Shown one piece after another: positions 1 through 64,000 of a stretch of 64,000 nucleotides of DNA. Within the stretch, counting starts at the first letter, position 1, and the number at the start of each line of letters is the position of its first letter. Position numbers and translations under genes: made by a program. The notes below the pieces were generated by a model. That model made no database searches, had not been told where the DNA came from, and saw only the letters and a program-made list of their open reading frames with translations. The stretch lies in the NCBI GenBank assembly GCA_016235345.1, contig JACRLG010000028.1, positions 210,809 through 274,808 on the forward strand. Direction: 5' to 3'. The stretch is from Deltaproteobacteria bacterium (GTDB lineage: Bacteria; Desulfobacterota; Desulfobacteria; Desulfobacterales; Desulfatibacillaceae).

Positions 1-203
1 GGGAGATGAACACGTCAGCGCGGTCGGACGCACCAATTCCCTGAGCTTCTTTTTTTCTTCTTTCTTTCCCTCTTACCCTACCGGCGGGGCCTGGGGGGGC
101 TCACGGGAGATGAACACGTCAGCGCGGTCGGACGCACCAATTCCCTGAGCTTCTTTTTTTCTTCTTTCTTTCCCTCTTACCCTACCGGCGGGGCCTGGGG
201 GGC
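1..203. repeat. Tandem duplication, two copies of about 100 bp
   Basis: Bases 1-99 recur almost exactly at 105-203 (period 104). Each unit starts GGGAGATGAACACGTC, runs through a long pyrimidine tract rich in TTTC and TTCT, and ends GCCTGGGGGG. A third start, GGGAGATGA at 207-215, diverges into repeat A1. The stretch has no convincing gene; it lies downstream of the VWA-FHA gene on the - strand. The left arm of A1 reuses the unit's terminal CCTGGGGGG, so the duplication and the palindromic repeat are physically joined. Confidence 0.9.
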
Positions 204-318
204 TGAGGGAGATGAGATGCAAGGAAGGCGAGGAGGGCGGGAAGGACGCGTACTAAAAGTACGCGACGCGCCGCCCGACGAAGTCTGACGCCGCAGCTCG
301 CTCCCTCAGCCCCCCAGG
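194..318 (-). repeat. Repeat family A, copy A1
   Basis: Palindromic element with perfect 18-base terminal inverted repeats, 194-211 and 301-318 (CCTGGGGGGCTGAGGGAG and its complement). The right arm overlaps the stop codon (306-308) and last codons of the VWA-FHA gene, and the left arm mirrors them. The centre has the GTACTAAAAGTAC hairpin and a GGCGG/CCGCC inner stem. Strand is given so that reading starts at the stop-codon side (CGNNGTGTCAG) and ends at the GCATYTCATC or GCGCTTCATCG side. Confidence 0.85.
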
Positions 319-2024
319 CGGCAGGCGGGGCAGAGGAATTGGTTGTCCTTGGCCGCCATGCACTTGTCGCAACAGGGCTTTTTGCACTTGGGGCAGATCA
401 CGTCCGCGAAGCGGTCCGGGTGCCAGGGGCAGATGTTGGCCCCGGCGCGTGGGGGCGCGGGGCTTGAGAGCGCTGCTTCGACTGCCTTGGCCGGTGAAAA
501 AGAGGGCGGGGTGTCGCGGGAGCCGGGGGCCTCGTCTCCGGTCTTTTGGGCCGGGCTCACCGGGCCTTCCTCCTTTGGGGAGGGAAAAGAGCGCGTTTCG
601 ATGGTCCCGGACAGCGCGGATGCCTGCTCCTCCTGCTCCTTTACGGGCGACGGCGCGGAAATGGCCGGGCCGTTTACGGGCGGCGGTTTGGGGGCCGGGG
701 AGGGCTTGGGGGCGGCCATGTTGTTCAAGTTGTGGAAAAGGGTCTTGTCCGCCGGGTCGTCGTCCTGTATCGATTCGTCGTCAATGCGTTCATCCGGCCT
801 CACGAAGCGGTATTTCACCGTGTCGAAGGCGACGGTCATGCCGGATTCCAGGCGCACCCTTGTGTGGGGGCTTATGGGCTTGTCGTTTATTATGGTCTTG
901 TTGGCGGAATTCTGATCCTCTATGTAATAGGCTCCGTCCTTGAATTCTATGACGGCGTGAAAGCGCGAAATGGCGGGGTTGTCTATCACCACCTCGTTGC
1001 CCTTTTTGCGGCCTATGCGGGTAATGGGGTCGCGGATGATGATGGGCAGAAAATCCGGCGTGCCCGAAAGAGGGAGCATCTCGGCCTTGGGCTGGACGGG
1101 CTTTCTGGAAAGATCGGGGCTGCCCAGAAATATGGCGTCCCGTCTGAGTATTACGCTCTTGTGGGTTCTTTTCCTGTGCATGAAAAACAAGACTGCGGAA
1201 AGGCAGGCGGCAAGCAGGAGGCCGCCCAGAAGCACAAGGCCGGAACCGGCTTTTTCTTCGGCTGGGGGCGTTGCCGGGCTGGCGGGGGGCCGGACGGCGG
1301 GGGCGGGCTGCGGTACAGCGGTCGCGGTTTCAGGGGCTTTTTCGGTCTCGTCGGGCGCAAGGGCCGCTTCGAGGACCTCGTTAAAGACGCCCCTTATCTC
1401 CTCCGGCAAAATTGCCCTGTAGTAGCCGCCCGAAGTGCGTTCGGCAAGGCTCTGGATGAGCTGGTAGTCGGCTTCCTCGGTGAAGGCCGCGCCGAATATG
1501 CGCACCCCGTTTTTTTTGCACTGGGCCGTGATGTCGGTTAAGAGCCACTCCCTCTTTCTTGCGTCCTCCTGCCTGTCGCCGGTATCCACTATGCCGTCGG
1601 TGAGGAAAACGATGATCTTGCGGCTTTCCGGCCTGCCCTTTTTAACAAGCTCGTAAAGGGCGCGTTCGATTCCCGCCGGGCTGTCGGTGAAATCATCGGA
1701 ATAATCAACTGCCGTGATTCCCGAAAAAAGCGCGTCAACCGCGCCCGCGCCCGAAAGCAGGATAAGGGGCACGGTCTGCCTGGCCAATTTTCCGAAGACC
1801 ACCATGCCGCAGGCAGAGCCTTCGGGCAGGCTCTGGATGAAGTTTTTCACAAGCTCCCGGCTCAGAAACTTCGGGTCGTTCTTCCTCATGCTCCGGGAGT
1901 TGTCCAGAACCAGCACAACGTCAAGAGTCGCGTCGCCCGAAGGCTCAGCCGAAACCTGGCCGGGAATCCCGAAAGCCGCCGCCAGAAGAACAAGCATCAA
2001 AAGGCCCGCGCCAAAACGCCGCAT
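306..2024 (-). CDS. Membrane protein with VWA, FHA and C-terminal zinc-binding domains
   Basis: A 572-residue protein. A signal peptide (1-26) leads to a von Willebrand A domain with the MIDAS motif DNSRSM at 41-46 and LTDG at 141-144, so a metal-dependent ligand-binding domain is expected outside the cytoplasm. A proline-rich stretch and one membrane segment (about 260-283) follow, then a cytoplasmic FHA domain (IGRKKGNEVVI, SRFHAVIE), a phosphothreonine-binding fold. The tail has paired cysteines (CPKCKKPCCDKC, CPAC) like a B-box zinc site. Start chosen at ATG 2024 because it begins the signal peptide and has a purine-rich GGGGGGACGGA upstream; an in-frame TTG at 2099 is less likely. No kinase or phosphatase gene is next to it. 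It probably links an external or periplasmic state to phospho-signalling inside; that is inference. Its stop codon lies inside repeat A1. Confidence 0.8.
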   Translation of the reverse strand: MRRFGAGLLMLVLLAAAFGIPGQVSAEPSGDATLDVVLVLDNSRSMRKNDPKFLSRELVKNFIQSLPEGSACGMVVFGKLARQTVPLILLSGAGAVDALFSGITAVDYSDDFTDSPAGIERALYELVKKGRPESRKIIVFLTDGIVDTGDRQEDARKREWLLTDITAQCKKNGVRIFGAAFTEEADYQLIQSLAERTSGGYYRAILPEEIRGVFNEVLEAALAPDETEKAPETATAVPQPAPAVRPPASPATPPAEEKAGSGLVLLGGLLLAACLSAVLFFMHRKRTHKSVILRRDAIFLGSPDLSRKPVQPKAEMLPLSGTPDFLPIIIRDPITRIGRKKGNEVVIDNPAISRFHAVIEFKDGAYYIEDQNSANKTIINDKPISPHTRVRLESGMTVAFDTVKYRFVRPDERIDDESIQDDDPADKTLFHNLNNMAAPKPSPAPKPPPVNGPAISAPSPVKEQEEQASALSGTIETRSFPSPKEEGPVSPAQKTGDEAPGSRDTPPSFSPAKAVEAALSSPAPPRAGANICPWHPDRFADVICPKCKKPCCDKCMAAKDNQFLCPACRLGG

Positions 2025-2320
2025 AAGTCCGTCCCCCCCTTTGTCCTGTATCGGATCATTATCATTTACACCAAAAAGCGGTTTCGGGCAATTCCTCAAT
2101 AAGGGTTGGCTGCATCGGCGGGAAAAAATGCATCGGAAGGGCGGCCCGCCTTTTTCCCAAGGCCCCGGATTTCAATAAAAATCATATTTTTGGGCCAATC
2201 GTTGACACTCGTGTTGCCTTGATGTTTTTTTCCGTGTTATACATTTTCGTTTATGAGAATTTACCGTGGGGAAAGGCGCAAGCCCAACTCTTTTCCACCC
2301 AAACCTGCCAAGGAAGAACC

Positions 2321-3913
<1,593 letters not shown>

Positions 3914-3939
3914 CAGCCCGTCTAAAAAGGCAACTATAC

Positions 3940-4066
3940 AGGCTGATCAAAAACGATGAGCCGCAAGGCGTGCGAAAAGCCAATGAGTCAAGCGTACTAA
4001 AAGTACGTGACGGAATTGGCTTTGATGCGCGAACACTGCCGGATCGCGTTTTTGGACGGCCTGTTA
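3940..4066 (-). repeat. Repeat family A, copy A2
   Basis: Arms AGGCTGATCAAAAACG and CGTTTTTGGACGGCCTG flank an inner stem GCCAAT/ATTGGC around the hairpin GTACTAAAAGTAC. This copy is an exception: it points opposite to pckA. Directly behind the pckA stop there is CAGCCCGTCTAAAAAGGC (3914-3931), which looks like an arm left from an earlier, correctly oriented copy. Confidence 0.8.
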
Positions 4067-4077
4067 ACTTCCAGGGT

Positions 4078-4100
4078 CCCCGGACGGAACTTGTCCGGGG
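4078..4100. promoter_or_regulatory. Perfect hairpin upstream of ampG
   Basis: CCCCGGAC (4078-4085) and GTCCGGGG (4093-4100) form an 8-bp stem with a 7-base loop, 18 bases before the GTG start of the AmpG-like gene and just beyond repeat A2. No U-tract follows, so it is not a classic terminator. It may affect translation or mRNA stability; role unknown. Confidence 0.45.
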
Positions 4101-4118
4101 CCGGAAAAAGAAAAAACC

Positions 4119-5384
4119 GTGACCGAAAAAGCCAAACCTTCAATGATAAAGGCCCTGGCCAACCCGCGAATGCTGGTGAGCCTTCTCATGGGCTTTTCCT
4201 GCGGCCTGCCGCTTCTTCTCACCATAACGGTGCTCCAGGCCTGGATGAAGCAGGAGGGCGTGGACCTTGGATCCATCGGGCTCATCTCCCTGGTGGGCCT
4301 GCCGTACACGGTAAAATTCCTGTGGGCGCCCTTTCTGGACCAGATCACCCTCCCGTTTCTGGGCAGAAGGCGGGGCTGGCTCCTGGTGGCCCAGATCGCC
4401 CTTATGGGGGCAATAGTGGGCCTTTCCCGCTCGCACCCGGCCCAGTATCCGTGGCTCATGGCCCTGGCCGCCCTTGGGGTGACATTTTTTTCCGCCTCCC
4501 AAGACATCGTGGTTGACGCCTATAGGCGCGAGGACCTCACGGACGAGGAACTGGGCCTTGGCTCGGCGCTTTACGTCAACGGCTACCGTCTGGGGATGCT
4601 CCTGGCATCCGGCCCCGGCCTCATAATGGCCGACTACATGCCCTTTTCCTCGGTCTATCTCATCATGGCTGCCTGCATGATTCCGGGAATCGCCACCACC
4701 CTTCTGGCCCACGAGCCCAAGGTGGAAGGCAGGCCCCCGCGCACCCTCCGTGACGCCGTGATCCTGCCTTTAACCGAGTATTTTTCACGTGAAAACGCCG
4801 TCTGGATACTTATCTTCATCCTGTTCTACAAGCTTGGCGACACCATGGCCTCGTCCATGACCATCCCCTTTTACCTGGACATCGGCTTCACCAAGACCCA
4901 GATAGGTGCGGTGGTGAAGCTCTTCGGGTTCTGGGCCAGCCTTGGGGGCTCGCTCATCGGCGGCATTCTCATGGTGAGGCTCGGCATCAACAGGAGCCTG
5001 TGGATTTTCGGCGCTCTCCAGGCCGTGGCCCTCATCGGCTTTCCCATCCTGTACTGGTCCGGCACCAACACGGTGCTGCTCGCCGTGGTCATCACCCTGG
5101 AGAACCTCTGTTTCGGCATGGGCACATCGGCCTACGCTGCCTTCATGGCGTCAATAACCGACAAGCGTTTCACCGCCACCCAGTACGCGCTGCTCTCAAG
5201 CCTCATGGGCATACCCCGCGTGGTGATTTCAGCGCCCACCGGCTTCATGGCCGAGGTCATGGGTTGGCCGGTGTTCTTCTTCACCTGCATGGCCGCAGCC
5301 ATTCCGGGGCTTCTGCTCCTGGTGAAATTCGCCCCGCTGTGGGCAAAAGAGGCGGCTGACGGGAAAGCGAAAAATGGCATCTGA
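4119..5384 (+). CDS. AmpG-like major facilitator permease
   Basis: A 421-residue, roughly 12-segment inner-membrane transporter. The N-terminal half carries the AmpG signature: LQAWMKQEGVDLGSIGL, LVGLPYTVKFLWAPFLDQ and LGRRRGWL. In enterobacteria AmpG imports anhydro-muropeptides from the periplasm for cell-wall recycling by proton symport; here the substrate is inferred from family resemblance only. The start is GTG 4119 with a purine-rich leader (GGAAAAAGAAAA); ATG 4143 is a possible alternative. The gene overlaps the following DUF6178 gene by 11 bases, so the two are probably co-translated. No other wall-recycling gene (nagZ, ampD) is adjacent. Confidence 0.8.
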   Translation: MTEKAKPSMIKALANPRMLVSLLMGFSCGLPLLLTITVLQAWMKQEGVDLGSIGLISLVGLPYTVKFLWAPFLDQITLPFLGRRRGWLLVAQIALMGAIVGLSRSHPAQYPWLMALAALGVTFFSASQDIVVDAYRREDLTDEELGLGSALYVNGYRLGMLLASGPGLIMADYMPFSSVYLIMAACMIPGIATTLLAHEPKVEGRPPRTLRDAVILPLTEYFSRENAVWILIFILFYKLGDTMASSMTIPFYLDIGFTKTQIGAVVKLFGFWASLGGSLIGGILMVRLGINRSLWIFGALQAVALIGFPILYWSGTNTVLLAVVITLENLCFGMGTSAYAAFMASITDKRFTATQYALLSSLMGIPRVVISAPTGFMAEVMGWPVFFFTCMAAAIPGLLLLVKFAPLWAKEAADGKAKNGI

Positions 5385-7119
5385 TTTAGGCGAAAGCGAT
5401 CTTGCCGCACGGGGGCCGGACATTTCGGAGGTTCGCGCCCACCTAATGGCCATGGAGCCCGAAAAGGCCCATGACGCCATTCTGGACCACCCCTGGGCGA
5501 CCGCCCTGGTGCGCTCCTTGGCGAGCCAGGACTTTTACCTTCTGGTAAAGGAAATCGGCCCGGAAGACGCCATAGAACTTCTGGCCCTGGCTTCCCAGGA
5601 GCAGTGGCGGCACTTTCTGGACGTGGAAACCTGGAGCCGGGACCGCCTGGACCTTTCGCGCATGGACTACTGGCTTGACATCCTCCGCCAGGCCGACCCG
5701 GACCGGCTGGTCAGCTTTCTGGAAAACGAGGAGCCCGAAGCCTTCAAGTTCTGGCTCAACAAGAGGGCCAAAATAGTGGCCCTGGACGAAGACGAGGACC
5801 CCACCGACCTTCCGGGCGACTGGTTCACCCTGGACGGCTCCATGTACCTTCAGACCATTTCGGACGACACGCCCGAAACAACCGCCGGAACCGAACCCGC
5901 AACCGATACTGCAACCGAATCGGAATCATCCGGGGTGGACCGGGACAACCTTGTGCGGGCCATTCTGGACCGTCTGGCCGGAAGCGATTACGAGATATAC
6001 CGGGCCTTTCTGTTCGAGACCAACGTGGTGATTCCGAACGAGACCGAGGAGGAGCTTTTCAGGCTCAGGAACGTGCGCCTTGCCGAGCAGGGCTTTTTGC
6101 CCCATCACGAGGCCGTGGCGGTTTACGCCCACCTGTCGTCCAGGGACATGGCAAGGTTCCGAAAGGCCGGGGAACCGGCCAAAAAAGCGGAAACTCCCCA
6201 GCCCCTGCCCCTTTTGCCCGGCTTCACCAGAACGGCGGGCCTTTTTACGGACGCCCTGGCCCGGTTGAACGACCCGGAAACCCTTCTTGCGAAGGAGGAG
6301 GAATTCGCGGCCCTGTGCAACCTGATCGCCTCTGCGGACCAGATACGGGTTAACGGCAGGGACGACCTGGCCGCAGTGGTGCGCAAGGCCTGCGGCTACA
6401 TCAGCATGGGGATCGAACGCCTTGGCGGCAGCGCCCCGGAAGCGGCCTCGGCCCATATCGGGCAATACCCACTGGACGCCCTTTTCCGCCTGGGTTATTC
6501 CTCTGTTCTGGACATAAGGGCAAAGGCCGTTACATGGCGCAAGGAGGCCTGGTTCCAGCGGGTCGGCCTGCCGCTCGATTTCTGGGGCGAAACCTGGCTC
6601 GGCCACTTAGGCGGGCTTTTGCTCAAAAAGCCCCTTTGCTTCGACAACTACCAGTCGGGCAGGCTCTACCGGGAATTCGACAGCCTTAACGACGCCAAAA
6701 CGGCGGAAAACGCCCTTTCAAAGGTCATGGCGCTGGATTCCTTCCTTTCCGGCTGGAGTGTTGACCAAGGATTTCTCAAGGTTCCCGGCCTTTGCTGGGA
6801 CGCCATGATTCTTACGGTCTGGGCCAGGGACTTCTGCGGGCTCGCCCCGGAGTTTGCCAGGCTCACCCGGAGCGAGTTCAAGGATTTCTTCACAAATCTG
6901 TGGGATGCGAGCCGACCCGTTCAGAGGGTCTCCCTGGAAGCGAAAAAGGCCTTTCTGGAATTTTGCGTCAAAATGAGCGGCTGGGACGAGGAAAAAATCA
7001 GAACCGGCTTGGGCGATGTTTTCGACGCCCTCTTCACCGAGCTTGAGGAGGAGTACGGCGCGGTGGCCGTATCGAGCCTGGAGCCCGCTCTGGTGCGGCA
7101 TCTGTGGGCAATGCCTTGA
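5374..7119 (+). CDS. DUF6178-type protein of unknown function
   Basis: A soluble, acidic, helical 581-residue protein with no signal peptide or membrane segment. The N-terminal part (about 20-170: DFYLLVKEIGPEDAIELLA, RDRLDL, a DEDEDPTDLPGDWFTLDG stretch) matches my memory of the DUF6178 family seen in Desulfobacterota, typically 500-600 residues long. No catalytic motif is visible. It overlaps the AmpG-like gene by 11 bases and has GGGAAAG before the ATG. A low-complexity Thr/Glu-rich insert lies at about 167-190. Function unknown; coupling to the permease suggests co-expression but not a shared pathway. The family name was not checked. Confidence 0.7.
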   Translation: MASDLGESDLAARGPDISEVRAHLMAMEPEKAHDAILDHPWATALVRSLASQDFYLLVKEIGPEDAIELLALASQEQWRHFLDVETWSRDRLDLSRMDYWLDILRQADPDRLVSFLENEEPEAFKFWLNKRAKIVALDEDEDPTDLPGDWFTLDGSMYLQTISDDTPETTAGTEPATDTATESESSGVDRDNLVRAILDRLAGSDYEIYRAFLFETNVVIPNETEEELFRLRNVRLAEQGFLPHHEAVAVYAHLSSRDMARFRKAGEPAKKAETPQPLPLLPGFTRTAGLFTDALARLNDPETLLAKEEEFAALCNLIASADQIRVNGRDDLAAVVRKACGYISMGIERLGGSAPEAASAHIGQYPLDALFRLGYSSVLDIRAKAVTWRKEAWFQRVGLPLDFWGETWLGHLGGLLLKKPLCFDNYQSGRLYREFDSLNDAKTAENALSKVMALDSFLSGWSVDQGFLKVPGLCWDAMILTVWARDFCGLAPEFARLTRSEFKDFFTNLWDASRPVQRVSLEAKKAFLEFCVKMSGWDEEKIRTGLGDVFDALFTELEEEYGAVAVSSLEPALVRHLWAMP

Positions 7120-7242
7120 GCGCCCGTCTAAAAACGCGAATCGCTGTGTCAGACTTCGAGGCGCGGTCCGCCACGTACATTAAGTACGCTTGCTCCCGCG
7201 CCACTCGTCAACCTTAGCGCTTCATCGTTTTTATCCAGGCTT
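7120..7242 (+). repeat. Repeat family A, copy A3
   Basis: Begins directly after the DUF6178 stop codon. Outer arms GTCTAAAAACG and CGTTTTTATCC, inner stem GGCGCGG/CCGCGCC type, central hairpin GTACATTAAGTAC. It fills the first half of the gap before the binding-protein gene. Orientation is the usual one relative to the upstream gene. Confidence 0.85.
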
Positions 7243-7306
7243 AACGTCGCGCCTTCTCAAAGGGTGCTAAAAATAACGTACATTAAAAGCAGGTTGATCG
7301 ATTTTT

Positions 7307-7336
7307 TTGACGGGAGTTTTCCGGGGGTCGTTTAAA
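7307..7336 (+). promoter_or_regulatory. Possible sigma70-type promoter of the DctP/ECF operon
   Basis: TTGACG (7307-7312) and TTTAAA (7331-7336) separated by 18 bases, 48 bases before the first start codon. The -35 matches five of six and the -10 four of six consensus bases. It lies beyond repeat A3, the right place for a promoter of the three-gene set. Confidence 0.35.
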
Positions 7337-7383
7337 GGTCAGCATCCGGTTGGCAAGGCTGACCGACATGGGAGGAACGTCTG

Positions 7384-8445
7384 ATGATGCGTGTAAAAGC
7401 TGTCCGTTTTTCCGCCGTACTCGGTTTCTGTCTCGTTTTCATTTTCGCTTCTTCGGTTTTTGCGGCAAACGCCCCAAAGGCGAAGGCGGCCCCGGCCAAA
7501 AAGGGCAAAATTGTGTGGCGGGTGGCCACTGTGGTTCCGGGCGGCATGGGCTGGAGCAAGAGGGCCAAGGAAATCCTCCTTCCCTACATCGACCGCTTCA
7601 CCGGCGGCGAGCTTGACGTCAAAATCTTCTGGGGCGGCATCAAGGGCGACGACGACGCCATCCTCAGGCAGGTGAAAAGGGGCGAGCTGGAAGGCGGCGG
7701 CTTTTCAGGCTACGGCACTGTTGCGGCATGCCGGGAATTTTCCGTTCTAACCCTTCCCTTTTTGTTCAAAAACTTCGATGAGGTGGATTTCATCAGAAAA
7801 TCCATGTATCCCGAGTTCGACCGACACGCTGAAAACAGGGGCATGAAGCTCCTCTTGTGGGTTGACCAGGATTTCGACCAGATTTACTCAATGAAACACG
7901 ATCTCACATCCCTGGCGAAAATCCGGGCTTCCCACTTCGTGCGCTGGTACGGTGACATAGAAAAGCACCTTTTTACCACCCTTGGTGTTAAGTCCACACC
8001 GGCAAGCATAACGGACATAAACCGCATAATCGGCAAGGGCGAGGTTGACGCGGCAATCGCTCCGGCCATGTGGGTTTTAGGCTCCCAGATTTTTCCCTTC
8101 GTCAAATACATCCTGCCGGTAAAGGTGCGCTACTCGCCGGTGACGGTGATGATTTCCAAAAAAGTCTGGAACGCCGCCCCCGAACAATACCGCATAGATT
8201 ACATGAAGGAGCGCGAGGCCATAACAAGGGAGTTCAACGATTATTCCCGCAAGGACTCCGAACGCTGTATGCGGGCGATGATAGCCTACGGCATTGTGGA
8301 AGTGAAAATCGACCAGAAGGAGGGCGCCCAGTTGCAGGCCATGGCGAAAACCGTCTGGAAACGCGCCGCCGGCGACCTTTATCCCCAGAGCCTTCTGGAC
8401 GAGGTGATTGCTAAGCTGGAGCAGTACCGCAAAGCAAAAGGCTGA
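7384..8445 (+). CDS. DctP-family solute-binding protein, associated with ECF genes
   Basis: A 353-residue periplasmic binding protein of the TRAP-transporter DctP family, with a signal peptide (1-28, ending SSVFA). The mature part shows family features: VATVVPGG near the start, LPFLFKNFDEVDFI, DQDFDQIY and VRYSPVTVMI. GGAGG eight bases upstream supports the ATG at 7384 (or 7387). No dctQ or dctM gene is near. Instead the stop is followed seven bases later by an ECF/Cbi-type T component and its ATPase, an unusual partner set. In the segment where classical DctP proteins have a carboxylate-binding arginine (G-x-K-x-R-x-P), this one has ASHFVRWYG by eye, so the ligand may not be an organic acid. 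It is clearly paralogous to the protein at 26208-27263. Confidence 0.85.
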   Translation: MMRVKAVRFSAVLGFCLVFIFASSVFAANAPKAKAAPAKKGKIVWRVATVVPGGMGWSKRAKEILLPYIDRFTGGELDVKIFWGGIKGDDDAILRQVKRGELEGGGFSGYGTVAACREFSVLTLPFLFKNFDEVDFIRKSMYPEFDRHAENRGMKLLLWVDQDFDQIYSMKHDLTSLAKIRASHFVRWYGDIEKHLFTTLGVKSTPASITDINRIIGKGEVDAAIAPAMWVLGSQIFPFVKYILPVKVRYSPVTVMISKKVWNAAPEQYRIDYMKEREAITREFNDYSRKDSERCMRAMIAYGIVEVKIDQKEGAQLQAMAKTVWKRAAGDLYPQSLLDEVIAKLEQYRKAKG

Positions 8446-8452
8446 CAGGCGA

Positions 8453-9265
8453 GTGGGCAGACTGGAATCGAATCTTTTGGACATGGCCCGGCTGGAGGAC
8501 CTGGCGGCGGGCGACAGCTTCGTCCACCGGCTGGACCCCAGGTCCAAGGTCATCGTGACCGCATTTTTCCTTGTCACGGTGGTCTTGCGGGACAGCCGCG
8601 ACCTTTCGGGCCTTCTACCCCTGGTTCTCTACCCGGTGGCGCTTCTGGCCGTGTCCGGCCTTCCTGCGGGCTACCTTGCGGGAAAGCTCCTTCTGGCAAG
8701 CCCCTTCGCCCTTCTGGTGGGAATCTGGAACCCCATCCTGGACCGAGAGATCATAGCCCACGTCGGCCCCTTCGGGGTGTCGGGCGGGGTGATCTCGTTT
8801 TTGTCCATCATGCTGCGTTTCGCCCTCACACTTTCGGCGGCCCTCATCCTGGTGGCGGTCACGGGCTTTGACCCCGTGTGCAGGGCCCTCACCAAAATGC
8901 GCGTCCCACGGGCCTTCGTGGTGCAACTGGGCCTTTTGTACCGCTACATCTTCGTCCTGGCCCGTGAGGCGGGCCGCATGATGAGGGCCTACTCCCTACG
9001 GAACCTCGCGGACGAAAAGCCCACCATGCGCATGTACGGCACTCTTTTGGGGCATCTGCTCCTCAGGGCCATCGACCGGGCCCAGAGGATCCACATGGCC
9101 ATGCTGGGCCGGGGTTTTGACGGGGAAATGCGGATGATGCGGCCCATGCGCATGACCGGCGCGGATTTCCTGTACATCGCCTTCTGGACCGGCTTTTTCA
9201 TTCTGACCAGGGTTTACGACCTGCCGCTTCTGCTTGGAAGCCTTGCCACGGGACTTGCGCCATGA
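8453..9265 (+). CDS. Energy-coupling factor T component (CbiQ-like)
   Basis: A 270-residue membrane protein with about five to six hydrophobic segments and the CbiQ-type C-terminal region that binds the ATPase (RALTKMRVPRAF, RRMRAYSLR-like segment, AMLGRGFDGEMR). T components couple ATP hydrolysis to a substrate-specific S component or, in Co/Ni systems, to CbiM/CbiN. Neither is present here. The frame opens at 8408 inside the previous gene; I chose GTG 8453 because it follows the upstream stop, though its ribosome site is weak. The 3' end overlaps the ATPase by four bases (ATGA), so the pair is translationally coupled. Substrate is undetermined. Confidence 0.85.
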   Translation: MGRLESNLLDMARLEDLAAGDSFVHRLDPRSKVIVTAFFLVTVVLRDSRDLSGLLPLVLYPVALLAVSGLPAGYLAGKLLLASPFALLVGIWNPILDREIIAHVGPFGVSGGVISFLSIMLRFALTLSAALILVAVTGFDPVCRALTKMRVPRAFVVQLGLLYRYIFVLAREAGRMMRAYSLRNLADEKPTMRMYGTLLGHLLLRAIDRAQRIHMAMLGRGFDGEMRMMRPMRMTGADFLYIAFWTGFFILTRVYDLPLLLGSLATGLAP

Positions 9266-10041
9266 GCCATCACATCGTTGAGGTGAAGGACCTTCACTAC
9301 AGATATCCGGGCGGAAAGCGCGAAGCCCTTTCCGGGGTCGGCTTCCGCATAACCCACGGCGAGTGCGTGGGCATAGTGGGGGCCAACGGGGCGGGCAAGT
9401 CCACCCTCCTGCGGCACCTTAACGGCTACTGGGTGCCTGAAAACGGAACTGTGCAGATCGGCGATTTTCCGGTGACCAAAAAAACCGTGAAGTACGTGCG
9501 GCGCACGGTGGGAATGGTTTTCCAGGACCCGGACGACCAGCTTTTCATGCCCACGGTCTACGACGATGTGGCCTTCGGGCCGCTCAACATGGGACTTGAA
9601 CCCCAGGAAGTGGCAGAAAGGGTCAACCGGGCGCTGGAAACCGTGGGCGCAGGCCACCTTGCCGACCGGCCCCCATACCGCCTTTCGGGCGGCGAAAAGC
9701 GGGCCGTGGCGGTGGCCACGGTGCTTTCCATGTCGCCGGACATCCTGGTGCTGGACGAGCCCACATCGAACCTCGACCCCAGGGCAAGAAGAAGCGTGAT
9801 GGAGCTTCTGCGCAGCTTCGTCCACACAAGGATCATAGCCACCCACGACCTCGACATGGTGCTGGACCTCTGCCCGCGAACCATCGTGATGTGTGAGGGA
9901 AAGGTTCTCGCGGACGGCAACACCCTTGAAATATTCAAAAACGACGAGCTTCTCTCCCGCTGCCGCCTGGAGCGGCCCCTAAGGCTCCAGGCCTGCCCGG
10001 TGTGCTCAGGAAGCGTGTTCTTCCCGCCGGTGTTTGATTGA
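9262..10041 (+). CDS. ECF/CbiO-type transporter ATPase
   Basis: A 259-residue ABC ATPase energising the T component encoded just upstream. All motifs are present: Walker A GANGAGKSTLL (about 43-53), Q-loop FQDPDDQLF typical of EcfA/CbiO, signature LSGGEKRAVAVA, Walker B ILVLDEPTSNLD and the switch histidine THD. The C-terminus ends with CPVC, possibly binding metal. Normally EcfA subunits work as a pair or homodimer; only one gene is here, so a homodimer is expected. It is the last gene of the DctP-ECF operon. Confidence 0.9.
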   Translation: MSHHIVEVKDLHYRYPGGKREALSGVGFRITHGECVGIVGANGAGKSTLLRHLNGYWVPENGTVQIGDFPVTKKTVKYVRRTVGMVFQDPDDQLFMPTVYDDVAFGPLNMGLEPQEVAERVNRALETVGAGHLADRPPYRLSGGEKRAVAVATVLSMSPDILVLDEPTSNLDPRARRSVMELLRSFVHTRIIATHDLDMVLDLCPRTIVMCEGKVLADGNTLEIFKNDELLSRCRLERPLRLQACPVCSGSVFFPPVFD

Positions 10042-10097
10042 GGCGAAGTTGCATTCAAATAGAAATGGAAAAATTCCCGGACGAGGATGGGACCGCT

Positions 10098-10640
10098 TTA
10101 GGAAGGAAGAAGGGGTAATATTGTCATCACAATATACATGCACCACATAATCACTATTACTATCTTAAAACTCCACTTATTTTTATCAGCATAAAAAATC
10201 CTTAGGTTTGTCTCAACTCGCCCCATTACTAATGAATCACAAATAGAAAACAGAATAATCAAGGAACATAATGCACTTATAGTGACCTCTTTAAAATTAT
10301 CAGTTTGGATAATATAATAACAATAAATTATAATATTTATTAAATATACAAAAATTACTTTTGACGTAATTACTCTTTTAAATATTATAGATATATTACC
10401 ATAATATTTTTCCTGGATATATAATTTTTGATCCATTGTTTCAGTTTTTTTTGTGCTACATTCAGATTTATTATATTTAAAAATAGATAGTATAAATGCA
10501 ATTAACAATAATATAACCCCAAGTAGCTGAAAAATAAAAAATGTTTTTTGCGCGCTACTCAAAAAGCTCATAACAATCATTAAGACGCCGAACCCCAATA
10601 GCAACCTTACGATAAAATAACTACTCTTTTTACTTACCAT
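10098..10640 (-). CDS. Hypothetical multi-pass membrane protein in an AT-rich patch
   Basis: A 180-residue protein with about five hydrophobic segments (near 10-27, 33-53, 90-107, 116-135, 158-177) and a lysine-rich loop between the second and third. I do not recognise the family. Base use is strikingly AT-rich compared with both neighbours and codons are A/T-ending, suggesting recent acquisition. The stop faces the 3' end of the ECF ATPase gene 56 bases away. ATG 10640 has only a weak GATGGA upstream. Confidence 0.6.
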   Translation of the reverse strand: MVSKKSSYFIVRLLLGFGVLMIVMSFLSSAQKTFFIFQLLGVILLLIAFILSIFKYNKSECSTKKTETMDQKLYIQEKYYGNISIIFKRVITSKVIFVYLINIIIYCYYIIQTDNFKEVTISALCSLIILFSICDSLVMGRVETNLRIFYADKNKWSFKIVIVIMWCMYIVMTILPLLPS

Positions 10641-10715
10641 TCCATCGAGTCTTTCATTGAAGATGAATACTATCGTATTCGCACCATTTTCCTCGCTGAC
10701 GGTCCACTTCCCCTC

Positions 10716-11366
10716 TCACCCCGCCTGCACGCCGCCTTTGCGCCGTAAAATCCCCAGGGTTTTGGTCATGGGAAGTTCGTCCCAGAGGCCGGAGGCTTTG
10801 GCAAGCTCGTAAACGTGGCGGGGGGCCTGTCCGCCCTCGTCGGGATCGAAGAAGATGTCGTGGATGACCAGATACCCTCCGGCCTTCACGAAGCCGCTCC
10901 AGTTCACGTAATCGGTGGTGGCCGCCGAAAAGGTGTGGCCGCCGTCGATGAAGACGAGCCCCAGGGGCGTGGTCCAAGATTTGGCCGCAAGGGCGCTTTT
11001 GCAGACCAGCGGTATGACGGTGTCGTCAAGGTCCGCGAGGCTCAGGGTCTTGCGGAAGAAGCGGAAGGTGTCCATGAGGCCCGTCACCGGGCAGACCAGT
11101 TCCGGGTCGTGGTAGGCCTCGCCCGGCTGCTGCTCCTCGTTTCCCCGGTGGTGGTCTATGGAAAAGAGCACCGCGCCGTTTTCCCGGCAGGCCGTTCCCA
11201 GAAACAGTGTAGATTTTCCGCAGTAGGAGCCTATTTCCAGGCAGGGGCCGATTTCCGCCGCCAGAAGGGCTGTTTCGTAGAGCCTTTCCGCCTCTCCATC
11301 ATCCATGAAGCCCTTCACCGGCAGGGCCAGCAGCCCGCTCACCGTCGTTTCAGCCGTATTTCCCAT
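10716..11366 (-). CDS. Class I SAM-dependent methyltransferase (CmcI/Methyltransf_24-like)
   Basis: A 216-residue cytoplasmic protein. Motif I is LEIGSYCGKST, the acidic residue that binds the SAM ribose lies in SIDHHRG, and FIDGGHTF is the motif typical of the Methyltransf_24 group, whose members act on sugars, antibiotics or small molecules. ATG 11366 is preferred over the upstream frame start because GGAGG lies at 11374-11378, seven bases away. The methyl acceptor is unknown. A - strand terminator sits just upstream, so the gene has its own transcript. Confidence 0.8.
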   Translation of the reverse strand: MGNTAETTVSGLLALPVKGFMDDGEAERLYETALLAAEIGPCLEIGSYCGKSTLFLGTACRENGAVLFSIDHHRGNEEQQPGEAYHDPELVCPVTGLMDTFRFFRKTLSLADLDDTVIPLVCKSALAAKSWTTPLGLVFIDGGHTFSAATTDYVNWSGFVKAGGYLVIHDIFFDPDEGGQAPRHVYELAKASGLWDELPMTKTLGILRRKGGVQAG

Positions 11367-11382
11367 TAATCCGCCTCCAATA

Positions 11383-11407
11383 AAAAAGGCCCTCAACGGG
11401 GCCTTTC
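11383..11407 (-). terminator. Rho-independent terminator
   Basis: On the - strand AAAGGCCCC and GGGCCTTT form a stem with a short loop, followed by TTTTATT. It ends transcripts coming from the transglycosylase/cNMP-PilZ side and separates them from the methyltransferase gene. Confidence 0.7.
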
Positions 11408-11481
11408 AAAAATCAAAATCAGATGGCTGCCTCACCCAAAAGCCCGATTCCTTACCAGCCTGTTGAAAAAGGGCCGAGAAG

Positions 11482-11606
11482 ACAGCCTGGATAAAAACGA
11501 TGAGCCGCAAGGCGGGCGAAAAGCCAATGAGTCAAGCGTACTGAAAGTACGTGACGGAATTGGCTTTGAAGCACAACACAGCGGATCGCGTTTTTATCCA
11601 GGCTGT
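11482..11606 (-). repeat. Repeat family A, copy A4
   Basis: Perfect 18-base terminal inverted repeats: ACAGCCTGGATAAAAACG (11482-11499) and its complement (11589-11606). The outer base of the right arm is the first base of the transglycosylase stop triplet (11606-11608). Inner stem GCCAAT/ATTGGC around GTACTGAAAGTAC. Usual orientation relative to the gene. Confidence 0.9.
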
Positions 11607-12349
11607 CACTGGTAGGTGCGCGTATCCGCCAGGGCCTTGTCCTCCGGTTTGACCTCGGTTCCGTCGGCCCGGAAAACCGCCGCGTCGGAGTTGGTCTGGC
11701 GGGCGGCGTAAATATTGTAGATTTCCTTGACCCGGCTTACGTAGGAGCGGGTTTCGGGAATGGACGGGATGCGCCTTCCGCATGAATCCACCGCGCCGGG
11801 ACCGGCGTTGTAGGCGGCCAGGGCCAGATCGACTTCGTTGCCGTAATTGGCCATCATCTGTGAGAGGTACTTGGACCCGCCCATGATGGAATCGCGGGGG
11901 TTATAGGGGTCTTCGATGCCGAGCTTGCTGTAGTTGAAGGGCATGACCTGCATGAGGCCCTTCGCCCCCTTGGGCGAGCGCGCGCGGGGATTGAAATTGG
12001 ACTCCACCTTTATCACGGCCTTGACGAGCGCGAACTCCAGGCCGTAGGTCTCGGCGGCTTCCCTTATGATGTTGTCGTAGGTGTCGCGGTCGGTGAAGCG
12101 CGATTCCCGGCTGGCGTAGTACCTGGCCGCCCGGACCTTTTTGGATGAGGTGCGGGAGCGCTTTTCCCTGATGAAAACCCTGTAGCCCTTGTGCTTGGGG
12201 GTGTCCGTGAAGTGGGTCACGCCGTCTTCGTCAACCCAGCGGAAAACGTCGGCAACGGCGTTAACGCCCGAAAAAAAGAAAAAAAGAGCGGAAAGAAACA
12301 AGGTTCCCGAAAGAAGAAGCGGAAGGCAGGTATTTCGCTTTTCAGTCAT
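11606..12349 (-). CDS. Lytic transglycosylase with DUF4124 N-terminal domain
   Basis: A 247-residue exported protein that should cleave peptidoglycan non-hydrolytically in the periplasm. Residues 1-33 form a signal peptide or anchor. A short DUF4124-like segment follows (VFRWVDEDGVTHFTDTP), then the SLT catalytic domain from about 95: KVESNFNPRARSPKGAKGL with the catalytic glutamate, LMQVMP, and AAYNAGPGAVD. The gene lies 12 bases after the cNMP-PilZ gene, so the two are likely one transcript. ATG 12349 is preceded by a G-rich stretch. It could instead be part of a secretion or motility apparatus, but nothing nearby supports that. Confidence 0.88.
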   Translation of the reverse strand: MTEKRNTCLPLLLSGTLFLSALFFFFSGVNAVADVFRWVDEDGVTHFTDTPKHKGYRVFIREKRSRTSSKKVRAARYYASRESRFTDRDTYDNIIREAAETYGLEFALVKAVIKVESNFNPRARSPKGAKGLMQVMPFNYSKLGIEDPYNPRDSIMGGSKYLSQMMANYGNEVDLALAAYNAGPGAVDSCGRRIPSIPETRSYVSRVKEIYNIYAARQTNSDAAVFRADGTEVKPEDKALADTRTYQ

Positions 12350-12361
12350 GAAGCCCCCTGG

Positions 12362-13075
12362 TCAGGGTTTACTCAAAATGTCGGAAAGCCTTTTGGCATC
12401 GCCAGGGCTCACGACGGTGAACTTGACCCCCATGCCCACGGGCCTGGCGACCGGATCGTTGGTCTGGCTGCGGCTCCACGCCACCGTTGCGGTGACGGAC
12501 ATGGGTTTTTCATCATCCGGCAGATGAATGTCTAAGGTGAAAATCTCGCCCTGGTTCAGGGGGGTCGGGGTCTTAATGAAAAGACCGGTTCCCGATACGT
12601 TGTGCGTGTATGCTTTTACAAACGAGCCCTTGTCCTTGAAGGTGAGGGCCAGTACCTTTGGAATTCGCAGCTCCCGGCGGCAGTCGGTTTTTCCCACGCA
12701 GGCGTCGGTGGTCTGCTTGAGCCTTATGGCAAGGCTTTTGATGACGAGCCTGAAGGTCGGGGTCATCTTGTTGTATTCGTGGTCCAGGCTTTTTCGGTCT
12801 ATGACCCCCACCACAGTGTTCCCAAGGGCCCTTGCCGATGCGGTTCGCGGGTAGCCGCCTATGAAGGCCAGCTCACCGAAAATCTCGCCCTCGCGGGCAA
12901 CCGCTATCACAACGATTTTTCCGTCCACCAGCCGGTACAGCTCCACGGCCCCCGATTCCACGACGTACACCCAGTCGCCGGAGCTTTGCTCCTCGAAGAT
13001 GACCTGGCCGTCCTCGTAATGTTCCTCTGAAACCACGTCAATCATTCCGGCCTCGTCGAGCCTTTCCCCGTTCAA
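12362..13075 (-). CDS. Cyclic nucleotide-binding and PilZ two-domain protein
   Basis: A 237-residue cytoplasmic regulator. The N-terminal half is a cNMP-binding beta-roll (GDWVYVVESG, GEIFGELAFIGGYPRTASA with the phosphate-binding cassette). The C-terminal half is a PilZ domain: RRELR near 128-132 supplies the c-di-GMP-binding RxxxR-like motif and NVSGTGLFI resembles the D/NxSxxG motif. No DNA-binding helix-turn-helix is seen, so this is not a Crp-type regulator but probably integrates cAMP and c-di-GMP signals. TTG 13075 is the likely start because GGGAGGGG lies five to six bases upstream. The adenylate cyclase at 61113-62462 could supply one ligand; that link is inference. Confidence 0.82.
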   Translation of the reverse strand: MNGERLDEAGMIDVVSEEHYEDGQVIFEEQSSGDWVYVVESGAVELYRLVDGKIVVIAVAREGEIFGELAFIGGYPRTASARALGNTVVGVIDRKSLDHEYNKMTPTFRLVIKSLAIRLKQTTDACVGKTDCRRELRIPKVLALTFKDKGSFVKAYTHNVSGTGLFIKTPTPLNQGEIFTLDIHLPDDEKPMSVTATVAWSRSQTNDPVARPVGMGVKFTVVSPGDAKRLSDILSKP

Positions 13076-13201
13076 CCCGTCCCCTCCCTGCCGCTTTCAG
13101 CCTTGTGAAAGTGTCTGTTTCCGGTCCATTTCCGGCGGCATATTTCGAGGGGTAAATTCACCTTACCCTAAATTGACGCCTTGTTCAACATTAAAGTGAT
13201 C

Positions 13202-16200
13202 TTACGCGAAATCGAAGGACATCTGGGTCGGCCCCAAGGGCCTTTTTTTTGCCGGGCCGCGCGGGCGGTCTTCTTCCAAACAGTCTGAAATCTCAGCTAA
13301 AAACGGCGAAATGGCTCGATCTTCGGTGTTGCCGAAAACAATTCTGCGGCTGGCGGCTGTGAACCGCAGGACCCTCCGGGCGCGGGTGGCGGCCACGTAA
13401 AAGAGGCGGCGCTCCTCGCCCGGATCGCCCGGTTTTCCGGGCATATGAAGGGGAAAAAGCCCGTCCTCGCACCCGGCCACGAAAACCGCCTCAAACTCCA
13501 GGCCCTTGGCCGCGTGAACGGTCATGACGGCCACGCGCTGGGCTTTTGGATCAAAGGAGTCCTCGTCCCTTGCCAGGGCTGAAAAGGAGAGGAAGCGGGC
13601 CGTGTCTCCCCCGAAATCATGGGCCTTTTCCGTCAGCCTTTCATATGCGCTTTTCGGGCCGCCCATGGTTTCGGACACACCCAGAAATTTTCCGGCAAGT
13701 TTTATTTTTTCCGCCACGGTCCTGCCCTTCATGTTCTCCGACAGGATGCCGAGATCGGTTCCAAGGGCCACGAGCTTTCTTTGCGGGGCAAGGTCCAGGC
13801 CCGGCATGGGAAGGCGTCTCGCCTCGTGAAGGGCGTCGAAAAGGCTGGCTCCAAGGCGGGCCGAAAAGTCTTCAAGGGCGCGGATGGAAGCCTCGTTGAC
13901 TCCCCTCTTGGCGACCCTGAATATCCGGGCCATGTCGGCGTCGGTGGCGGCTTTTTCCGAAAAACGAAGAAGGGAGAGGATGGCCGGGTTGGGCTGGGCG
14001 TCGAAGAGATTTTTCCTGTCCACGATCTCAAAGGGGATGCCGCTTCGGGCGAAGGCTTCCGAAATCGGGCCGAAAAGGGCCTTTACCCTGACCAGCACCG
14101 CGAAGTCCCCGAAGCCGAAATCCCGTTGATCCGCCCCTGCCCTGCCCGAATCCATGGAAAAATGGCTGGTTCCTCCCACCATGTTCTCGATGGCCGCCAC
14201 TATGGTTTCGGCCTCGGCTGCGGGGGTGGCCGGGCGCGACAGGCGGATGGGGTTCTCCATCGGGATGCCCGATTCCAGGGGCTTTTTGGGCGTCCACAGG
14301 CGGCCTTTTTCCACGATCCGTGAGGCTGCGCCCAAAATGTTATCGCTGCTCCTGTAATTCCGCCAAAGCTCCACCACCCGCGCTTCCGGGTAGTCGTGGA
14401 CGAAGCGGGTGAAGTAGCCCACGTCCGCGCCCCGGAACCCGTAGATGGCCTGATCCGGGTCGCCGATTGCGGCAAGGCTCGCGCCCGCAGGGCATAGCGC
14501 CCTCACCAGCCTGTACTGGCTGGCTGAAACGTCCTGGTACTCGTCCACCAGGACGTGCAAAAAACGGCGCTGGCATTTTTCCCTGAAATCCGGCTCGCTC
14601 TCCAGCATCCGAACCGTGCGGTAGAGAAGGTCGTCGGTGTCCAAGGCCCGGTTCCGGGCCAGAATGCCCTGGTAGGCGGAAAATGCTTCGGGATCGAGCC
14701 CCTCCCCAAGGTCGGGCTCGGCAACGGGTATCCACACCCTGTCCTTGGCCCGGCTGATTTTTTCCGCCACCTCGGCGGGCTTGGCGCCGGAAACCCCGCA
14801 GGCGGCCAGGGCCTTTTCAACGAAGGCCAGCCGGTCGGCCTCCGAAATCACCGAAAAGGGCCTTTCCCGGCCCAGGGTTTCGGTGAGGAGCATAAGCCCC
14901 AGGGCGTGGAAGGTGGCGACGGTGACGCCGGACGCTTCGGGCAGAAGGGCGGATATCCGCTCCTTTAGCTCTCCCGCCGCCTTGTTGGTGAAGGTGACCG
15001 CCAAAACGCTTTCCGGGGCCGCGCCCAGGTTTTTCACAAGATGGGCCGCACGATATGCCAGTGTGCGGGTCTTTCCGGTGCCGGGGCCTGCCACTATGAG
15101 AAGCGGGGCGGGAGGAGCCTCCACCGCCGCAAGCTGCTCAGGGTTCAGTTCCGGGGCGGCGGTTTCGGGCGCGGACAGCTTGGGGTGCGCGGGCTGGTCG
15201 GTCTCTTGGGAAATTTCGTCGGAACCGGCCTTTTCAGCTTTCTTCCTCCCTGCCCTCTTGGGCTTCAATGTCTCAGGAGCCCCGAAAAGCGCGTCCTGCC
15301 CAAGAAGGCTTTCGCGCTCGCCGGGGGCGAAAAGCCCGATTTCGCCGTAAACCCCGTCGTAGCCCGGAATCAGTTCCACCCGGCCCTGGCGAACCCGGCT
15401 CACGGCCTCTGCCAGAAGCGGGATCGGGAGCCTCGAAAGGGCCGCCGTGTCAGCGTTCCGAAGAACCCCGATTTCCGGGCCTATGGCCGTCAGGACAGCC
15501 TCGTAGGCCGCGTTCACCCTGCCCGTGTCCGGGCCGCAGGAAAAAATCTCCGCCAGGATTCCCGAAAGCCCTATAACGCTCTCGAAAACCTGCCTTTTCG
15601 GGCATTCCGCTTGATTTTTGCGGTCGGCAAGCTCGTTCACCCGGTAGAGCACCCCAAGGGTCAGGGGGTCGCCGCACACGGGGCATCTGCCCGAAAGGCG
15701 TACGGATTCTTCGGGATCGAGCCGGACATCGCATTTCCGGTGCCCGTCCGCGTGGTATTTTCCCTCCTCCGGGAAAAACTCCAGGGTGCCGATGAACCTT
15801 TCCGGGTCGCCCGTAACCAGCGCATCCTTAATATGATGGTAGGAAAGCTCCGTATCGAAGATGTTGGCCTCGCGCCCCAGTTTTTTGGCGGAATGTGCGT
15901 CGGAGTTGGACACCAGCACCCAGGGGTCCAGGCCCGAAACCCGCCGGTTCATGGGAGGGTCCGACGACAACCCGGTTTCGAGCGCCGTGATAAAGCCGGT
16001 CAAATCCCCGAAGCACTCCTCTACGGCATCAAAACCCGATTTTTCCCCAAGGAGCGAAAACCAGGGGGTCCAGATGTGGGCCGGGATGAACATGGCTTCC
16101 GGCGAGCACTCCAGGGCGATTTCCAACAGGTCCCTGGAATCGAGCCCCAGGATGGGCCGTCCGTCCGATTTTATGTTTCCGATTTTTTCGAGCCTCTTGT

Positions 16201-16567
16201 TGAAGCGGGAGGCGGCTTCAAGATCGGGGAAAAATACCAGGTTGTGGACCTTGCGGGTCCGCCCATCCTTCTTGTAAATATTTGAAATCTCGACTGATAA
16301 TATGAAGCGCACCTCCGCCCTGCACGATGGCGGAACCGTTTGATCCACCGGCCCGGCGAAATCGTCCTTCAGGCGGAAAAGGCCGGGTTCGGCGGGAACG
16401 AGCTTTTCGGAAATCTCGGCGAACCAGGCCGGATGCGTGAAATCCCCCGTGGCCACGACATTCAGCCCCTTTTTCTGGGCCCAGAAATGGAGGTTCTCGA
16501 AATCGAGGTCGCGGGCCGTGGCCCGGCTCCACTTGGAATGAATGTGCAGATCGGCCAAAAATTTCAT
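13202..16567 (-). CDS. EndoQ-like PHP nuclease fused to a UvrD-type helicase
   Basis: A 1121-residue fusion. Residues 1-420 resemble endonuclease Q, which nicks DNA 5' of deaminated bases: PHP metal motifs DLHIHS (6-11), GDFTHP (41-46), HIWTPW (164-169) and NSDAHS (221-226), plus a zinc site around C269, C285 and C288. A charged linker (about 420-470) leads to a complete SF1A helicase: Q motif LNPEQLAAV, Walker A AGPGTGKT (493-500), motif II DEYQD, motif III GDPDQAIYGFRGAD, WRNYRSS, TVHAAKGLEFE and FYVAATRARR. The fusion suggests nicking at a lesion followed by strand unwinding. The gene stands alone, divergent from rdgC with 98 bases between. Confidence 0.88.
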   Translation of the reverse strand: MKFLADLHIHSKWSRATARDLDFENLHFWAQKKGLNVVATGDFTHPAWFAEISEKLVPAEPGLFRLKDDFAGPVDQTVPPSCRAEVRFILSVEISNIYKKDGRTRKVHNLVFFPDLEAASRFNKRLEKIGNIKSDGRPILGLDSRDLLEIALECSPEAMFIPAHIWTPWFSLLGEKSGFDAVEECFGDLTGFITALETGLSSDPPMNRRVSGLDPWVLVSNSDAHSAKKLGREANIFDTELSYHHIKDALVTGDPERFIGTLEFFPEEGKYHADGHRKCDVRLDPEESVRLSGRCPVCGDPLTLGVLYRVNELADRKNQAECPKRQVFESVIGLSGILAEIFSCGPDTGRVNAAYEAVLTAIGPEIGVLRNADTAALSRLPIPLLAEAVSRVRQGRVELIPGYDGVYGEIGLFAPGERESLLGQDALFGAPETLKPKRAGRKKAEKAGSDEISQETDQPAHPKLSAPETAAPELNPEQLAAVEAPPAPLLIVAGPGTGKTRTLAYRAAHLVKNLGAAPESVLAVTFTNKAAGELKERISALLPEASGVTVATFHALGLMLLTETLGRERPFSVISEADRLAFVEKALAACGVSGAKPAEVAEKISRAKDRVWIPVAEPDLGEGLDPEAFSAYQGILARNRALDTDDLLYRTVRMLESEPDFREKCQRRFLHVLVDEYQDVSASQYRLVRALCPAGASLAAIGDPDQAIYGFRGADVGYFTRFVHDYPEARVVELWRNYRSSDNILGAASRIVEKGRLWTPKKPLESGIPMENPIRLSRPATPAAEAETIVAAIENMVGGTSHFSMDSGRAGADQRDFGFGDFAVLVRVKALFGPISEAFARSGIPFEIVDRKNLFDAQPNPAILSLLRFSEKAATDADMARIFRVAKRGVNEASIRALEDFSARLGASLFDALHEARRLPMPGLDLAPQRKLVALGTDLGILSENMKGRTVAEKIKLAGKFLGVSETMGGPKSAYERLTEKAHDFGGDTARFLSFSALARDEDSFDPKAQRVAVMTVHAAKGLEFEAVFVAGCEDGLFPLHMPGKPGDPGEERRLFYVAATRARRVLRFTAASRRIVFGNTEDRAISPFLAEISDCLEEDRPRGPAKKRPLGPTQMSFDFA

Positions 16568-16665
16568 GGGGCTCTTTCGGGGTTGGCGTTTTCTTGTTGT
16601 ACGCGAAAATCAGACGGGTTATACACCCCTCGCCCCATCAAAAACAACCTGGAGGAAACATCATC

Positions 16666-17283
16666 ATGGGATTTTTGTCCGCGTCGGTGGCCGTAACCCG
16701 ATACGCCGTAAACGGCGAGATTGCCGAGCCCTTCATGGAAACCGTGGCCAAGGGCCTTTCCGCCAACGTGATCCAAGAGATCAACGGCGACCCCCAGAAA
16801 CGCTCGGTGGGCTGGGCTCCATTCGACAAGCCCTACACGCCGGATTTTTCGGCGGCCAGCTTCGTGGTGGCCGACACCGTGGTTTTCTGCCTTCGCATAG
16901 ACAAGAAATCGCTGCCCGCCGGGACCGTCAAGAAGATGTACGCCGCCGAGGTGGACAGGCGCTTGCGGGAGTCGGGCCGGGAGTTTCTGTCCAAGGATGA
17001 GAAAAAGGAAGTGAAGGAGCATGTGGAAAACGTGCTTCTGATAAGAATGCCTTCGGTTCCGGCGGTTTACGACGTTCTGTGGAAGTACGGGGAGCAGCGG
17101 CTCTATTTTTTCTCCACCCAGAAGGCCGCCAAGGACGAGCTTGAAACCCTCTTTTACAAGAGCTTCGGCGCGCCTTTGATACCCCTTTTCCCCTTCACCA
17201 CGGCGGAAACCTCCTGCGGGCTCACCGACGCCCAGATTGACAGCCTGGCCCAGGCCGCCCCCTCCACCTTCGCAACGGAGTAA
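16666..17283 (+). CDS. RdgC-like protein, N-terminal part
   Basis: A 205-residue protein matching the first two-thirds of recombination-associated RdgC, a DNA-binding ring protein that restrains RecA. Family landmarks by eye: the opening FLSASVAVTRY, SVGWAPFD, the charged LPAGTVKKMYAAEVDRRL segment followed by KDEKKEVKEHVEN, and the conserved small C-terminal strands. E. coli RdgC has about 300 residues; here the protein stops and a second gene six bases on supplies what looks like the remainder. ATG 16666 has GGAGG ten bases upstream and gives the typical MGFL start. It is divergent from the EndoQ-UvrD gene, so repair genes share this promoter region. Confidence 0.72.
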   Translation: MGFLSASVAVTRYAVNGEIAEPFMETVAKGLSANVIQEINGDPQKRSVGWAPFDKPYTPDFSAASFVVADTVVFCLRIDKKSLPAGTVKKMYAAEVDRRLRESGREFLSKDEKKEVKEHVENVLLIRMPSVPAVYDVLWKYGEQRLYFFSTQKAAKDELETLFYKSFGAPLIPLFPFTTAETSCGLTDAQIDSLAQAAPSTFATE

Positions 17284-17289
17284 ACCGAC

Positions 17290-17817
17290 ATGCTGGACGT
17301 TAACTACAGCTTCAAACGCTACGGCTTCCTGGGAAACGAGTTCCTCACCTGGCTTTGGTACCTCACCGAAAACGACCAGAAGGCCGTGGCGGAAATACTC
17401 AAGGAATCCATCACCTTAACCCTCGGAAACCGCATAGCCCTGGAAAAAAAGAACAAGGACGACGTGGAAAGGGTGACGGTTAAGGGCGACACGGCCAGCA
17501 TGGACGAGGGAATCCTGGCCCTGCGCAAAGGCGCGGTGGTGAGCGAGGCCCACTGGGTGATGGAGATGGCCGACTCCAAGTGGACCTTCACCATAAAGGG
17601 CGCGAGCCTGGACATCGCGGGCCTCAAAACCCCGCCCACGGCCCCCATAAAGATGAACGCCGAGATCGAGGGCGCGGTGCTGGAAAAGACCTCCCTCATC
17701 GACCGGCCCGTGAACGCCGTCAACGCGCTTTTCGCCGCCTTCGCAAAAATCCGCATATCCCCGGAATGGGAGAAGGTGCATGTTACCAGAATGAAGAACT
17801 GGATCCAGGGGGTCTGA
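17290..17817 (+). CDS. Putative RdgC C-terminal part as a separate gene
   Basis: A 175-residue protein starting six bases after the previous stop. Its order of features matches the RdgC C-terminal region: FLTWLWYL, LTLGNRIALE (RdgC has a FxLGDxCEL-type strand), VERVTVKGDTASMDEGI (compare the VVRCKxxDLxSDEI segment), LRKGAVVSEAHWVME and WTFTIKGASLDIAGLK. By length the two genes together make one RdgC plus about 75 residues. The tail after about 120 is extra. The assignment is by eye and not certain. The stop codon lies inside the left arm of repeat A5. Confidence 0.55.
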   Translation: MLDVNYSFKRYGFLGNEFLTWLWYLTENDQKAVAEILKESITLTLGNRIALEKKNKDDVERVTVKGDTASMDEGILALRKGAVVSEAHWVMEMADSKWTFTIKGASLDIAGLKTPPTAPIKMNAEIEGAVLEKTSLIDRPVNAVNALFAAFAKIRISPEWEKVHVTRMKNWIQGV

Positions 17818-17929
17818 GGGAGCGATCTGCGGTGTCAGGCGTCGACGGGCGGGGCGTAGCGTACTTTTAGTACGCGTCCTTCCCGCCATCCTCGCCTCCC
17901 TTGCATATCATCTCCCTCAGCCCCCCTGG
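17805..17929 (+). repeat. Repeat family A, copy A5
   Basis: Arms 17805-17822 and 17912-17929 match at 17 of 18 positions. The left arm contains the last codons and the TGA stop (17815-17817) of the second RdgC gene, and the right arm is their inverted copy. Arm sequence resembles A1, unlike the other copies. Central hairpin GTACTTTTAGTAC. Confidence 0.88.
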
Positions 17930-18027
17930 CCGTGGCGTGAATGCAGGCTTGCAGGGTTTATTAGCGGGTCGGGCTGTTCCGCTGGATGGTATTCCTGATT
18001 TGATCCGAACCTAACACAACGTAATTC

Positions 18028-18090
18028 TTGACAAACGCAAAATTTCCGTCCAAAATGCAATCACACTGCATATTGGACGGAAATTTCATG
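18028..18090 (+). promoter_or_regulatory. Promoter with 20-base palindrome covering the -10 and ribosome site
   Basis: TTGACA (18028-18033) and CAAAAT (18051-18056) are 17 bases apart. AAATTTCCGTCC-AAAATGCA (18040-18059) and its complement (18067-18086) pair at 19 of 20 positions around a 7-base loop. The right arm carries the GGACGG ribosome site and ends just before ATG 18088. It could be a repressor operator or an RNA hairpin that hides the start. No terminator or other gene intervenes. Confidence 0.6.
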
Positions 18091-19311
18091 TACAGGCAAA
18101 GAACAATCGAAGGATATTTTCGGCGGGCGTCGGAACAGTTTCCGGTGATGCTGGTTACCGGCGCGCGCCAGGTGGGCAAGACCACCTTTCTGTCCCGCAT
18201 TTCGGAAGAGGGGCGGCGATACGTCACACTTGACGACCCACTTCTTTTAAACCTTGCAAAAACCGACCCCGGCCTTTTTCTCTCGCGTTTTTCCCCGCCG
18301 GTCATAATCGATGAAATCCAGTACGCGCCGGAGCTTCTGCCCTTTATAAAAATGGAGGTGGACAGAACCGGCCTTCCCGGCCTTTTCTGGCTTACCGGCT
18401 CCCAGCATTTTCACCTGATGAAAGGCGTTTCCGAGTCCCTGGCCGGAAGGGTGGGGATAGTGCGGCTCCTTGGGCTTTCCCGCCGGGAGGCAGAAAACGC
18501 GGGCTACGACTCGCCGCCCTTCCTGCCGGACCCCGTTCTTGTCCCGGACCGCCTTGCATCAGGCGGCGGGCTAGGATTGAAGGACCTTTACCGGACCATC
18601 TGGCGCGGCTCCTTTCCCGCCTTGGCCCTAAACCCCGGCATGGACCGTGACCTTTTTTACTCCTCCTACGTGGAAACCTACCTGAAGCGGGACGTGCGCG
18701 ACCTTGCAAGGGTGGGGGACGAGGCGGCCTTCACGCGGTTTCTGCGGGCCTGCGCCGCCCGCACCGCCGGTTTGCTGAACATGGCGGAGCTTGCCAGGGA
18801 CGCGGACATCGCGCCCAACACCGCCAAAAGCTGGCTGTCCATACTGGAAGCATCGGGAATCGTTTACCTTTTGGAGCCCTTCCACGCCAACGTCACAAAA
18901 AGGCTCATAAAGACCCCCAAGCTGTACTTTCTGGATACCGGGCTTTGCGCGTGGCTTACCGGATGGTCCAGCCCTGAAACCCTGGAGGCCGGGGCTCAGG
19001 GCGGCCAGATTCTTGAAACCTGGATTTTTGCGGAGCTTTTAAAAAGCTTTTGGCACAACGGAAAAACCGCGCCCTTTTTCTTTTTCCGGGACAGGGAGCA
19101 AAACGAGATCGACCTATTAATTGTGCAGGACGGAACCGCATATCCGCTTGAATTCAAGAAAAGCGCCGCGCCCAAAAAGGAGGACGCCAAGGCTTTTCCG
19201 GCCCTGTCCAAGCTAAAAATCCCCGTCGGCCCCGGAGGAGTCATCTGCCTCTACCCGGATTTCCTGCCTTTGAGCGATGGAGTGTTTTCAATCCCCGTTG
19301 GGGCGGTGTGA
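18088..19311 (+). CDS. AAA_14/DUF4143 ATPase
   Basis: A 407-residue cytoplasmic protein. The N-terminal AAA_14 domain has Walker A GARQVGKTTFL and a Walker B-like FSPPVIIDEIQ. The C-terminal part is DUF4143, ending in a restriction-endonuclease-like fold (FFRDREQNEIDLLI, LEFKKSAAPKKED; E-x-D and E-x-K residues fit a PD-(D/E)xK site). This family is widespread, patchily distributed and of unknown function, often single-gene as here. ATG 18088 is chosen because it has GGACGG upstream; the frame opens at 18028 inside the promoter. The strong palindrome over the promoter suggests tight or autogenous control. Confidence 0.85.
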   Translation: MYRQRTIEGYFRRASEQFPVMLVTGARQVGKTTFLSRISEEGRRYVTLDDPLLLNLAKTDPGLFLSRFSPPVIIDEIQYAPELLPFIKMEVDRTGLPGLFWLTGSQHFHLMKGVSESLAGRVGIVRLLGLSRREAENAGYDSPPFLPDPVLVPDRLASGGGLGLKDLYRTIWRGSFPALALNPGMDRDLFYSSYVETYLKRDVRDLARVGDEAAFTRFLRACAARTAGLLNMAELARDADIAPNTAKSWLSILEASGIVYLLEPFHANVTKRLIKTPKLYFLDTGLCAWLTGWSSPETLEAGAQGGQILETWIFAELLKSFWHNGKTAPFFFFRDREQNEIDLLIVQDGTAYPLEFKKSAAPKKEDAKAFPALSKLKIPVGPGGVICLYPDFLPLSDGVFSIPVGAV

Positions 19312-19339
19312 GAAGACAGCGGCAGTGGGCAGTCGCAAC

Positions 19340-19511
19340 CGTAGGTTGGGCTGAGGAACGAAGCCCAACAATTGATCCGGCAAGGCGTGTACCTTCTGCC
19401 TGCCGCGCTGCCTGTCGGTGTGGAATAAAAGTTGAACCAATCTTAGGTTGGACCAAAAAAATATGGAATGAAATCAATTTGTTGGGCTTCATTCCTCAGC
19501 CCAACCTACGA
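19340..19511. repeat. Repeat family B, copy B1 (GTAGGTTGGGCT type)
   Basis: GTAGGTTGGGCTGAGGAACG at the left and its near-complement CATTCCTCAGCCCAACCTAC at the right bracket about 130 bases of non-coding sequence. Similar TAGGTTGGG...CCCAACCTA palindromes are common in many bacterial genomes. This copy lies between the convergent ATPase and zinc-ribbon genes. Confidence 0.75.
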
Positions 19512-19522
19512 GACCGCCAGCC

Positions 19523-20608
19523 TTAGACAACAGTGGCACCAATTCGATCTCTCAATCGCGCTATAAAAACTTCAAGTTTATGCTCATCCACCGTATCATC
19601 ATCATTAGCTTCCCATTCGATGCGGTTTCTATGAGCAAGATCAAAGTGTACGCCTTCGATTTTGGCATTTTCGATTATCGGTTTTCCGTCTTTATTATAT
19701 AATGTCCCAATTTTATTACTATATTCATCATATATATCTTGATTCTCCGCCCAGTCTTTACGGCAGGTGTATATGACTTGAAGCCCAAGGCCATAAGCGA
19801 AACCCGCTTCAAAATAAACCCCGCCACGATATCCGGTAAGATCGCAGACCATGAACTTGCTTCTGCGAATTTCCGCAATTATTTTATCATTTATATCACC
19901 ATTATGTTCCACATTATCTATTCTAACAGCACGATATTTTGACTTTTCTTGGCCTTTCCCGGTATATTCGACAGCTTTTTCGATTGCTTTATAAATGATA
20001 TCCATTTTTTGATTGAACCACATTGCAACAAAACATTGATTGCCTTCACCTTTAGTTTTTAATTCAGCTAATCTATTATACCCATTATAAGTAATATTAA
20101 TATCTAACAACACAGAATTAATATTCAGAACAATTAATTTTGAATCATGTATTAGACTAAAAAATGGGACCATATGGCCTGCATCCAAACAATAAAATAA
20201 GGGATAATCATCATATATATTTAATGTTATTTGTTCGCCAACGTAGTTAGTAAGTTTATCTAATCTCAACAAAGCATTATTTATTAATTCAATACTATCC
20301 TTAACTTTATATGATTCATATAAGTCTTTTAAATCCTTAATAGATAAAAAATCATTTTTCCCCTTTAAATTATTTTTATCATCTTCATATCTATTCCTAA
20401 GAATACTGCATAATATTTTTTTTCTGCCACCCTTGAATAGATCATTAATACGCTGTTCATACGAAATATCGAATATATCACTTTTTGTATAAAGACTAAC
20501 AAATCCACATTTTTTACATTTGTACTTCAAATAACTTGAGTCTTGGCTATAAGGTCTTTCATCAATTTCTGAAATATTTGAATCGTCACAAAAAAAACAT
20601 TTATCCAT
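19523..20608 (-). CDS. Zinc-ribbon protein with deoxyribosyltransferase/TIR-like C-terminal domain
   Basis: A 361-residue protein in an AT-rich patch. The N-terminus has paired cysteines (CFFC at 4-7, CKKC near 31-34) that should hold zinc. The middle part is unrecognised. From about 190 there is a nucleoside 2-deoxyribosyltransferase/TIR-like fold: CFVAMWF, then an aspartate-rich strand IDNVEHNGDINDKII, IRRSKFMVCDLTG and the GGVYFEAGFAYGLGL motif, in which the glutamate would be catalytic. Domains of this type cleave N-glycosidic bonds, and several act in anti-phage defence as NAD or nucleotide hydrolases. No sensor or cyclase partner is next to it. ATG 20608 has GAGG upstream. Function as a defence effector is inference. 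Confidence 0.65.
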   Translation of the reverse strand: MDKCFFCDDSNISEIDERPYSQDSSYLKYKCKKCGFVSLYTKSDIFDISYEQRINDLFKGGRKKILCSILRNRYEDDKNNLKGKNDFLSIKDLKDLYESYKVKDSIELINNALLRLDKLTNYVGEQITLNIYDDYPLFYCLDAGHMVPFFSLIHDSKLIVLNINSVLLDINITYNGYNRLAELKTKGEGNQCFVAMWFNQKMDIIYKAIEKAVEYTGKGQEKSKYRAVRIDNVEHNGDINDKIIAEIRRSKFMVCDLTGYRGGVYFEAGFAYGLGLQVIYTCRKDWAENQDIYDEYSNKIGTLYNKDGKPIIENAKIEGVHFDLAHRNRIEWEANDDDTVDEHKLEVFIARLRDRIGATVV

Positions 20609-20724
20609 TTCAAATACCTCGCCTTGCGCATGGTTATTAAATACACTGGCCTATCTTGATATTGCAACAAGTAGTCAGCCGCATACCAGAACTAGTGCCA
20701 AAATCATTGCTGCACCTCTTGTGC

Positions 20725-20756
20725 TTCGCACCCCGGCAACGAGTTGCCGGGGCCAC
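20725..20756. repeat. Perfect hairpin CCCCGGCAAC/GTTGCCGGGG
   Basis: Ten-base arms at 20731-20740 and 20743-20752 in the gap between radC-DUF2442 and the zinc-ribbon gene. No U-tract follows. It resembles short palindromes scattered in many GC-rich genomes; it may stabilise or end the radC transcript. Confidence 0.5.
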
Positions 20757-20774
20757 CCATAGTTACCTTGGCTT

Positions 20775-20993
20775 TCAAACAACCCGGTCAACGGAAACGC
20801 CGCTGACGAGCGGGTAATTTTCCGGGTTCATGATGATTTCGGTTGTAAGGTCAACGTCCAGGTCGGGCCAGTGGAGGTGGCCGGGGCAAGGCGTTTCCAC
20901 GTTCAGGATTTTTTTCACGGGCGCGTCCGCAAACCAGGGGAACTTGTCGAAGGATAGAAACATCTCGGAATCATTCAATAAAAATGCTTTCAT
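20775..20993 (-). CDS. Small DUF2442-like protein
   Basis: A 72-residue protein overlapping the radC stop by four bases (ATGA), so translation is coupled. The pattern, including a FLSFDKFPWF segment, an ILNVE strand and HWPDLDVDLTTEII near the end, fits DUF2442, a small domain often seen in toxin-antitoxin-like pairs. No toxin gene is beside it here. The family call is tentative. Confidence 0.6.
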   Translation of the reverse strand: MKAFLLNDSEMFLSFDKFPWFADAPVKKILNVETPCPGHLHWPDLDVDLTTEIIMNPENYPLVSGVSVDRVV

Positions 20994-21724
20994 ATGCCCC
21001 TGGGGACTGCCGCTGTGTCGAATTCCGTATCCAGCCTTGAAATTTCGCCGTCCTCGGAGAAGGAAAAGTAGCGGTTCGCGCCTATTACAAGGTGATCCAG
21101 CACCCTTATGCCCATTACCCGGCAGGCGAAAAGCACCTCGCGGGTGACGGCGCGGTCGTCGGCTGAGGGGCGCGGCTCGCCGGAGGGGTGATTGTGGGCG
21201 ATTATCACCCCCGCCGCGTGATGGGAAAGGGCCTTGCGCACCACCTCGCGCGGGTAGACGTGGCTCGCGTTCACGGTGCCCTCGAAAAGGGTTTCAACTC
21301 TTATCACACGGTTTTGTGAATCGAGAAAAATGGCCGTGAAGCATTCGGTCTTGCGGTCGCGAAGGTGATGATAGAGGTAATCGAAGGTTTCCCGGGTGGA
21401 GCGCAGGGGGTCTTTGCCCGCAAGGCCGCTTTCCAGAAATCTCTTGCTTACGGCCTGGACCAGGAGGATGCCAAGGGCGTTTTTGGGGCCGATTCCCTCC
21501 ACCTGGGCCAGTTCGTCAGCATCAGCCGAAAGCACCCCAGAGAGCGTCTTGAAGCGCGCCATGGCCGCCTTGGCCGCGTCCTTGCAGTCCCGGCGCGGAG
21601 TGGCGAGAGTCAGAAGCAGCTCCACCACCTCGTAGTCATGGAAGCCCGTGAGCCCCGATTTCAGGAATTTTTCCCGAAGCCGCTCCCGGTGCCCCTCGCC
21701 CTTGTGCCCCGCCTTATCAATCAT
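20990..21724 (-). CDS. radC: RadC family JAB-domain protein
   Basis: A 244-residue protein. An N-terminal helix-hairpin-helix-like region (YEVVELLLTLATPRRDCK, VEGIGPKNA) precedes the MPN/JAB domain, whose zinc motif HNHPSGEPRPSADD is intact. Despite the historic name, a role in DNA repair is doubtful; the family is linked to recombination and mobile elements. ATG 21724 gives a start typical for the family (MIDKAGHKGEGHRERL); an in-frame TTG at 21772 also exists. A small DUF2442-like gene overlaps its end. Confidence 0.88.
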   Translation of the reverse strand: MIDKAGHKGEGHRERLREKFLKSGLTGFHDYEVVELLLTLATPRRDCKDAAKAAMARFKTLSGVLSADADELAQVEGIGPKNALGILLVQAVSKRFLESGLAGKDPLRSTRETFDYLYHHLRDRKTECFTAIFLDSQNRVIRVETLFEGTVNASHVYPREVVRKALSHHAAGVIIAHNHPSGEPRPSADDRAVTREVLFACRVMGIRVLDHLVIGANRYFSFSEDGEISRLDTEFDTAAVPRGI

Positions 21725-21786
21725 GTCGGATCCAAAAAATTGAAAATTTCCTTTTTGCCTTAACCCTTCCAAACGGCGCAGCGTTA

Positions 21787-21906
21787 AGCCTGATCAAAAA
21801 CGATGAAGTGCAAGGAAGGCGAGCGGCGCGGGAAGGAATAGTACTTTTCGTACATGACGACCCGCGCCGCGAAGTCTGACACAGCAATTCGCGTTTTTGG
21901 ACAGGC
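21787..21906 (-). repeat. Repeat family A, copy A6
   Basis: Arms GCCTGATCAAAAACG and CGTTTTTGGACAGGC; inner stem GCGCGGG/CCCGCGC around GTACTTTTCGTAC. It ends two bases before the mlaD stop triplet (21909-21911), in the usual orientation, and lies upstream of radC. Confidence 0.85.
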
Positions 21907-21908
21907 GA

Positions 21909-22970
21909 TCAAGGTCGCAGATCTGCGTCGGCGGACTTGGCTTCGGGCTCCGCCGGAACCCGGCTGCGGATTAAGGGAAGCTGCTGAACCGAGCGCACCA
22001 CTTTATCGACCTCCCTCATGCTCTGGCGCACGTCGTCCATGCTCCTTTGTGTTGAATCCGTGAGCTTGGGCACGTCGTGGCTGGCCTTTTCCACGTTGGA
22101 AAGAATCTGGTTCACCTGGAGCATGGCCTTTGTGACGCCTTCCAATACCTTCTGAAGCTCGGCCAAGTCCACGTGGGCCTGGCTCACGGCCCCGCCCGCC
22201 TTGTTGGCCGTGCCGCCGATGCTCTCCACCGCCCCGCCCACCTTGCCCACGGTGCCGGGAATGAGCGCCGTGGCCTCCTTGGTGTGCCGCAAAATGGCGT
22301 GGATTTCCGCCATGTTGGCCTCTATGGCCACCAGAAGGCGGTCGCTTCGGATGGCCCCGCCAAGGGTGCCCTCGCCGCGCTCGATGGAGCCGAGAAGGCT
22401 TTCGGTGTGGGCCAAGGAGGCGTCCAGCTTGGCTATGGCCTTGAATAGCGGGCCTTCCTGGTCGTGCATCTGGTGAATGATCTCGGTCAATTCCTGAACC
22501 GCGAGAACCACCTTTTTCGCGGTTTCCTCCACCCGGAACTCATTTAAGATGTCGGTCACGGATTTTTTGGCCTCGGAGGGGATGACCCCGTTGGGAGGGA
22601 TTTCCGGGGCCTTGGGGTCTCCGGGCTTGATGGAGACGTACTCCGCGCCTATGAGGGTGGGGCTTTCAACGGTGGTGACAGAGCCTTGCCGGATGCGGGG
22701 GGCGTAGGCGGAAAGAATGGCCAGGTCCACACGCACAAGGTCGCCTTCCAGCTCGATTTTCTTCACCTTGCCGATGTTGGCCTTGGCCATTTTCACCGGG
22801 GCCTTTTCGTCCAGGTTGTAGGCCTGATGAAAAACAGTGTAATAATGGACGTAGCTTCGGAACCAGTCCTTGCCCCTGCCTATGGCGGCAATGGTGGTTA
22901 CCAGAAGAAGGGCGGTTATGACCAGAAACAGCCCGACGATTTTTTCCCGCCGCCTGTAAACCAGTTCCAC
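21909..22970 (-). CDS. MCE/MlaD-family lipid-binding protein
   Basis: A 353-residue inner-membrane-anchored periplasmic protein. One N-terminal membrane segment (about 10-30) is followed by an MCE domain (about 40-120: YNLDEKAPVKMAKANIGKV, SPTLIGAEYVSI) and a long helical region with Gly/Ala-rich heptads (VGGAVESIGGTANKAGGAV) expected to form a helical barrel. MlaD-type proteins carry phospholipids between the membranes. Start is GTG 22970 with AAGGTG upstream, two bases... after the ATPase stop at 22975, so the mlaE-ATPase-mlaD order is a tight operon. No mlaB or mlaC gene is present in the set. Confidence 0.82.
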   Translation of the reverse strand: MELVYRRREKIVGLFLVITALLLVTTIAAIGRGKDWFRSYVHYYTVFHQAYNLDEKAPVKMAKANIGKVKKIELEGDLVRVDLAILSAYAPRIRQGSVTTVESPTLIGAEYVSIKPGDPKAPEIPPNGVIPSEAKKSVTDILNEFRVEETAKKVVLAVQELTEIIHQMHDQEGPLFKAIAKLDASLAHTESLLGSIERGEGTLGGAIRSDRLLVAIEANMAEIHAILRHTKEATALIPGTVGKVGGAVESIGGTANKAGGAVSQAHVDLAELQKVLEGVTKAMLQVNQILSNVEKASHDVPKLTDSTQRSMDDVRQSMREVDKVVRSVQQLPLIRSRVPAEPEAKSADADLRP

Positions 22971-22974
22971 TTTT

Positions 22975-23661
22975 TCACCTTGCCGGGGATTTTCGCTCGT
23001 CCACGTAAAGCGCGCCGCAGCTTATGCGCACGATCTTGGTGGCAAGCTCGTTCATCAGTTTTTGGTTGAAGGTGTAAAGCACCAGGGGCAAGCCCAGGGC
23101 CGCAAGCTCCCGGAGCCTTTCCAGGACCTGCATGTGGCTTGGGTGGTCCAGGTGCATGGATGGCCGCTCGATAATGAAAAGATCGGGGTTCTTCGCAAGC
23201 TCCCGCACCAGGATTGTGAGCCGCACATCCTCCTCGTAGGCCTGGGCGGGCCTCAGATCGAGCTTTCCCGCTATCTCGAAATGCCCGCACAGGGCCATGA
23301 TGGCCGGATCGATTACGCTCGCGTCAACCTCGCCGAAATAATGCGCCGAAAAAAGCAGGGTCTCGCCCAGGGTGCGGTTGGAGAAAACCGCCGAATCGGA
23401 TGCAACGTAGCCCACCCGGCGCTTGTAGGCAAGGGTCCTGCGATAGTCGGAAGCGTCGGCAAGTTGACCGTTATGATACAGTTCCCCCGAAAGCGGGCGC
23501 TCCAGGGCGGCCAGTGCCCGAAGAAAAAGGTGGGCGTCCTCGTTTTTGTCCGCCACCACCCCGGCAACCTCCCCCCGTTCGAGGGAAAACGAAAAGGGGG
23601 CCAATCCGTTTCCCTGGCCCCAGGGCGCGTAGGAGCAGTTTTTCAGTTCCACCACAGACAT
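22975..23661 (-). CDS. MlaF-position ABC ATPase with degenerate nucleotide-binding motifs
   Basis: A 228-residue protein in the place of MlaF between the permease and MCE genes. The ABC fold is recognisable (RPLSGELYHNGQ, RRVGYVASDSAVFSNRTLGE), but the catalytic motifs are lost. The Walker A position reads GVVADKNEDAHLF with no GKS/T, the LSGGQ signature is replaced by EEDVRLTIL, and the Walker B DEP becomes FIIERPS. The residues usually needed for ATP binding and hydrolysis are therefore missing, although the frame is intact. ATG 23661 with AGGCGG five bases upstream is the likely start (GTG 23667 also possible). It may serve as a structural subunit, with another ATPase working in trans. That is inference. 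Confidence 0.75.
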   Translation of the reverse strand: MSVVELKNCSYAPWGQGNGLAPFSFSLERGEVAGVVADKNEDAHLFLRALAALERPLSGELYHNGQLADASDYRRTLAYKRRVGYVASDSAVFSNRTLGETLLFSAHYFGEVDASVIDPAIMALCGHFEIAGKLDLRPAQAYEEDVRLTILVRELAKNPDLFIIERPSMHLDHPSHMQVLERLRELAALGLPLVLYTFNQKLMNELATKIVRISCGALYVDERKSPAR

Positions 23662-23670
23662 TCGCACCGC

Positions 23671-24465
23671 CTAAAGGTAGAAAAGAATCGACAGGAAGAT
23701 ATTGGCCGCCAGGATGTAAAAAAGGGTTTCCACGGCCCCGCCGGAGCAGGCAACGGGAATGGCGGTCATCTCCTTTTTCACGGTGAAGCCCCGGTGAAGG
23801 CTCACCACGGTGATTATCACTCCGAAAAACAGGGCCTTGGCGATTCCCACGGCTATGTCGCGGCCTCCCAGGGCCTTGGCCATCTGGGGCAGAAGCTCCT
23901 CCATCTTTATGTCCGTGAGGCTCCAGGCAAGGGCGTAGCCCCCGAATACCGCCGCAAGGTCGAATATGATGAAAAGCCCCAGCATGGCGGTGGTGATGCC
24001 CACCAGGCGCGGATAGCCCAATACGTGCATGGGGTCGATGCCGTAAAGCTCTATGGCCTCGATTTCGTTTAGAATCCGCATGTAGCTGATTTCGGCGGTA
24101 ATGGCAACGCTGCTTCGCAAAATCACGATGAAGGCCGTGAGAAGCGGCCCCACCTCGCGTATGAGTATGAGGACGGTGATTTTCCCGAGGTCGTACTGGC
24201 TGGCCACCTTGCCGAACTGGACTATGAGCATCGCCCCGATGAGAAGGGCTATGGGGATGATGATGGGAAGGGCCTGGACGGCGGTGAAGTATATCTGCTC
24301 CACAACGATTCGGTGGACCAGGGGTTTTCCCACCAGGGGCTTTCGCACCGAGAGGGAAAAAAGGCGCCACGTGAAGGCCAGAAGGTCAGCCGCGTGGTGA
24401 AACCACGTGAGGCCGTACCGGCCCAATGCGCCAAGGGAATTTGAAACGCCTGAGGTTAGTTTCAT
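23671..24465 (-). CDS. MlaE-family permease
   Basis: A 264-residue inner-membrane permease with about five to six membrane segments. The family core is plain: LPIIIPIALLIGAMLIVQ, the REVGPLLTAFIVILRSS motif, EISYMRILNEIEAIELYGID and the C-terminal CSGGAVETLFYI. MlaE forms the membrane part of the phospholipid or lipid transporter with MlaF, MlaD and MlaB. It is the first gene of the set and is followed after nine bases by the degenerate ATPase. No promoter could be called in the upstream gap, which is mostly repeat A7. Confidence 0.88.
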   Translation of the reverse strand: MKLTSGVSNSLGALGRYGLTWFHHAADLLAFTWRLFSLSVRKPLVGKPLVHRIVVEQIYFTAVQALPIIIPIALLIGAMLIVQFGKVASQYDLGKITVLILIREVGPLLTAFIVILRSSVAITAEISYMRILNEIEAIELYGIDPMHVLGYPRLVGITTAMLGLFIIFDLAAVFGGYALAWSLTDIKMEELLPQMAKALGGRDIAVGIAKALFFGVIITVVSLHRGFTVKKEMTAIPVACSGGAVETLFYILAANIFLSILFYL

Positions 24466-24615
24466 GGCCCCCGTGATCGATGACGGTGAATACGCCCCGG
24501 TTTTCAGGACCGGGAAGCCATTGTAGCCTTAAGGCGGGAATACGTCAACAGCTCCGGGCAGTTGGGCCGCCCGCGTTGAAATTCCGCCCCGGCAACGCTT
24601 TTCAAGCACAGCAAT

Positions 24616-24795
24616 GCTAAGGCTGGATACCAGTCTGAATATTGGCGATGAAGCGCAAGGAGAGCAAGAAGCCAATGAAGGAGCGTACCCGCCCAAGAAA
24701 TCGCAGAGTTCTTGGGCTAAATCATAATGTTTGTACGTGACTGAAATTGGCTTCGCAGCACGACACAGCGATTCGCGTTTTTATCCAGCCTTAGC
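24616..24795 (-). repeat. Repeat family A, copy A7 (long variant)
   Basis: GCTAAGGCTGGATA (24616-24629) and its perfect complement (24782-24795) are the outer arms. The right arm contains the aldehyde dehydrogenase stop codon (24791-24793), and the left arm copies it. This long variant carries an added hairpin GCCCAAGAA...TTCTTGGGC next to the centre. With the arms it fills most of the gap of about 325 bases between aldehyde dehydrogenase and mlaE; I see no gene in the rest. Confidence 0.88.
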
Positions 24796-26227
24796 CCCAG
24801 CGGAGAAGCATTCGGAGTATGGCCATCAGGCTCCTGGGATAGGGCGGGCGAAGGAAGCCCTGGGTGTTGGGGGTTTTCTGCCAGAAGACCGCCTGCTTGT
24901 GGGAAAAGGCCTCGAAACCCTCCCGGCCGTGGTACTGGCCCATGCCGCTTTCGCCTACGCCGCCGAAGGGCAGCTCGTCCTGGGCCACGTGGAGCATCAC
25001 GTCGTTCACGCAGGCCCCGCCGGAAACGGTTTTGGACAGGATGCCCTCCACAAGTTTCCGGTCGTTGTCGAACACGTAAAGGGCAAGGGGACGGGGCCTT
25101 TGGTTTATGAAGGCGACGGCCTGGCTCAGGTCGTCGTAAGGAACCACCGGCAGGACCGGGCCGAAGATTTCCTCCTGCATCACCCGCATTTCGGGCGTGG
25201 GGTCGAGAACCAGTGTGGGGGCGATTTTGCGCCGCGAAGGATAAAGGGTTTCGTTGGTGGGGTTTATGTGCTGGATCCGCGCCCCCTTTTGCTTGGCGTC
25301 ATCCAGAAGGCCGTTGATGCGCTCGAAGTGGCGCTGGCTGATGATGGAGGTGTAATCCGGGTTGTCGGCCAGCGCCGGGTAGCTCTTGCGCCAGACGGCG
25401 GCGACCTTTTCGGCGAAGGCGTCAACCCTGGCCCTTGGGACCAGGGCGTAGTCGGGGGCAACGCAGGTCTGGCCCGCGTTGAATGCCTTTCCCAGGGCCA
25501 CCCGGTCCGCCGCCAGGGAAAGATCGGCTGAAGGCCCCACGAGCGCCGGGGACTTGCCGCCAAGCTCCAGGATTACCGGGGTGAGGTTTTGGGCCGCTGC
25601 GGTCATTATGTGACGCCCAACTGTGGTGGAGCCGGTGAAGAGCAGGATGTCGAAGGCGAGCGCCGAAAAGGCCGCCCCCACCTCCGGGCCTCCGCAGACC
25701 GTGCAGACCCGTTCGGGCGGAAAGATTTCAGATAGCATCTCCTTCATGAGGGCGGCTGTGGCGGGCGCTTCCTCGGAGGGTTTCAGCATCACCCGGTTTC
25801 CGGCCGCCAGAGCTGTGGCAAGGGGCATGATGGCCAGGTAAAAGGGGTAGTTCCAGGGCGAGATTATTCCGGCCACCCCGCGCGCCCGGTAACGGACGCC
25901 TGCTTTTGCGGGCAGGAAGACCTTGTTGACGGGCCGGTTTTCCGGCTTCATCCAGGAAGCGAGATTCTTTTTGATGTGGCGGATACCGGCCAGGGTGGTG
26001 TAAAGCTCGGCCACGTAGGATTCGTGACGGCTGCGGTTGCCGAAATCGGCGTTCATGGCGTCCGCTATGTCATCGCATTTTTCGGCTATTTTGGATGCAA
26101 GGCGCGAAAGATCGGCCAGCCGGACTTCGCAGCAGGGCTCCCCGTCCTCCAAAAAGGCCTGCCTCTGAGCAAAAAGGGCGCTGGCCAGCTCCTTTTCGGG
26201 AGCGCGTTCAACGGTTTTTTCCGGCAT
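24791..26227 (-). CDS. NAD(P)-dependent aldehyde dehydrogenase (coniferyl aldehyde dehydrogenase-like)
   Basis: A 478-residue enzyme oxidising an aldehyde to the acid. It shows the coniferyl-aldehyde subgroup pattern: ADFGNRSRHES, WMKPENRPVNKVFLPAKAG, GIISPWNYPFYLAIMPL and GNRVMLKPSE. The catalytic cysteine is in GQTCVAPDY and the general-base glutamate in LELGGKSP. The open frame runs back to 26467, but ATG 26227 gives the normal length. It overlaps the end of the DctP gene by 20 bases, so the two are translationally coupled. The natural substrate may be an aromatic or aliphatic aldehyde; the name is by subfamily likeness only. Confidence 0.85.
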   Translation of the reverse strand: MPEKTVERAPEKELASALFAQRQAFLEDGEPCCEVRLADLSRLASKIAEKCDDIADAMNADFGNRSRHESYVAELYTTLAGIRHIKKNLASWMKPENRPVNKVFLPAKAGVRYRARGVAGIISPWNYPFYLAIMPLATALAAGNRVMLKPSEEAPATAALMKEMLSEIFPPERVCTVCGGPEVGAAFSALAFDILLFTGSTTVGRHIMTAAAQNLTPVILELGGKSPALVGPSADLSLAADRVALGKAFNAGQTCVAPDYALVPRARVDAFAEKVAAVWRKSYPALADNPDYTSIISQRHFERINGLLDDAKQKGARIQHINPTNETLYPSRRKIAPTLVLDPTPEMRVMQEEIFGPVLPVVPYDDLSQAVAFINQRPRPLALYVFDNDRKLVEGILSKTVSGGACVNDVMLHVAQDELPFGGVGESGMGQYHGREGFEAFSHKQAVFWQKTPNTQGFLRPPYPRSLMAILRMLLRWG

Positions 26228-27263
26228 TGTGAGCCCTTTCCCGGTATTCCTTGAGATACCCCAGAACCTCGTCCAGAAGCTCTTTCGGGTAATCCTTTCC
26301 TGCAAGTTTTTTCCACAGGGGAGCCACCTGTTTTTCCAGGCGGGCAAGCTCCGCCGGGGTCGTCTCCACCCTTTTGACCCCGTAGCGCACCATTGAATCC
26401 ACGGCTTTTTTCGCCTCGGCGCGGTTTTTGGGGTTGAACTGGGCCGCAAGCTCCTCCCGGCCTTCAACCAAGCGATCCCGGTATTCGGCCTTGAGGGCCT
26501 TCCAGGGGCCTGTTCCGATTATTATTCCCGCCGGGGAGTATCTTATCGGAAGGGTGTTTATGTATTTTGTCACGGCGTGAAGCTGGGCCCCCACGGTGTA
26601 GAAGACTGGGGCCACGAAGGCGTCGGCCTCCCCGGTGCGAATCTTGGCCGAAAGCTCGGCCACCGAGCCGGAAACCGGAATTGCCCCAAGGGTTTTCAGC
26701 ACTTCGGCCTCAAGGGGGCCGCACCAGTTCATGAACTTTCTTCCGGCGAAATCCGAAAGTTTCGTTATCGGGACCGAGGCCGAATAGAGTTCGTCAAAGT
26801 CCTGGTCGCCGTAATAGAGGTATTTCATGCCCCGGCGTTCGGCGTACCGGTCCAGGGTGGTGCGCAGCCGGTGGATGACGTAATCCACCTCGTCGTAACC
26901 CCGGAAAAGGAAGGGAAGCTGGAGAACGCCTGCTTCGGGCACCGCAAGAACCACGCCCCGCCCGGAAAAACCAGCGCCCTGTATGGTTCCCGCGTGTATC
27001 TGCTTCACGAAGGCCACGTCGTCGCCTAAAACGCCGTTGTAGTACCACTTGAAGACCAGGGTTCCGTCAGTGGCCTTTTTCACAGCCGGGGCCACCACGG
27101 TATCCAGCAAAATGGACCAGCCCACTCGCTTGGGGGCTATGGTGGCCAGTTTCCAGGTAACCGGTTCGGCCAGGGCCGCGCCCGAAAGCGGTGAAACAAG
27201 AAGCAGGCAGGCGGCAAGCATGGCCAGGGAAAAACGCCTTGCCGCCGACACGTGTGAAATCAT
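26208..27263 (-). CDS. DctP-family solute-binding protein, coupled to aldehyde dehydrogenase
   Basis: A 351-residue periplasmic binding protein (signal peptide 1-32, ending GAALA). It is paralogous to the protein at 7384-8445: both have GxxxxxGDD, a GFSG segment, LPFLF, DEVDYVI-like, DQDFD and RYSP. In the place of the usual carboxylate-binding arginine it has GRKFMNW, so a methionine replaces arginine by eye. No dctQM genes are near. ATG 27263 has GGAGG immediately upstream. The stop overlaps the aldehyde dehydrogenase start by 20 bases, and rseP ends 35 bases upstream. It might deliver an aldehyde precursor; this is unsupported beyond the gene order. Confidence 0.82.
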   Translation of the reverse strand: MISHVSAARRFSLAMLAACLLLVSPLSGAALAEPVTWKLATIAPKRVGWSILLDTVVAPAVKKATDGTLVFKWYYNGVLGDDVAFVKQIHAGTIQGAGFSGRGVVLAVPEAGVLQLPFLFRGYDEVDYVIHRLRTTLDRYAERRGMKYLYYGDQDFDELYSASVPITKLSDFAGRKFMNWCGPLEAEVLKTLGAIPVSGSVAELSAKIRTGEADAFVAPVFYTVGAQLHAVTKYINTLPIRYSPAGIIIGTGPWKALKAEYRDRLVEGREELAAQFNPKNRAEAKKAVDSMVRYGVKRVETTPAELARLEKQVAPLWKKLAGKDYPKELLDEVLGYLKEYRERAHNAGKNR

Positions 27264-27298
27264 GGCCCCCTCCTCGACGCGGGGAATTTTGTTGGGTG

Positions 27299-28486
27299 TC
27301 ACAAACCGGTAATCCAGCGGATGACGTCGTTTACTACGAAAAAGATCATGATGGCAATGAGAAACACCATTCCGGCCTGGGTGGACAATTCCCTGATCCT
27401 AAGGCTTACCGGACGCCTGAAAACCGCCTCCAGAACGAAAAACAGGAGGTGGCCGCCGTCCAGCACCGGTATGGGGAAAAGGTTTATTATTCCGAGGCTT
27501 GCGGATAAAAGCCCCAGAAAGGAGAACAGGGTCCACAGGGTTCGCACAAGGTCCGAATCCATATTTTTCGTGATGGCCCCGGTGGTGCGGGCCATGGTGA
27601 TAGGCCCGCCTATGGTCTCCCTGGCGCTCACCGTGCCCTTGAAAATCCTGGCCACCGTGCCGACGGTGAGATAACAGACCGTATAGGTCTGGCCCACAGC
27701 CTCCCGGATGGCCGCCACCGGGCCGCCCGGAACCATGAGGCTTGGGCCGGGGCCTATTCCTATGGTGTAGCGGCTTTTCTTCTCGCCGTATTCGTTTTGG
27801 CCCTGGGTTTTCCGGGGGCTGACGGAAAGGGCCACCTCGCGCAGAGGCCCTTTTTCGATGGTGCGCCTGAAATGGTGGGGGGCTGCGCCCAAAAGTCCCG
27901 CAAGGGGAAGGGCTGTGACCGGGGGTTTTCTTGAAACCACCACGCTTACCGGGCCTTGCCCCGTTTTCTGCACCAGGGGGGAGATTTCCTCCCAGGCGGT
28001 GATCTTCTCGCCGTTTATGGAAACAATGCGGTCTTCAGGCAGAAGCCCGGCGTGAAAGGCGGGGGAGTCGGGCATGACATCGCCTATCACGCTCGTGGAA
28101 ACAGGAACTCCCCTGGCCATGAAAAAAAAGAAAAAAACCAGCACTGCCATGATGAAATTGGAAAACGGCCCGGCCACCACGATTATCATCCTGGCCCACA
28201 CGGGCTTTAATGCAAAGGATACCGAAAGGCTCTCGACGGAAACCTCGGAGGTTGGGTCTTCGCCCGTCATTTTCACGTAGCCGCCGAAGGGGAGCGCACT
28301 CATTCGGTACTCGGTGCCGTTCTTTTTCCGGCTCCAGAGCGTGCGCCCGAAGCCTAAGGAAAAGACCTCCACCCCAACGCCCAGGCTCCTGGCGGCCAGA
28401 AAATGCCCCAGCTCGTGGACAAAGACCAGGATACTCAAAATAATCAAAAAAATAAGTATGTTGAAAAAAACCTGGGCAACGATCAT
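27299..28486 (-). CDS. rseP: RseP-type site-2 zinc metalloprotease
   Basis: A 395-residue inner-membrane protease. HELGH near residues 24-28 gives two zinc ligands and the glutamate; the third ligand is in NLFPIPVLDGGHL. A single PDZ-like segment lies at about 128-180 (MPDSPAFHAGLLPEDRIVSINGE). It cleaves membrane-bound anti-sigma factors or remnant signal peptides. The usual neighbours dxr and cdsA are absent; here it lies between the aminotransferase and the DctP-aldehyde dehydrogenase pair. The region after the PDZ has an extra basic stretch around 205-235. Confidence 0.88.
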   Translation of the reverse strand: MIVAQVFFNILIFLIILSILVFVHELGHFLAARSLGVGVEVFSLGFGRTLWSRKKNGTEYRMSALPFGGYVKMTGEDPTSEVSVESLSVSFALKPVWARMIIVVAGPFSNFIMAVLVFFFFFMARGVPVSTSVIGDVMPDSPAFHAGLLPEDRIVSINGEKITAWEEISPLVQKTGQGPVSVVVSRKPPVTALPLAGLLGAAPHHFRRTIEKGPLREVALSVSPRKTQGQNEYGEKKSRYTIGIGPGPSLMVPGGPVAAIREAVGQTYTVCYLTVGTVARIFKGTVSARETIGGPITMARTTGAITKNMDSDLVRTLWTLFSFLGLLSASLGIINLFPIPVLDGGHLLFFVLEAVFRRPVSLRIRELSTQAGMVFLIAIMIFFVVNDVIRWITGL

Positions 28487-28520
28487 GGCATCCTTTCAGC
28501 CGCCGGGCCAAGGGCTGTCG

Positions 28521-29852
28521 TCACGACAGGCGCATGCCCTTTTTCTCCAGGTCCTTCACGCCCCTGTAAATCACCTCGAAAATGTCCTTCACATCGTCTT
28601 TTTCAAGGCAGGAGAAGGCCACCCGTATGTCGGTCCTTCCAAGGGCAATCACTCCCACGCCGTATTCGTTCAGTATGTGGACCCGAAGTTCATCTGCGGG
28701 AACGGTCTTGAGCTTTAAGCACATGAAATAGCCGGAATTGAAGGGATAAACGCTCCAGGCGTCGCCGAAGGACGGGTCGGCCAGAACCTTCTTAACCTCA
28801 AAGGCCCGGTCCTTCATGATGCCGAACTTTTCGGCCTTTTCGGCGGCGTATTCGGGGGATTTCATGGCCGCGAGAACGATGGACTGGGACAGGTGGGAGG
28901 CGTTTGAGATGGTGCCCCGCACCGCCCCCGCCGTCTTGCGCTCCAGGGCCTCGTAGGCGGCCTTCTCCTTTCCCTGGGCGAATTTTGCCCCGTAGGTGAT
29001 GAAGCCCACCCTAAGGCCCCACACGAAATCCTCCTTGGTGGCCCCGTCCAGCTTCACGGCGAGAAGCCTCTCGTGAGCCCCGGAAAGGCCAGCGAAAAGG
29101 GATTCTTCCATGCAGTCGTCTTCGTAGAAAAGACCGAAATAAGCGTCGTCGCACAGGGCCACCACGTTCACGCCGGATTCTGCGGTGCGGACCAGGATGT
29201 CCTTGACGGCGCTTGCCTCGCTTTTGGTGAGAGTGTAGCCGGTGGGATTCTGGGGAAAGTTCAGAAGCGCGATTATCTTGCCGTTTTTGGCGGCCTCTTC
29301 CTTTATTTTGGCCTCGAAGGCTTTAAGGTTGAATCCGCCCATTTCGTCGAAAAGCGCGTACTGGCTGATTCTGGCCCCGCGCCTGACGTTTAGGATAAGG
29401 TTGTAGTTGCCCCACATCTGGTCGGGCAGGATCACCACGTCGCCGGGGTCCACGAACATTTCGCCGAAAACGCAGATTCCGTGGGTGATGGCCTGGGTCA
29501 CAACCGGAAGGCTCACGGTCTTTCCGGAAAGGCCGGGGTTTTTCTTGAACAGGGCCTCCTGCCACAGCTTGCGCAGCTCAAGAAGTCCGAAGGATGGGGC
29601 GTAGGTCAGGCAGTTGGATGGATCGATCCCCGGAATTTTGCCCATGACGCTTTTGAGGTACATGGGCTTTTTGCCTTCGGTGGCAATGCCTATGGTGGCG
29701 TTGTGGCGGTGCGCCTTCTCCTTGGCCTCGGCGCTCTGGGCCAGTATGCCCTTGGGGAAGAAGAGGCTTTTGCCCACGCTTGAAAGCATTGAAAAGACGT
29801 TTTCGTTGGCTGCGGATAGATTGTCGTTAAGTTCCCTGGCAAGCGGATTCAT
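28521..29852 (-). CDS. PLP-dependent class I/II aminotransferase
   Basis: A 443-residue enzyme of the aspartate aminotransferase fold. The PLP-side motifs are NFPQNPTGYT with its asparagine and LCDDAYFGLFYED with the aspartate and tyrosine. The lysine for the Schiff base lies in LAVKLDGATKEDFVWGLRVG. ATG 29852 is preferred: AAGGA lies upstream and the frame extension to 29876 has none. Substrate cannot be told from sequence. The gene follows a - strand terminator and lies 35 bases before rseP. Confidence 0.82.
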   Translation of the reverse strand: MNPLARELNDNLSAANENVFSMLSSVGKSLFFPKGILAQSAEAKEKAHRHNATIGIATEGKKPMYLKSVMGKIPGIDPSNCLTYAPSFGLLELRKLWQEALFKKNPGLSGKTVSLPVVTQAITHGICVFGEMFVDPGDVVILPDQMWGNYNLILNVRRGARISQYALFDEMGGFNLKAFEAKIKEEAAKNGKIIALLNFPQNPTGYTLTKSEASAVKDILVRTAESGVNVVALCDDAYFGLFYEDDCMEESLFAGLSGAHERLLAVKLDGATKEDFVWGLRVGFITYGAKFAQGKEKAAYEALERKTAGAVRGTISNASHLSQSIVLAAMKSPEYAAEKAEKFGIMKDRAFEVKKVLADPSFGDAWSVYPFNSGYFMCLKLKTVPADELRVHILNEYGVGVIALGRTDIRVAFSCLEKDDVKDIFEVIYRGVKDLEKKGMRLS

Positions 29853-29965
29853 GGGGTTTGGTCCTTGATAGAACATTATTGATGGAGCCGGAAAAAGGCC
29901 CTGTTCGATGGACGCCCAGGGTGTCCAGGCGTAAAGGTTGACGCCCGAAATCCCCGGTTTCCATT

Positions 29966-30009
29966 AAAAAGCCCCGCCGAAAACCCAAAGGCTTTTTCCG
30001 GCGAGGCTT
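29966..30009 (-). terminator. Rho-independent terminator
   Basis: On the - strand AAGCCTCGCCGGAAAAAGC and GGGTTTTCGGCGGGGCTT pair, followed by TTTAATGG. It would end a transcript arriving from the PxxKW gene side, just upstream of the aminotransferase. Confidence 0.7.
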
Positions 30010-30011
30010 GT

Positions 30012-30134
30012 CAGCCTTTCTAAAAACGCGAATCGCGGTGTCGCATTTCAAAGCCAACTCCGCCACGTATATTGAATACGCTTGCTCGTTGGCTTTTCTT
30101 ACTCCTTCGCGCTTCATCGTTTTTAGAAAGGCTT
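30012..30134 (+). repeat. Repeat family A, copy A8 (isolated)
   Basis: Arms CAGCCTTTCTAAAAACG and CGTTTTTAGAAAGGCT are near perfect. Inner stem AAGCCAACT/GTTGGCTT around GTATATTGAATAC. Unlike most copies it abuts no stop codon and points opposite to the flanking - strand genes. It sits next to the terminator at 29966-30009. The remaining stretch 30135-30332 has no gene I can support; it includes a short palindrome AAAGGG...CCCTTT near 30150-30170. Confidence 0.82.
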
Positions 30135-30332
30135 CGCATCCAGCCTTATTAAAGGGCTGTTATACCCTTTTCACATGGTTATCCGGTTTCGGCGGCCCGG
30201 CTGGGCCAGCCTGTGCGGCGTGGAGCCGGGCCTGCGAAGGTTTGGACGCAAGTCCGGCGTTCGGACAAAAAAATCCGCCCGGAATCCAGGCCCGTTTCGT
30301 TTCGGCACTTCTTTTTCCGGGCCTAAGAGGGG

Positions 30333-30620
30333 CTACTTGCCCTTGCTGGCCCGCTTGGACGCCTTCAAGGGATTCAGCTTGCCGCCCTCGGCGCTCTTTT
30401 GCGCTGCGGCCACGTGGGTTGCAAGGTTGCATACGCCGCGCTTCCACTTGGCGGCGGGGTCGGGGCAGGCAATGCAATAGGAGCCGTTTGAAAGTTCCAC
30501 TGCCTTTGCGCAGCCCTTGCAGTTGTCAACGATGGGAAGACAGGTTCCTGCGGCGTAGGAGCAGCCCTTCTTGGACATGAAGCTGCATTCCGTGCCGTTT
30601 TTTGTCGTGGTGCACAGCAT
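30333..30620 (-). CDS. PxxKW family cysteine-rich protein
   Basis: A 95-residue small protein with nine cysteines in pairs (MLC, ECSF, KGCSY, GTCL, NCKGC, YCIACPDP, GVCN) and the diagnostic PDPAAKWKRGVC. The family is known from Desulfobacterota and relatives and has no established function; metal or iron-sulfur binding is likely. There is no signal peptide. ATG 30620 has AAGGA upstream. The lysine-rich C-terminus (SKRASKGK) could touch nucleic acid or anionic partners; that is inference. Confidence 0.8.
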   Translation of the reverse strand: MLCTTTKNGTECSFMSKKGCSYAAGTCLPIVDNCKGCAKAVELSNGSYCIACPDPAAKWKRGVCNLATHVAAAQKSAEGGKLNPLKASKRASKGK

Positions 30621-30990
30621 GGTTATAATCCTTGGCGCGATGGGGTTAAAATTTAGATTCTGTGATATCCTTGACCACAGCCTTTAATTTTTATCCGGGA
30701 AGGCCGAATGTGTCAAGGAATAGTTTGATGAAAAATTGCGAAACAAGGCAGGAAGAGGCCTCCGAAAAAAACCGGAGACCTCCTAAGGGGGTGTTCCAGG
30801 AGGAATTACCGGGCCAGAGGCTACCCGGAAACCTTCCATCCTGTGAGGCATCGGACCAGTCCCGCCCTGCCTTAAACGCCCTACGCCGTGCGGCGCTTCG
30901 CGTTTGCGGCCAGGCTTTTCAAAAAGCCTTAAAGGGCAGTGAAAGGTCCATTTCTAATATTGGCATCATTCGGCCATTGTCAACCCGGAA

Positions 30991-31031
30991 AAGCGGACGC
31001 CGGTTTCAGGGCGAAACCGGTATCCGCTCTT
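30991..31031 (-). terminator. Probable terminator downstream of the double-cubane gene
   Basis: AAGCGGACGCCGGTTTC (30991-31007) and GAAACCGGTATCCGCT pair around a five-base loop; on the - strand a short T-rich run (TTTTCC) follows. It lies 13 bases past the stop of the gene at 31044. The stretch 30621-30990 upstream of it has no supported gene; long frames there lack ribosome sites and any family likeness. Confidence 0.6.
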
Positions 31032-31043
31032 TCGGGCTCTTTT

Positions 31044-32324
31044 TCAACGGGCGATGGTTTCCAGAAACGCGCCCACCCTCGTGCTTATCTGGCCCATGTC
31101 TTCGGCGGCGTAGTCGGTTTCCAGCCGCAGCACCGGCAGTTTCCTGGCCGAGAGTGCGCCCGCAAGGCCGCCCGATTCCATGAGGTAGGGCGTGCAGAAC
31201 TGAAGGGAATAGTGGATCACCCCGTCTGCGCTGTAGTCTTTGCCCATCTGCTCCACGTGCGAAACCCGGTCCGGGTTGGGAGTGAAAACCGCGCAGTCCA
31301 CCTGAAAATATCGGTCGACAAGGGCTTCGATCAGGCCGTCCACGGTGTCGGCGGAATCGTCCACGAGGTTGCGCACGCCGCGCTCGCCGGTGCAGAGCTC
31401 CTCGCCCACTATCACCGCGCCCAGGCTTTCGACCAGGGCCGGAACCTTCCAGTTGGGAACCGCCATGGGGCAGCCCGAAAGAAGGAGACGCGCCGCGCCC
31501 CGGGGGCAAACTCCTATTCCGTCCCTAATTCTTTGTGAAAGCTCGTCGCAGATTTTGTTGACTGATTCGGTGAACCTTGCCGGATTGTCGTAGAAGGAGA
31601 CCTGGTTGACCAGAAGCGCGTCCAGGCCGGAGATGGGCGAGGGGTCGGCGGCCCGGAGCCTAGCCAGCCGGTGCAGGGCCTTTCTCTTGGCGTTCACCGT
31701 GGCGATGCCCGATTTCAGGCTTTCAACGCTTATGGTTTTTCCGGTCAGGTTTTCCACGGCCTTTAAAAATTTCGTGAATTCCGCCTTCATCAAGGCCCGG
31801 CCCTCGGCGGATTTCATCTGGGGAAGGTCCATGACGTAAAGGTTCTTCACAAGCAAGCCCAGAATCTCGTAGGCCTTTTTCTTGCCGTCGCAGGTGTTTT
31901 CGCCCACGATCATGTCGGCGGCTTCCAGGTAGGGGCAGACCTTGCCCAACTTGAACCCGAAGGACGACTTAATGAGGGCGCAGGTGTTTGCGGGAAGAAA
32001 GCGGTGAACCTCCTCCACCGCGAAATCCGCGCCCGCGCAAAGGCCCACCAGGGTGGCGTTTCCGGCCAGGGCGATTTCCTCCGGCACGAAAACGCAGTAG
32101 GAGCCGATTATCTTGCGCCCGGCGGCTTTTTCGTCCAGAAGCTCCCTTATGCGGAGCCCGTGGACCTCGCTCATGACAAAATCGAAATACCCCATGCCCT
32201 GGGGCCGGTTTTTCTGGGACATGTAAATATCGCCGTAAGCCTTTCCAAGAACGGACAAAAGGGCGTCGTGGGCCGCGAGATCAAGCCCTAAATCCTGCCA
32301 CATGGCGCGATAATCTTCGGACAT
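31044..32324 (-). CDS. Double-cubane-type 2-hydroxyacyl-CoA dehydratase-family reductase
   Basis: A 426-residue cytoplasmic protein of the HgdB/BcrC family. Conserved features include SYCVFVPEEI, the cysteine and glycine-rich KSSFGFKLGKVCPYLE, IVGENTCDGKKKAYE, LLSGCPMAVPNWK and IHYSLQFCTPY. Single-gene members like this one carry a double-cubane [8Fe-9S] cluster and are fed electrons by an ATP-dependent activator. That activator gene is not adjacent. Reductions of small molecules such as acetylene are known in vitro for one homologue; the natural substrate is unknown. A - strand promoter lies at 32420-32448, so the gene is transcribed alone. Confidence 0.8.
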   Translation of the reverse strand: MSEDYRAMWQDLGLDLAAHDALLSVLGKAYGDIYMSQKNRPQGMGYFDFVMSEVHGLRIRELLDEKAAGRKIIGSYCVFVPEEIALAGNATLVGLCAGADFAVEEVHRFLPANTCALIKSSFGFKLGKVCPYLEAADMIVGENTCDGKKKAYEILGLLVKNLYVMDLPQMKSAEGRALMKAEFTKFLKAVENLTGKTISVESLKSGIATVNAKRKALHRLARLRAADPSPISGLDALLVNQVSFYDNPARFTESVNKICDELSQRIRDGIGVCPRGAARLLLSGCPMAVPNWKVPALVESLGAVIVGEELCTGERGVRNLVDDSADTVDGLIEALVDRYFQVDCAVFTPNPDRVSHVEQMGKDYSADGVIHYSLQFCTPYLMESGGLAGALSARKLPVLRLETDYAAEDMGQISTRVGAFLETIAR

Positions 32325-32419
32325 GGTTTTCTCCTTAAAGGGTGGGATGGGTTAAGGGCGCACGGGGGCGGCCTTGGAGGGATTTAAAGAGAAAAAGTCT
32401 ATAGGTCAAATTGATTAAA

Positions 32420-32448
32420 TTAATAGCAAGAAAAGCGGGAATTGACAA
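32420..32448 (-). promoter_or_regulatory. Sigma70-like promoter of the double-cubane gene
   Basis: On the - strand TTGTCA (32443-32448) and TATTAA (32420-32425) are 17 bases apart, about 95 bases before the start codon. The region is locally AT-rich, as expected. Five of six and four of six consensus bases match. Confidence 0.5.
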
Positions 32449-32508
32449 TATCTATCTGGAAAGGGCGGAGGGGGGTAAGGCGTAAAAAAGGTCAGGCGGG
32501 AAGGGGGT

Positions 32509-33129
32509 TCACAAAGCGCCCCGGTAGACCTCGTCGAAGAGTTCTTCGGGCGTTGTTATGTCCGGCCTGCGCAAGAGGGCCTTGGTTATCATGTCTTTGG
32601 CCTCGTTCGGGGAATGGCCCAACTGGCGGGTGAGGACGTCGGTCACCTGCTCCACGGCCCCCCTTGTTTCCTCCAAAGGTTCGATCCCCGGGGTCGGCCC
32701 GGCGTGGGTATCCACGAAGCGGCCCAGCTTGCCGTTTAGGGTGGCCACTATCTTGTCCGCAGTGCGCTTCCCGACCCCCTTCAGGCGCAGAAGGGCGCGG
32801 GAGTCGCGGTTTTCCACGGCAAGGGCGATCTCGGTTATGGGTATGCACAGGGCGGCCACGGCCTTTACCGGGCCTATGTCCTCCACCGAAAGGAAGACCT
32901 CGAAAAATTCTCGTTCCTCTTCGGAGTTGAAACCGATGAGAAGCGGCTTGGGGGAGCGCTCGGTCTGGTGCCAGTAGATGAAAAGCCGCAGAAAATCGCC
33001 GGGCCCGGTTCCCGCAAGGCTTTCGGCCACTACCTGGGGGAGGAGGACCTCGTAGCCGACCCCATTGGCCAGCACCATCACCCGGTCGTCTTTTCTGCGG
33101 AAAAGGCTGCCTTCGATGTATCCGATCAT
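32509..33129 (-). CDS. ruvA: Holliday junction DNA helicase subunit RuvA
   Basis: A 206-residue protein that tetramerises on four-way DNA junctions and guides RuvB. The N-terminal OB fold (IGYIEGSLFRRKDDRVMV), the helix-hairpin-helix region with PITEIALAVENRD and RLKGVGKRTADKIV, and the C-terminal RuvB-binding helix (SPNEAKDMITKALLR) are all there. It starts four bases inside the end of ruvC. Unlike the common ruvC-ruvA-ruvB order, ruvB is not next; the following gene is unrelated. Confidence 0.93.
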   Translation of the reverse strand: MIGYIEGSLFRRKDDRVMVLANGVGYEVLLPQVVAESLAGTGPGDFLRLFIYWHQTERSPKPLLIGFNSEEEREFFEVFLSVEDIGPVKAVAALCIPITEIALAVENRDSRALLRLKGVGKRTADKIVATLNGKLGRFVDTHAGPTPGIEPLEETRGAVEQVTDVLTRQLGHSPNEAKDMITKALLRRPDITTPEELFDEVYRGAL

Positions 33130-33644
33130 GGAGATTTCCGGGAAAAGGGGGAAAGGCCCCGGTAGAGGCCAACCAGGGCCAGGGCCAGGGCGTCGGATGC
33201 GTGGGAGGGGCGTATGGCCTCGGTGCGGCCAAGCCTGCTCCGCACTGCCAGCTCAAGCTGCTCCTTGGTGGCGGAGCCGTTTCCGGTGAGAACCTTCTTG
33301 GCCTCCCGGACGGCCACCTCCTCCACGCTGACCCCGCAGAAGGCCCCGGCTGCCATTATGGCCCCCGTGGCCTTTCCGAGGAGAATGGATGACTTGGGAT
33401 GGCGGGAAAGGGTGTAGACGCCTTCCACGACGATGAGGTCGGGCTTTTTCGCCTCCACGGCGGCCCTTATCTCCTCGAAAATGTGCAGGAGCCGAAGGCT
33501 CGTGGCAGTGGAGGCCGCAGTGCGGACCACCCCGAAGGAGTAGGCGGCCACCCGGAGGCTGTCGCCCGTGACCACCGCAAGCCCGGTGGAGGCGAGGCCC
33601 GGGTCTATGCCCATTACTATCACGGCGTGCGAATTTTCGCCCAA
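33126..33644 (-). CDS. ruvC: Crossover junction endodeoxyribonuclease RuvC
   Basis: A 172-residue resolvase of Holliday junctions. The acidic catalytic residues are visible in MGIDPGLASTG, VVEGVY and the SHASDALALAL end. The start is uncertain: TTG 33644 has AAGGGG eight bases upstream, and GTG 33623 is an alternative only three codons before the family core. It follows cpoB by 16 bases and overlaps ruvA by four, so it is likely the tail of the tol operon. Confidence 0.92.
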   Translation of the reverse strand: MGENSHAVIVMGIDPGLASTGLAVVTGDSLRVAAYSFGVVRTAASTATSLRLLHIFEEIRAAVEAKKPDLIVVEGVYTLSRHPKSSILLGKATGAIMAAGAFCGVSVEEVAVREAKKVLTGNGSATKEQLELAVRSRLGRTEAIRPSHASDALALALVGLYRGLSPFSRKSP

Positions 33645-33660
33645 GGCCCCTTGCTGGGTC

Positions 33661-34671
33661 TCATTTGAGGCCTTCCAGCTTCTTCTTGGCCTGGGTCGCC
33701 TCGCTGGACTTGGGGAACTTTTTGATGAGCTCCCGGTAAATGAGCCCGGCGTTTTCCTTGTCTTCCATGGACTCGAAGCTCATGGCCTGGCGCAAAAGCG
33801 AGGCCGGGACCTTGTCGCCAGCCGGGTATTTTTCGATAACCGTCTGAAATTCCAGTATGGCCCGCTCGTACCATTTTTCCTGGAAATAGGTTTCACCCAC
33901 GTAATACTGGGCGTTGTCCGCCAGCTTGGCCCCACCGAAGCGGGAAAGGAACTCGGTGAGATAGATGCGGGCGTCCTCGTATTTCCCCTCTTCCACAGCT
34001 TCCTTGCCCTTGGCGAAAAGGTCCTTTTCGTTCAGTGACTTGGCTGCGGTTTCCACGGGAACCGCAGGGACCTCAGGGGGCGCTTGCTCGGTAACCGTCG
34101 GAACGACAGGCGGGGCGACAACCGGGGCTCCTGGCGGAACCACGGCAGGAGCGGCAGCGGGCGGCGGGGCCTGCGTTCTCGCGGCGGATGTCGGGGCCTG
34201 TCCGGGCTTTCTCCCGCCCTCAACGTCCACGAAATCCTCAAGCCGGGAAAGCCGAACATCCATGCGGGAGATGATTTCCTCCATGCGGTTGATGGCTTCC
34301 TGGCGCTTTTCAAGGTCGTGGGCGGCTTCCTCGGCCTCGCCGGTCACCTTTCGGAAATCGCTTCTGAGGGCGTCGATCTCAACCCCGAAACGGGCAACCT
34401 GGTCCCTCATGGTCTGCATGTCCGAGGCCTGGGTTCTTTCGGCTTCAGCCAGGGCCCTTTCCAGGGCCGCTATGCGCTTGTCCTTCTTGCCGGTTTCCGT
34501 CTCCAGGAAGGCCAGGCGTTCGTCGATCCGCGCCTGGGAACGCGCCACGGTCTCCTGCTGCTGTTCTAAGGTGTAGGCCCTTCTCGCCACCGACTGCATG
34601 TCGTCCTTGGAGGCGCAGCCCGTTATCAGGGCAAGGCTTGCGACACACACGAGAAATCTTGCTTTTCCCAT
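33661..34671 (-). CDS. cpoB: Tol-Pal cell division coordinator CpoB (YbgF), lipoprotein form
   Basis: A 336-residue protein with a lipobox (LITGCAS, Cys19), so probably a lipoprotein; the E. coli form is soluble. A coiled coil covers about 30-150, a Pro/Ala/Val-rich linker about 160-210, and C-terminal TPR repeats follow from about 220 (AQYYVGETYFQEKWYERAI, AGLIYRELIKKFP). CpoB links peptidoglycan synthesis to outer-membrane constriction. ATG 34671 has GGAG at suitable distance. It sits after the two pal genes and before ruvC. Confidence 0.88.
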   Translation of the reverse strand: MGKARFLVCVASLALITGCASKDDMQSVARRAYTLEQQQETVARSQARIDERLAFLETETGKKDKRIAALERALAEAERTQASDMQTMRDQVARFGVEIDALRSDFRKVTGEAEEAAHDLEKRQEAINRMEEIISRMDVRLSRLEDFVDVEGGRKPGQAPTSAARTQAPPPAAAPAVVPPGAPVVAPPVVPTVTEQAPPEVPAVPVETAAKSLNEKDLFAKGKEAVEEGKYEDARIYLTEFLSRFGGAKLADNAQYYVGETYFQEKWYERAILEFQTVIEKYPAGDKVPASLLRQAMSFESMEDKENAGLIYRELIKKFPKSSEATQAKKKLEGLK

Positions 34672-34776
34672 GACATCTCCGCAAATGGGGCCGCCCTTCG
34701 GGCGGATTGGCTCCGTCCGAAGGGCAAGTGTGTTTCAGGCAAAGGGACCGCCTGGAAACGGAGTCTGGGCGCGGTA

Positions 34777-34814
34777 AAATCCTTCCTTTCCGGCTTGCGG
34801 GAAAGGAAGGATTT
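34777..34814. promoter_or_regulatory. Perfect 15-bp hairpin between pal and cpoB
   Basis: AAATCCTTCCTTTCC (34777-34791) and its complement (34800-34814) enclose an eight-base loop. On the - strand TTTTACC follows, a poor U-tract, so it may be a leaky terminator or an mRNA-stabilising stem dividing the tol-pal part of the operon from cpoB-ruvC-ruvA. A smaller GCCGCCC...GGGCGG stem is near 34690-34705. Confidence 0.55.
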
Positions 34815-34848
34815 GCGCCTTAAGGCAGCCTCCTGAAAACGCTAACAG

Positions 34849-35496
34849 CTATTTTATGATGAATTCGCCACGGCGGTTCATGGCCCAGGCAGCCTCGGTG
34901 GACGCTTTGTCCAGGGGCGCTTCCGCTCCCATGCTCACGGCCTCCATGCGGTCTGCGGCGATGCCCTTTTTCACCAGGTAGTCCTTGATGGCGTCGGCCC
35001 GGCGCTGGCCAAGGGCCAGGTTGTAATCGGCGGTTCCGCGCTCGTCGCAGTGGCCCAGGATGGTGGTGGTGACCATGGGGCTCGCCTTGAGGAATTCGGC
35101 CTGCTTGTCGAGAATGGGGATGTCCACGGCGCGGATGAGGGCCAGGTCGTAGTCGAAATGGACCAAAGCCTTTTCAAATTCCTCGCGGGTTGCGCGGAAC
35201 TTGGCTTCGCGGTCGTCAACCGCCGCCACTTCCGATGATACACCGGCTTCGCGCTCAGAGGACAGCGAGCTGGCGGCCACTTCCTCGGCCTCGGTGGAGC
35301 TGGAGGCTTCGGCTCCCTGTTCCGATGAGGAACTGACCGGGACAATCGCCTCCGGCTGGGGAGCCGATACGCATTCCACGGCCTTTATGGGGCCCGTGGA
35401 CCCGTCAACGCCCGGCCTTGACACGCAGGCCGTGAAGGTCAGAAGGAACATCGCTGCAACCATCAAGGCCAAACGGATTTTCCAGGTCTTTTTCAT
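34849..35496 (-). CDS. pal: Peptidoglycan-associated OmpA-family lipoprotein, Pal copy 1
   Basis: A 215-residue lipoprotein (lipobox LTFTACVS). A Ser/Glu/Ala-rich linker (about 45-100) connects it to an OmpA domain with the peptidoglycan-binding motif GHCDERGTADYNLALGQRRA. ATG 35496 has AAGGAG upstream; the open frame extends much further but lacks any signal. Its OmpA domain is very like that of the neighbouring copy at 35561-36262, which suggests tandem duplication, while the linkers differ. Either copy or both may serve as the Tol partner. Confidence 0.88.
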   Translation of the reverse strand: MKKTWKIRLALMVAAMFLLTFTACVSRPGVDGSTGPIKAVECVSAPQPEAIVPVSSSSEQGAEASSSTEAEEVAASSLSSEREAGVSSEVAAVDDREAKFRATREEFEKALVHFDYDLALIRAVDIPILDKQAEFLKASPMVTTTILGHCDERGTADYNLALGQRRADAIKDYLVKKGIAADRMEAVSMGAEAPLDKASTEAAWAMNRRGEFIIK

Positions 35497-35560
35497 GGTC
35501 GTTTTCTCCTTGCTGTAATGCGCTTGGGGTGTTTCGTGAGAGCCGAAGACCGGCCTCTGA

Positions 35561-36262
35561 TCATTTGACCTGAAACGCCACCCTGCGGTTTTTTGCCCAG
35601 GCGTTTTCGTCGTGGCCCTTGTCAGCGGGCTCTTCCTCGCCCATTGAAACGGTTTCCAGGGTGCCTGCCGGTACTCCTTTTTCAGACAGGTACTGGCGGA
35701 CGGTTTCGGCCCGGCGCTGGCCAAGGGCAAGGTTGTAATCGGCGGTTCCGCGTTCGTCGCAATGCCCCGAAAGAAGAATTTTCACCGTTTTGTTGGCCTT
35801 GAGCGTCCCCGCCGCCTGATCCAGGACCGGCAGGGCGTCGGCGCGAAGGTCTGCGGAATCGAAATCGAAATACACGGCAAAGGTTGAAAGCCTGGCTTTT
35901 GCCTCGGCGTCCAGGGCCCCCGTGGGAGAAACAGCCGCCTGGGCCGCCGCAAGGCGCGCTGCGGCAAGTTCAGCCGAATATTCTTCATCCCCGGAGGCTG
36001 CCTTCTCCCTGGCGGAAAGGGCGGTTTCGCCGGTATCGGGCTCGTCGGGAATCGGGGTTGAGGTGATTTCGTCCTGCTGGGGTGCGGTGCCAGAGGGCTC
36101 TCCGGGCTTGTCAGCCGACGCCGTTGCGTCTTCTCCCGGCACCCCGGAACCCACTGCGGTGGTCGTGGGCATGACCGTGTCTTTTTTCGGGCACCCGGAA
36201 AAAATCATCAGTGCGATCAGGGCCGCAACCAGCAAGACTGCGGTATTTACGGAAGTCTTCAT
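35561..36262 (-). CDS. pal: Peptidoglycan-associated OmpA-family lipoprotein, Pal copy 2
   Basis: A 233-residue lipoprotein (lipobox MIFSGCPKK). After a Thr/Pro/Glu-rich spacer and an alanine-rich helix (about 95-125) comes the OmpA domain with GHCDERGTADYNLALGQRRA, identical to the other copy through this stretch. It directly follows tolB across repeat A9 and is the gene in the usual pal position. ATG 36262 has GGGAGG seven bases upstream. Confidence 0.88.
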   Translation of the reverse strand: MKTSVNTAVLLVAALIALMIFSGCPKKDTVMPTTTAVGSGVPGEDATASADKPGEPSGTAPQQDEITSTPIPDEPDTGETALSAREKAASGDEEYSAELAAARLAAAQAAVSPTGALDAEAKARLSTFAVYFDFDSADLRADALPVLDQAAGTLKANKTVKILLSGHCDERGTADYNLALGQRRAETVRQYLSEKGVPAGTLETVSMGEEEPADKGHDENAWAKNRRVAFQVK

Positions 36263-36303
36263 CTGAACCTCCCTTAGTATTTCAATCAAATTGAACCCGT
36301 TCA

Positions 36304-36378
36304 AAAACCGCCCGCCACAGGCCTGATCAAAACCACCCGCCCCAGGCGTCATTAAAACCACCCGCCCCAGGCGTCATT
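36304..36378. repeat. 25-bp tandem repeat, three units, leading into repeat A9
   Basis: Units 36329-36353 and 36354-36378 are identical (AAAACCACCCGCCCCAGGCG followed by TCATT), and 36304-36328 is a diverged first unit. Each unit contains the same AGGCGTCATTAAAAC as the left arm of repeat A9 that follows, so the arm itself seems to have been multiplied. Too short and with no spacers to be CRISPR. Confidence 0.85.
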
Positions 36379-36529
36379 AAAACGATGAACACGGCGTGCG
36401 AGCGAGTGGCGAGGGAGCGTACCCGCCCAAGAAATCGCAGAGTTCTTGGGCAAAATCAAGATGTTCGTACGTGACTGAAATTGGCTTTGCCGCTCGACAC
36501 AGCAGTTCGCGTTTTTATGTCGCCTGTCA
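36369..36529 (-). repeat. Repeat family A, copy A9 (long variant)
   Basis: Arms AGGCGTCATTAAAACG and CGTTTTTATGTCGCCT, ending at the tolB stop triplet (36527-36529). The left arm neighbourhood CCGC-CC-CAGGCG resembles CCGC-TGA-CAGGCG at the tolB end. It carries the added hairpin CCCAAGAA/TTCTTGGG seen also in A7 and A14. It separates tolB from pal within one operon. Confidence 0.85.
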
Positions 36530-37963
36530 GCGGAAGAGGCGCGGCGACCAACTGGGCTGCGTCTGCTCGCCCGACATTTTGAAAAGCCTGCGCTGATTCT
36601 GGCCGTTTGCGTTCATTATGTAGATTCGGGACGGCCCCTCCCTGGTGGAACTGAATGCTATGAAATTGCCGTCCGGCGACCACGTGGGGCTTTCGTTGTC
36701 GTGGCTGCCGCTCGTGAGCTGGGTCGGGTTCTCGCCGCCCGCGCCCATCACGAAAATATGGAAAACGCCTTTTTTATCGCCCGAGAAGGCTATGCTTTTC
36801 CCGTCCGGGCTGAAACGGGGCTCGGTGTTGTATTTGCCGGAAAAGGTCAGGCGCTTGGCCGAGCCTGTTCCGGGGCTCATTTTGTATATCTGGGGCGAAC
36901 CGCTTCGGTTGGAGACGAAAACTATTTTCGAGCCGTCCGGCGACCATGACGGGGACACGTCTATTCCCCAGTCATCCGTTAATCTTTTAATGATTTTCCC
37001 GTCTCCCGTCAACGTGTAAATCTCCGGGTCCTTGGTCAGGGAGAGAGTGGCGGCCAGTTCAAAGGCTCCGGGACGCCAGCGGGGGGTAATGTCCATGCTG
37101 GAATGGGAAACGGCCCTGGTGCGGTTGGTGCGCCTGTCTAAGATGTAGATGTGGGGCGCGCCGTCCCTGTAGGCGGTGTAGGCTATGTGCCTTCCGTCGC
37201 CGGACCAGTCGGGCGACATGGCTATGCGGCTCTTGCTGGTAAGCTGCAACTGGTTTGCGCCGTCGAAGTCGCAGACGTGGATTTCCTTGTGGCCGCTGGT
37301 GGTGGAGACAAAGGCAATCCTTGTGTTGAAAACCCCCTCGCTTCCTGTGAGGTGCCTCATCACCTCGGCGCAGAACTTCATGACCGCGCCCCGCACGCCC
37401 ATTGCGTTGGGGTATTGACGCCCGAAGATCATGCGCCCGTTCACCGGGTCGAAAAGCCTTAAGGATAGGGAAAGGTTCTGCCCCGTAGCCCCCACCTCGC
37501 CGGTGATGAGAAGCTCGGCCCCTATGGCGGACCAGTCGGCGTAGCGCAGGCTGTCCTCGGACGCGCCGGAGAGCTTCACCAGATGGCTTTCCGGGGGAAG
37601 CACCTTGAAAAGCCCGGTGAAATCGAGGGTTTCCTCGCACAGGTCGCGGGCCTCGGAGGCTGCGGCGAAGGCCGGGGGCTTTCCGGGAGCCTGGACAAAG
37701 GCCGGGATGGCTATGGGAATCTTCCTGAGCTTGGGATCGTTTATGGTCAAGTCTATCCGCTGGGATGAAAGCGTGGGAGAGGTCACCAGGGTCGCGGCCC
37801 GCGCCTCGGAGGGGGCTGTGGCCGGGCCTGAGAAAGCCGCCTGAGGGGCATTGGATACCACAGGGCCTTCGGCCTCCACCATACGCGCTCCGGGAAGGGC
37901 GAGCAGGGCAGCGGCCAGGAAAACAAAACGGAAAAAAACCAGCAATTTTTTCTTTTCAGTCAT
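36527..37963 (-). CDS. tolB: Tol-Pal translocation protein TolB
   Basis: A 478-residue periplasmic protein. A signal peptide (about 1-30) is followed by the N-terminal alpha/beta domain (about 60-200) and a beta-propeller from PD40 repeats, seen as repeated SPDGSKIVFVSNRSG, SPDGKSIAFSG and SPDGNFIAFSS. TolB binds Pal and helps regulate the Tol machine. ATG 37963 has GGGGA upstream. The C-terminus ends in an amphipathic PSWSPRLFR stretch. Gene order is tolQ-tolR-tolA-tolB-pal as in most Gram-negatives. Confidence 0.93.
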   Translation of the reverse strand: MTEKKKLLVFFRFVFLAAALLALPGARMVEAEGPVVSNAPQAAFSGPATAPSEARAATLVTSPTLSSQRIDLTINDPKLRKIPIAIPAFVQAPGKPPAFAAASEARDLCEETLDFTGLFKVLPPESHLVKLSGASEDSLRYADWSAIGAELLITGEVGATGQNLSLSLRLFDPVNGRMIFGRQYPNAMGVRGAVMKFCAEVMRHLTGSEGVFNTRIAFVSTTSGHKEIHVCDFDGANQLQLTSKSRIAMSPDWSGDGRHIAYTAYRDGAPHIYILDRRTNRTRAVSHSSMDITPRWRPGAFELAATLSLTKDPEIYTLTGDGKIIKRLTDDWGIDVSPSWSPDGSKIVFVSNRSGSPQIYKMSPGTGSAKRLTFSGKYNTEPRFSPDGKSIAFSGDKKGVFHIFVMGAGGENPTQLTSGSHDNESPTWSPDGNFIAFSSTREGPSRIYIMNANGQNQRRLFKMSGEQTQPSWSPRLFR

Positions 37964-37978
37964 TTGATCCCCGAATCG

Positions 37979-38905
37979 TTACTCGGGCGGAATAAAGATA
38001 AGCCCGATCTGGAACCTGTCGTCCGCGTATGTGGGAGGCAGGGGCGGCGCAGGATTGGATTTTTTAATGGCCTTGTCCACCGAATCGTCGAAATAGGCAT
38101 TGCCCGAACGTTGCTCGAAAAAGTGGTCGGCTATGGTCCCGTTGCGCATGATGGTTACAAGTACACGGGCCTCCAGGTTTTTGTTTCGCCCTGCAAGGCT
38201 GGACTCGAAGGCCCAGTGGGCATTTATGTGTTTATTCAAAATGTCGTATACGTAAAACTGCATGATCTTGGGCAGGGCCACCGCGTCGGAAAGACCTTCT
38301 CCGCCAGGAAGCCCCGAAGATACACCCGTCTGGCCGACGCCCACTGCTGCAAGCCCGCCCGGCGAAGCGCCCCTTTTTTTAAGCGCGGCAATGGCCTTGG
38401 CCACGGAATCGGGCCTGCTCCTTGCTTCCACCTTTTTGGAAAGGGCGGCCAGTGCCCTTTTCTTGGCGGCGTCAAGGTCTTCTTCGGGCTCAACGGACTC
38501 TGCCGGTTTCGGTTCCGGAGCTTTTTCCGGGGCCTTGGCCCCTGTTTTCTCCGCCGGTTTTTCCACGGGCTCCGGGGGCTTGATCTCGGCCTTTTCAACG
38601 GGCTTGGGCAAAGGTTCCGGCGTGGGGGGCTCCTCGGGCTCCTCCACCACGGGTTCGTTTACGGGCTCCTCGGCTTTGGGCAGGGCGCCCGCCGGGGCCG
38701 CCGACCTTGGAGCAGGCGCGTAAGCGGCCATGTTCATGAGGTCAACCGTTACGAAGGGCACGGGCGGCGCGGCCTTTGGCATGAAGGAGGGCAGAACGAA
38801 AAGGGCTATGCCAAAAAAAAGATGGCAGGCGGCGGAAAGGCCCAGCATGCTCATCAAAAGCCGCTGGTCGTTCCTGTATAGTCGTGTGCGTGCGGCCATC
38901 GTCAT
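37979..38905 (-). CDS. tolA: TolA-like energy transducer of the Tol system
   Basis: A 308-residue protein with one N-terminal membrane segment (about 18-40), then a Pro/Glu/Lys-rich spacer (about 75-165) in place of the usual alanine-rich TolA helix, and a TonB/TolA-type C-terminal domain (about 210-305: HINAHWAFESSLAGRNKN, VLVTIMRNGTIAD). It links TolQR in the inner membrane to Pal/TolB outside. The PxxP spacer is more TonB-like, but gene order makes TolA the best call. Start at ATG 38905 has weak ribosome site; ATG 38899 also possible. Confidence 0.85.
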   Translation of the reverse strand: MTMAARTRLYRNDQRLLMSMLGLSAACHLFFGIALFVLPSFMPKAAPPVPFVTVDLMNMAAYAPAPRSAAPAGALPKAEEPVNEPVVEEPEEPPTPEPLPKPVEKAEIKPPEPVEKPAEKTGAKAPEKAPEPKPAESVEPEEDLDAAKKRALAALSKKVEARSRPDSVAKAIAALKKRGASPGGLAAVGVGQTGVSSGLPGGEGLSDAVALPKIMQFYVYDILNKHINAHWAFESSLAGRNKNLEARVLVTIMRNGTIADHFFEQRSGNAYFDDSVDKAIKKSNPAPPLPPTYADDRFQIGLIFIPPE

Positions 38906-38916
38906 GGAGGCTTTTT

Positions 38917-39372
38917 TCAGCGATTAACAGCCGGTTTTTCAACTTTTCCGCCGCTGGCCGGAGACGCGGGCGCAGGCTCGGTGACAACGCCCAGCTTGTC
39001 TATCCCGGCCTCCTTGACGGCGGCCATCACCTGGACCACCACGCCGTATGGAGTATCCTTGTCCGCCCTCAGAAAGACCCTCTGTTCGGGCCGCCCCTGG
39101 TGCATGGCCGAAAGCTTGGCCGTAAGGGTGGGCAGGTCGGCCTTGTAATCGTTTATGTAGATTTCCCTGGCCCGGTTTACCGATAGCACCAGGTTGTCGT
39201 CGGTGGAGTCCATGGGCGCGGCGGACGTCTGGGGAAGGGCCACCGCAACCCCCTGGATCATCATTGGGGCGGTGACCATGAAAATTATGAGAAGAACCAG
39301 CATGACGTCCACCAGGGGGGTCACGTTGATCTCCGCCATCAGCCTGCCTTCGTCGCCTCCGCCGCCTGTCAT
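38917..39372 (-). CDS. tolR: ExbD/TolR family protein
   Basis: A 151-residue inner-membrane protein with one membrane segment (LVDVMLVLLIIFMVTAPMM, about 19-37) preceded by EINVTPLVD; the aspartate in VDVMLV is the one used for proton flow. The periplasmic domain follows. It overlaps tolQ by four bases (ATGA at 39369-39372), which fixes the start; the frame extends to 39684 only as a tolQ shadow. Confidence 0.92.
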   Translation of the reverse strand: MTGGGGDEGRLMAEINVTPLVDVMLVLLIIFMVTAPMMIQGVAVALPQTSAAPMDSTDDNLVLSVNRAREIYINDYKADLPTLTAKLSAMHQGRPEQRVFLRADKDTPYGVVVQVMAAVKEAGIDKLGVVTEPAPASPASGGKVEKPAVNR

Positions 39373-40085
39373 TGGCCTGCTCCGGGATTCTTTGCGAGGT
39401 TGCGTTCCAGAAGGTTCAGAAGATCCGATGAAAAGGCCCGCATGTCGGATTCCACAACGCGGATTTTGGACAGGAAATGATTGAAGGCGATGACTGCGGG
39501 AATGGCAGCCGCAAGCCCCGCCGCCGTGGCGATGAGGGCCTCGCTGATGCCGGGGGCCACAACGGCCAGGGAGGCCGAACCGGAGGCCCCTATGCCCCGG
39601 AACGAGTTCATTATGCCCCATACCGTGCCGAAAAGGCCTATGAAGGGGGCGGTGTTGCCGGTTGTGGCCAGAAAGGGCACCCACTGGGACAGGCGGGTGG
39701 TCTCGGTCTGCATGGCGCGCCTTAGGGTGCGCTCCACGTTCTCGGTGACGTCCAGCCGGGCCCCGCCGCCGTCCGCCGCAGAGGCCGCGTCGGTCTGGAT
39801 CTGGGTGGACCGGGTGAACTCCTTGTAGGCCGCGTGAAAAACGCGGGCCACCGGCGAGTTGGGGTAGCGCTTGGCAAGGGCGCTCACCTTGCCCAAGTCC
39901 CTGTTTTCCCAGAAGGCTTCCAGAAACTGGGCGTTTTCGAGGCGGGCCTTTCGGAGTTGAAGGCCCTTGGTGAAAATCACCGTCCAGCAGCCCACCGAAA
40001 AGGTGAGAAGGGCCAAAAGCACGAAACGCACCATCAGCCCGGCGTTGATTATGAGATGAAGTATTTCGGTGTCCGTGGAACCCAT
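39369..40085 (-). CDS. tolQ: MotA/TolQ/ExbB proton channel family protein
   Basis: A 238-residue protein with three membrane segments (about 17-37, 140-160, 175-195) and the family motifs LATTGNTAPFIGLFGTVWG and ISEALIATAAGLAAAIPAV. With TolR it forms the proton-driven motor of the Tol system. It starts the operon. ATG 40085 is preferred (AGAGGAAAAA upstream) over the longer frame. A good promoter lies 140 bases upstream. Confidence 0.93.
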   Translation of the reverse strand: MGSTDTEILHLIINAGLMVRFVLLALLTFSVGCWTVIFTKGLQLRKARLENAQFLEAFWENRDLGKVSALAKRYPNSPVARVFHAAYKEFTRSTQIQTDAASAADGGGARLDVTENVERTLRRAMQTETTRLSQWVPFLATTGNTAPFIGLFGTVWGIMNSFRGIGASGSASLAVVAPGISEALIATAAGLAAAIPAVIAFNHFLSKIRVVESDMRAFSSDLLNLLERNLAKNPGAGQ

Positions 40086-40202
40086 TTTTTCCTCTTCGGG
40101 ACTTCGCGGGCCGATGGCGAAGCCTTTATGGTGCAAAGGGTTTTAGAGTCAAGAATCCGTTTGCTGGAAATATTCACCGATGATTGAAAAACGGAGAGAC
40201 CT

Positions 40203-40253
40203 CGCCCCTTTTTGGGGCCACACAATATTAAGGGAGGGGGGCCGGGATGTCAA
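40203..40253 (-). promoter_or_regulatory. Sigma70-like promoter of the tol operon and leader hairpin
   Basis: On the - strand TTGACA (40248-40253) and TAATAT (40225-40230) are exactly 17 bases apart; the -35 is a perfect match. Just downstream a GGCCCC-AAAAA-GGGGC hairpin (40203-40218) lies in the leader. This would drive tolQ through ruvA, about 7.5 kb. Confidence 0.6.
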
Positions 40254-40330
40254 GGACGGCTTCTTGCATAAACGGGTAAACGTATTTGAAAGGCTATGGG
40301 GAATCGTAAACGGCGGGATGCATGTTTCGG

Positions 40331-40504
40331 TCAGGGGCCGGCCTTTTCGGGCGTGATCCCATCCGCCTGGGCCTTAGCGGTGGCTGCGGGCCGGGCCTTC
40401 ACAGCCGGTACGAAAGGGTCGTCCTTTGCCCCGCATCCGAAGAAAACCAGGGGGCACGCCATGAGGGCGAAAAGGGCTATCAGCCCGCCAAGAGATTTTT
40501 TCAT
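40331..40504 (-). CDS. Small lipoprotein, 57 residues
   Basis: A very short lipoprotein: signal peptide with lipobox VFFGCGAKD (Cys about 24), then KDDPFVPAVKA and a short Ala/Lys tail. The shape, a tiny lipoprotein with a CGxKxxPxxP-like N-terminus, recalls LptM-type proteins, but the family is not certain. ATG 40504 is preceded by AGAAAA-type purines only weakly. No known neighbour explains it; it may be a free-standing gene. Confidence 0.6.
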   Translation of the reverse strand: MKKSLGGLIALFALMACPLVFFGCGAKDDPFVPAVKARPAATAKAQADGITPEKAGP

Positions 40505-40562
40505 GGGGTTTTCCGCGACGAGATATGATGCTGTCCAAAAACGAGGCAACCTGTACGCAAAA

Positions 40563-40692
40563 TATCAGCCTTCCTAAAAACGATGAAATGCAAGGCGTGC
40601 GAGCGAGCGGCGAGGGAGCGTACGCTGTTGTACGTGACCGAGCCGCGAGGCGACGCACAACGCAGCAGTTCGCGTTTTTAGGAAGGCTGATA
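40563..40692 (-). repeat. Repeat family A, copy A10
   Basis: Perfect 20-base terminal inverted repeats: TATCAGCCTTCCTAAAAACG (40563-40582) and its complement (40673-40692). The centre has GTACGCTGTTGTAC. It has the usual orientation but lies 66 bases from the stop of the lipoprotein gene at 40758, beyond a terminator. A worn arm-like piece CTGTCCAAAAACGAGG precedes it at about 40532-40547. Confidence 0.88.
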
Positions 40693-40698
40693 AAAGGC

Positions 40699-40733
40699 AC
40701 AGGGGGCGGGGGTTAACCCCGTCCCCTGTTTTT
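40699..40733 (-). terminator. Rho-independent terminator of the small lipoprotein gene
   Basis: ACAGGGGGCGGGG and CCCCGTCCCCTGT form a strong stem with a short loop; on the - strand GCCTTTTATC follows, and on the + strand TTTTT follows, so it may act in both directions. It lies 24 bases after the stop at 40758. Confidence 0.65.
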
Positions 40734-40757
40734 CATGCCTGAACCGAAGTTCGTTCC

Positions 40758-41021
40758 TTACGGAGCGGGAGTGGCCTCGGGAGCAGGAGCCTCGACAGGA
40801 GCCTCGGGAGCGGTTGCTTCCATGGTGGGCTCGGTCACCGGGGCGGCCTCGGCAACAACCGGGGTCACGTCTGCGGGCACGGGCGGCGCCACGGGCTCGA
40901 CAACCTCGGGCGGCGTGATGGGCGCTTCCTCAGCCTTTTCCTTCGGCTTGCAAGCCACGAACACCAGCGCGAAGCAGAAAATCACCGCCAGAACGATAAA
41001 AAGTTTACTATTGCGCTTCAT
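40758..41021 (-). CDS. Small proline/alanine-rich lipoprotein
   Basis: An 87-residue lipoprotein. Signal peptide with lipobox LVFVACKPK (Cys about 24) followed by an acidic, Pro/Glu/Ala/Val repeat tail (EAP, VEP, APVPAD). Such tails are typical of surface or periplasmic spacers. ATG 41021 has a strong AAAGGAGGGG seven bases upstream, so expression is probably high. I do not recognise a family. It is divergent from nadK. Confidence 0.7.
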   Translation of the reverse strand: MKRNSKLFIVLAVIFCFALVFVACKPKEKAEEAPITPPEVVEPVAPPVPADVTPVVAEAAPVTEPTMEATAPEAPVEAPAPEATPAP

Positions 41022-41569
41022 TACAACCCCTCCTTTTTTTCCTTGATCACCTTGGATTATGGGCTTTGGGCCCTTTTCGCCCGATTTGAGCGGGCGAGCG
41101 GGGAAGATAGAAGAACGAATCTCCCCTGTCAACTGGAAAAAACATATTTCAAAAAAAAGCGGTCTTTACGGCCCTTTTTGGGCATGAAAACAAAAAACCG
41201 GCCGTTTCGGACACGGGCTTTTATCACCGCCCTTCAAAGGATGCAAGTCCCCATGCGAACCCGTCAAAAGCCCGGGGAAATCATTTTCAGCCATCCTTAT
41301 GTATTGGGAATTTTCGGCGAAGCTGCTTCATCTGCCGAAAAGGCTTAATAGACAGTGGTTTTCGGGCCGGGGCCTTACGGATGATGAGACAAAGCCGTTT
41401 TCCCGCAAGCCCGCTGCAAAAAAACCCTTGCCGTCGCCCCTCAACCCCGTTTACAGTGTTCATAGAAAACAGCCCGGCCTTGCCTCGATTGAAAAAATCA
41501 ATGGCGCTCATGTAAGGCCGCACACGAAATCTTATTGTCTTGAACAAGCGGGAACGCTATCACATTAAA
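41022..41569. other. Non-coding gap between divergent lipoprotein and nadK genes
   Basis: About 550 bases. Open frames here (41043-41348, 41287-41547, 41299-41568) have no ribosome site, no family likeness and unusual composition for proteins. The region is mixed in base content and probably holds divergent promoters, but I could not pick a convincing -35/-10 pair. Confidence 0.5.
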
Positions 41570-42436
41570 ATGCATACAACAACAAAAAAAATCGCCCTTT
41601 TCGTAAAAGACGACGGACCCGCCCTGGAAAAGGCCCGTGAGCTTTCCGGGTGGCTGGCCGGAAAAGGAGTCAGCGTGCTTTTCGAGATATGCGGCCCGCC
41701 TGTGCCGGACGTTCTGGCCCAAAGGGCCGCTCACGCGCCGCCGGACATCTTCTGCGTGCTGGCCTTGGGCGGCGACGGAACCTTTCTGTCGGCGGCCCGC
41801 TGGGTGGGCGACCTTTCAACCCCCATCCTGGGGGTGAAATTCGGCGAAGTGGGCTTTCTGTCGGAAATCACCCACGATCAGGCCTTTGGCGCGATGGAGG
41901 CCATTCTTTCCGAGAGCTTTTCCGTGGAGCCCAGAACCCGCCTGGATGTCACCGTCACCAGAAATTCCGAAACCGTCACAAGGCAGACGGTGCTGAACGA
42001 CGCGGTGCTGGTCCAGCGCACCCTGGCCCGGCTCTCTTATATAGAGGTGCACGTTGACGGCCAGTATCTCACCACCTACCGGGCGGACGGGCTCATCGTG
42101 GCCACGCCCACCGGCTCCACGGCCTACAGCCTGGCAGCGGGCGGCCCAATACTGCACCCTGCGGTGAAGGGCACCATACTATCCCCCATCTGCCCCTTCA
42201 CCCTCACCAACAGGCCCCTGATCGTGCCGGACTCCGCGAAGCTGGAACTGAATCTCAAAAGCCCCTCGGAAACGCCCGTTACCCTCACCTTCGACGGCCA
42301 GGCCGGAATGACCGTGGGCACCGAGCACATCATCACCATCACCCAGGCCCGGACCCCCACCAACATCATAAGGGTGGGCGGACAGCACTACTTTGATGTG
42401 CTCAAGACCAAGCTCCGCTGGAGCGGCCGCCTGTGA
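41570..42436 (+). CDS. nadK: NAD kinase
   Basis: A 288-residue cytoplasmic enzyme phosphorylating NAD to NADP. The GGDGT motif (ALGGDGTFLSAARW), the conserved NDAVLVQR (NE/D motif), TYRADGLIVATPTGSTAYSLAAGGPI and FDGQAG are all present. ATG 41570 is chosen by length; its ribosome site is poor and a TTG at 41540 is an alternative. The TGA stop lies in the left arm of repeat A11. Confidence 0.93.
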   Translation: MHTTTKKIALFVKDDGPALEKARELSGWLAGKGVSVLFEICGPPVPDVLAQRAAHAPPDIFCVLALGGDGTFLSAARWVGDLSTPILGVKFGEVGFLSEITHDQAFGAMEAILSESFSVEPRTRLDVTVTRNSETVTRQTVLNDAVLVQRTLARLSYIEVHVDGQYLTTYRADGLIVATPTGSTAYSLAAGGPILHPAVKGTILSPICPFTLTNRPLIVPDSAKLELNLKSPSETPVTLTFDGQAGMTVGTEHIITITQARTPTNIIRVGGQHYFDVLKTKLRWSGRL

Positions 42437-42559
42437 AGCCCGCCTAAAACGCGAATCGCTGTGTCACGCATCAAAGCCAATTTCAGTCACGTACGAAAAA
42501 GTACGCTCCTTCATTGGCTTTTCGCGTTCCTTGCGCTTCATCGTTTTATCCGGGCTTCA
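42434..42559 (+). repeat. Repeat family A, copy A11
   Basis: Starts with the nadK stop codon itself: TGAAGCCCGCCTAAAACG (42434-42451) against CGTTTTATCCGGGCTTCA (42542-42559), 15 of 18 pairs. The right arm thus ends with TTCA, the mirror of TGAA. Inner stem AAAGCCAAT/ATTGGCTTT around GTACGAAAAAGTAC. Confidence 0.88.
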
Positions 42560-42610
42560 AGCCCCTGCGCCAGCCCTGTCTGCGGCTTCTATATGAATTA
42601 TGAAAGTCTA

Positions 42611-42660
42611 TAGCAGGTTGGGTGGTTCTGCCCGAAGGGCAGGTTCACCCAACCTACCGG
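42611..42660. repeat. Repeat family B, copy B2 (short)
   Basis: TAGCAGGTTGGGTGG and its mirror CACCCAACCTACC bracket GCCCGAAGGGC in a compact 50-base palindrome between repeats A11 and A12. With these it fills the 450-base gap between the convergent nadK and yebC genes; no gene is seen. Confidence 0.75.
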
Positions 42661-42776
42661 TGCTTGCATTTCATCGCTTGCGCCTGCCCTGTCTGCGGCT
42701 ACAAAATCAGCTTGGAAAAAAACGCCCGGAAACAATCTTCAGCACTGCTCGCTGTTGCCCCTTACCCGCCCGGCGC

Positions 42777-42906
42777 GGCCAGGGCGGCTGAAAGCGATGA
42801 AATGCAAGGAAGGCGAGAAGCGCGGGGAGGAATAATACTTGTCGTATATGACCGACCCGCGCTACGAAGCCTGACACAGCAGTTCGCGCTTTCAGTCGCC
42901 CTGGAA
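42777..42906 (-). repeat. Repeat family A, copy A12
   Basis: CCAGGGCGGCTGAAAGCG (left) mirrors the last codons of yebC, CCAGGGCGACTGAAAGCG on the - strand, with one mismatch and includes a copied TGA. Core arms 42781-42796 and 42887-42902. Inner stem GCGCGGG/CCCGCGC. The yebC stop triplet (42892-42894) lies inside the right arm. Confidence 0.88.
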
Positions 42907-43629
42907 GTCGGGGAAGTCGGCGTTGGTGGTGACATTCTGCACGTCGTCGCAGTCGTCCAGGGTTTCCAAAAGCCTCATCATCTGCTCGGCTTCCTTGCCC
43001 GCCAGAGCCACGGTGTTCTGGGGGACCATGGCCACTTCGGCGTCGGTGAAGGGGATTCCCGCCTTTTCCAGGGCCTCTTTCACGGTCTCGAAGTCTTCAG
43101 GGGAGGTCTGGACCTCGAAGCTGTCGTCCTGGTCCACCACGTCCTCGGCTCCGGCGTCCAGGGCCACTTCCATGAGCTGGTCTTCGGAGGCCTTGTCCTT
43201 GGCCACGGTCATGGTGCCTTTTTTGGAGAACATCCAGGCCACGCAGCCGGACTCACCCAGGTTGCCGCCGCACTTGGCGAAGATGTGGCGCACATCCGCC
43301 GCTGCCCGGTTCTTGTTGTCGGTGAGCACGTTGACCAGGACCGCCGCTCCGGCCGGGCCGTAGCCCTCGTAGGTGAATTCGTCGTAGCTCACGCCCTCGA
43401 TTTCGCCCGTGCCCTTTTTTATGGCCCGTTCGATATTTTCCTTGGGCATGTTTTCCGCCTTGCCTGCCAGGACTGCGGTGCGCAGGCGCGGGTTGCCGGA
43501 GAGGTCGCCGCCGCCCATGCGCGCCGCTATGGTGATTTCCTTGATAAGGCGGGAAAAAATCTTGCCCCTCTTGGCGTCAGCCGCGCCCTTCTTGTGCTTG
43601 ATGGTGCTCCATTTATTATGACCTGACAT
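42892..43629 (-). CDS. YebC/PmpR-family protein (TACO1-like)
   Basis: A 245-residue cytoplasmic protein. The family opening [20 protein letters not shown] is followed by [29 protein letters not shown] and the [11 protein letters not shown] core. Members act as transcription regulators or as ribosome-associated factors that help translate proline runs. It lies 13 bases after rlmE, so the pair is co-transcribed. It is far from ruvC, with which it often pairs in other genomes. Confidence 0.93.
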
Positions 43630-43642
43630 CCTCTTACCTCCC

Positions 43643-44377
43643 TTATTGATTTTGGGGCTTTTCGGCCCCGCTTGTTTTCACGTCGGATTTTTTGCCGGAA
43701 GCTATGATGTATATTTCCCGGCTTTCCTTGCGGCATGCTTCGGGCTTGAAAAGCCGCGCGCCGGAAAAGCGGTTTTTGACCAGGCGGAAAAAGGCGTCAA
43801 AGCCTTCTCCCTGGAATATCTTGCACACGAAGCCGCCGCCGGGCTTAAGCACCTCGCAGGCGAGATTAAGGGCAGCCTCGCAAAGCGCCGCCGAGCGTAT
43901 GGCGTCAACATCGCGGAAGCCAGTGGTGTCCGGGGCCATGTCCGAAAGCACAACGTCGTAGCCTCCGCCCAGAAGCTCACGGTCATGTTCGGAAAGCTCG
44001 AAAATGTCAACCGCCATGCTCCGGGCGTTCTTGGGAAGGGCTATTGCGACCGGGTTGCGATCAAGCCCCACTGCCCGGCCCTTGCCGCCGACCTGCCTCG
44101 CCGCGTACAGAAGCCACGATCCGGGGGCGCAGCCAAGGTCGAGCACCGACATTTCCTGCCGGAAGAGCCGGAAGCGCTTGTGGATTTCCTCCAGCTTGTA
44201 GACGCTCCGGGCCGGATACCCCTCCTTTTTGGCTCGTTCGGCGTAATGATCGAACCAGGGGTTTTTCGGATTTTTTTTGACGAGTGATGCGATGCCGCTT
44301 CCCCGATCATTTGGGCAAATTTTTGAGACTAAGCAATATCGCCTTATATTACGGTATGATAGGATTGAAAACCCCAT
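43643..44377 (-). CDS. rlmE: 23S rRNA 2'-O-ribose methyltransferase RlmE (FtsJ)
   Basis: A 244-residue (as called) SAM-dependent methyltransferase that modifies the 23S rRNA A-loop. Motifs: [14 protein letters not shown] with the first catalytic lysine, [25 protein letters not shown], and a late lysine in [10 protein letters not shown], giving a K-D-K-E tetrad with the final glutamate in SREIYII. The family core begins about 35 residues inside. No ATG lies near it in this frame; ATG 44377 is the nearest upstream, so the true start may be a rare codon closer to the core. It precedes yebC. Confidence 0.88.
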
Positions 44378-44447
44378 GCCGCAGACAGGCTTGCGGCCAA
44401 CCCATAGCATCATTTGTCCGCTTCTTCAATCTTGAACGGACGTTTTA

Positions 44448-45575
44448 TCAAAGGGTCTTGTGAAATCTGCGAACAGCCATAAATAGGATGAGGGTCCCCA
44501 GAATCGCCAGGGCCAGAAGCTCCCTCCACAGGATGTCCGCCCCCACCCCTTTCAGGAATATTCCCCGAAGGATCACCAGGATGTAGCGAAGCGGGTTCAC
44601 GATGGTCAGAATCTGAACGGGACGCGGCATGTTGGCGATGGGAAACATGAAGCCCGAAAGGAGCATGGCGGGAAAATAAAAGAAAAAGGTGCTCATCATG
44701 GCCTGCTGCTGGGTGCGGCTTACGGTGGAGATGAAAAGCCCGATTCCCAGTGTGGTCATGAGGTATAGAATGGCCGAAAAAAGCAGAAGCAGAAGGCTTC
44801 CCCTTATGGGAACCTGAAACCAGGCCACGCCCACGACGGTCACCACTATGGCGTCGAAAAGGGCGATGGCCGCGAATGGCGCGGTCTTTCCCAGGATGAA
44901 CTCGAAGGATGATATGGGGGTCACCATTATCTGTTCTATGGTGCCCGCCTCCTTTTCCCGAACAATGGCCATGCTGGTGAGCATGAGGGTGATGAGGGTG
45001 AGCAGGATGGCGATGACGCCCGGAATGAAGAAGTTGCGGCTTTCCAGGTTCTCGTTGAACCAGGCCCTGGTGGACGCCTCAACCCGGCGGGGCTCTATCC
45101 TGACTCCGTTTCTGGAAAGGAAGCGCTCAACGATTATTTCCTCGGAATACCTTGCAACAATGCGGCTGCCGTAATCGAAAAGAATGCGGGCCGTGTTGGA
45201 ATCGGTTCCGTCCACGATGAACTGGAGCATGGCCGTGCGGCCTGCGGCAAGGTCGGCGGAAAAGCCCCTGGGAATCTCGATGACCGCCCGGACCGCGCTT
45301 TTGTTCATGAGCCGCGCCACGTCCTTGGGGCTTTGGGCGATTTCCGCAACCCTGAAATACCCGGATTCCGAAAAGCGCGAGACCAGGGTGCGGCTCTGGG
45401 GCGAGTTGTCCAGGTCGTAAACCGCCATGTCGGCGTTTTTGACGTCGGTATTGACCGCGTAGCCGAAAAGCAGGAGTTGGATCACCGGCATCACCAGCAC
45501 CATCTGCTTCATGCGCGGGTCCCGGAGCACCTGGATGAACTCCTTGATGAGCATCCTCTTTATTCGCTCGAACAT
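44448..45575 (-). CDS. ABC-2 type permease (YbhR/YhhJ-like)
   Basis: A 375-residue inner-membrane permease of the YbhS/YbhR family. One N-terminal membrane segment (about 25-42: MKQMVLVMPVIQLLLFGYA), a large periplasmic domain with IVDGTDSNTARI, then five segments after about 180 (FFIPGVIAILLTLITLML, REKEAGTIEQIMVTPI, YFPAMLLSGFMFPI). These work in pairs with an ATPase and a HlyD-type adaptor, neither of which is nearby. A second permease lies upstream across repeat B3. ATG 45575 is preferred over the longer frame. Confidence 0.87.
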   Translation of the reverse strand: MFERIKRMLIKEFIQVLRDPRMKQMVLVMPVIQLLLFGYAVNTDVKNADMAVYDLDNSPQSRTLVSRFSESGYFRVAEIAQSPKDVARLMNKSAVRAVIEIPRGFSADLAAGRTAMLQFIVDGTDSNTARILFDYGSRIVARYSEEIIVERFLSRNGVRIEPRRVEASTRAWFNENLESRNFFIPGVIAILLTLITLMLTSMAIVREKEAGTIEQIMVTPISSFEFILGKTAPFAAIALFDAIVVTVVGVAWFQVPIRGSLLLLLFSAILYLMTTLGIGLFISTVSRTQQQAMMSTFFFYFPAMLLSGFMFPIANMPRPVQILTIVNPLRYILVILRGIFLKGVGADILWRELLALAILGTLILFMAVRRFHKTL

Positions 45576-45638
45576 TTTTCGCCCCTGTAAATCGGTCAGG
45601 CCATACATCTGGATATCAAAAGTAAGCTCCATACTTCC

Positions 45639-45746
45639 GGTAGGTTGGGTGGTTTAAGCCCAAGGGCAGGTTCACCCAACATCTTGCCTCTATTCCGCAA
45701 TTGTTGGGTGAACCCCGGCCTTTGGCCGGGAACCACCCAACCTACG
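45639..45746. repeat. Repeat family B, copy B3
   Basis: CGGTAGGTTGGGTGG at the left and CCACCCAACCTACG at the right, with an internal second pair (GGTTCACCCAAC / GTTGGGTGAACC). It lies between the two permease genes of one operon. Confidence 0.8.
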
Positions 45747-45766
45747 CAAGGCTTTGTAATGCCTGC

Positions 45767-46900
45767 TCAAGACAGCTTTTTCTTAAATTTTATGATGCTC
45801 AAAAACATCATGAAAAGTCCGAAGATCACCAGGAGGGCCACGTCCAGCCCAAGGATTTCCAGGCCCACGCCCTTCAGGTAAATACCCTTCATCACCGCCA
45901 CGAAGTACCTTGCCGGAACAAGGTAGGTGACCACCTGGATCACGTGGGGCATGTTGCTGATGGCGTACATGAAGCCGGAAAGCAGGAAGGCCGGCAGGAA
46001 GGTGAGAACCATTGAAAACTGGGTGGCCATTAGCTGGTTCTTGGCCGCGATGCTTATGAAAACCCCCATGCATAAAACCCCGGTCAGAAACACCGAGGCG
46101 ACCCCGAACAGAAGGGCCGCGTTGCCGCGCAATGGCACCCCGAACACGAATTCGCCCATGTAAATGGCGATGGCAACGTCGGTCAAGCCTATGGCGAAAT
46201 AGGGCACGAGCTTTCCAAGGACCAGTTCCGCAGCCTGTACCGGGGTGGCTATGAGCTGCTCCATGGTTCCGCGCTCCCACTCCCTGGCAACGGTAAGGGA
46301 GGTGAGAAGGGCCGCGATCACCATCATGATGACCGCTATAAGGCCCGGAACGATGTAGTTTTTAGACTTCATCTCCTCGTTGAACCAGACCCTGGGGCGG
46401 ATTTCGAGCGGTGGGGACAGCGGCCTCATTCCCTTTCTGCGGATTTCGGCTGAAAGCACGTCCTGGGAAAAGGTGCGCACGATTACGTCCGCGTAACCGA
46501 TGGCGATGGTGGCGGTGTTGGAGTCGCTTCCGTCCACAATTATCTGCACGTGGGCCGTGCGCCCCTGGGCCAGGCGCTTCGGAAAGTCGGAGTCTATCAC
46601 CATGCCCATCATGGCGGCTCCGGTGTCTATGGCCCTTTCAAGCTCCGCGTGGCTCCACACCATGCCTTTTAAGCTGAAATAGTTGGAGCCGGTGAACCGG
46701 GAGATGAAATCCCGGCTCTGGGCCGTCTGGGACCTGTCCCACACCACCAGGGGCACGTGGTCAACATCCAGGGTTAAGGCGTAGCCGAAAAGAACCAAGA
46801 GCAGCATGGGAATGGCCACTGCCATGCCGAGGCTACGGGGGTCCCGGATAACGTGAAGAAATTCCTTGAAGGCCACGGCCTTTGTTCGCCTGAAGTTCAC
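45767..46900 (-). CDS. ABC-2 type permease (YbhS-like)
   Basis: A 377-residue homologue of the neighbouring permease with the same plan: an N-terminal segment (LGMAVAIPMLLLVLFGYALTL), IVDGSDSNTATI in the periplasmic part, then IVPGLIAVIMMVIAALL, REWERGTMEQLIATPVQ and FLPAFLLSGFMYAISNMP. The start is GTG 46900, two bases after the stop of the upstream TPR gene at 46903, so the genes are translationally coupled. The missing ATPase must be elsewhere or supplied by a shared subunit. Confidence 0.87.
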   Translation of the reverse strand: MNFRRTKAVAFKEFLHVIRDPRSLGMAVAIPMLLLVLFGYALTLDVDHVPLVVWDRSQTAQSRDFISRFTGSNYFSLKGMVWSHAELERAIDTGAAMMGMVIDSDFPKRLAQGRTAHVQIIVDGSDSNTATIAIGYADVIVRTFSQDVLSAEIRRKGMRPLSPPLEIRPRVWFNEEMKSKNYIVPGLIAVIMMVIAALLTSLTVAREWERGTMEQLIATPVQAAELVLGKLVPYFAIGLTDVAIAIYMGEFVFGVPLRGNAALLFGVASVFLTGVLCMGVFISIAAKNQLMATQFSMVLTFLPAFLLSGFMYAISNMPHVIQVVTYLVPARYFVAVMKGIYLKGVGLEILGLDVALLVIFGLFMMFLSIIKFKKKLS

Positions 46901-46902
46901 CT

Positions 46903-48843
46903 CTATGGAGCCTTTCCGTTGGAATCGGGCAGGACGAAGTTTTTCACCGCCGGGCTTTCCGGGGCAAGGGCTCTGGCCTGGACCAGAAATTTTTCCGCGT
47001 CTTCCGTCCTGCCAAGGCTGTATAGCGCCCTGGCCAGGTTCAGCCTGCTTTCAATACGTCCGGGATCGAGCTCAAGCGCCCGCATGAGGGGCCTAAGGGC
47101 GTCCACCGGCCTTCCCGAAGCAGCCAGGGCCGCGCCAAGGTTGGAAAGGGCTGTAGCCCAATCCGGCTCCATCATAACGGCCTTTTCGAAAAATTCCACC
47201 GCCCTTTCCGGGCGGCCGCTCGCCATGAAAACGTTTCCGAGGTTCGAGAGGGCCATGGCCCTTTCCGTCTTTTTTATCACCGGCGAGGGGCTTTCAACAA
47301 CCTTGGCGAACTGGTCCACCGCTTCCTGAAGCCTGCCCTTTTTTGTGAGAATGCTCCCTAAGTTGATGCGGGCGACGGCGAAATCAGGGTACAGGTTTAT
47401 GGCCTTCCGGTAAAGGCTTATGGCTTTTTCCGTCTCTCCCCGTCCCTCCGCGATTTTGGCCAGGGCCGCCCAGGCTCTTGCGCTTTTGGGCGCGACCGAG
47501 AGGGTGGCCGTCCATATGGCTTCCTCGCTGGCGTAATCCGCGTTGCGATGGAAGGTGGCCGAGCCCAGAACCACCGCGATGGCCGCGCCCAATGCAGCGC
47601 AGGTTTTTCCGGAAGCTCCGGCGTGTTTGAGAAAAAGGTAAGCCGCCGTCATGGTCAGGGCCAAAATGGCCGCCAGGGGAAGGTAGGCGCGGTGCTCCTC
47701 GGCCACCAGGAAAAGGGGCAGGATGCTGGACGTGGGCGCCAGGAGCAGGAAAAAGAGGCTTGCCGCAAGGCCCGCCGCCCGGCGCTTCAAGGTGAAAAAA
47801 GCCCCGGCGAAAAATGGAGCCGCCAGGGCTGCGGCGAAGAAGAGCTTGACCGGCAAGGCCGAATCGAAAAGGTTTCCGGTGGAAATTCCGTGCTGGCCGT
47901 AGTCGAAGCATAGCCCAAAGGGAAAAATCGCCAGCCTGATGTAATGCCAGATGACGCGCGGCTGGAAAAGGAAGTGGTCGAGGCCCGAAAAGGCCGCGTT
48001 TCCCCCGTAGGCGTGCCCCGCCGTCTGGCCCGACAGGACAAGGGCGGCCAGAAGGCCAAGGCCCACAAGATAGCCCAGGTAGCGCCGGGGGGACCGGGAA
48101 AGAATCCGTGAGGGGCCTTTTCCGGTGACCGTCCACTCGTAGAGGATAACCGCAAAAGGTGCGGTTACCAGGGTTTCCTTGGACCCCACCCCCAAAATGA
48201 AGGCGGCGACCGAAACCGCGCCCCACCAGTGACTGCTTTTTTCCGAAGCGCCCGGTTCGACGCTCCGGGCCGCCCCGTAAAGGGTGGCGAGGTAAAAGAG
48301 CGCGGCCAGGGATTCCAGGCGCTGGGTTATGTAGGTCACGGCCTGGGTTGTAAGGGGATGCGCCAGCCAGGTCAGGGCGCAGAAAAAGGCCAGCCAGCGG
48401 GCCTCGTTTTCGGAAAACGTATATTTGTCGGCGGTGGACCGGCCAGGGGCCGGAAAAATGCGGCCAAGGAGACCGAAAAGCACCAGGCCGGACAACACGT
48501 GGATCAGAAGATTTACCGCGTGGTAGCTCCAGACTGAAGTTCCTGAAATCGCATGGTTTACGGCAAAGGTGAAGGCGGTGACCGGGCGGCCCGCAAGCCC
48601 TGTTCCGACTGAGCCCGTGTTGGGCCACCAGGGCGGCCACAGGCGCTCCATTCCGGGGTTTTTCACCAGGTTCCAGGCGTCGTCCAGGAGCATGGGAACC
48701 GAAAAGCTGTTTGACCAGGCGAGGATGGCCAAAAGGGGGAAGGCGAAAAGGGCGAAGGAGGGGAAGCGCCAGCCGACCTTTCCGGGCTCCCTGGGCGGCT
48801 TTCCGCCGCGTTCCCCGCCAAGTTCTGAATTTCCGCCTTCCAC
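46903..48843 (-). CDS. TMTC-like multi-pass membrane protein with C-terminal TPR repeats
   Basis: A 646-residue protein. About eleven membrane segments (30-440) include the glycosyltransferase-like opening WSNSFSVPMLLDDAWNLVKNP, whose DD resembles the acidic motif of dolichol/undecaprenyl-dependent mannosyltransferases, and VTYITQRLESLAALFYL. The C-terminal part (about 465-640) holds four to five TPRs (AVARINLGSILTKKGRLQEA, ALSNLGNVFMASGRPERA, NLGAALAASGRPVDA). The plan matches TMTC/DUF1736-type proteins. GTG 48843 is the probable start. It is coupled to the permease pair, suggesting an export or envelope modification role; inference. Confidence 0.8.
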   Translation of the reverse strand: MEGGNSELGGERGGKPPREPGKVGWRFPSFALFAFPLLAILAWSNSFSVPMLLDDAWNLVKNPGMERLWPPWWPNTGSVGTGLAGRPVTAFTFAVNHAISGTSVWSYHAVNLLIHVLSGLVLFGLLGRIFPAPGRSTADKYTFSENEARWLAFFCALTWLAHPLTTQAVTYITQRLESLAALFYLATLYGAARSVEPGASEKSSHWWGAVSVAAFILGVGSKETLVTAPFAVILYEWTVTGKGPSRILSRSPRRYLGYLVGLGLLAALVLSGQTAGHAYGGNAAFSGLDHFLFQPRVIWHYIRLAIFPFGLCFDYGQHGISTGNLFDSALPVKLFFAAALAAPFFAGAFFTLKRRAAGLAASLFFLLLAPTSSILPLFLVAEEHRAYLPLAAILALTMTAAYLFLKHAGASGKTCAALGAAIAVVLGSATFHRNADYASEEAIWTATLSVAPKSARAWAALAKIAEGRGETEKAISLYRKAINLYPDFAVARINLGSILTKKGRLQEAVDQFAKVVESPSPVIKKTERAMALSNLGNVFMASGRPERAVEFFEKAVMMEPDWATALSNLGAALAASGRPVDALRPLMRALELDPGRIESRLNLARALYSLGRTEDAEKFLVQARALAPESPAVKNFVLPDSNGKAP

Positions 48844-49020
48844 GTCTTGCGCCCCTTTTGAGGGAGGGTGTCCGGTTTTCGATTTTTTTTATGTTAGCCC
48901 GGCATCTATCCGCTTGCAAGAGTGGGCTTCGATGTTGTATTTTTTCCGCACGTAAAAAACCCCTGCGGCGGGCATTTGGCCGCGACCCTGGAAACGCAAC
49001 CTGTATACAAGGAGCCAGCC

Positions 49021-49488
49021 ATGTCTTTCAAGGTCAACATTGACGTAACCAAGGAAATCACCCTGTCCTGCGATTTTGACACAGCCTTTGAAATTTTTTC
49101 CAACGTGCGGGAAATGGCGGAATTTTTTCCCGACGTGGACAAACTGGAGGATATGGGCGGCAATGCCTGGAAATGGACCATGAAAAGCGTGGGCATCTCG
49201 AAATATTCCATGGCTGTCCAGTACGCCGCCAAGTACGTGTTCAACAAGGACGAGTGCTGGATACGCTGGAGCCCTGTCATGGGCATAGGAAACGGCGTCA
49301 ACTCAGGCTCGGCCAAAATCAGGAAGGCCGGTCCCAAGACCACGGTGGTTGATTTCGCCACCTCCCTGGAACTCGAAATCCCCTTTTCAAGCCTTGCCAA
49401 GCCCATCCTGAAGCCCTTTGTGGAGAGCCAGTTCACCGCCACCCTGGAGAAGTTCGAGCAGAACGTAATCAATGGCGTCAGGGGATAG
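49021..49488 (+). CDS. SRPBCC/CoxG-like protein
   Basis: A 155-residue soluble protein with the START-like SRPBCC fold: DTAFEIFSNVREMAEFFPDVDKLEDM at the N-terminus and a long C-terminal helix (PILKPFVESQFTATLEKFEQ). This resembles CoxG or polyketide-cyclase-type proteins that bind hydrophobic ligands or assist membrane complexes. Ligand and role unknown. ATG 49021 has AAGGAG seven bases upstream. It stands alone in divergent orientation from the TMTC-like gene. Confidence 0.75.
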   Translation: MSFKVNIDVTKEITLSCDFDTAFEIFSNVREMAEFFPDVDKLEDMGGNAWKWTMKSVGISKYSMAVQYAAKYVFNKDECWIRWSPVMGIGNGVNSGSAKIRKAGPKTTVVDFATSLELEIPFSSLAKPILKPFVESQFTATLEKFEQNVINGVRG

Positions 49489-49578
49489 ACTTTCATACCT
49501 GGGAGCAGTGTCGTCTTGTCAGTATTGTGCGCCCTGGCGCGTCAGTTAGTTCCATTTTTAAAGGCAGCGGCCCTATTT

Positions 49579-49660
49579 CGTCATTCCGGCGTAGGCCGGA
49601 ATCCAGTTTTTGGCTGTTTGCAGGCTATCCCTGGACCCCGGCTTCCGCCGGGGTGACGGA
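49579..49660. repeat. Repeat family C (TCATTCCGGC type)
   Basis: GTCATTCCGGCGTAGGCCGG at the left and CCCCGGCTTCCGCCGGGG-TGAC at the right form the double hairpin of a repeat widely found in bacterial genomes. It lies 90 bases after the SRPBCC gene and 34 bases before the methyltransferase. Confidence 0.8.
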
Positions 49661-49693
49661 TAACCCATCATAAAAGATGTCGGAAGCCTAGAA

Positions 49694-50347
49694 ATGAACA
49701 CCCTTGACCAACAGGCGGAGTACTGGGACCGGGTGGCGATTGAAAAGACCTTCACCCATCCCCTTAATATGGCTCTTGTCGCGTCCTTCCTGCCTAATGA
49801 TTCAAGGATTCTGGACTACGGCTGCGGCTACGGCAGGCTTGCCGCCCAGTTGCGGGAAGCCGGTTACGAAAAGGCGGTGGGGCTCGACGTCTCGCCGCGC
49901 ATGATCGAACGGGGCTTTCAGGAGTTCCCAGGCCTCGATCTGCGGGTGACCTCCGGCCCGCCCCTGCCCTTTCCGGACGAATCCTTCGACCTGGTTCTGC
50001 TTTTCGCGGTTCTGACCTCGATTCCCAGCGACGCGGGGCAAACGGAGCTTGTGGCGGAGATCAAACGGGTTCTGGCTCCGGGCGGCTTCATCTACGCCAG
50101 CGACTACCCCCTGCAGGACGACGAAAAAAACCTCGCCCGCTACCGGGAAAACAAGGAAAAATTCGGGAGATACGGGGTATTTGAACTCTCGGACGGCGGG
50201 GTGATGCGCCACCACGACAAAGCCTGGATGGACGGGCTTTTTGCCGGATTCGACGCAACGGATCAAAAGGAAATTTCGGTAAGCACCATGAACGGAAGCT
50301 CCGCCACGGCTTTTCAGTTTTTCGGGAAAAAGAAGGAGCGCCCCTGA
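49694..50347 (+). CDS. Class I SAM-dependent methyltransferase
   Basis: A 217-residue cytoplasmic enzyme of the Methyltransf_11/25 type. Motif I is ILDYGCGYGRLAA, the ribose-binding acidic residue is in GLDVSPRMIERG, and motif post-I to IV reads FDLVLLFAVLTSIP; VLAPGGFIYASDYPL is motif V. The substrate is unknown. ATG 49694 has GGAAG upstream. It is convergent with the GlcD-type gene across repeat A13. Confidence 0.82.
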   Translation: MNTLDQQAEYWDRVAIEKTFTHPLNMALVASFLPNDSRILDYGCGYGRLAAQLREAGYEKAVGLDVSPRMIERGFQEFPGLDLRVTSGPPLPFPDESFDLVLLFAVLTSIPSDAGQTELVAEIKRVLAPGGFIYASDYPLQDDEKNLARYRENKEKFGRYGVFELSDGGVMRHHDKAWMDGLFAGFDATDQKEISVSTMNGSSATAFQFFGKKKERP

Positions 50348-50515
50348 CAACCTGTTGAAAACGACCGGACGTGAAGCCTGGATATCAATTTCGATATCCG
50401 CGATGAAATGCCAAGGCTGGCGAAAAGCCATAAGAGCCAAGCGTACCACAGGTACGTGGCGGAATTGCCTTTGATGCCTGACACAGCAGTTCGCGTTTTT
50501 AGACAGGCTGTTAAA
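50348..50515 (-). repeat. Repeat family A, copy A13 (variant with GATATC hairpin)
   Basis: Outer arms ACAACCTGTTGAAAACG and CGTTTTTAGACAGGCTGTT. Near the left arm it holds a small added palindrome GGATATC...GATATCC. Inner stem AAAGCCAT/ATTGCCTTT around GTACCACAGGTAC. It fills the gap between the convergent methyltransferase and GlcD-type genes and has the usual orientation relative to the latter. Confidence 0.82.
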
Positions 50516-51892
50516 TCAAAAAATCTTCCCCGGATTCATTATGTTGTTCGGGTCGAAAAGGGCCTTTATTCCCTTCATTAGCGCCATCTCCGCAGGGCCT
50601 ATTTCCTTGGAAAGCCAGGGGGCCTTGGTGAGGCCCACCCCGTGCTCGCCCGAAAGGGTGCCCCCAAGGGCTAAGGTGTAATCGAAAATCTCGTCAACGG
50701 CCTTTTCCGCTTTTGCCGAAAGCGCCGCGTCAGCCTTGTCGTACATTACGTTTACGTGCATGTTGCCGTCCCCGGCGTGACCGAAGGTGACGAGGCTCAA
50801 ACCGTCGCGCTTCCGTATTTCCTCTATTTTTGAAATCATGTCCGGGATTTTGGTGCGCGGAACCACGATGTCCTCGTTGAGCTTGTTGGGCCCAAGTGCG
50901 AACATGGCCGGGGACAGGGATTTGCGGGCCTTCCACAAAAGCGCGGCCTCCTCCTTGTTATCGGCGGGTATCACCCTTTTCGCCCCGGTTTTTTCGCACA
51001 CGGCGGCGGCGGCCTTGGCCTGGGCGTCTGCGGAATCCGGGTCGCCGTCCACTTCCAGCAGAAGCACCGCCCCGGCGTCCGTGGGAAGCCCTGTTTTAAG
51101 GTGGGTTTCGGCGCAGGCCAGGGCGGCCCTGTCCATGTACTCCACCGCCCTGCATATTATGCCCGCACCGAAAAGGGCCGCCACCGTACGGGCAGCGTCC
51201 CGTATGTCGTCGTAAATCGCGCACAGGGTGCGCACAGCCGCCGGAAGGGGCAGGAGCCGGACGGTAAGGCCCGTTATCACGGCAAGGGTACCCTCGGAGC
51301 CCACCAGGAGACGCGTGAGATCGTAGCCCACAACACCCTTGGCGGTGACCACCCCGGTTTTTATCACCGCTCCGCCCGGAATCACCGCCGTAAGGCCAAG
51401 CACGTAATCCCGCGTCACCCCGTACTTCACGGCCCTTGGGCCGCCCGCGCATTCGGCGGCGTTGCCCCCCATGGTTGAATAGGCTGCGGAGCCGGGATCC
51501 GGCGGATAGAAAAGCCCCTTTGCCTCAACTGCGGCCTGGAACTTTCCGGTTATCACCCCCGGCTCGACACGCGCGATGAGGTTTTCCGTGTCGATTTCAA
51601 GGATTTTGTCCATGCCCGAAAGAACCAGGGCCACCCCCTCGTTCAAGGCGATGGAACCGCCCGTCATGCCGGTTCCCGCGCCCCTGGGGGTGACCGGAAC
51701 CCTTCGCTCGTGGCAAAGGGCCATGATGCGGGAGACCTCCTCCGTTGTCGCGGCAAAGGCCACCGCCCCCGGAAGGCCCTCGCGGCCCGTGGCGTCGGTG
51801 GCGTAGGGAATCCTCTCCTCAGGGCGGGTGAGGCAGCGATCCCTGCCCACGATTTTGGCAAGGTCCTTTAAAAACGATTCGGGCAGGGGCAT
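50516..51892 (-). CDS. FAD-linked oxidase, GlcD/D-lactate dehydrogenase type
   Basis: A 458-residue flavoprotein oxidising a 2-hydroxy acid such as glycolate or D-lactate. The FAD_binding_4 domain has VTPRGAGTGMTGGSI, PPDPGSAAYSTMGGNAAECAGG and VGSEGTLAVIT; the FAD-oxidase C-terminal domain has VTFGHAGDGNMHVN and the SGEHGVGLTK motif. The FeS partner (GlcF) is not adjacent. ATG 51892 has only a weak ribosome site. Confidence 0.88.
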   Translation of the reverse strand: MPLPESFLKDLAKIVGRDRCLTRPEERIPYATDATGREGLPGAVAFAATTEEVSRIMALCHERRVPVTPRGAGTGMTGGSIALNEGVALVLSGMDKILEIDTENLIARVEPGVITGKFQAAVEAKGLFYPPDPGSAAYSTMGGNAAECAGGPRAVKYGVTRDYVLGLTAVIPGGAVIKTGVVTAKGVVGYDLTRLLVGSEGTLAVITGLTVRLLPLPAAVRTLCAIYDDIRDAARTVAALFGAGIICRAVEYMDRAALACAETHLKTGLPTDAGAVLLLEVDGDPDSADAQAKAAAAVCEKTGAKRVIPADNKEEAALLWKARKSLSPAMFALGPNKLNEDIVVPRTKIPDMISKIEEIRKRDGLSLVTFGHAGDGNMHVNVMYDKADAALSAKAEKAVDEIFDYTLALGGTLSGEHGVGLTKAPWLSKEIGPAEMALMKGIKALFDPNNIMNPGKIF

Positions 51893-51937
51893 TAGGATAT
51901 GCTTCCGTCTATTTTAAATTCGTTGAAAACTTGAATC

Positions 51938-52106
51938 GACAGGCTGACATAAAACGATGAGCCGCAAGGCGTGCGAGAAAGCCAATGAGTCAAGCGTACC
52001 CGCCCAAGAAATCGCAGAGTTCTTGGGCTATATTTGGATGTTCGTACGTGACGGAATTGGCTTTCTCGCAGAACACTGCCGGATCGCGTTTTAGGGCAGC
52101 CTGTTA
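51938..52106 (-). repeat. Repeat family A, copy A14 (long variant)
   Basis: Arms GACAGGCTGACATAAAACG and CGTTTTAGGGCAGCCTGTTA, ending in the DUF362 stop triplet (52104-52106). Inner stem AAAGCCAAT/ATTGGCTTT, plus the CCCAAGAA/TTCTTGGG hairpin shared with A7 and A9. It separates the DUF362 and GlcD-type genes. Confidence 0.87.
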
Positions 52107-53210
52107 CAAGGTGATGAGGTTGTATTCCGTGCTCCCCAGGCCGATTTCCTCGCCGTAGTTCAACTGGATGTCGCCCTTGGTGTAGCTCCAAAGGCCCGCG
52201 AACTTGTCCGCGCCCGGCTCCAGGTTCTTGTGCAAATGCGAGCCCGCGATTCCGGCCTTCTGGTTGATGAGGTCCACCGAGGCCTTGTCCAGGGCCACCG
52301 GGTCGTGGGACGCCAGAATTCCAACGTCGGCCACGATGGGGGTGTCGCTCCAGGGGATGCAGTCGCAGTCCGGGGTCACGTTCATAACGAAATTTATGAA
52401 ACCCACCCTGCCCCGCTTTCCGGTTATCGCGCCCAAGGCGTATTCCGTCATGCGCTCCATGAACTCCGGGATGTCGGTTGCCCAGTCAAGGTCAATGCAC
52501 TTTTCCGGGCACACGGTAACGCACTCTCCGCAGCCTATGCAGCGGCACTTGTCGATTTCGCTCTTGCCGTCCGTCACCACGGCGGCCCCTGCCGGACAGA
52601 CCTCCTCGCAGCTTCCGCAGCCCACGCACTTGTCCTGGTTCACGTAAAAACGGGCCGAGTGCTGCTCCTTTTTTCCGGCAGCCGGAGCGCAGCCCATGGC
52701 CAGATTTTTTATGGCCCCGCCGAAGCCAGCCAGCTCGTGGCCCTTGACGTGCGAGAGAACGATCATGGAATTTGCCGAAACAATGTCCCGGGCGATTTTT
52801 ACCGCAGAAAAGCGCCTGCCCGGAATCTGCACGTCCACCATGCTTTCGCCCTTTAAGCCGTCGGCGATGATGACGGGGGCTCCCACCACGGAAAACGCGA
52901 ACCCGTGCTCGGTGGCCGTGATTATGTGGTCAACTGCGTTCTTGCGGCTTCCGGTGTAGAGGGTTCCGGTGTCGGTGAGAAAGGGCCTTGCCCCGGCGTC
53001 CTTGATCTTATCCACGACCGCCCGCACAAAGGAGGGCTGAATGTGGGTGTGGTTGCCCCTCTCGCCGAAGTGGAGCTTGACCGCCGTGAGATCGCCCTTT
53101 TTGAGAACTTCCGCCAATCCTGCCTTGTCGAACAGGCGCTTGATCTTGTTTGTGGCGTTTTCCTTGAAGCTTCTGCTGCGAAAATCCACGAACCATACAT
53201 CTGATGCCAT
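52104..53210 (-). CDS. DUF362 protein with two 4Fe-4S clusters
   Basis: A 368-residue cytoplasmic protein. The DUF362 domain covers about 40-180 (TAVKLHFGERGNHTHI, LSHVKGHELAGFGGAIKN) and continues after a bis-4Fe-4S ferredoxin insert with CVGCGSCEEVCP and CIGCGECVTVCP (about 194-235). Such proteins are common in anaerobes and are thought to serve in electron transfer, function not established. ATG 53210 has GGAGG upstream. The GlcD-type oxidase lies downstream; a link is possible but unproved. Confidence 0.87.
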   Translation of the reverse strand: MASDVWFVDFRSRSFKENATNKIKRLFDKAGLAEVLKKGDLTAVKLHFGERGNHTHIQPSFVRAVVDKIKDAGARPFLTDTGTLYTGSRKNAVDHIITATEHGFAFSVVGAPVIIADGLKGESMVDVQIPGRRFSAVKIARDIVSANSMIVLSHVKGHELAGFGGAIKNLAMGCAPAAGKKEQHSARFYVNQDKCVGCGSCEEVCPAGAAVVTDGKSEIDKCRCIGCGECVTVCPEKCIDLDWATDIPEFMERMTEYALGAITGKRGRVGFINFVMNVTPDCDCIPWSDTPIVADVGILASHDPVALDKASVDLINQKAGIAGSHLHKNLEPGADKFAGLWSYTKGDIQLNYGEEIGLGSTEYNLITL

Positions 53211-53246
53211 GACGGCCTCCTTTCTGGCGGTGAAAATGTCGGATTG

Positions 53247-53585
53247 CTATTTACGTTTTAATTTATGCTTCCTTTTACGCTTTGATATGATTTCATTCAT
53301 AAGGTTGTCTCTCCTTATTTTTTGGTCTCTTTTTTCTTTCCTTTCATCCATTTTATATAATATGAAAGAAGATAAACATAATAAACATATAAGTATGGAA
53401 AGTGTCCCTGCTATTGGCGAGAGAAGAAATTTCATCACAAATTTGGAGTGGCTATAGTTGGGTATTTTTAAATACGGGATTCCAAAACCGACATTTGCAA
53501 TATAGTAATAAGAAAAATATGTGGAAAGAATCACAATAAGAATAAATGCAAGCATCATACAAGACATTATCCAATTAAATTTCAT
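53247..53585 (-). CDS. Hypothetical two-segment membrane protein in an AT-rich patch
   Basis: A 112-residue protein with two hydrophobic stretches (about 7-30 and 53-78) and a very basic C-terminus (ISKRKRKHKLKRK). No family recognised. Base use is far more AT-rich than the flanking DUF362 and DUF2804 genes. The ribosome site (GGAACAATTCC) is poor. Likely acquired; could be spurious. Confidence 0.45.
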   Translation of the reverse strand: MKFNWIMSCMMLAFILIVILSTYFSYYYIANVGFGIPYLKIPNYSHSKFVMKFLLSPIAGTLSILICLLCLSSFILYKMDERKEKRDQKIRRDNLMNEIISKRKRKHKLKRK

Positions 53586-53683
53586 GGAATTGTTCCAGTT
53601 GCAAGTTATGTAGATGTTGCATAAAGGCCTTTAGAACTCGTCTACACAATAAGCGCCCGATGTAAAATTATATACGATAGCTT

Positions 53684-53728
53684 GGCAGGCTGGTGGTTTT
53701 GCCAGTCGGGCGGAACCACCAGTCTGCC
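53684..53728. repeat. Inverted repeat GGCAGGCTGGTGGTT
   Basis: GGCAGGCTGGTGGTT (53684-53698) and AACCACCAGTCTGCC (53714-53728) pair at 14 of 15 positions around a 15-base loop, just past the DUF2804 stop at 53737. On the + strand GTTTTCCC follows. It may terminate transcription and loosely resembles family B. Confidence 0.55.
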
Positions 53729-53736
53729 GTTTTCCC

Positions 53737-54771
53737 TTACCAAAGCGCCCGGTGGAATTCCGACACTCCGTGAACATTATCGAGTTTCACCGGCTCGCCG
53801 CCGGGGGGTGTGAGGGTGCCGGAATAGGAGCCGAAAAACTGGCGGAACCAGGTTTTAAGAAGCACTGCGTTCACCTTTTCCGAGCGCTCGCCCAAGGGGG
53901 TGAAGGTCAGATCCACGGTTCCGGCCTCGTCCCACAGATGCCAGGGCTTGTAGGGCTCCTGGGCCGAGAACTCGAAGATCACCCGGCTTACCCGGCTGCG
54001 CTTGCCCACGCCCGCCCAGAAGGCGTTCTCGGAGAAAAAGGCCTCGTTGGTCAGCGCCGCGAAATTGGCCCCCACGGGAATTTCGGCCCCTGAGGGGTTT
54101 TTTCCGAAGCCCGAAAACGCCGCCCAGTACCAGTTGGTTTCACGCCTTAAGTATCCGCCCGACCAGTCGTAGAGAATGGTCACCTGGCTGGGGTCCTCCA
54201 CAAGCTCCTTACCGTTTAACTTCACGGAAATCGCGTCGCACAGGATGGGCGCGGCCTTTTCGGTGAAGGTGAACCGGAAGGGCTCGGAGGGGTTCAGAAC
54301 CCGCAAAGGCGTCTGCACGTCAAGGCCGTAGCGGGCCGAAAGGGAGACCGCCAGCTTTCCCGAAAAATTCGCCTCCGCTGAAAGGGTCTTGTTTGCGTGG
54401 CTCTTGGAAAGATTCAGAAACGATCCGCCCTTCTTGAATTTTATGGCGTACTCGTCGGGGTTGGCCGGTAAATCAAGGAACATGTTCCCGGGGTTTTTGG
54501 CGTCGTATTGCGCCACCAGGCCCTTGCCGAACTGGTAGACGTAGGCGAAGACGGTGTTTAAGTAGCCTAAGCGCACGGCTGCGAAGCCCACGAAGTAATC
54601 GCCGAACGAAATTCCCAGGTAGTTGAAGGCGTGAAAGGCCCAGCGTTTGCGAAACCCGCCGATTTCCTTGCCGAAAAAATTCCAGAGCCGGAAGTCTTCG
54701 GAGTTGAAGTTCACCGGCTCGTCGAACACGCCGTAGTTCACCCTGTTGTCCGGCCCGATTATGCTTTTCAT
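53737..54771 (-). CDS. DUF2804-type protein
   Basis: A 344-residue protein. The start NRVNYGVFDEPVNFN, the early WAFHAFNYLGISF and the WSGGYLRRETNWYWAAFSG segment match the DUF2804 family, which has a lipocalin-like all-beta character. Function unknown; in some genomes it lies near lipid or sterol genes. ATG 54771 has GAAGGGG upstream. No membrane segment or signal peptide. Confidence 0.8.
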   Translation of the reverse strand: MKSIIGPDNRVNYGVFDEPVNFNSEDFRLWNFFGKEIGGFRKRWAFHAFNYLGISFGDYFVGFAAVRLGYLNTVFAYVYQFGKGLVAQYDAKNPGNMFLDLPANPDEYAIKFKKGGSFLNLSKSHANKTLSAEANFSGKLAVSLSARYGLDVQTPLRVLNPSEPFRFTFTEKAAPILCDAISVKLNGKELVEDPSQVTILYDWSGGYLRRETNWYWAAFSGFGKNPSGAEIPVGANFAALTNEAFFSENAFWAGVGKRSRVSRVIFEFSAQEPYKPWHLWDEAGTVDLTFTPLGERSEKVNAVLLKTWFRQFFGSYSGTLTPPGGEPVKLDNVHGVSEFHRALW

Positions 54772-54811
54772 GTTGTTTTCCCCTTCAAAAGAATCCGTAA
54801 CGCCTTAATTT

Positions 54812-55510
54812 TCAGTATAATTCCATAACCGATTTGAACCGTTCAAGCTCGGTTTCCCGGGCCAGTCCCTTTTGTTCCAGAAGCTCCACCATGTCGGGCT
54901 CGTTGAACCGCATGTAGGGGTTCACCAGGAGTTCCTCGGCAATGGTTGAGCAAACCCTGGCCGGGTCGTATTTCGCCTTCATTTCATCTATGTGAGGATT
55001 AGCGGGAGTCAGAATCCGGGCAAAGGTGAGGGACGCGGCCACGTAGTCGTGACCGGCCCAGACCACCGTTTCGGGCGGCAGGGCCATGAGGAGCGCAACC
55101 GAGCGGTAAAAGGCGTCAAGGTCGCCCGAAAAGCAGTTGCCCACGGTGAAGTTGAACAGGGTGTCGCCGGAGACGAGGTTGCTCCCGGCCAGAAAGCAGA
55201 GGCTGTCATCCGTGTGGCCTGGGGTTTCCAGCACCTTTACCACCGAGTTTCCCACCATAACGATTCCGGCCCGCACAAGCTGGTCACGGCTCATGAGCCG
55301 CGCGCCGGTTTCGGCGCAGAGCCTTCCCGTTCCGGCTGTGTGGTCTGCGTGATTGTGGGTGTGGAAGGCGGAAACCAGCGAGATGCCCTTTTCCTCAACG
55401 TAACGGGCAATATCACGCACCGCGCCGCCGTCCACGGCAACGGCCCTGTCCCCGTCAACCAGCAGATACCCAAGGTTGTCGGAACTGTATCTGAATTGCA
55501 CAACTTCCAT
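54812..55510 (-). CDS. Metallo-beta-lactamase fold hydrolase (glyoxalase II-like)
   Basis: A 232-residue cytoplasmic hydrolase. The metal motif HTHNHADHTAG is complete; further ligands lie in LETPGHTDD, GDTLFN and WAGHDY. The C-terminal part (NPYMRFNEPDMVELL) resembles the glyoxalase II tail, so a thioester is a likely substrate. The gene lies 40 bases after DUF2804 in reverse order and 15 bases before the SEL1-like gene in the same direction, suggesting an operon. Confidence 0.85.
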   Translation of the reverse strand: MEVVQFRYSSDNLGYLLVDGDRAVAVDGGAVRDIARYVEEKGISLVSAFHTHNHADHTAGTGRLCAETGARLMSRDQLVRAGIVMVGNSVVKVLETPGHTDDSLCFLAGSNLVSGDTLFNFTVGNCFSGDLDAFYRSVALLMALPPETVVWAGHDYVAASLTFARILTPANPHIDEMKAKYDPARVCSTIAEELLVNPYMRFNEPDMVELLEQKGLARETELERFKSVMELY

Positions 55511-55525
55511 CGAAGTCCTTCCGGG

Positions 55526-55915
55526 TCAGGCTTTTTCCGGTTTCCAGTTTTCCGCCCTACCTTCAGCAAGGGCGATTTCTTCGGCGTTCATGAGGGAGCG
55601 CAGCTTTTCCACGGTCTTGTCAAGCCCTCCAGCGCCCAGTTTCCGGGCCGAAAGAAACCAGAAAAGGGCCTCGATCCGGTCCTTCAAGACGCCGTAGCCG
55701 TTTCCGTGAAGCACACCGAGCCGGGCCATTGCCGAAAGCTCGCCCTTTCCGGCGGCTTTCCGGTACCACCGGGCGGCCTCGGCCATGTTTTTGGGAACGG
55801 CTTGGCCGGTTTCGTAGAACTGGCCCAGTTTGTACATGGCTTCAGGGTTTCCCTGCGCGGCCCAGACCCGGAACTGGGACACGGCCTGTGCGTATGCGTG
55901 GGCCTGATTCTTCAT
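55526..55915 (-). CDS. SEL1-like repeat protein
   Basis: A 129-residue protein made of two or three SEL1 repeats (GNPEAMYKLGQFYETGQ, NMAEAARWYRKAAGKG, SAMARLGVLHGNG), a TPR relative used for protein binding. No signal peptide, so it probably works in the cytoplasm. ATG 55915 has GGAAGGAG upstream. It is first in a run of three - strand genes with the MBL and DUF2804 genes. Confidence 0.8.
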   Translation of the reverse strand: MKNQAHAYAQAVSQFRVWAAQGNPEAMYKLGQFYETGQAVPKNMAEAARWYRKAAGKGELSAMARLGVLHGNGYGVLKDRIEALFWFLSARKLGAGGLDKTVEKLRSLMNAEEIALAEGRAENWKPEKA

Positions 55916-56001
55916 GGCTTGCTCCTTCCCGCCCGATTAAACCAAAACCGTGCGCCCTTGTCGAGAAAAACCGGGCGGAATGAACGCAGCCTCAAATACC
56001 G

Positions 56002-56029
56002 TTGACAATACCCCCATCGGGGTGATATT
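56002..56029 (+). promoter_or_regulatory. Possible promoter of the chalcone isomerase-like gene
   Basis: TTGACA (56002-56007) and GATATT (56024-56029) are 16 bases apart. A long leader of about 230 bases follows, including an AT-rich section at 56125-56155. The -35 is perfect; the -10 matches four of six. Confidence 0.35.
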
Positions 56030-56262
56030 TTTTCCAGGATTCGGAATCGCGCTAAATAACGGGTGATTACGGTCGGAGGCGGCCAGGGTCAAAAGTGATT
56101 TGCCTCACACTGGCTAGATGAATGAAACTTCATTAAAAAATAATCATTAACATGCATGGAGAAATCCGTGTAAAATATGTCGCGTTAGCCGGGTCCGGGC
56201 AGGGGCGTGCCTGGTGCGGGGGCGTTGAGGAACCTGACAAAAACAGCGGGAGGACGAAGGTC

Positions 56263-56835
56263 ATGCGGAAAATTCTTGCGGTGGTGGTTCTGGTTTGTTT
56301 TCTTGCAGCCCCGGCTCTGGCCAGGGAAGTTGGCGGCGTAACGGTTCCCGATTCAATCTCGGCCGGTGGAAAATCACTGGTTCTGAACGGAAGCGGCGTG
56401 CGCAAAAAATTCGGCGTGGTGAAGGTTTACGCCGGGGCTCTTTATCTTGGCCAGAAAAGTTCCGATGCTGACAAGATCCTTGCCTCCGACGAGCCCATGG
56501 CGCTGGTCATGGCCTGGATCAAGGACGGCGTGGAAAAGGCCGATGTTTCCAAGGCCTGGCACGAGGGATTCGCACGGGCCATGAATGGCAACACCGCGCC
56601 CTTGAAGGCCCAGATCGAGACCTTCGACGGCTGCTTTCCGGCGGTCTACAAGAAAAAGGACGTGTACAAGTTCATCTACGAGCCGGGCGTCGGCACCACT
56701 GTCGAGATCAATGGCCAGAAAAAGACCGTGATTCCCGGCCTTGCCTTCAAAAAGGCCCTTTTCGGCAACTACCTTGGATCAACGGGCAAGGACGGCGGGC
56801 TGGCGACCCTCAAGACCGGCCTGCTTGGAAAGTAA
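56263..56835 (+). CDS. Exported chalcone isomerase-like protein
   Basis: A 190-residue protein with a signal peptide (1-20, ending APALA). The mature part fits the bacterial chalcone-isomerase-like domain: LNGSGVRKKFGVVKVYAGALYL, a central helix around VEKADVSKAWHEGF and the C-terminal PGLAFKKALFGNYLG. Bacterial members are generally not isomerases and may bind fatty acids; role unknown. ATG 56263 has GGGAGG and AAGG upstream and starts the signal peptide; the frame extends back to 56152. Confidence 0.85.
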   Translation: MRKILAVVVLVCFLAAPALAREVGGVTVPDSISAGGKSLVLNGSGVRKKFGVVKVYAGALYLGQKSSDADKILASDEPMALVMAWIKDGVEKADVSKAWHEGFARAMNGNTAPLKAQIETFDGCFPAVYKKKDVYKFIYEPGVGTTVEINGQKKTVIPGLAFKKALFGNYLGSTGKDGGLATLKTGLLGK

Positions 56836-56972
56836 CAGCCCGTCTAAAAACGCGAATCGCTGTGTCAGGCTTCGAAGCGCGGGTCGGTCATATACGAACA
56901 GTATTATTCCTCCCCGCGCTTCTCGCCAACCTTCGCGCTTCATCGCCATTATTTAAACTGGTATCCAGGCTG
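56835..56972 (+). repeat. Repeat family A, copy A15
   Basis: Starts at the last base of the chalcone isomerase-like gene. ACAGCCCGTCTAAAAACG against the worn right arm ending in CCAGGCTGT; the right side holds a short insertion (CCATTATTTAAACTGGTAT). Inner stem GCGCGGG/CCCGCGC around GTATATGACC-type centre with TATACGAACAGTAT. Usual orientation. Confidence 0.82.
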
Positions 56973-57004
56973 TCCATTCGGCCCTTTTTCAATCCGAAAT
57001 AGAA

Positions 57005-57049
57005 AGCCCCCTGGGAAGCCGGAACCGGCCTTCCAGGGGGCTGTTTTTT
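57005..57049. terminator. Bidirectional Rho-independent terminator
   Basis: AGCCCCCTGGGAAGCCGG (57005-57022) pairs with CCGGCCTTCCAGGGGGCT (57025-57042); TTTTTT follows on the + strand and TTTCTATTT on the - strand. It ends both the chalcone isomerase-like and the aspS transcripts. A second stem AAGGGCCTCCC/AGGGGGGCCTT (about 57049-57077) reaches the aspS stop. Confidence 0.8.
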
Positions 57050-57077
57050 AAGGGCCTCCCGATTAAGGGGGGCCTTT

Positions 57078-58862
57078 TTATTCCTGTTTCTTGATTCTGA
57101 GCGACAACTCCGCAAGCTGGACCGCCGAAACCGCCGACGGGGCGCTTGTCATGAGGCAGGCGGCCTTCTGGGTCTTGGGGAAGGCGATAACGTCCCTTAT
57201 GGACTTTTCCCCGCACAGGATGGCAACGAGGCGGTCCAGGCCGAAGGCGAGACCGCCGTGGGGGGGCGCACCGGAGGCCAGGGCCGCCAGCAGGAACCCG
57301 AACTTTTCCTCGGCCTCGTCGTGTCCTATCCCAAGGGCCGCGAAAATCTTTTCCTGCATGGGGCTCTGGTGGATTCTTATGGAGCCGCCGCCGATTTCCG
57401 TACCGTTAAGCACCATGTCGTAGGCTCTCGACCGCACCCGCGCCGGGTCGGTTTCAAGAAGCGCAAGGTCCTCTTCCATTGGGGCAGTGAAGGGGTGGTG
57501 AAGGGCCACGTACCGCTTTTCGTCCGGGTCGTATTCCATAAGGGGAAACTCGGTCACCCAGGCGAACGCGAAGGTTTCATCCTCGATGAGCGAGAGTTTT
57601 TCGGCAAGGTGGTTCCTTAGGGCGCCCAGGGCGTCGTTGGCGATTTTTTTGGAATCCGCCACGAAAAACACCACGTCACCCTGCTCCATGCCTATGCGGG
57701 TTGCAAGGGCCGCCTTTTCGTCGTCCGAGAAGAACTTGGCGATGGGGCTCTGCCAATCGCCCTTTTCCTTCACCTTCACCCAGGCAAGGCCCTTGGCACC
57801 GTAGATGGCGGCGAACTTGGTGAGATCGTCCAAATCCTTGCGGCTAAGCTCGCCCGCGCCCTTGGCGTTCAGGGCTTTTACCATGCCGCCCCGCAGGGCA
57901 ACCTCGGCGAAAACCTTGAAGCCGGATTTTTCCACGATGTCGGTTACTTCGCAAAGGGGCAGGCCGAAGCGAAGGTCAGGCTTGTCGCTTCCGTAAAGGT
58001 CCATGGCCGTCTCGTATGTAAGCCTTTGAAACGGCAGTGAAACCGTGACTCCAAGCACCGCGTCGAAAAGCCCCGCGATCATTTTTTCGGTTAAGGCCAT
58101 GATGTCCTCCTCGCCGATGAAGGACATTTCAAGGTCTATCTGGGTGAATTCGGGCTGGCGGTCGGCCCGGAGGTCCTCGTCGCGGAAGCAGCGCACTATC
58201 TGGTAATAGCGCTCGTAGCCCGCAACCATAAGAATTTGTTTGAAAAGCTGGGGCGACTGGGGAAGGGCGTAAAAAAGCCCCGGATTCACCCGGCTCGGCA
58301 CGAGGTAGTCGCGCGCGCCTTCGGGGGTGCTCTTGGTCAGAAAGGGCGTCTCGATTTCCAGAAAGGCGTGTTCATTGAGAAAATTACGCACGTACTGGGA
58401 GGTTTTGTGCCGGACGGTAAGGTTGCGAACCATTCTGGGGCGGCGAAGGTCCAGGTAGCGGTTCTGAAGGCGCAGGGGCTCGGAGACCTCCACAGTGTCC
58501 TCAATCATGAAGGGCGGAGTGGTTGCGGTGTTGAATATCCAAAGCTCGTTCACCATGACTTCTATGCCGCCGGTGTCGAGATTCGGGTTTTCCATTCCTT
58601 CGGGGCGAACAGAGACCGTACCGCGCACGCCAAGAACGTATTCGCTGCGCAAATCGTGAGCCTTTTGGTGGACTTCGGGGTTTCGGTCCGGGTTGAAGAC
58701 CACCTGGGTGATGCCTTCCCGGTCGCGGAGGTCCACGAAAATCACTCCGCCGTGGTCCCGGCGGCGCAAAACCCAGCCCGTGAGCACCACTTCCCGCCCG
58801 GCGTCTGCCACGGTGAGGCTGTTGTTGTGGTGCGTCCTGCGAACGTTTCCTAAAGCATCCAC
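57078..58862 (-). CDS. aspS: Aspartyl-tRNA synthetase
   Basis: A 594-residue bacterial-type class II synthetase. The OB anticodon domain has [23 protein letters not shown]-like order (1-110); class II motif 2 lies in [21 protein letters not shown] and motif 3 in [15 protein letters not shown]. The GAD insertion of bacterial AspRS is between. GTG 58862 is the start, with AGGGCAGG upstream. It follows hisS by 60 bases, a common pairing. Whether it also charges tRNA-Asn cannot be told here. Confidence 0.95.
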
Positions 58863-58922
58863 GATCCTGCCCTTTCGTTTTACATGCGTATCAAAATCAG
58901 GCGCGCCGCGACATCCGGCGTG

Positions 58923-60179
58923 TCATGTGTTTGAAAGAATTTGCGCAAGGCGCTCCACGATTCCGTCGAATGGGACAGGCACCTGCTCCTTGGTTTCCAT
59001 GTCGCGCAAGAGGGCGCTTTGGTTTTTAAGCTCGTCTTCCCCAAGCATCAGCACGAAATCCGCGTTAAGCCTGTCGGCCCGCTTCATCTGGCTTTTGAGG
59101 CCCTTTCCGGCGTAGTCGATCTCGGCGGCAATCCCACGACGGTTCAAGGCGCACTGCCAGGAAAAGCCGAGCTTTTTGGCCTCATCCCCAAGGCAGGCTA
59201 TGAATAGAAGCCTGTCCTTGGGCAGAACCGTTTTTTCCGACAGAAGCTCAACCAGCCGGTCCATGCCCACGGCAAAGCCCACCGCAGGCGTCGCCGGGCC
59301 GCCAAGGGCCTCCACGAGCCCGTCGTAGCGCCCGCCGCCCGCAACGGCGTTCTGAGCGCCCAAAGACGTCGTCTGAACCTCGAAGGTGGTGCGGGTGTAA
59401 TAGTCCAGGCCCCGCACGAGCCTTGGGTTTTCCACGTACTTTATTCCAAGCTCCGAAAGAGAGCCGGTGACCGCCGCGAAATGGTCGCGGCAGCTTTGGC
59501 ACAGGTGTTCGCGTATGGAGGGCGCGCCTTCCACGGCGTCCCGGCATCCCGGAACCTTGCAGTCCAGCACCCGCAAGGGGTTGGCCTCGTGGCGGCGAAG
59601 GCAGTTTTCGCAAAGGTCAGCCTTTTTCTGAGCCACGAAATCCTTCAAGACCTGCTTGAATCCGGGGCGGCAGTCGGGGCAGCCAAGGGAATTTATGTGA
59701 ACGGAGACATCCGGGGTGTCGAGCTTTTCCAGGAGTGTGACCAGGGCCAGAATCACCAGAACGTCGGCCTCGTAACCGGCGGCCCCGAAAAACTCGGCGT
59801 TAAGCTGGTAGAACTGGCGGAAGCGGCCCTTTTGCGGCCTCTCGCGCCTGAACATGGGGCCGGTGGTATAGAGCTTGCGCGCGGGGTCGGCGGAGGTCAG
59901 GCCGTGCTGGATAAGCGCCCGCACCACTCCGGCTGTTGCTTCGGGCCTGAGGGTTAAGAGGTCCCCGCCACGGTCCTCGAAGGTGTACATCTCCTTTTCC
60001 ACGATGTCGGTGTCAGCCCCAATGGAGCGGGCGAAAAGCTCGGTGCGCTCCATTATGGGAAGCCGAATCTCGGAAAAGCCGAAACTTCCGAAGACCTCCT
60101 GCGCGGTGGCCTCCACCCTGCGCCAGAGGCTTGAGTCCGGCGGAAGAACGTCCCTGAATCCCTTTATGAGATGAATCAT
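58923..60179 (-). CDS. hisS: Histidyl-tRNA synthetase
   Basis: A 418-residue class II synthetase. Motif 1 contains FGFSEIRLPIMERTELF; LRPEATAGVVRALIQHGL and MFRRERPQKGRFRQFYQLN are motif 2; the histidine-specific RGLDYYTRTTFEV and GGRYDGLVE follow, then motif 3 with VGFAVGMDRLVELL. ATG 60179 with GAGGGG upstream is preferred over the longer frame. It is probably co-transcribed with aspS. Confidence 0.95.
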   Translation of the reverse strand: MIHLIKGFRDVLPPDSSLWRRVEATAQEVFGSFGFSEIRLPIMERTELFARSIGADTDIVEKEMYTFEDRGGDLLTLRPEATAGVVRALIQHGLTSADPARKLYTTGPMFRRERPQKGRFRQFYQLNAEFFGAAGYEADVLVILALVTLLEKLDTPDVSVHINSLGCPDCRPGFKQVLKDFVAQKKADLCENCLRRHEANPLRVLDCKVPGCRDAVEGAPSIREHLCQSCRDHFAAVTGSLSELGIKYVENPRLVRGLDYYTRTTFEVQTTSLGAQNAVAGGGRYDGLVEALGGPATPAVGFAVGMDRLVELLSEKTVLPKDRLLFIACLGDEAKKLGFSWQCALNRRGIAAEIDYAGKGLKSQMKRADRLNADFVLMLGEDELKNQSALLRDMETKEQVPVPFDGIVERLAQILSNT

Positions 60180-60309
60180 TTTCCCCTCTTTCCACATGCA
60201 AAATGCAAACATATATTATTTGCAGACGGGAAGGGAAAAATCAAGATGAAAAGTCGGCGGGTGGCGGGCGGCAAAAAGAAATTTGAAAATGATCCTGTTT
60301 TTTTGGCAA

Positions 60310-60672
60310 CTATTCTCTTAGATTTTTGATAACATACTCAATATTAAACTCTTTTGCTATCTGGCTAAGCCGTCTCATCGCCTCCAAATCATCAATTCTA
60401 CCAGCTTTTATGAACTGCTCTCTGCTATTGTTGGCTAAATATAGCTGATCAATTACTTTGGTTTGTACTTTTTCATGAAGCTGTATCGCTGTTTTAAATT
60501 CATCAAGAACTTTCTGCTGAATCTCATCGGCTTCATGCCCATCAAGCGCTTCATAATAATAAAAATTATTATACCTTTCAACAAATATCTGAAGCTGCAT
60601 TTCTTGCATTATAACTTTAGAAACTAATAAAGTTGCATCAAGTAAAGATTTTATTGTTTCTGTTCTATACAT
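60310..60672 (-). CDS. Hypothetical helical protein, AT-rich pair (second gene)
   Basis: A 120-residue, mostly helical protein with no membrane segment. No family recognised. Its start ATG lies two bases past the stop of the preceding gene (60675), with AGGAAAG about 14 bases upstream, so the pair is one unit. Strongly AT-rich compared with hisS. Could be an acquired two-gene cassette. Confidence 0.55.
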   Translation of the reverse strand: MYRTETIKSLLDATLLVSKVIMQEMQLQIFVERYNNFYYYEALDGHEADEIQQKVLDEFKTAIQLHEKVQTKVIDQLYLANNSREQFIKAGRIDDLEAMRRLSQIAKEFNIEYVIKNLRE

Positions 60673-60674
60673 TA

Positions 60675-61091
60675 TTATCGAGCTTTCCTGTACATTCTCT
60701 TAAACTTCCCACTTTTATCATTTGGCGCGATATGAAGAAAAAGCGTATGTTGCAATTCAACCTCCAGATGAAGTGCAGCATATTTTGCATACCAAATCAC
60801 TTCTGCCAATGGTTCGCCATCATGCCATGTTGTCATTACAAAAGAAGCTTCCGGTATTTCATCGAAGTTGGAATCCTCACTTCTTGCCCAATCAACGAAA
60901 TCATGCCATGATCCGCATTCACGGCCCCAAGCCATCACATATAAACAGCCGGACCATACCAGCCATTTGCTCACTATCTTTTTACAATCAACTGAAGTAA
61001 AAATTTCAGAAATTACGACGGCTTTAAATGGGCTAAGATAGCTGAGGTCCGGCAAATCCTTTTCATCGGTTATCCGCAGGTATTTGATCAT
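60675..61091 (-). CDS. Conserved hypothetical protein, AT-rich pair (first gene)
   Basis: A 138-residue soluble protein with a tryptophan-rich core: WLVWSGCLYVMAWGRECGSW, DFVDWA, IPEASFVMTTWHDGEPLAEVIWYAKY and HTLFLHIAP. I recall a widespread uncharacterised family with this pattern (possibly DUF7684) but cannot confirm it. ATG 61091 is chosen because GGTGGAG lies six bases upstream; GTG 61103 is an alternative. It follows the cyclase stop by 21 bases. Confidence 0.6.
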   Translation of the reverse strand: MIKYLRITDEKDLPDLSYLSPFKAVVISEIFTSVDCKKIVSKWLVWSGCLYVMAWGRECGSWHDFVDWARSEDSNFDEIPEASFVMTTWHDGEPLAEVIWYAKYAALHLEVELQHTLFLHIAPNDKSGKFKRMYRKAR

Positions 61092-61112
61092 GCTGTTCTC
61101 CACCGTTTTTCC

Positions 61113-62462
61113 TCACCCCAGGGCGAAAAGCTCCACGGACCCTGTCCGTCCGGGCACGGGGACCGGGCCCAAGGGCCTCGCGTTTGCGGGGGGCGATGAA
61201 AGGCGCGAAAGCACCTCGCGGCTTATGAGCACAGCGGTTCCCAGGGCCTTGTTGAGGGACTCCACGCGGGCGGCCACGTTCACGGTGTCGCCTATGACGG
61301 TGTATTCCCCCCGGCTTTCCGAGCCCAGCACGCCGCACACGGCGGCCCCGGCGTGGATGCCGATGCCGATGCGGGTTTCCGGCAGGCCCTGTTCCCGGAC
61401 GGTGCGCTCCACGGCGCCCTGCATCTCAAGGGCTGCGGCCACCGCGTTTTCGCAATAATCGGGGCTGTTGAGCGGAGCCCCGAAAACCGCCATGAAACCG
61501 TCTCCCAGAAACTTGTTGATTATGCCCTTGTGCCTTTCCACGATTTCAATGAGGGGCAGGAAAAGCCCGTTCAGGTAGTCCATGAGGTCATCGGGCGACA
61601 TCTTCTCGCTTAGAAGGCTGAATCCCCGGATGTCCAGGAAGAGCACAGCCACCTCGCGCTGTTCCGGGGCGGCCTTGCCCTTTTCCAGGAGCTTTTCCGC
61701 CACTGCGTACGACACGTGCCGACCGAAAACGCCGGTTATGCGGTCCTGCTCCAGGACCGAGGCCAGGGCGGCCTCCATGCGGCGGCGTATCTGCCTGGAA
61801 ACAAAGGCCATTGCCGCGCCGAAAAGAAGGAGCATGAGGGCCCGGTCGATGTGCAGGCCCATGAGGTAGAAAAAGCTCTGGCCGATTTTTTCCGGATTCT
61901 CGTTGAAAAGGCGCATGGAGAGTATGAGGTATTCCAGGCAGGCCACCGCCCCCATGAAAAGGCAGAGCCTGGGGCGCAAGCGAAGGGCGGCCATGCCGAT
62001 GAAGAGGAAATACATCATCACGAGCGGGCTGTGCAGGGTGTCGATGCCGATGATCCTTGAGGCAAGGAACATTCCGAAGGTGGGGATGCTGGCCTCGGCC
62101 AGGGCGTTGCCGTAAAGGCCGGGGGTGGGAAAGGGCCTCCCGTGCTCCTTAAACCAGGAAAAGACCCGGCTCACGCCCCATTCGTAGGCGGCCACCGTTG
62201 CCAGGAACACGGCCACGAAGGGGTGCACGTCCTCGCCGAAGGGAAGCGGGACGGCCTTTGCGAGGTTCAAAAGCGGGACGTGGCGGGTGACCAGGACGTG
62301 CAGGGCGCTCACCGCGAAAAGGGCCGAGAGCAAAAGCGCCCGCGTTCTTTCGGCGGCCAGGACCTCGGTTTCAAAGCCCCGCCGGAAAGCCTCGCTCCGC
62401 AGGCCCCACGACCGCGCAAACTCCAGGCCCGCCCGAATGCTTTCCGGCAATGGTTTTTTCAC
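61113..62462 (-). CDS. Membrane-bound class III adenylate cyclase
   Basis: A 449-residue protein: N-terminal region with about six membrane segments (50-225) and a C-terminal class III cyclase domain from about 265. Catalytic residues are in VAVLFLDIRGFSLLSEKM and KFLGDGFMAVFG (metal aspartates), with VIGDTVNVAARVE carrying the transition-state asparagine and arginine. The lysine in INKFLGD and the aspartate in VIGDT fit adenylate rather than guanylate specificity. GTG 62462 is preferred: AAGGGG lies four bases upstream, whereas the longer frame begins in repeat B4. cAMP made here could feed the cNMP-PilZ protein at 12362-13075. Confidence 0.85.
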   Translation of the reverse strand: MKKPLPESIRAGLEFARSWGLRSEAFRRGFETEVLAAERTRALLLSALFAVSALHVLVTRHVPLLNLAKAVPLPFGEDVHPFVAVFLATVAAYEWGVSRVFSWFKEHGRPFPTPGLYGNALAEASIPTFGMFLASRIIGIDTLHSPLVMMYFLFIGMAALRLRPRLCLFMGAVACLEYLILSMRLFNENPEKIGQSFFYLMGLHIDRALMLLLFGAAMAFVSRQIRRRMEAALASVLEQDRITGVFGRHVSYAVAEKLLEKGKAAPEQREVAVLFLDIRGFSLLSEKMSPDDLMDYLNGLFLPLIEIVERHKGIINKFLGDGFMAVFGAPLNSPDYCENAVAAALEMQGAVERTVREQGLPETRIGIGIHAGAAVCGVLGSESRGEYTVIGDTVNVAARVESLNKALGTAVLISREVLSRLSSPPANARPLGPVPVPGRTGSVELFALG

Positions 62463-62513
62463 CAGGCCCCTTTTCGGAAAAGCCGGAGTGAGATGTAATT
62501 GCACAACCCCGCT

Positions 62514-62616
62514 TAGGTTGGGTGGTTTAAGCCCAAGGGCAGGTTCGCCCAACAATTACCCAATGAAGCCAAGATGTTGGGTGAACCTGTGCTTCGCACA
62601 GAACCACCCAACCTAC
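62514..62616. repeat. Repeat family B, copy B4
   Basis: TAGGTTGGGTGGTTTAAGCC at the left and GAACCACCCAACCTA at the right, with inner GGTTCGCCCAAC and GTTGGGTGAACC. Same architecture as B3. It fills the gap between the cyclase start and the stop of the gene at 62613. Confidence 0.8.
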
Positions 62617-63119
62617 AAGCTCTGATTTTCGGGATAGTACGTAACATCTATATAGTTTAGCCTTATAATGACAAACTTGTAAAAATGTTCATATCGCCAA
62701 CTGAATTGAGTTTCGATTTCACCATTATTATATTGATGACAAATTTCAACTTCATCTTTCCAGCTCTCAGGCGATGGTTTGCCAAGTATGGATTCAATAT
62801 ATTCCGGCGTTGTTTTCCTGGTGATAGCGGTTACAGTGTTATTGACTACAATAATCCCATTAAATGGCTTTGCAAAATCTGTTTTATTAAAGAATACTGA
62901 AAAACTGGTAAGTTTATTCTTTTCAACGCCTATTGAAATACCATATTTACGTAGGCATATCGATTTATCATGTTGTTCTATATTATACTTAAGACCTAAA
63001 AATGACAGATTATAAATATAAGTAAATAATTTTATGCCATTAACGCTGAAGTCGTCAAAATTTATTATAACATGGCATGTGTCATCGATTACGCTGATCG
63101 CTTCAGGTAGCTTCTTCAT
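62613..63119 (-). CDS. Hypothetical protein in an AT-rich patch
   Basis: A 168-residue soluble protein; aromatic-rich, no signal peptide or membrane segment. I do not recognise the family. The segment TTPEYIESILGKPSPESWKDE recalls small immunity-like or DUF domains but this is not enough for a name. AT-rich unlike both neighbours, likely acquired. The stop lies at the edge of repeat B4. ATG 63119 has a weak ribosome site. Confidence 0.5.
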   Translation of the reverse strand: MKKLPEAISVIDDTCHVIINFDDFSVNGIKLFTYIYNLSFLGLKYNIEQHDKSICLRKYGISIGVEKNKLTSFSVFFNKTDFAKPFNGIIVVNNTVTAITRKTTPEYIESILGKPSPESWKDEVEICHQYNNGEIETQFSWRYEHFYKFVIIRLNYIDVTYYPENQSL

Positions 63120-63177
63120 ATAGCTATTCTTTGCATTGATATATAATTGAACAATTATACCGTTTTTGCGCAGGCGA

Positions 63178-64000
63178 CTAGCTCACCATCATTGAGTCCC
63201 GGCGCGCCTTGGCTGTGGCCAGGTCCTCGCCGCTTATGACGGAGGTGGTCTTTATGACGAAACCTATCTTGCGGCCCTTGTATTTTTCCGTGGCGGTCAT
63301 GGAAAGACGCCCCTCCTTGTTGAGGGAAAAGGTGATCCTAAGCACGGTTTTGGCCGGAAGATCGGGGGGCAGCACCACCCAGGCCCGGCCTATTTCCGCC
63401 GTCTGCTCCACCGCCACCCACTCGTCGTCCTCCTCGCTTTCAACGAGCCGCAACTGGATGCCCTTCTGGTTCGGGACCGAGGTGGAAAAAATCTTCTCGC
63501 CCATTGCCGGAAGAACCCTGTTCTTGGGGATGACGATAAAGACCGTCTCGTGGCCGTCCTTGGCCTTGGTGAGAAAGCCCATGGACTTGCACACCACGTC
63601 CTGGATTTCCATCATGGAGTTGCGAACGGCGGCCACGGCGTAGCCGGTGTCCTCGGCCACCTCCTTCACCGACTCCTCTATCACCTGCACGGGCACGTCT
63701 ATGTCGATGTCCGAAAGTTCCTCGTCCAGGGTCTTCTTGGCGCTCCTGATCTTCTCGCCCCTGTCCGTGGGGTCCCAGGAGGCGTCAAGGGTAAGCTCCA
63801 GGTGGCCGTCGAGGTCGTCAAGGGAGGGCATCTTGGACTCGGCCTTTCTGGCAACCTTTTCCAGGTTGTCGGCCAACTCCCCCAAGTCCATCTTTATATC
63901 CACCTTTTTGGAGATGCGCTCCACCATGCGGTCGCGGAGAAAGAGCTTCCAGCCGAAGATGGCCGCGCCCCGCGCTATGGCCTCCTCAGGGTGGTAGAGC
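63178..64000 (-). CDS. Hsp70-family protein, C-terminal part (cut by window edge)
   Basis: Reading continues open to base 64000, so the ATG at 63927 is not the true start. The edge codes YHPEEAIARGAA followed by IFGWKL, the end of the Hsp70 ATPase domain (compare NPDEAVAxGAA). After a charged linker a substrate-binding-like domain follows: VFIVIPKNRVLPAMGEKIFST, GRAWVVLPPDLPAKTVLRITFSLNKEGRLSMTATEKYKG. The helical lid of DnaK is missing, so this is an Hsp70 relative rather than DnaK itself. The ATPase part lies outside the window. Confidence 0.8.
   Translation of the reverse strand, partial: LYHPEEAIARGAAIFGWKLFLRDRMVERISKKVDIKMDLGELADNLEKVARKAESKMPSLDDLDGHLELTLDASWDPTDRGEKIRSAKKTLDEELSDIDIDVPVQVIEESVKEVAEDTGYAVAAVRNSMMEIQDVVCKSMGFLTKAKDGHETVFIVIPKNRVLPAMGEKIFSTSVPNQKGIQLRLVESEEDDEWVAVEQTAEIGRAWVVLPPDLPAKTVLRITFSLNKEGRLSMTATEKYKGRKIGFVIKTTSVISGEDLATAKARRDSMMVS

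Follow-up and report, generated by a model that had tools for sequence, protein, structure and literature searches.

The fused gene and its modules

The window, i.e., the whole stretch of 64,000 nucleotides that was analysed, carries on its minus strand an open reading frame that starts with ATG, lacks internal stops and encodes a protein of 1121 aa in which an endonuclease Q (EndoQ) module is followed by a UvrD-type helicase. The locus comprises the following features:

13202..16567, minus strand: EndoQ-UvrD fusion gene, 1121 aa (open reading frame, profile matches, AF2 model)
15332..16567, minus strand: EndoQ module, PHP nuclease plus zinc domain, residues 1–412 (to 428 with the closing helix)
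15284..15298, minus strand: internal clamp-type motif QDALF, residues 424–428, at the tip of the helix with which the EndoQ module closes
15158..15283, minus strand: flexible linker, residues 429–470, pLDDT <50
13256..15151, minus strand: UvrD/PcrA-type SF1A helicase core, residues 473–1104
13208..13225, minus strand: C-terminal clamp-type motif QMSFDF, residues 1115–1120, in the disordered tail
16666..17283, plus strand: RdgC-like gene, divergently transcribed, a recurrent neighbour (ATG at 16666 from the DNA reading)
17290..17817, plus strand: 175-aa gene beside rdgC, with no Pfam match, found in relatives too

In the AF2 model of the fusion (pLDDT 87.7), both modules are folded and modelled with confidence, the 42-residue linker (429–470) and the tail (1104–1121) are disordered, and the pTM of 0.60 leaves the relative placement of the two modules unpredicted.

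The N-terminal module matches NCBIfam TIGR00375 over residues 5–410 (E 4.4e-49) with 167.8 bits against a curated cut-off of 326.6, a score reached by none of 59 genomes of the order (Desulfobacterales) and none of 297 genomes of the phylum, so that the protein is named here an EndoQ homologue and not a TIGR00375 equivalog. The sole Pfam match to PHP in this half is insignificant (PHP_C, E 0.12). In a phmmer comparison, PfuEndoQ (5zb8) matches residues 5–411 (E 3.6e-45), with about 30% identity to the module, and the AF2 model has the EndoQ fold, aligning with 5zb8_B at Z 45.6 over residues 1–427 (rmsd 2.9, 391 aligned). The PHP catalytic residues E93, H108, H164, D223 and H225 correspond to E76, H84, H139, D193 and H195 of PfuEndoQ, and G199 and S201, together with H164, to the lesion-gating G169 and S171 (with H139). 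All of these are the same in every one of the 54 aligned members, the window protein being one of them, and the complete PHP motifs claimed by the first-pass annotation are borne out; in the first PHP motif, H8 gives way to Gln in 2 of the 54. The EndoQ-typical zinc site that was also claimed stands in part: the four ligand places are kept (H276-C279-C295-C298), and the first is occupied by His276 in place of C249 of PfuEndoQ, which makes the site HC3 and not C4. His is found at this place in 53 of the 54 members and Cys in one; as judged from the alignment, this is a conservative change, and on its account we prefer the term EndoQ homologue to classical EndoQ.

The identity of about 30% to PfuEndoQ and the altered zinc ligand would fit a PHP module that in the cell acts not on deaminated bases but on a changed substrate, e.g., AP sites, oxidised pyrimidines or ribonucleotides, and uracil is already covered by UDG-family proteins in 56 of the 59 genomes of the order (the match in the window genome itself is weak, 29.6 bits). 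We consider such a change quite unlikely, given that the residues which reportedly keep out T and A (H139, G169 and S171 of PfuEndoQ) have invariant counterparts in the family and that EndoQ of Bacillus pumilus is described, in passages of PMC6202378, as nicking at U, Hx, X and AP sites. Given the spread of the UDG family, the fusion is not the sole means of uracil repair, and a role of EndoQ as a replacement for UDG was rejected.

The C-terminal half matches PcrA (TIGR01073) over residues 473–1104 (E 9e-119; 397.9 bits, cut-off 911.2), and the uvrD (304.9, cut-off 1144.45) and rep (316.5, cut-off 951.45) models likewise score below their thresholds. Pfam identifies UvrD-helicase and UvrD_C, and the AF2 model aligns with Deinococcus radiodurans UvrD at Z 43.7 over residues 471–1103. 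The motifs GPGTGKT (494–500), DEYQD (675–679) and GDPDQAIYGFRG (702–713) are present, and so Walker A, DEXQD, GDxxQxIYxFRGA, UvrD_C and the whole fold all agree with SF1A; A493–T500 except T497, D675–E676, Q678–D679, G702–P704, Q706 and F711–G713 are invariant in the 54-row alignment. By motifs and predicted fold, the helicase half is a complete UvrD/PcrA-type SF1A motor. The earlier proposal that an EndoQ-like nuclease is joined to a full SF1A UvrD helicase is confirmed by the intact frame and by both fold comparisons, and the recurrence of the fused frame across the order shows that it is not due to chance.

Clamp-type motifs and the dnaN neighbourhood

The first-pass annotation overlooked the pair of clamp-type motifs, which may hold the key to this protein, as well as the dnaN/gyrB/rdgC surroundings of the gene in relatives and the altered zinc ligand set. 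The C-terminal motif QMSFDF of the window is a divergent form of the family QLxLF, the Q of which is found in 53 of 54 family members; QDALF is located where standalone bacterial EndoQs have their C-terminal motif. Among the 54 proteins, QxxLF occurs in 46 at residue 1115, in 31 at residue 424 and in at most 4 at any other site; the internal motif is thus strict in 31 of 54 only, and both are strict in 28. Across 94 distinct fused frames, which take in the window and two broken frames (L075 and L088) whose ends are therefore not real ends, Q[LM]xLF is found at the C-terminus in 75, against 0.16% in shuffles. A broader pattern covers 87 of the 94, the shuffle control (4.6%) existing for the five-residue form only. 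Among the ordinary UvrD-like helicases of the order, none of the 11 compared has QxxLF at the C-terminus; 17 control loci were intended, of which 10 had a long enough frame in the count over the 94 frames and 11 in the comparison given here, which also underlies the tree.

Of the 27 standalone EndoQs sampled from the remaining orders of the phylum, 20 have a terminal QxxLF, compared with 1% in shuffles. Furthermore, there are six distinct true pairs of EndoQ and UvrD genes (L110/L076, L128, L130, L140, L162 and L163, the last with a gap of 884 bases), in which EndoQ ends in QxxLF in three and in near forms (QLSFF, ELALF) in two. The frame check of these pairs covered L128, L130 and L162; L162 is one frame too, but its stop comes directly after the motif QRSLF and is followed by ATG, and it is counted as a pair. 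Of the ten candidate split pairs counted at first, three others (L077, L079 and L151) were rejected, each being one frame with a single interrupting stop. L110 and L076 are apparently one contig (5675 bases). Ten lone EndoQs have neither a terminal motif nor an adjoining UvrD; nine of them fall in the fusion subtree of the EndoQ tree and one (L084) is outside that tree.

According to passages of PMC4858679, archaeal EndoQ binds PCNA through a C-terminal PIP box, and C-terminal motifs like those of the standalone EndoQs had already been noted there in bacterial homologues. The two motifs probably hook the fusion protein to the beta sliding clamp. Among the loci that could be assessed, the clamp gene itself, dnaN, lies 289–2042 bp away in 20 of 35 from the order and in none of 34 from other orders, as searched by BLAST with a query from Desulfobacterales; this adjacency is a single inherited arrangement. 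In the window genome, dnaN sits on a different contig, and the synteny rests on the relatives.

Distribution and evolution of the fusion

The description of EndoQ in the first-pass annotation as best known as a separate archaeal enzyme understates its presence in bacteria: homologues are encoded in 54 of the 59 genomes of the order and 194 of the 297 of the phylum. Both parts are present in 44 of 51 fetched loci of the order, where the fusion is, as read from these sequences, the usual form. EndoQ-helicase fusions were seen in many phyla; the search for relatives covered the best 80 of 593 stretches and is biased to near relatives of the query, and the loci sampled across the phylum (40 of 194 matching genomes) were hand-picked and mostly high-scoring. 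EndoV is found in only 9 of the 59 relatives, which suggested that EndoQ could stand in for it; this idea was dropped because the two are not inversely related across the phylum (84 genomes with both, 110 with EndoQ only, 52 with EndoV only, 51 with neither; Fisher p 0.27, n=297).

In the two phyla sampled beyond the home phylum, the gene is rarely present: EndoQ is encoded in 5 of 149 Actinomycetota genomes, with frames of fused length (>1000 aa) in 3, and in 3 of 121 Chloroflexota genomes, with such a frame in 1 (the centre genomes being included in both sets). This sparseness would be in line with a nuclease-helicase directed against phages or mobile elements with uracil-containing or otherwise modified DNA, as would the match of the PADLOC helicase models GajB and RTasHel to the helicase half and the antiviral role proposed for Bacillus EndoQ and repeated in reviews (passages of PMC8307549 and PMC10380557). 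We regard a defence function as very unlikely, however, in view of the near-universal presence in the order and the conserved housekeeping neighbours; a search of 50,697 phage and 72,556 plasmid records gave no EndoQ match, and the 25 PADLOC matches listed (of 51) cover the UvrD part only.

In quick LG+G4 trees, with a long Pfu root branch, the helicase partners lie on one side of a branch against the ordinary helicases (99% SH-aLRT). The split is clean once L088, initially taken for an ordinary helicase, is removed as a fragment of a broken fused frame. For the EndoQ tree, the loci of the order were thinned (every second fused one) and rows of <380 residues dropped. Over 99 loci, the distances between EndoQ parts correlate with those between helicase parts (r 0.82, given without a significance test).

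At all 27 standalone EndoQ loci of the other orders, a UvrD match is absent from the fetched stretch, and with the lone EndoQs described above this indicates that EndoQ works without a helicase partner. The many genomes with EndoQ and no nearby UvrD, together with the disordered linker and the pTM of 0.60, would be compatible with mere co-delivery: EndoQ would nick deaminated bases and the helicase would do the work of a general UvrD in mismatch or excision repair or in fork rescue, without the one handing a lesion on to the other. This appears unlikely to us, given that the helicase partners form a lineage apart that co-varies with EndoQ, and that 31 of 40 genomes of the order encode another UvrD-like frame of 618–721 aa, so that the general UvrD need not be the fusion gene.

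Predicted role and relation to known systems

We favour, as the probable role suggested by sequence and model, a housekeeping, clamp-tethered nick-and-unwind enzyme of nucleotide incision repair acting on deaminated bases; among the functions considered for the fusion, the self-contained nick-and-unwind enzyme of the first-pass annotation appears the likeliest. The protein would be carried on the beta sliding clamp through either or both of its motifs. Hypoxanthine, uracil, xanthine or an AP site would be flipped out by the EndoQ module, which would nick 5' to the lesion, so that the nick has a 3'-OH on one side and, on the other, the damaged nucleotide with a 5'-phosphate. The helicase half would then load at this nick and, given that SF1A helicases run 3'->5', travel on the intact strand past the lesion, displacing the damaged strand to form a 5' flap. 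The 3'-OH would remain for the clamp-bound polymerase, and a flap nuclease and ligase would finish the repair. When EndoQ acts alone, the lesion stays behind at the 5' terminus of the nick; the step that follows would fall to the helicase.

More tentatively, the fusion could be a single-chain, replication-coupled machine whose two motifs, one in each module, span the dimeric beta clamp. Behind the fork it would nick at a deaminated base and, without delay, unwind the damaged strand in front of the clamp-bound polymerase. It would have arisen by the joining of a helicase to a clamp-bound EndoQ, with each part keeping its own clamp tag. If so, recognition, incision and strand removal would all be performed by one polypeptide.

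No downstream helicase is named in the passages of the EndoQ literature consulted. The fusion points to a UvrD-type helicase as the partner of EndoQ and to the clamp as its probable scaffold, and would extend to bacteria what is known of EndoQ and PCNA in archaea. It predicts mutants that can be tested, at D223, Q424, K499 and Q1115. It also suggests that, in a large group of sulfate-reducing bacteria, nucleotide incision repair belongs to the regular upkeep of the genome. A search of open papers gave no description of an EndoQ-UvrD fusion; Figure 9A of PMC4357722, on bacterial EndoQ domains, may mention one.

With the Pyrococcus/Thermococcus EndoQ (PF1551, TK0887; TIGR00375; COG1379), the fusion shares the fold over the whole module, the tested catalytic and gating residues and a clamp-type motif at the module end. 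It differs in the helicase fusion, the HC3 zinc site and the presence of a bacterial clamp-type motif instead of a PIP box, with a second such motif at the C-terminus. Standalone bacterial EndoQs (e.g., of B. pumilus and the other orders of the phylum) belong to the same family and mostly end in a similar motif in the sample counted above, but lack the helicase half. The complete motor is shared with the SF1A helicases UvrD, PcrA and Rep, from which the fusion differs in that its helicase follows a nuclease in the chain, has a clamp-type motif at its end and belongs to a lineage separate from the 11 ordinary UvrD-like proteins of the order. AddAB, AdnAB and RecBCD also combine a nuclease and an SF1A motor in one chain; these systems process double-strand ends, and their nuclease is of a different fold and located at the opposite end of the chain. 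EndoMS/NucS, for its part, is a nuclease unrelated to EndoQ that acts on mismatches and is not known to be fused to a helicase. According to PMC8228993, it is found in Archaea and Actinobacteria and the sliding clamp enhances its activity.

Domain architecture and active sites

The first-pass annotation claimed an EndoQ-like nuclease and a UvrD helicase in one protein, and this claim holds, both parts being matched and modelled in a single chain:

13202-16567, minus strand: EndoQ-UvrD fusion gene, a single intact frame of 1121 aa

The NCBIfam models TIGR00375 and PcrA match residues 5-410 and 473-1104, respectively, both strongly, yet under their curated cut-offs; significant Pfam matches are confined to the helicase part, and a sequence search aligned the Pyrococcus EndoQ of reference structure 5zb8 (PfuEndoQ) to residues 5-411 (E 3.6e-45). 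The AlphaFold2 model, built from a 54-sequence family alignment (mean pLDDT 87.7, pTM 0.60), comprises two ordered modules, with disorder in the linker (429-470) and tail (1104-1121), and is matched by VIA-align to PfuEndoQ (Z 45.6, 391 aligned, rmsd 2.9) and to D. radiodurans UvrD (Z 43.7, 606 aligned, rmsd 2.5).

The same annotation described complete PHP motifs and a typical zinc site, which is borne out for the catalytic and gating residues but not for the whole zinc domain. According to a review (PMC8307549), E76, H84 and H139 of PfuEndoQ are essential residues that bind the catalytic zinc, and T and A are kept out by H139, G169 and S171. These five residues align with E93, H108, H164, G199 and S201 of the fusion protein, which, together with D223 and H225, are invariant across the 54 family members; at H8, two members have Gln and the other 52 His. 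The Pfu partner of D223, D193, is Asn in PDB entry 7k31, presumably an inactivated enzyme. In the zinc domain, three cysteines are kept, but His276 replaces Pfu Cys249 in 53 of the 54 members. The helicase motifs are intact (GPGTGKT 494-500, DEYQD 675-679 and GDPDQAIYGFRG 702-713). Overall, the earlier interpretation is partly supported, and extended by what follows.

Distribution and origin of the fusion

TIGR00375 was matched in 54 of the 59 genomes of the order Desulfobacterales, including that of the window, and 51 of the 54 loci were fetched and sorted by hand. EndoQ and UvrD share one frame in 41 loci (some cut, or interrupted by a stop or frameshift) and occupy adjacent frames in three more (L076, L077 and L079, the last two separated merely by a single stop), whereas seven encode EndoQ without UvrD. 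Single in-frame stops in the linker or at the helicase start interrupt the fused genes of L077 (near 8032), L079 (near 7871) and L151 (near 6909), and may represent pseudogenes, sequencing error or recoding.

Across the phylum Desulfobacterota, EndoQ is present in 194 of 297 genomes, in many as a standalone frame of about 430 aa. Among the matches listed, the named best ones are mostly from Desulfobacterales (Desulfonema, Desulfatitalea, Desulfobacula), and fusions are also found on contigs named by their submitters as Planctomycetota, Gemmatimonadota, Chloroflexota, Actinomycetota, Alphaproteobacteria, Verrucomicrobiota, Myxococcota and others. EndoQ is rare in the other phyla sampled (5/149 Actinomycetota and 3/121 Chloroflexota genomes), a sparse occurrence with which a defence role there would be compatible, and an antiviral suggestion for the Bacillus EndoQ is repeated in reviews (PMC8307549, PMC10380557). 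For the fusion protein, an antiviral or anti-mobile-element role nevertheless appears highly improbable, given that neither 50,697 phage records nor 72,556 plasmid records contained an EndoQ match and that PADLOC covered the helicase part only, among 25 of 51 matches listed.

In the EndoQ tree (149 rows, rooted on PfuEndoQ), standalone proteins are basal, and all 100 fused and nine split rows (EndoQ and UvrD in separate frames) fall within one 123-row subtree (support 89), along with 11 lone (EndoQ without UvrD) and three cut rows; the parent branch (128 rows) has support 100. In the helicase tree, a single branch with 99% support separates the 99 helicases partnered with EndoQ from 11 ordinary ones from the order. 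Across the 99 shared loci, the path lengths for EndoQ correlate with those for UvrD (r 0.82), a figure given without a significance test because the rows are related. A single fusion, followed by losses and splits, is the simplest reading of these trees, not a proof.

UDG was found in 56 of the 59 genomes of the order and EndoV in nine, and EndoQ and EndoV show no inverse relation across the 297 genomes of the phylum; hence we do not claim that EndoQ replaces either. The sole UDG-superfamily match in the genome of the window is weak (29.6 bits; contig C24, 113056-113385), compared with strong matches in many relatives; this genome may lean more on EndoQ.

Clamp-type motifs and gene neighbourhood

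The bacterial motif for the beta sliding clamp (encoded by dnaN) is QL(S/D)LF (review PMC9690074). Among 94 distinct fused frames with uncut ends (the window included; two are broken frames), 75 carry Q[LM]xLF within the last 15 residues, versus 0.16% in shuffles of the same residues, and 87 carry a broader pattern (4.6% in shuffles of its five-residue form); QxxLF is present in none of 11 ordinary UvrD-like proteins of the order. Within the 54-protein alignment, QxxLF occurs at residue 1115 in 46 proteins, at 424 in 31, at both in 28, and at any other single site in at most four. The internal site directly follows EndoQ, where standalone EndoQs end, and 20 of 27 standalone EndoQs from other orders of the phylum have a QxxLF end (1% in shuffles); ends in two-gene loci include KQLTLF (L128), GQRSLF (L162) and GQLSFF (L163). 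The window protein itself has QDALF internally and a divergent QMSFDF at its tail. The absence of the terminal motif from 10 lone EndoQs, nine of them inside the fusion subtree, counts against the clamp-tag pattern. Judging from the motifs, the fusion protein would be expected to bind the clamp.

Lone EndoQs of the order (L080-L084 and L106) end before or about at the internal-motif position, as would be expected if a single loss had removed the helicase along with both motifs.

In the common layout within the order, the fusion gene is divergent from co-directional rdgC, a 175-aa gene, dnaN and gyrB, neighbours being named from Pfam except GyrB, which we take to be such from its sequence. Among the 51 fetched loci, rdgC is a neighbour in 20, dnaN in 21 and gyrB in 22, and a lytic transglycosylase gene is next after the fusion gene in 15. 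The dnaN gene lies at 289-2042 bp in 20 of the 35 loci of the order whose upstream stretch is 5.5 kb or longer; in other orders, none of 34 loci showed it near EndoQ (BLAST, Desulfobacterales query). The lytic transglycosylase gene is retained in the window, as are rdgC and the 175-aa gene; dnaN of this genome is on a different contig. Further features of the window:

16666-17817, plus strand: RdgC-like gene (Pfam E 3.8e-10 for RdgC), then the 175-aa gene, its product without a Pfam match
19523-20608, minus strand: 361-aa protein with Cys pairs close to the N-terminus, without a Pfam match

The co-directional arrangement with dnaN and gyrB in relatives suggests a replication-linked role for both rdgC and the 175-aa gene.

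Proposed mechanism and relation to known EndoQ proteins

SF1A helicases have 3'->5' polarity. The nick made by EndoQ leaves 3'-OH and 5'-phosphate ends (PMC4357722), so that the downstream strand carries the lesion at its 5' end. We infer that the helicase would load onto the intact strand at this nick; with its polarity, it would then travel past the lesion and lift the damaged strand, that is, in the useful direction.

In the open literature searched, we found no description of EndoQ paired with a helicase and bearing a second clamp tag. We take Pab0431 to be the EndoQ of P. abyssi. Archaeal EndoQ binds PCNA via a C-terminal PIP box (PMC4858679), and a PCNA link is reported for Pab0431 (PMC3820547). 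A clamp tag on bacterial EndoQ is not new, because C-terminal clamp-type motifs of bacterial homologues are already remarked upon in PMC4858679.
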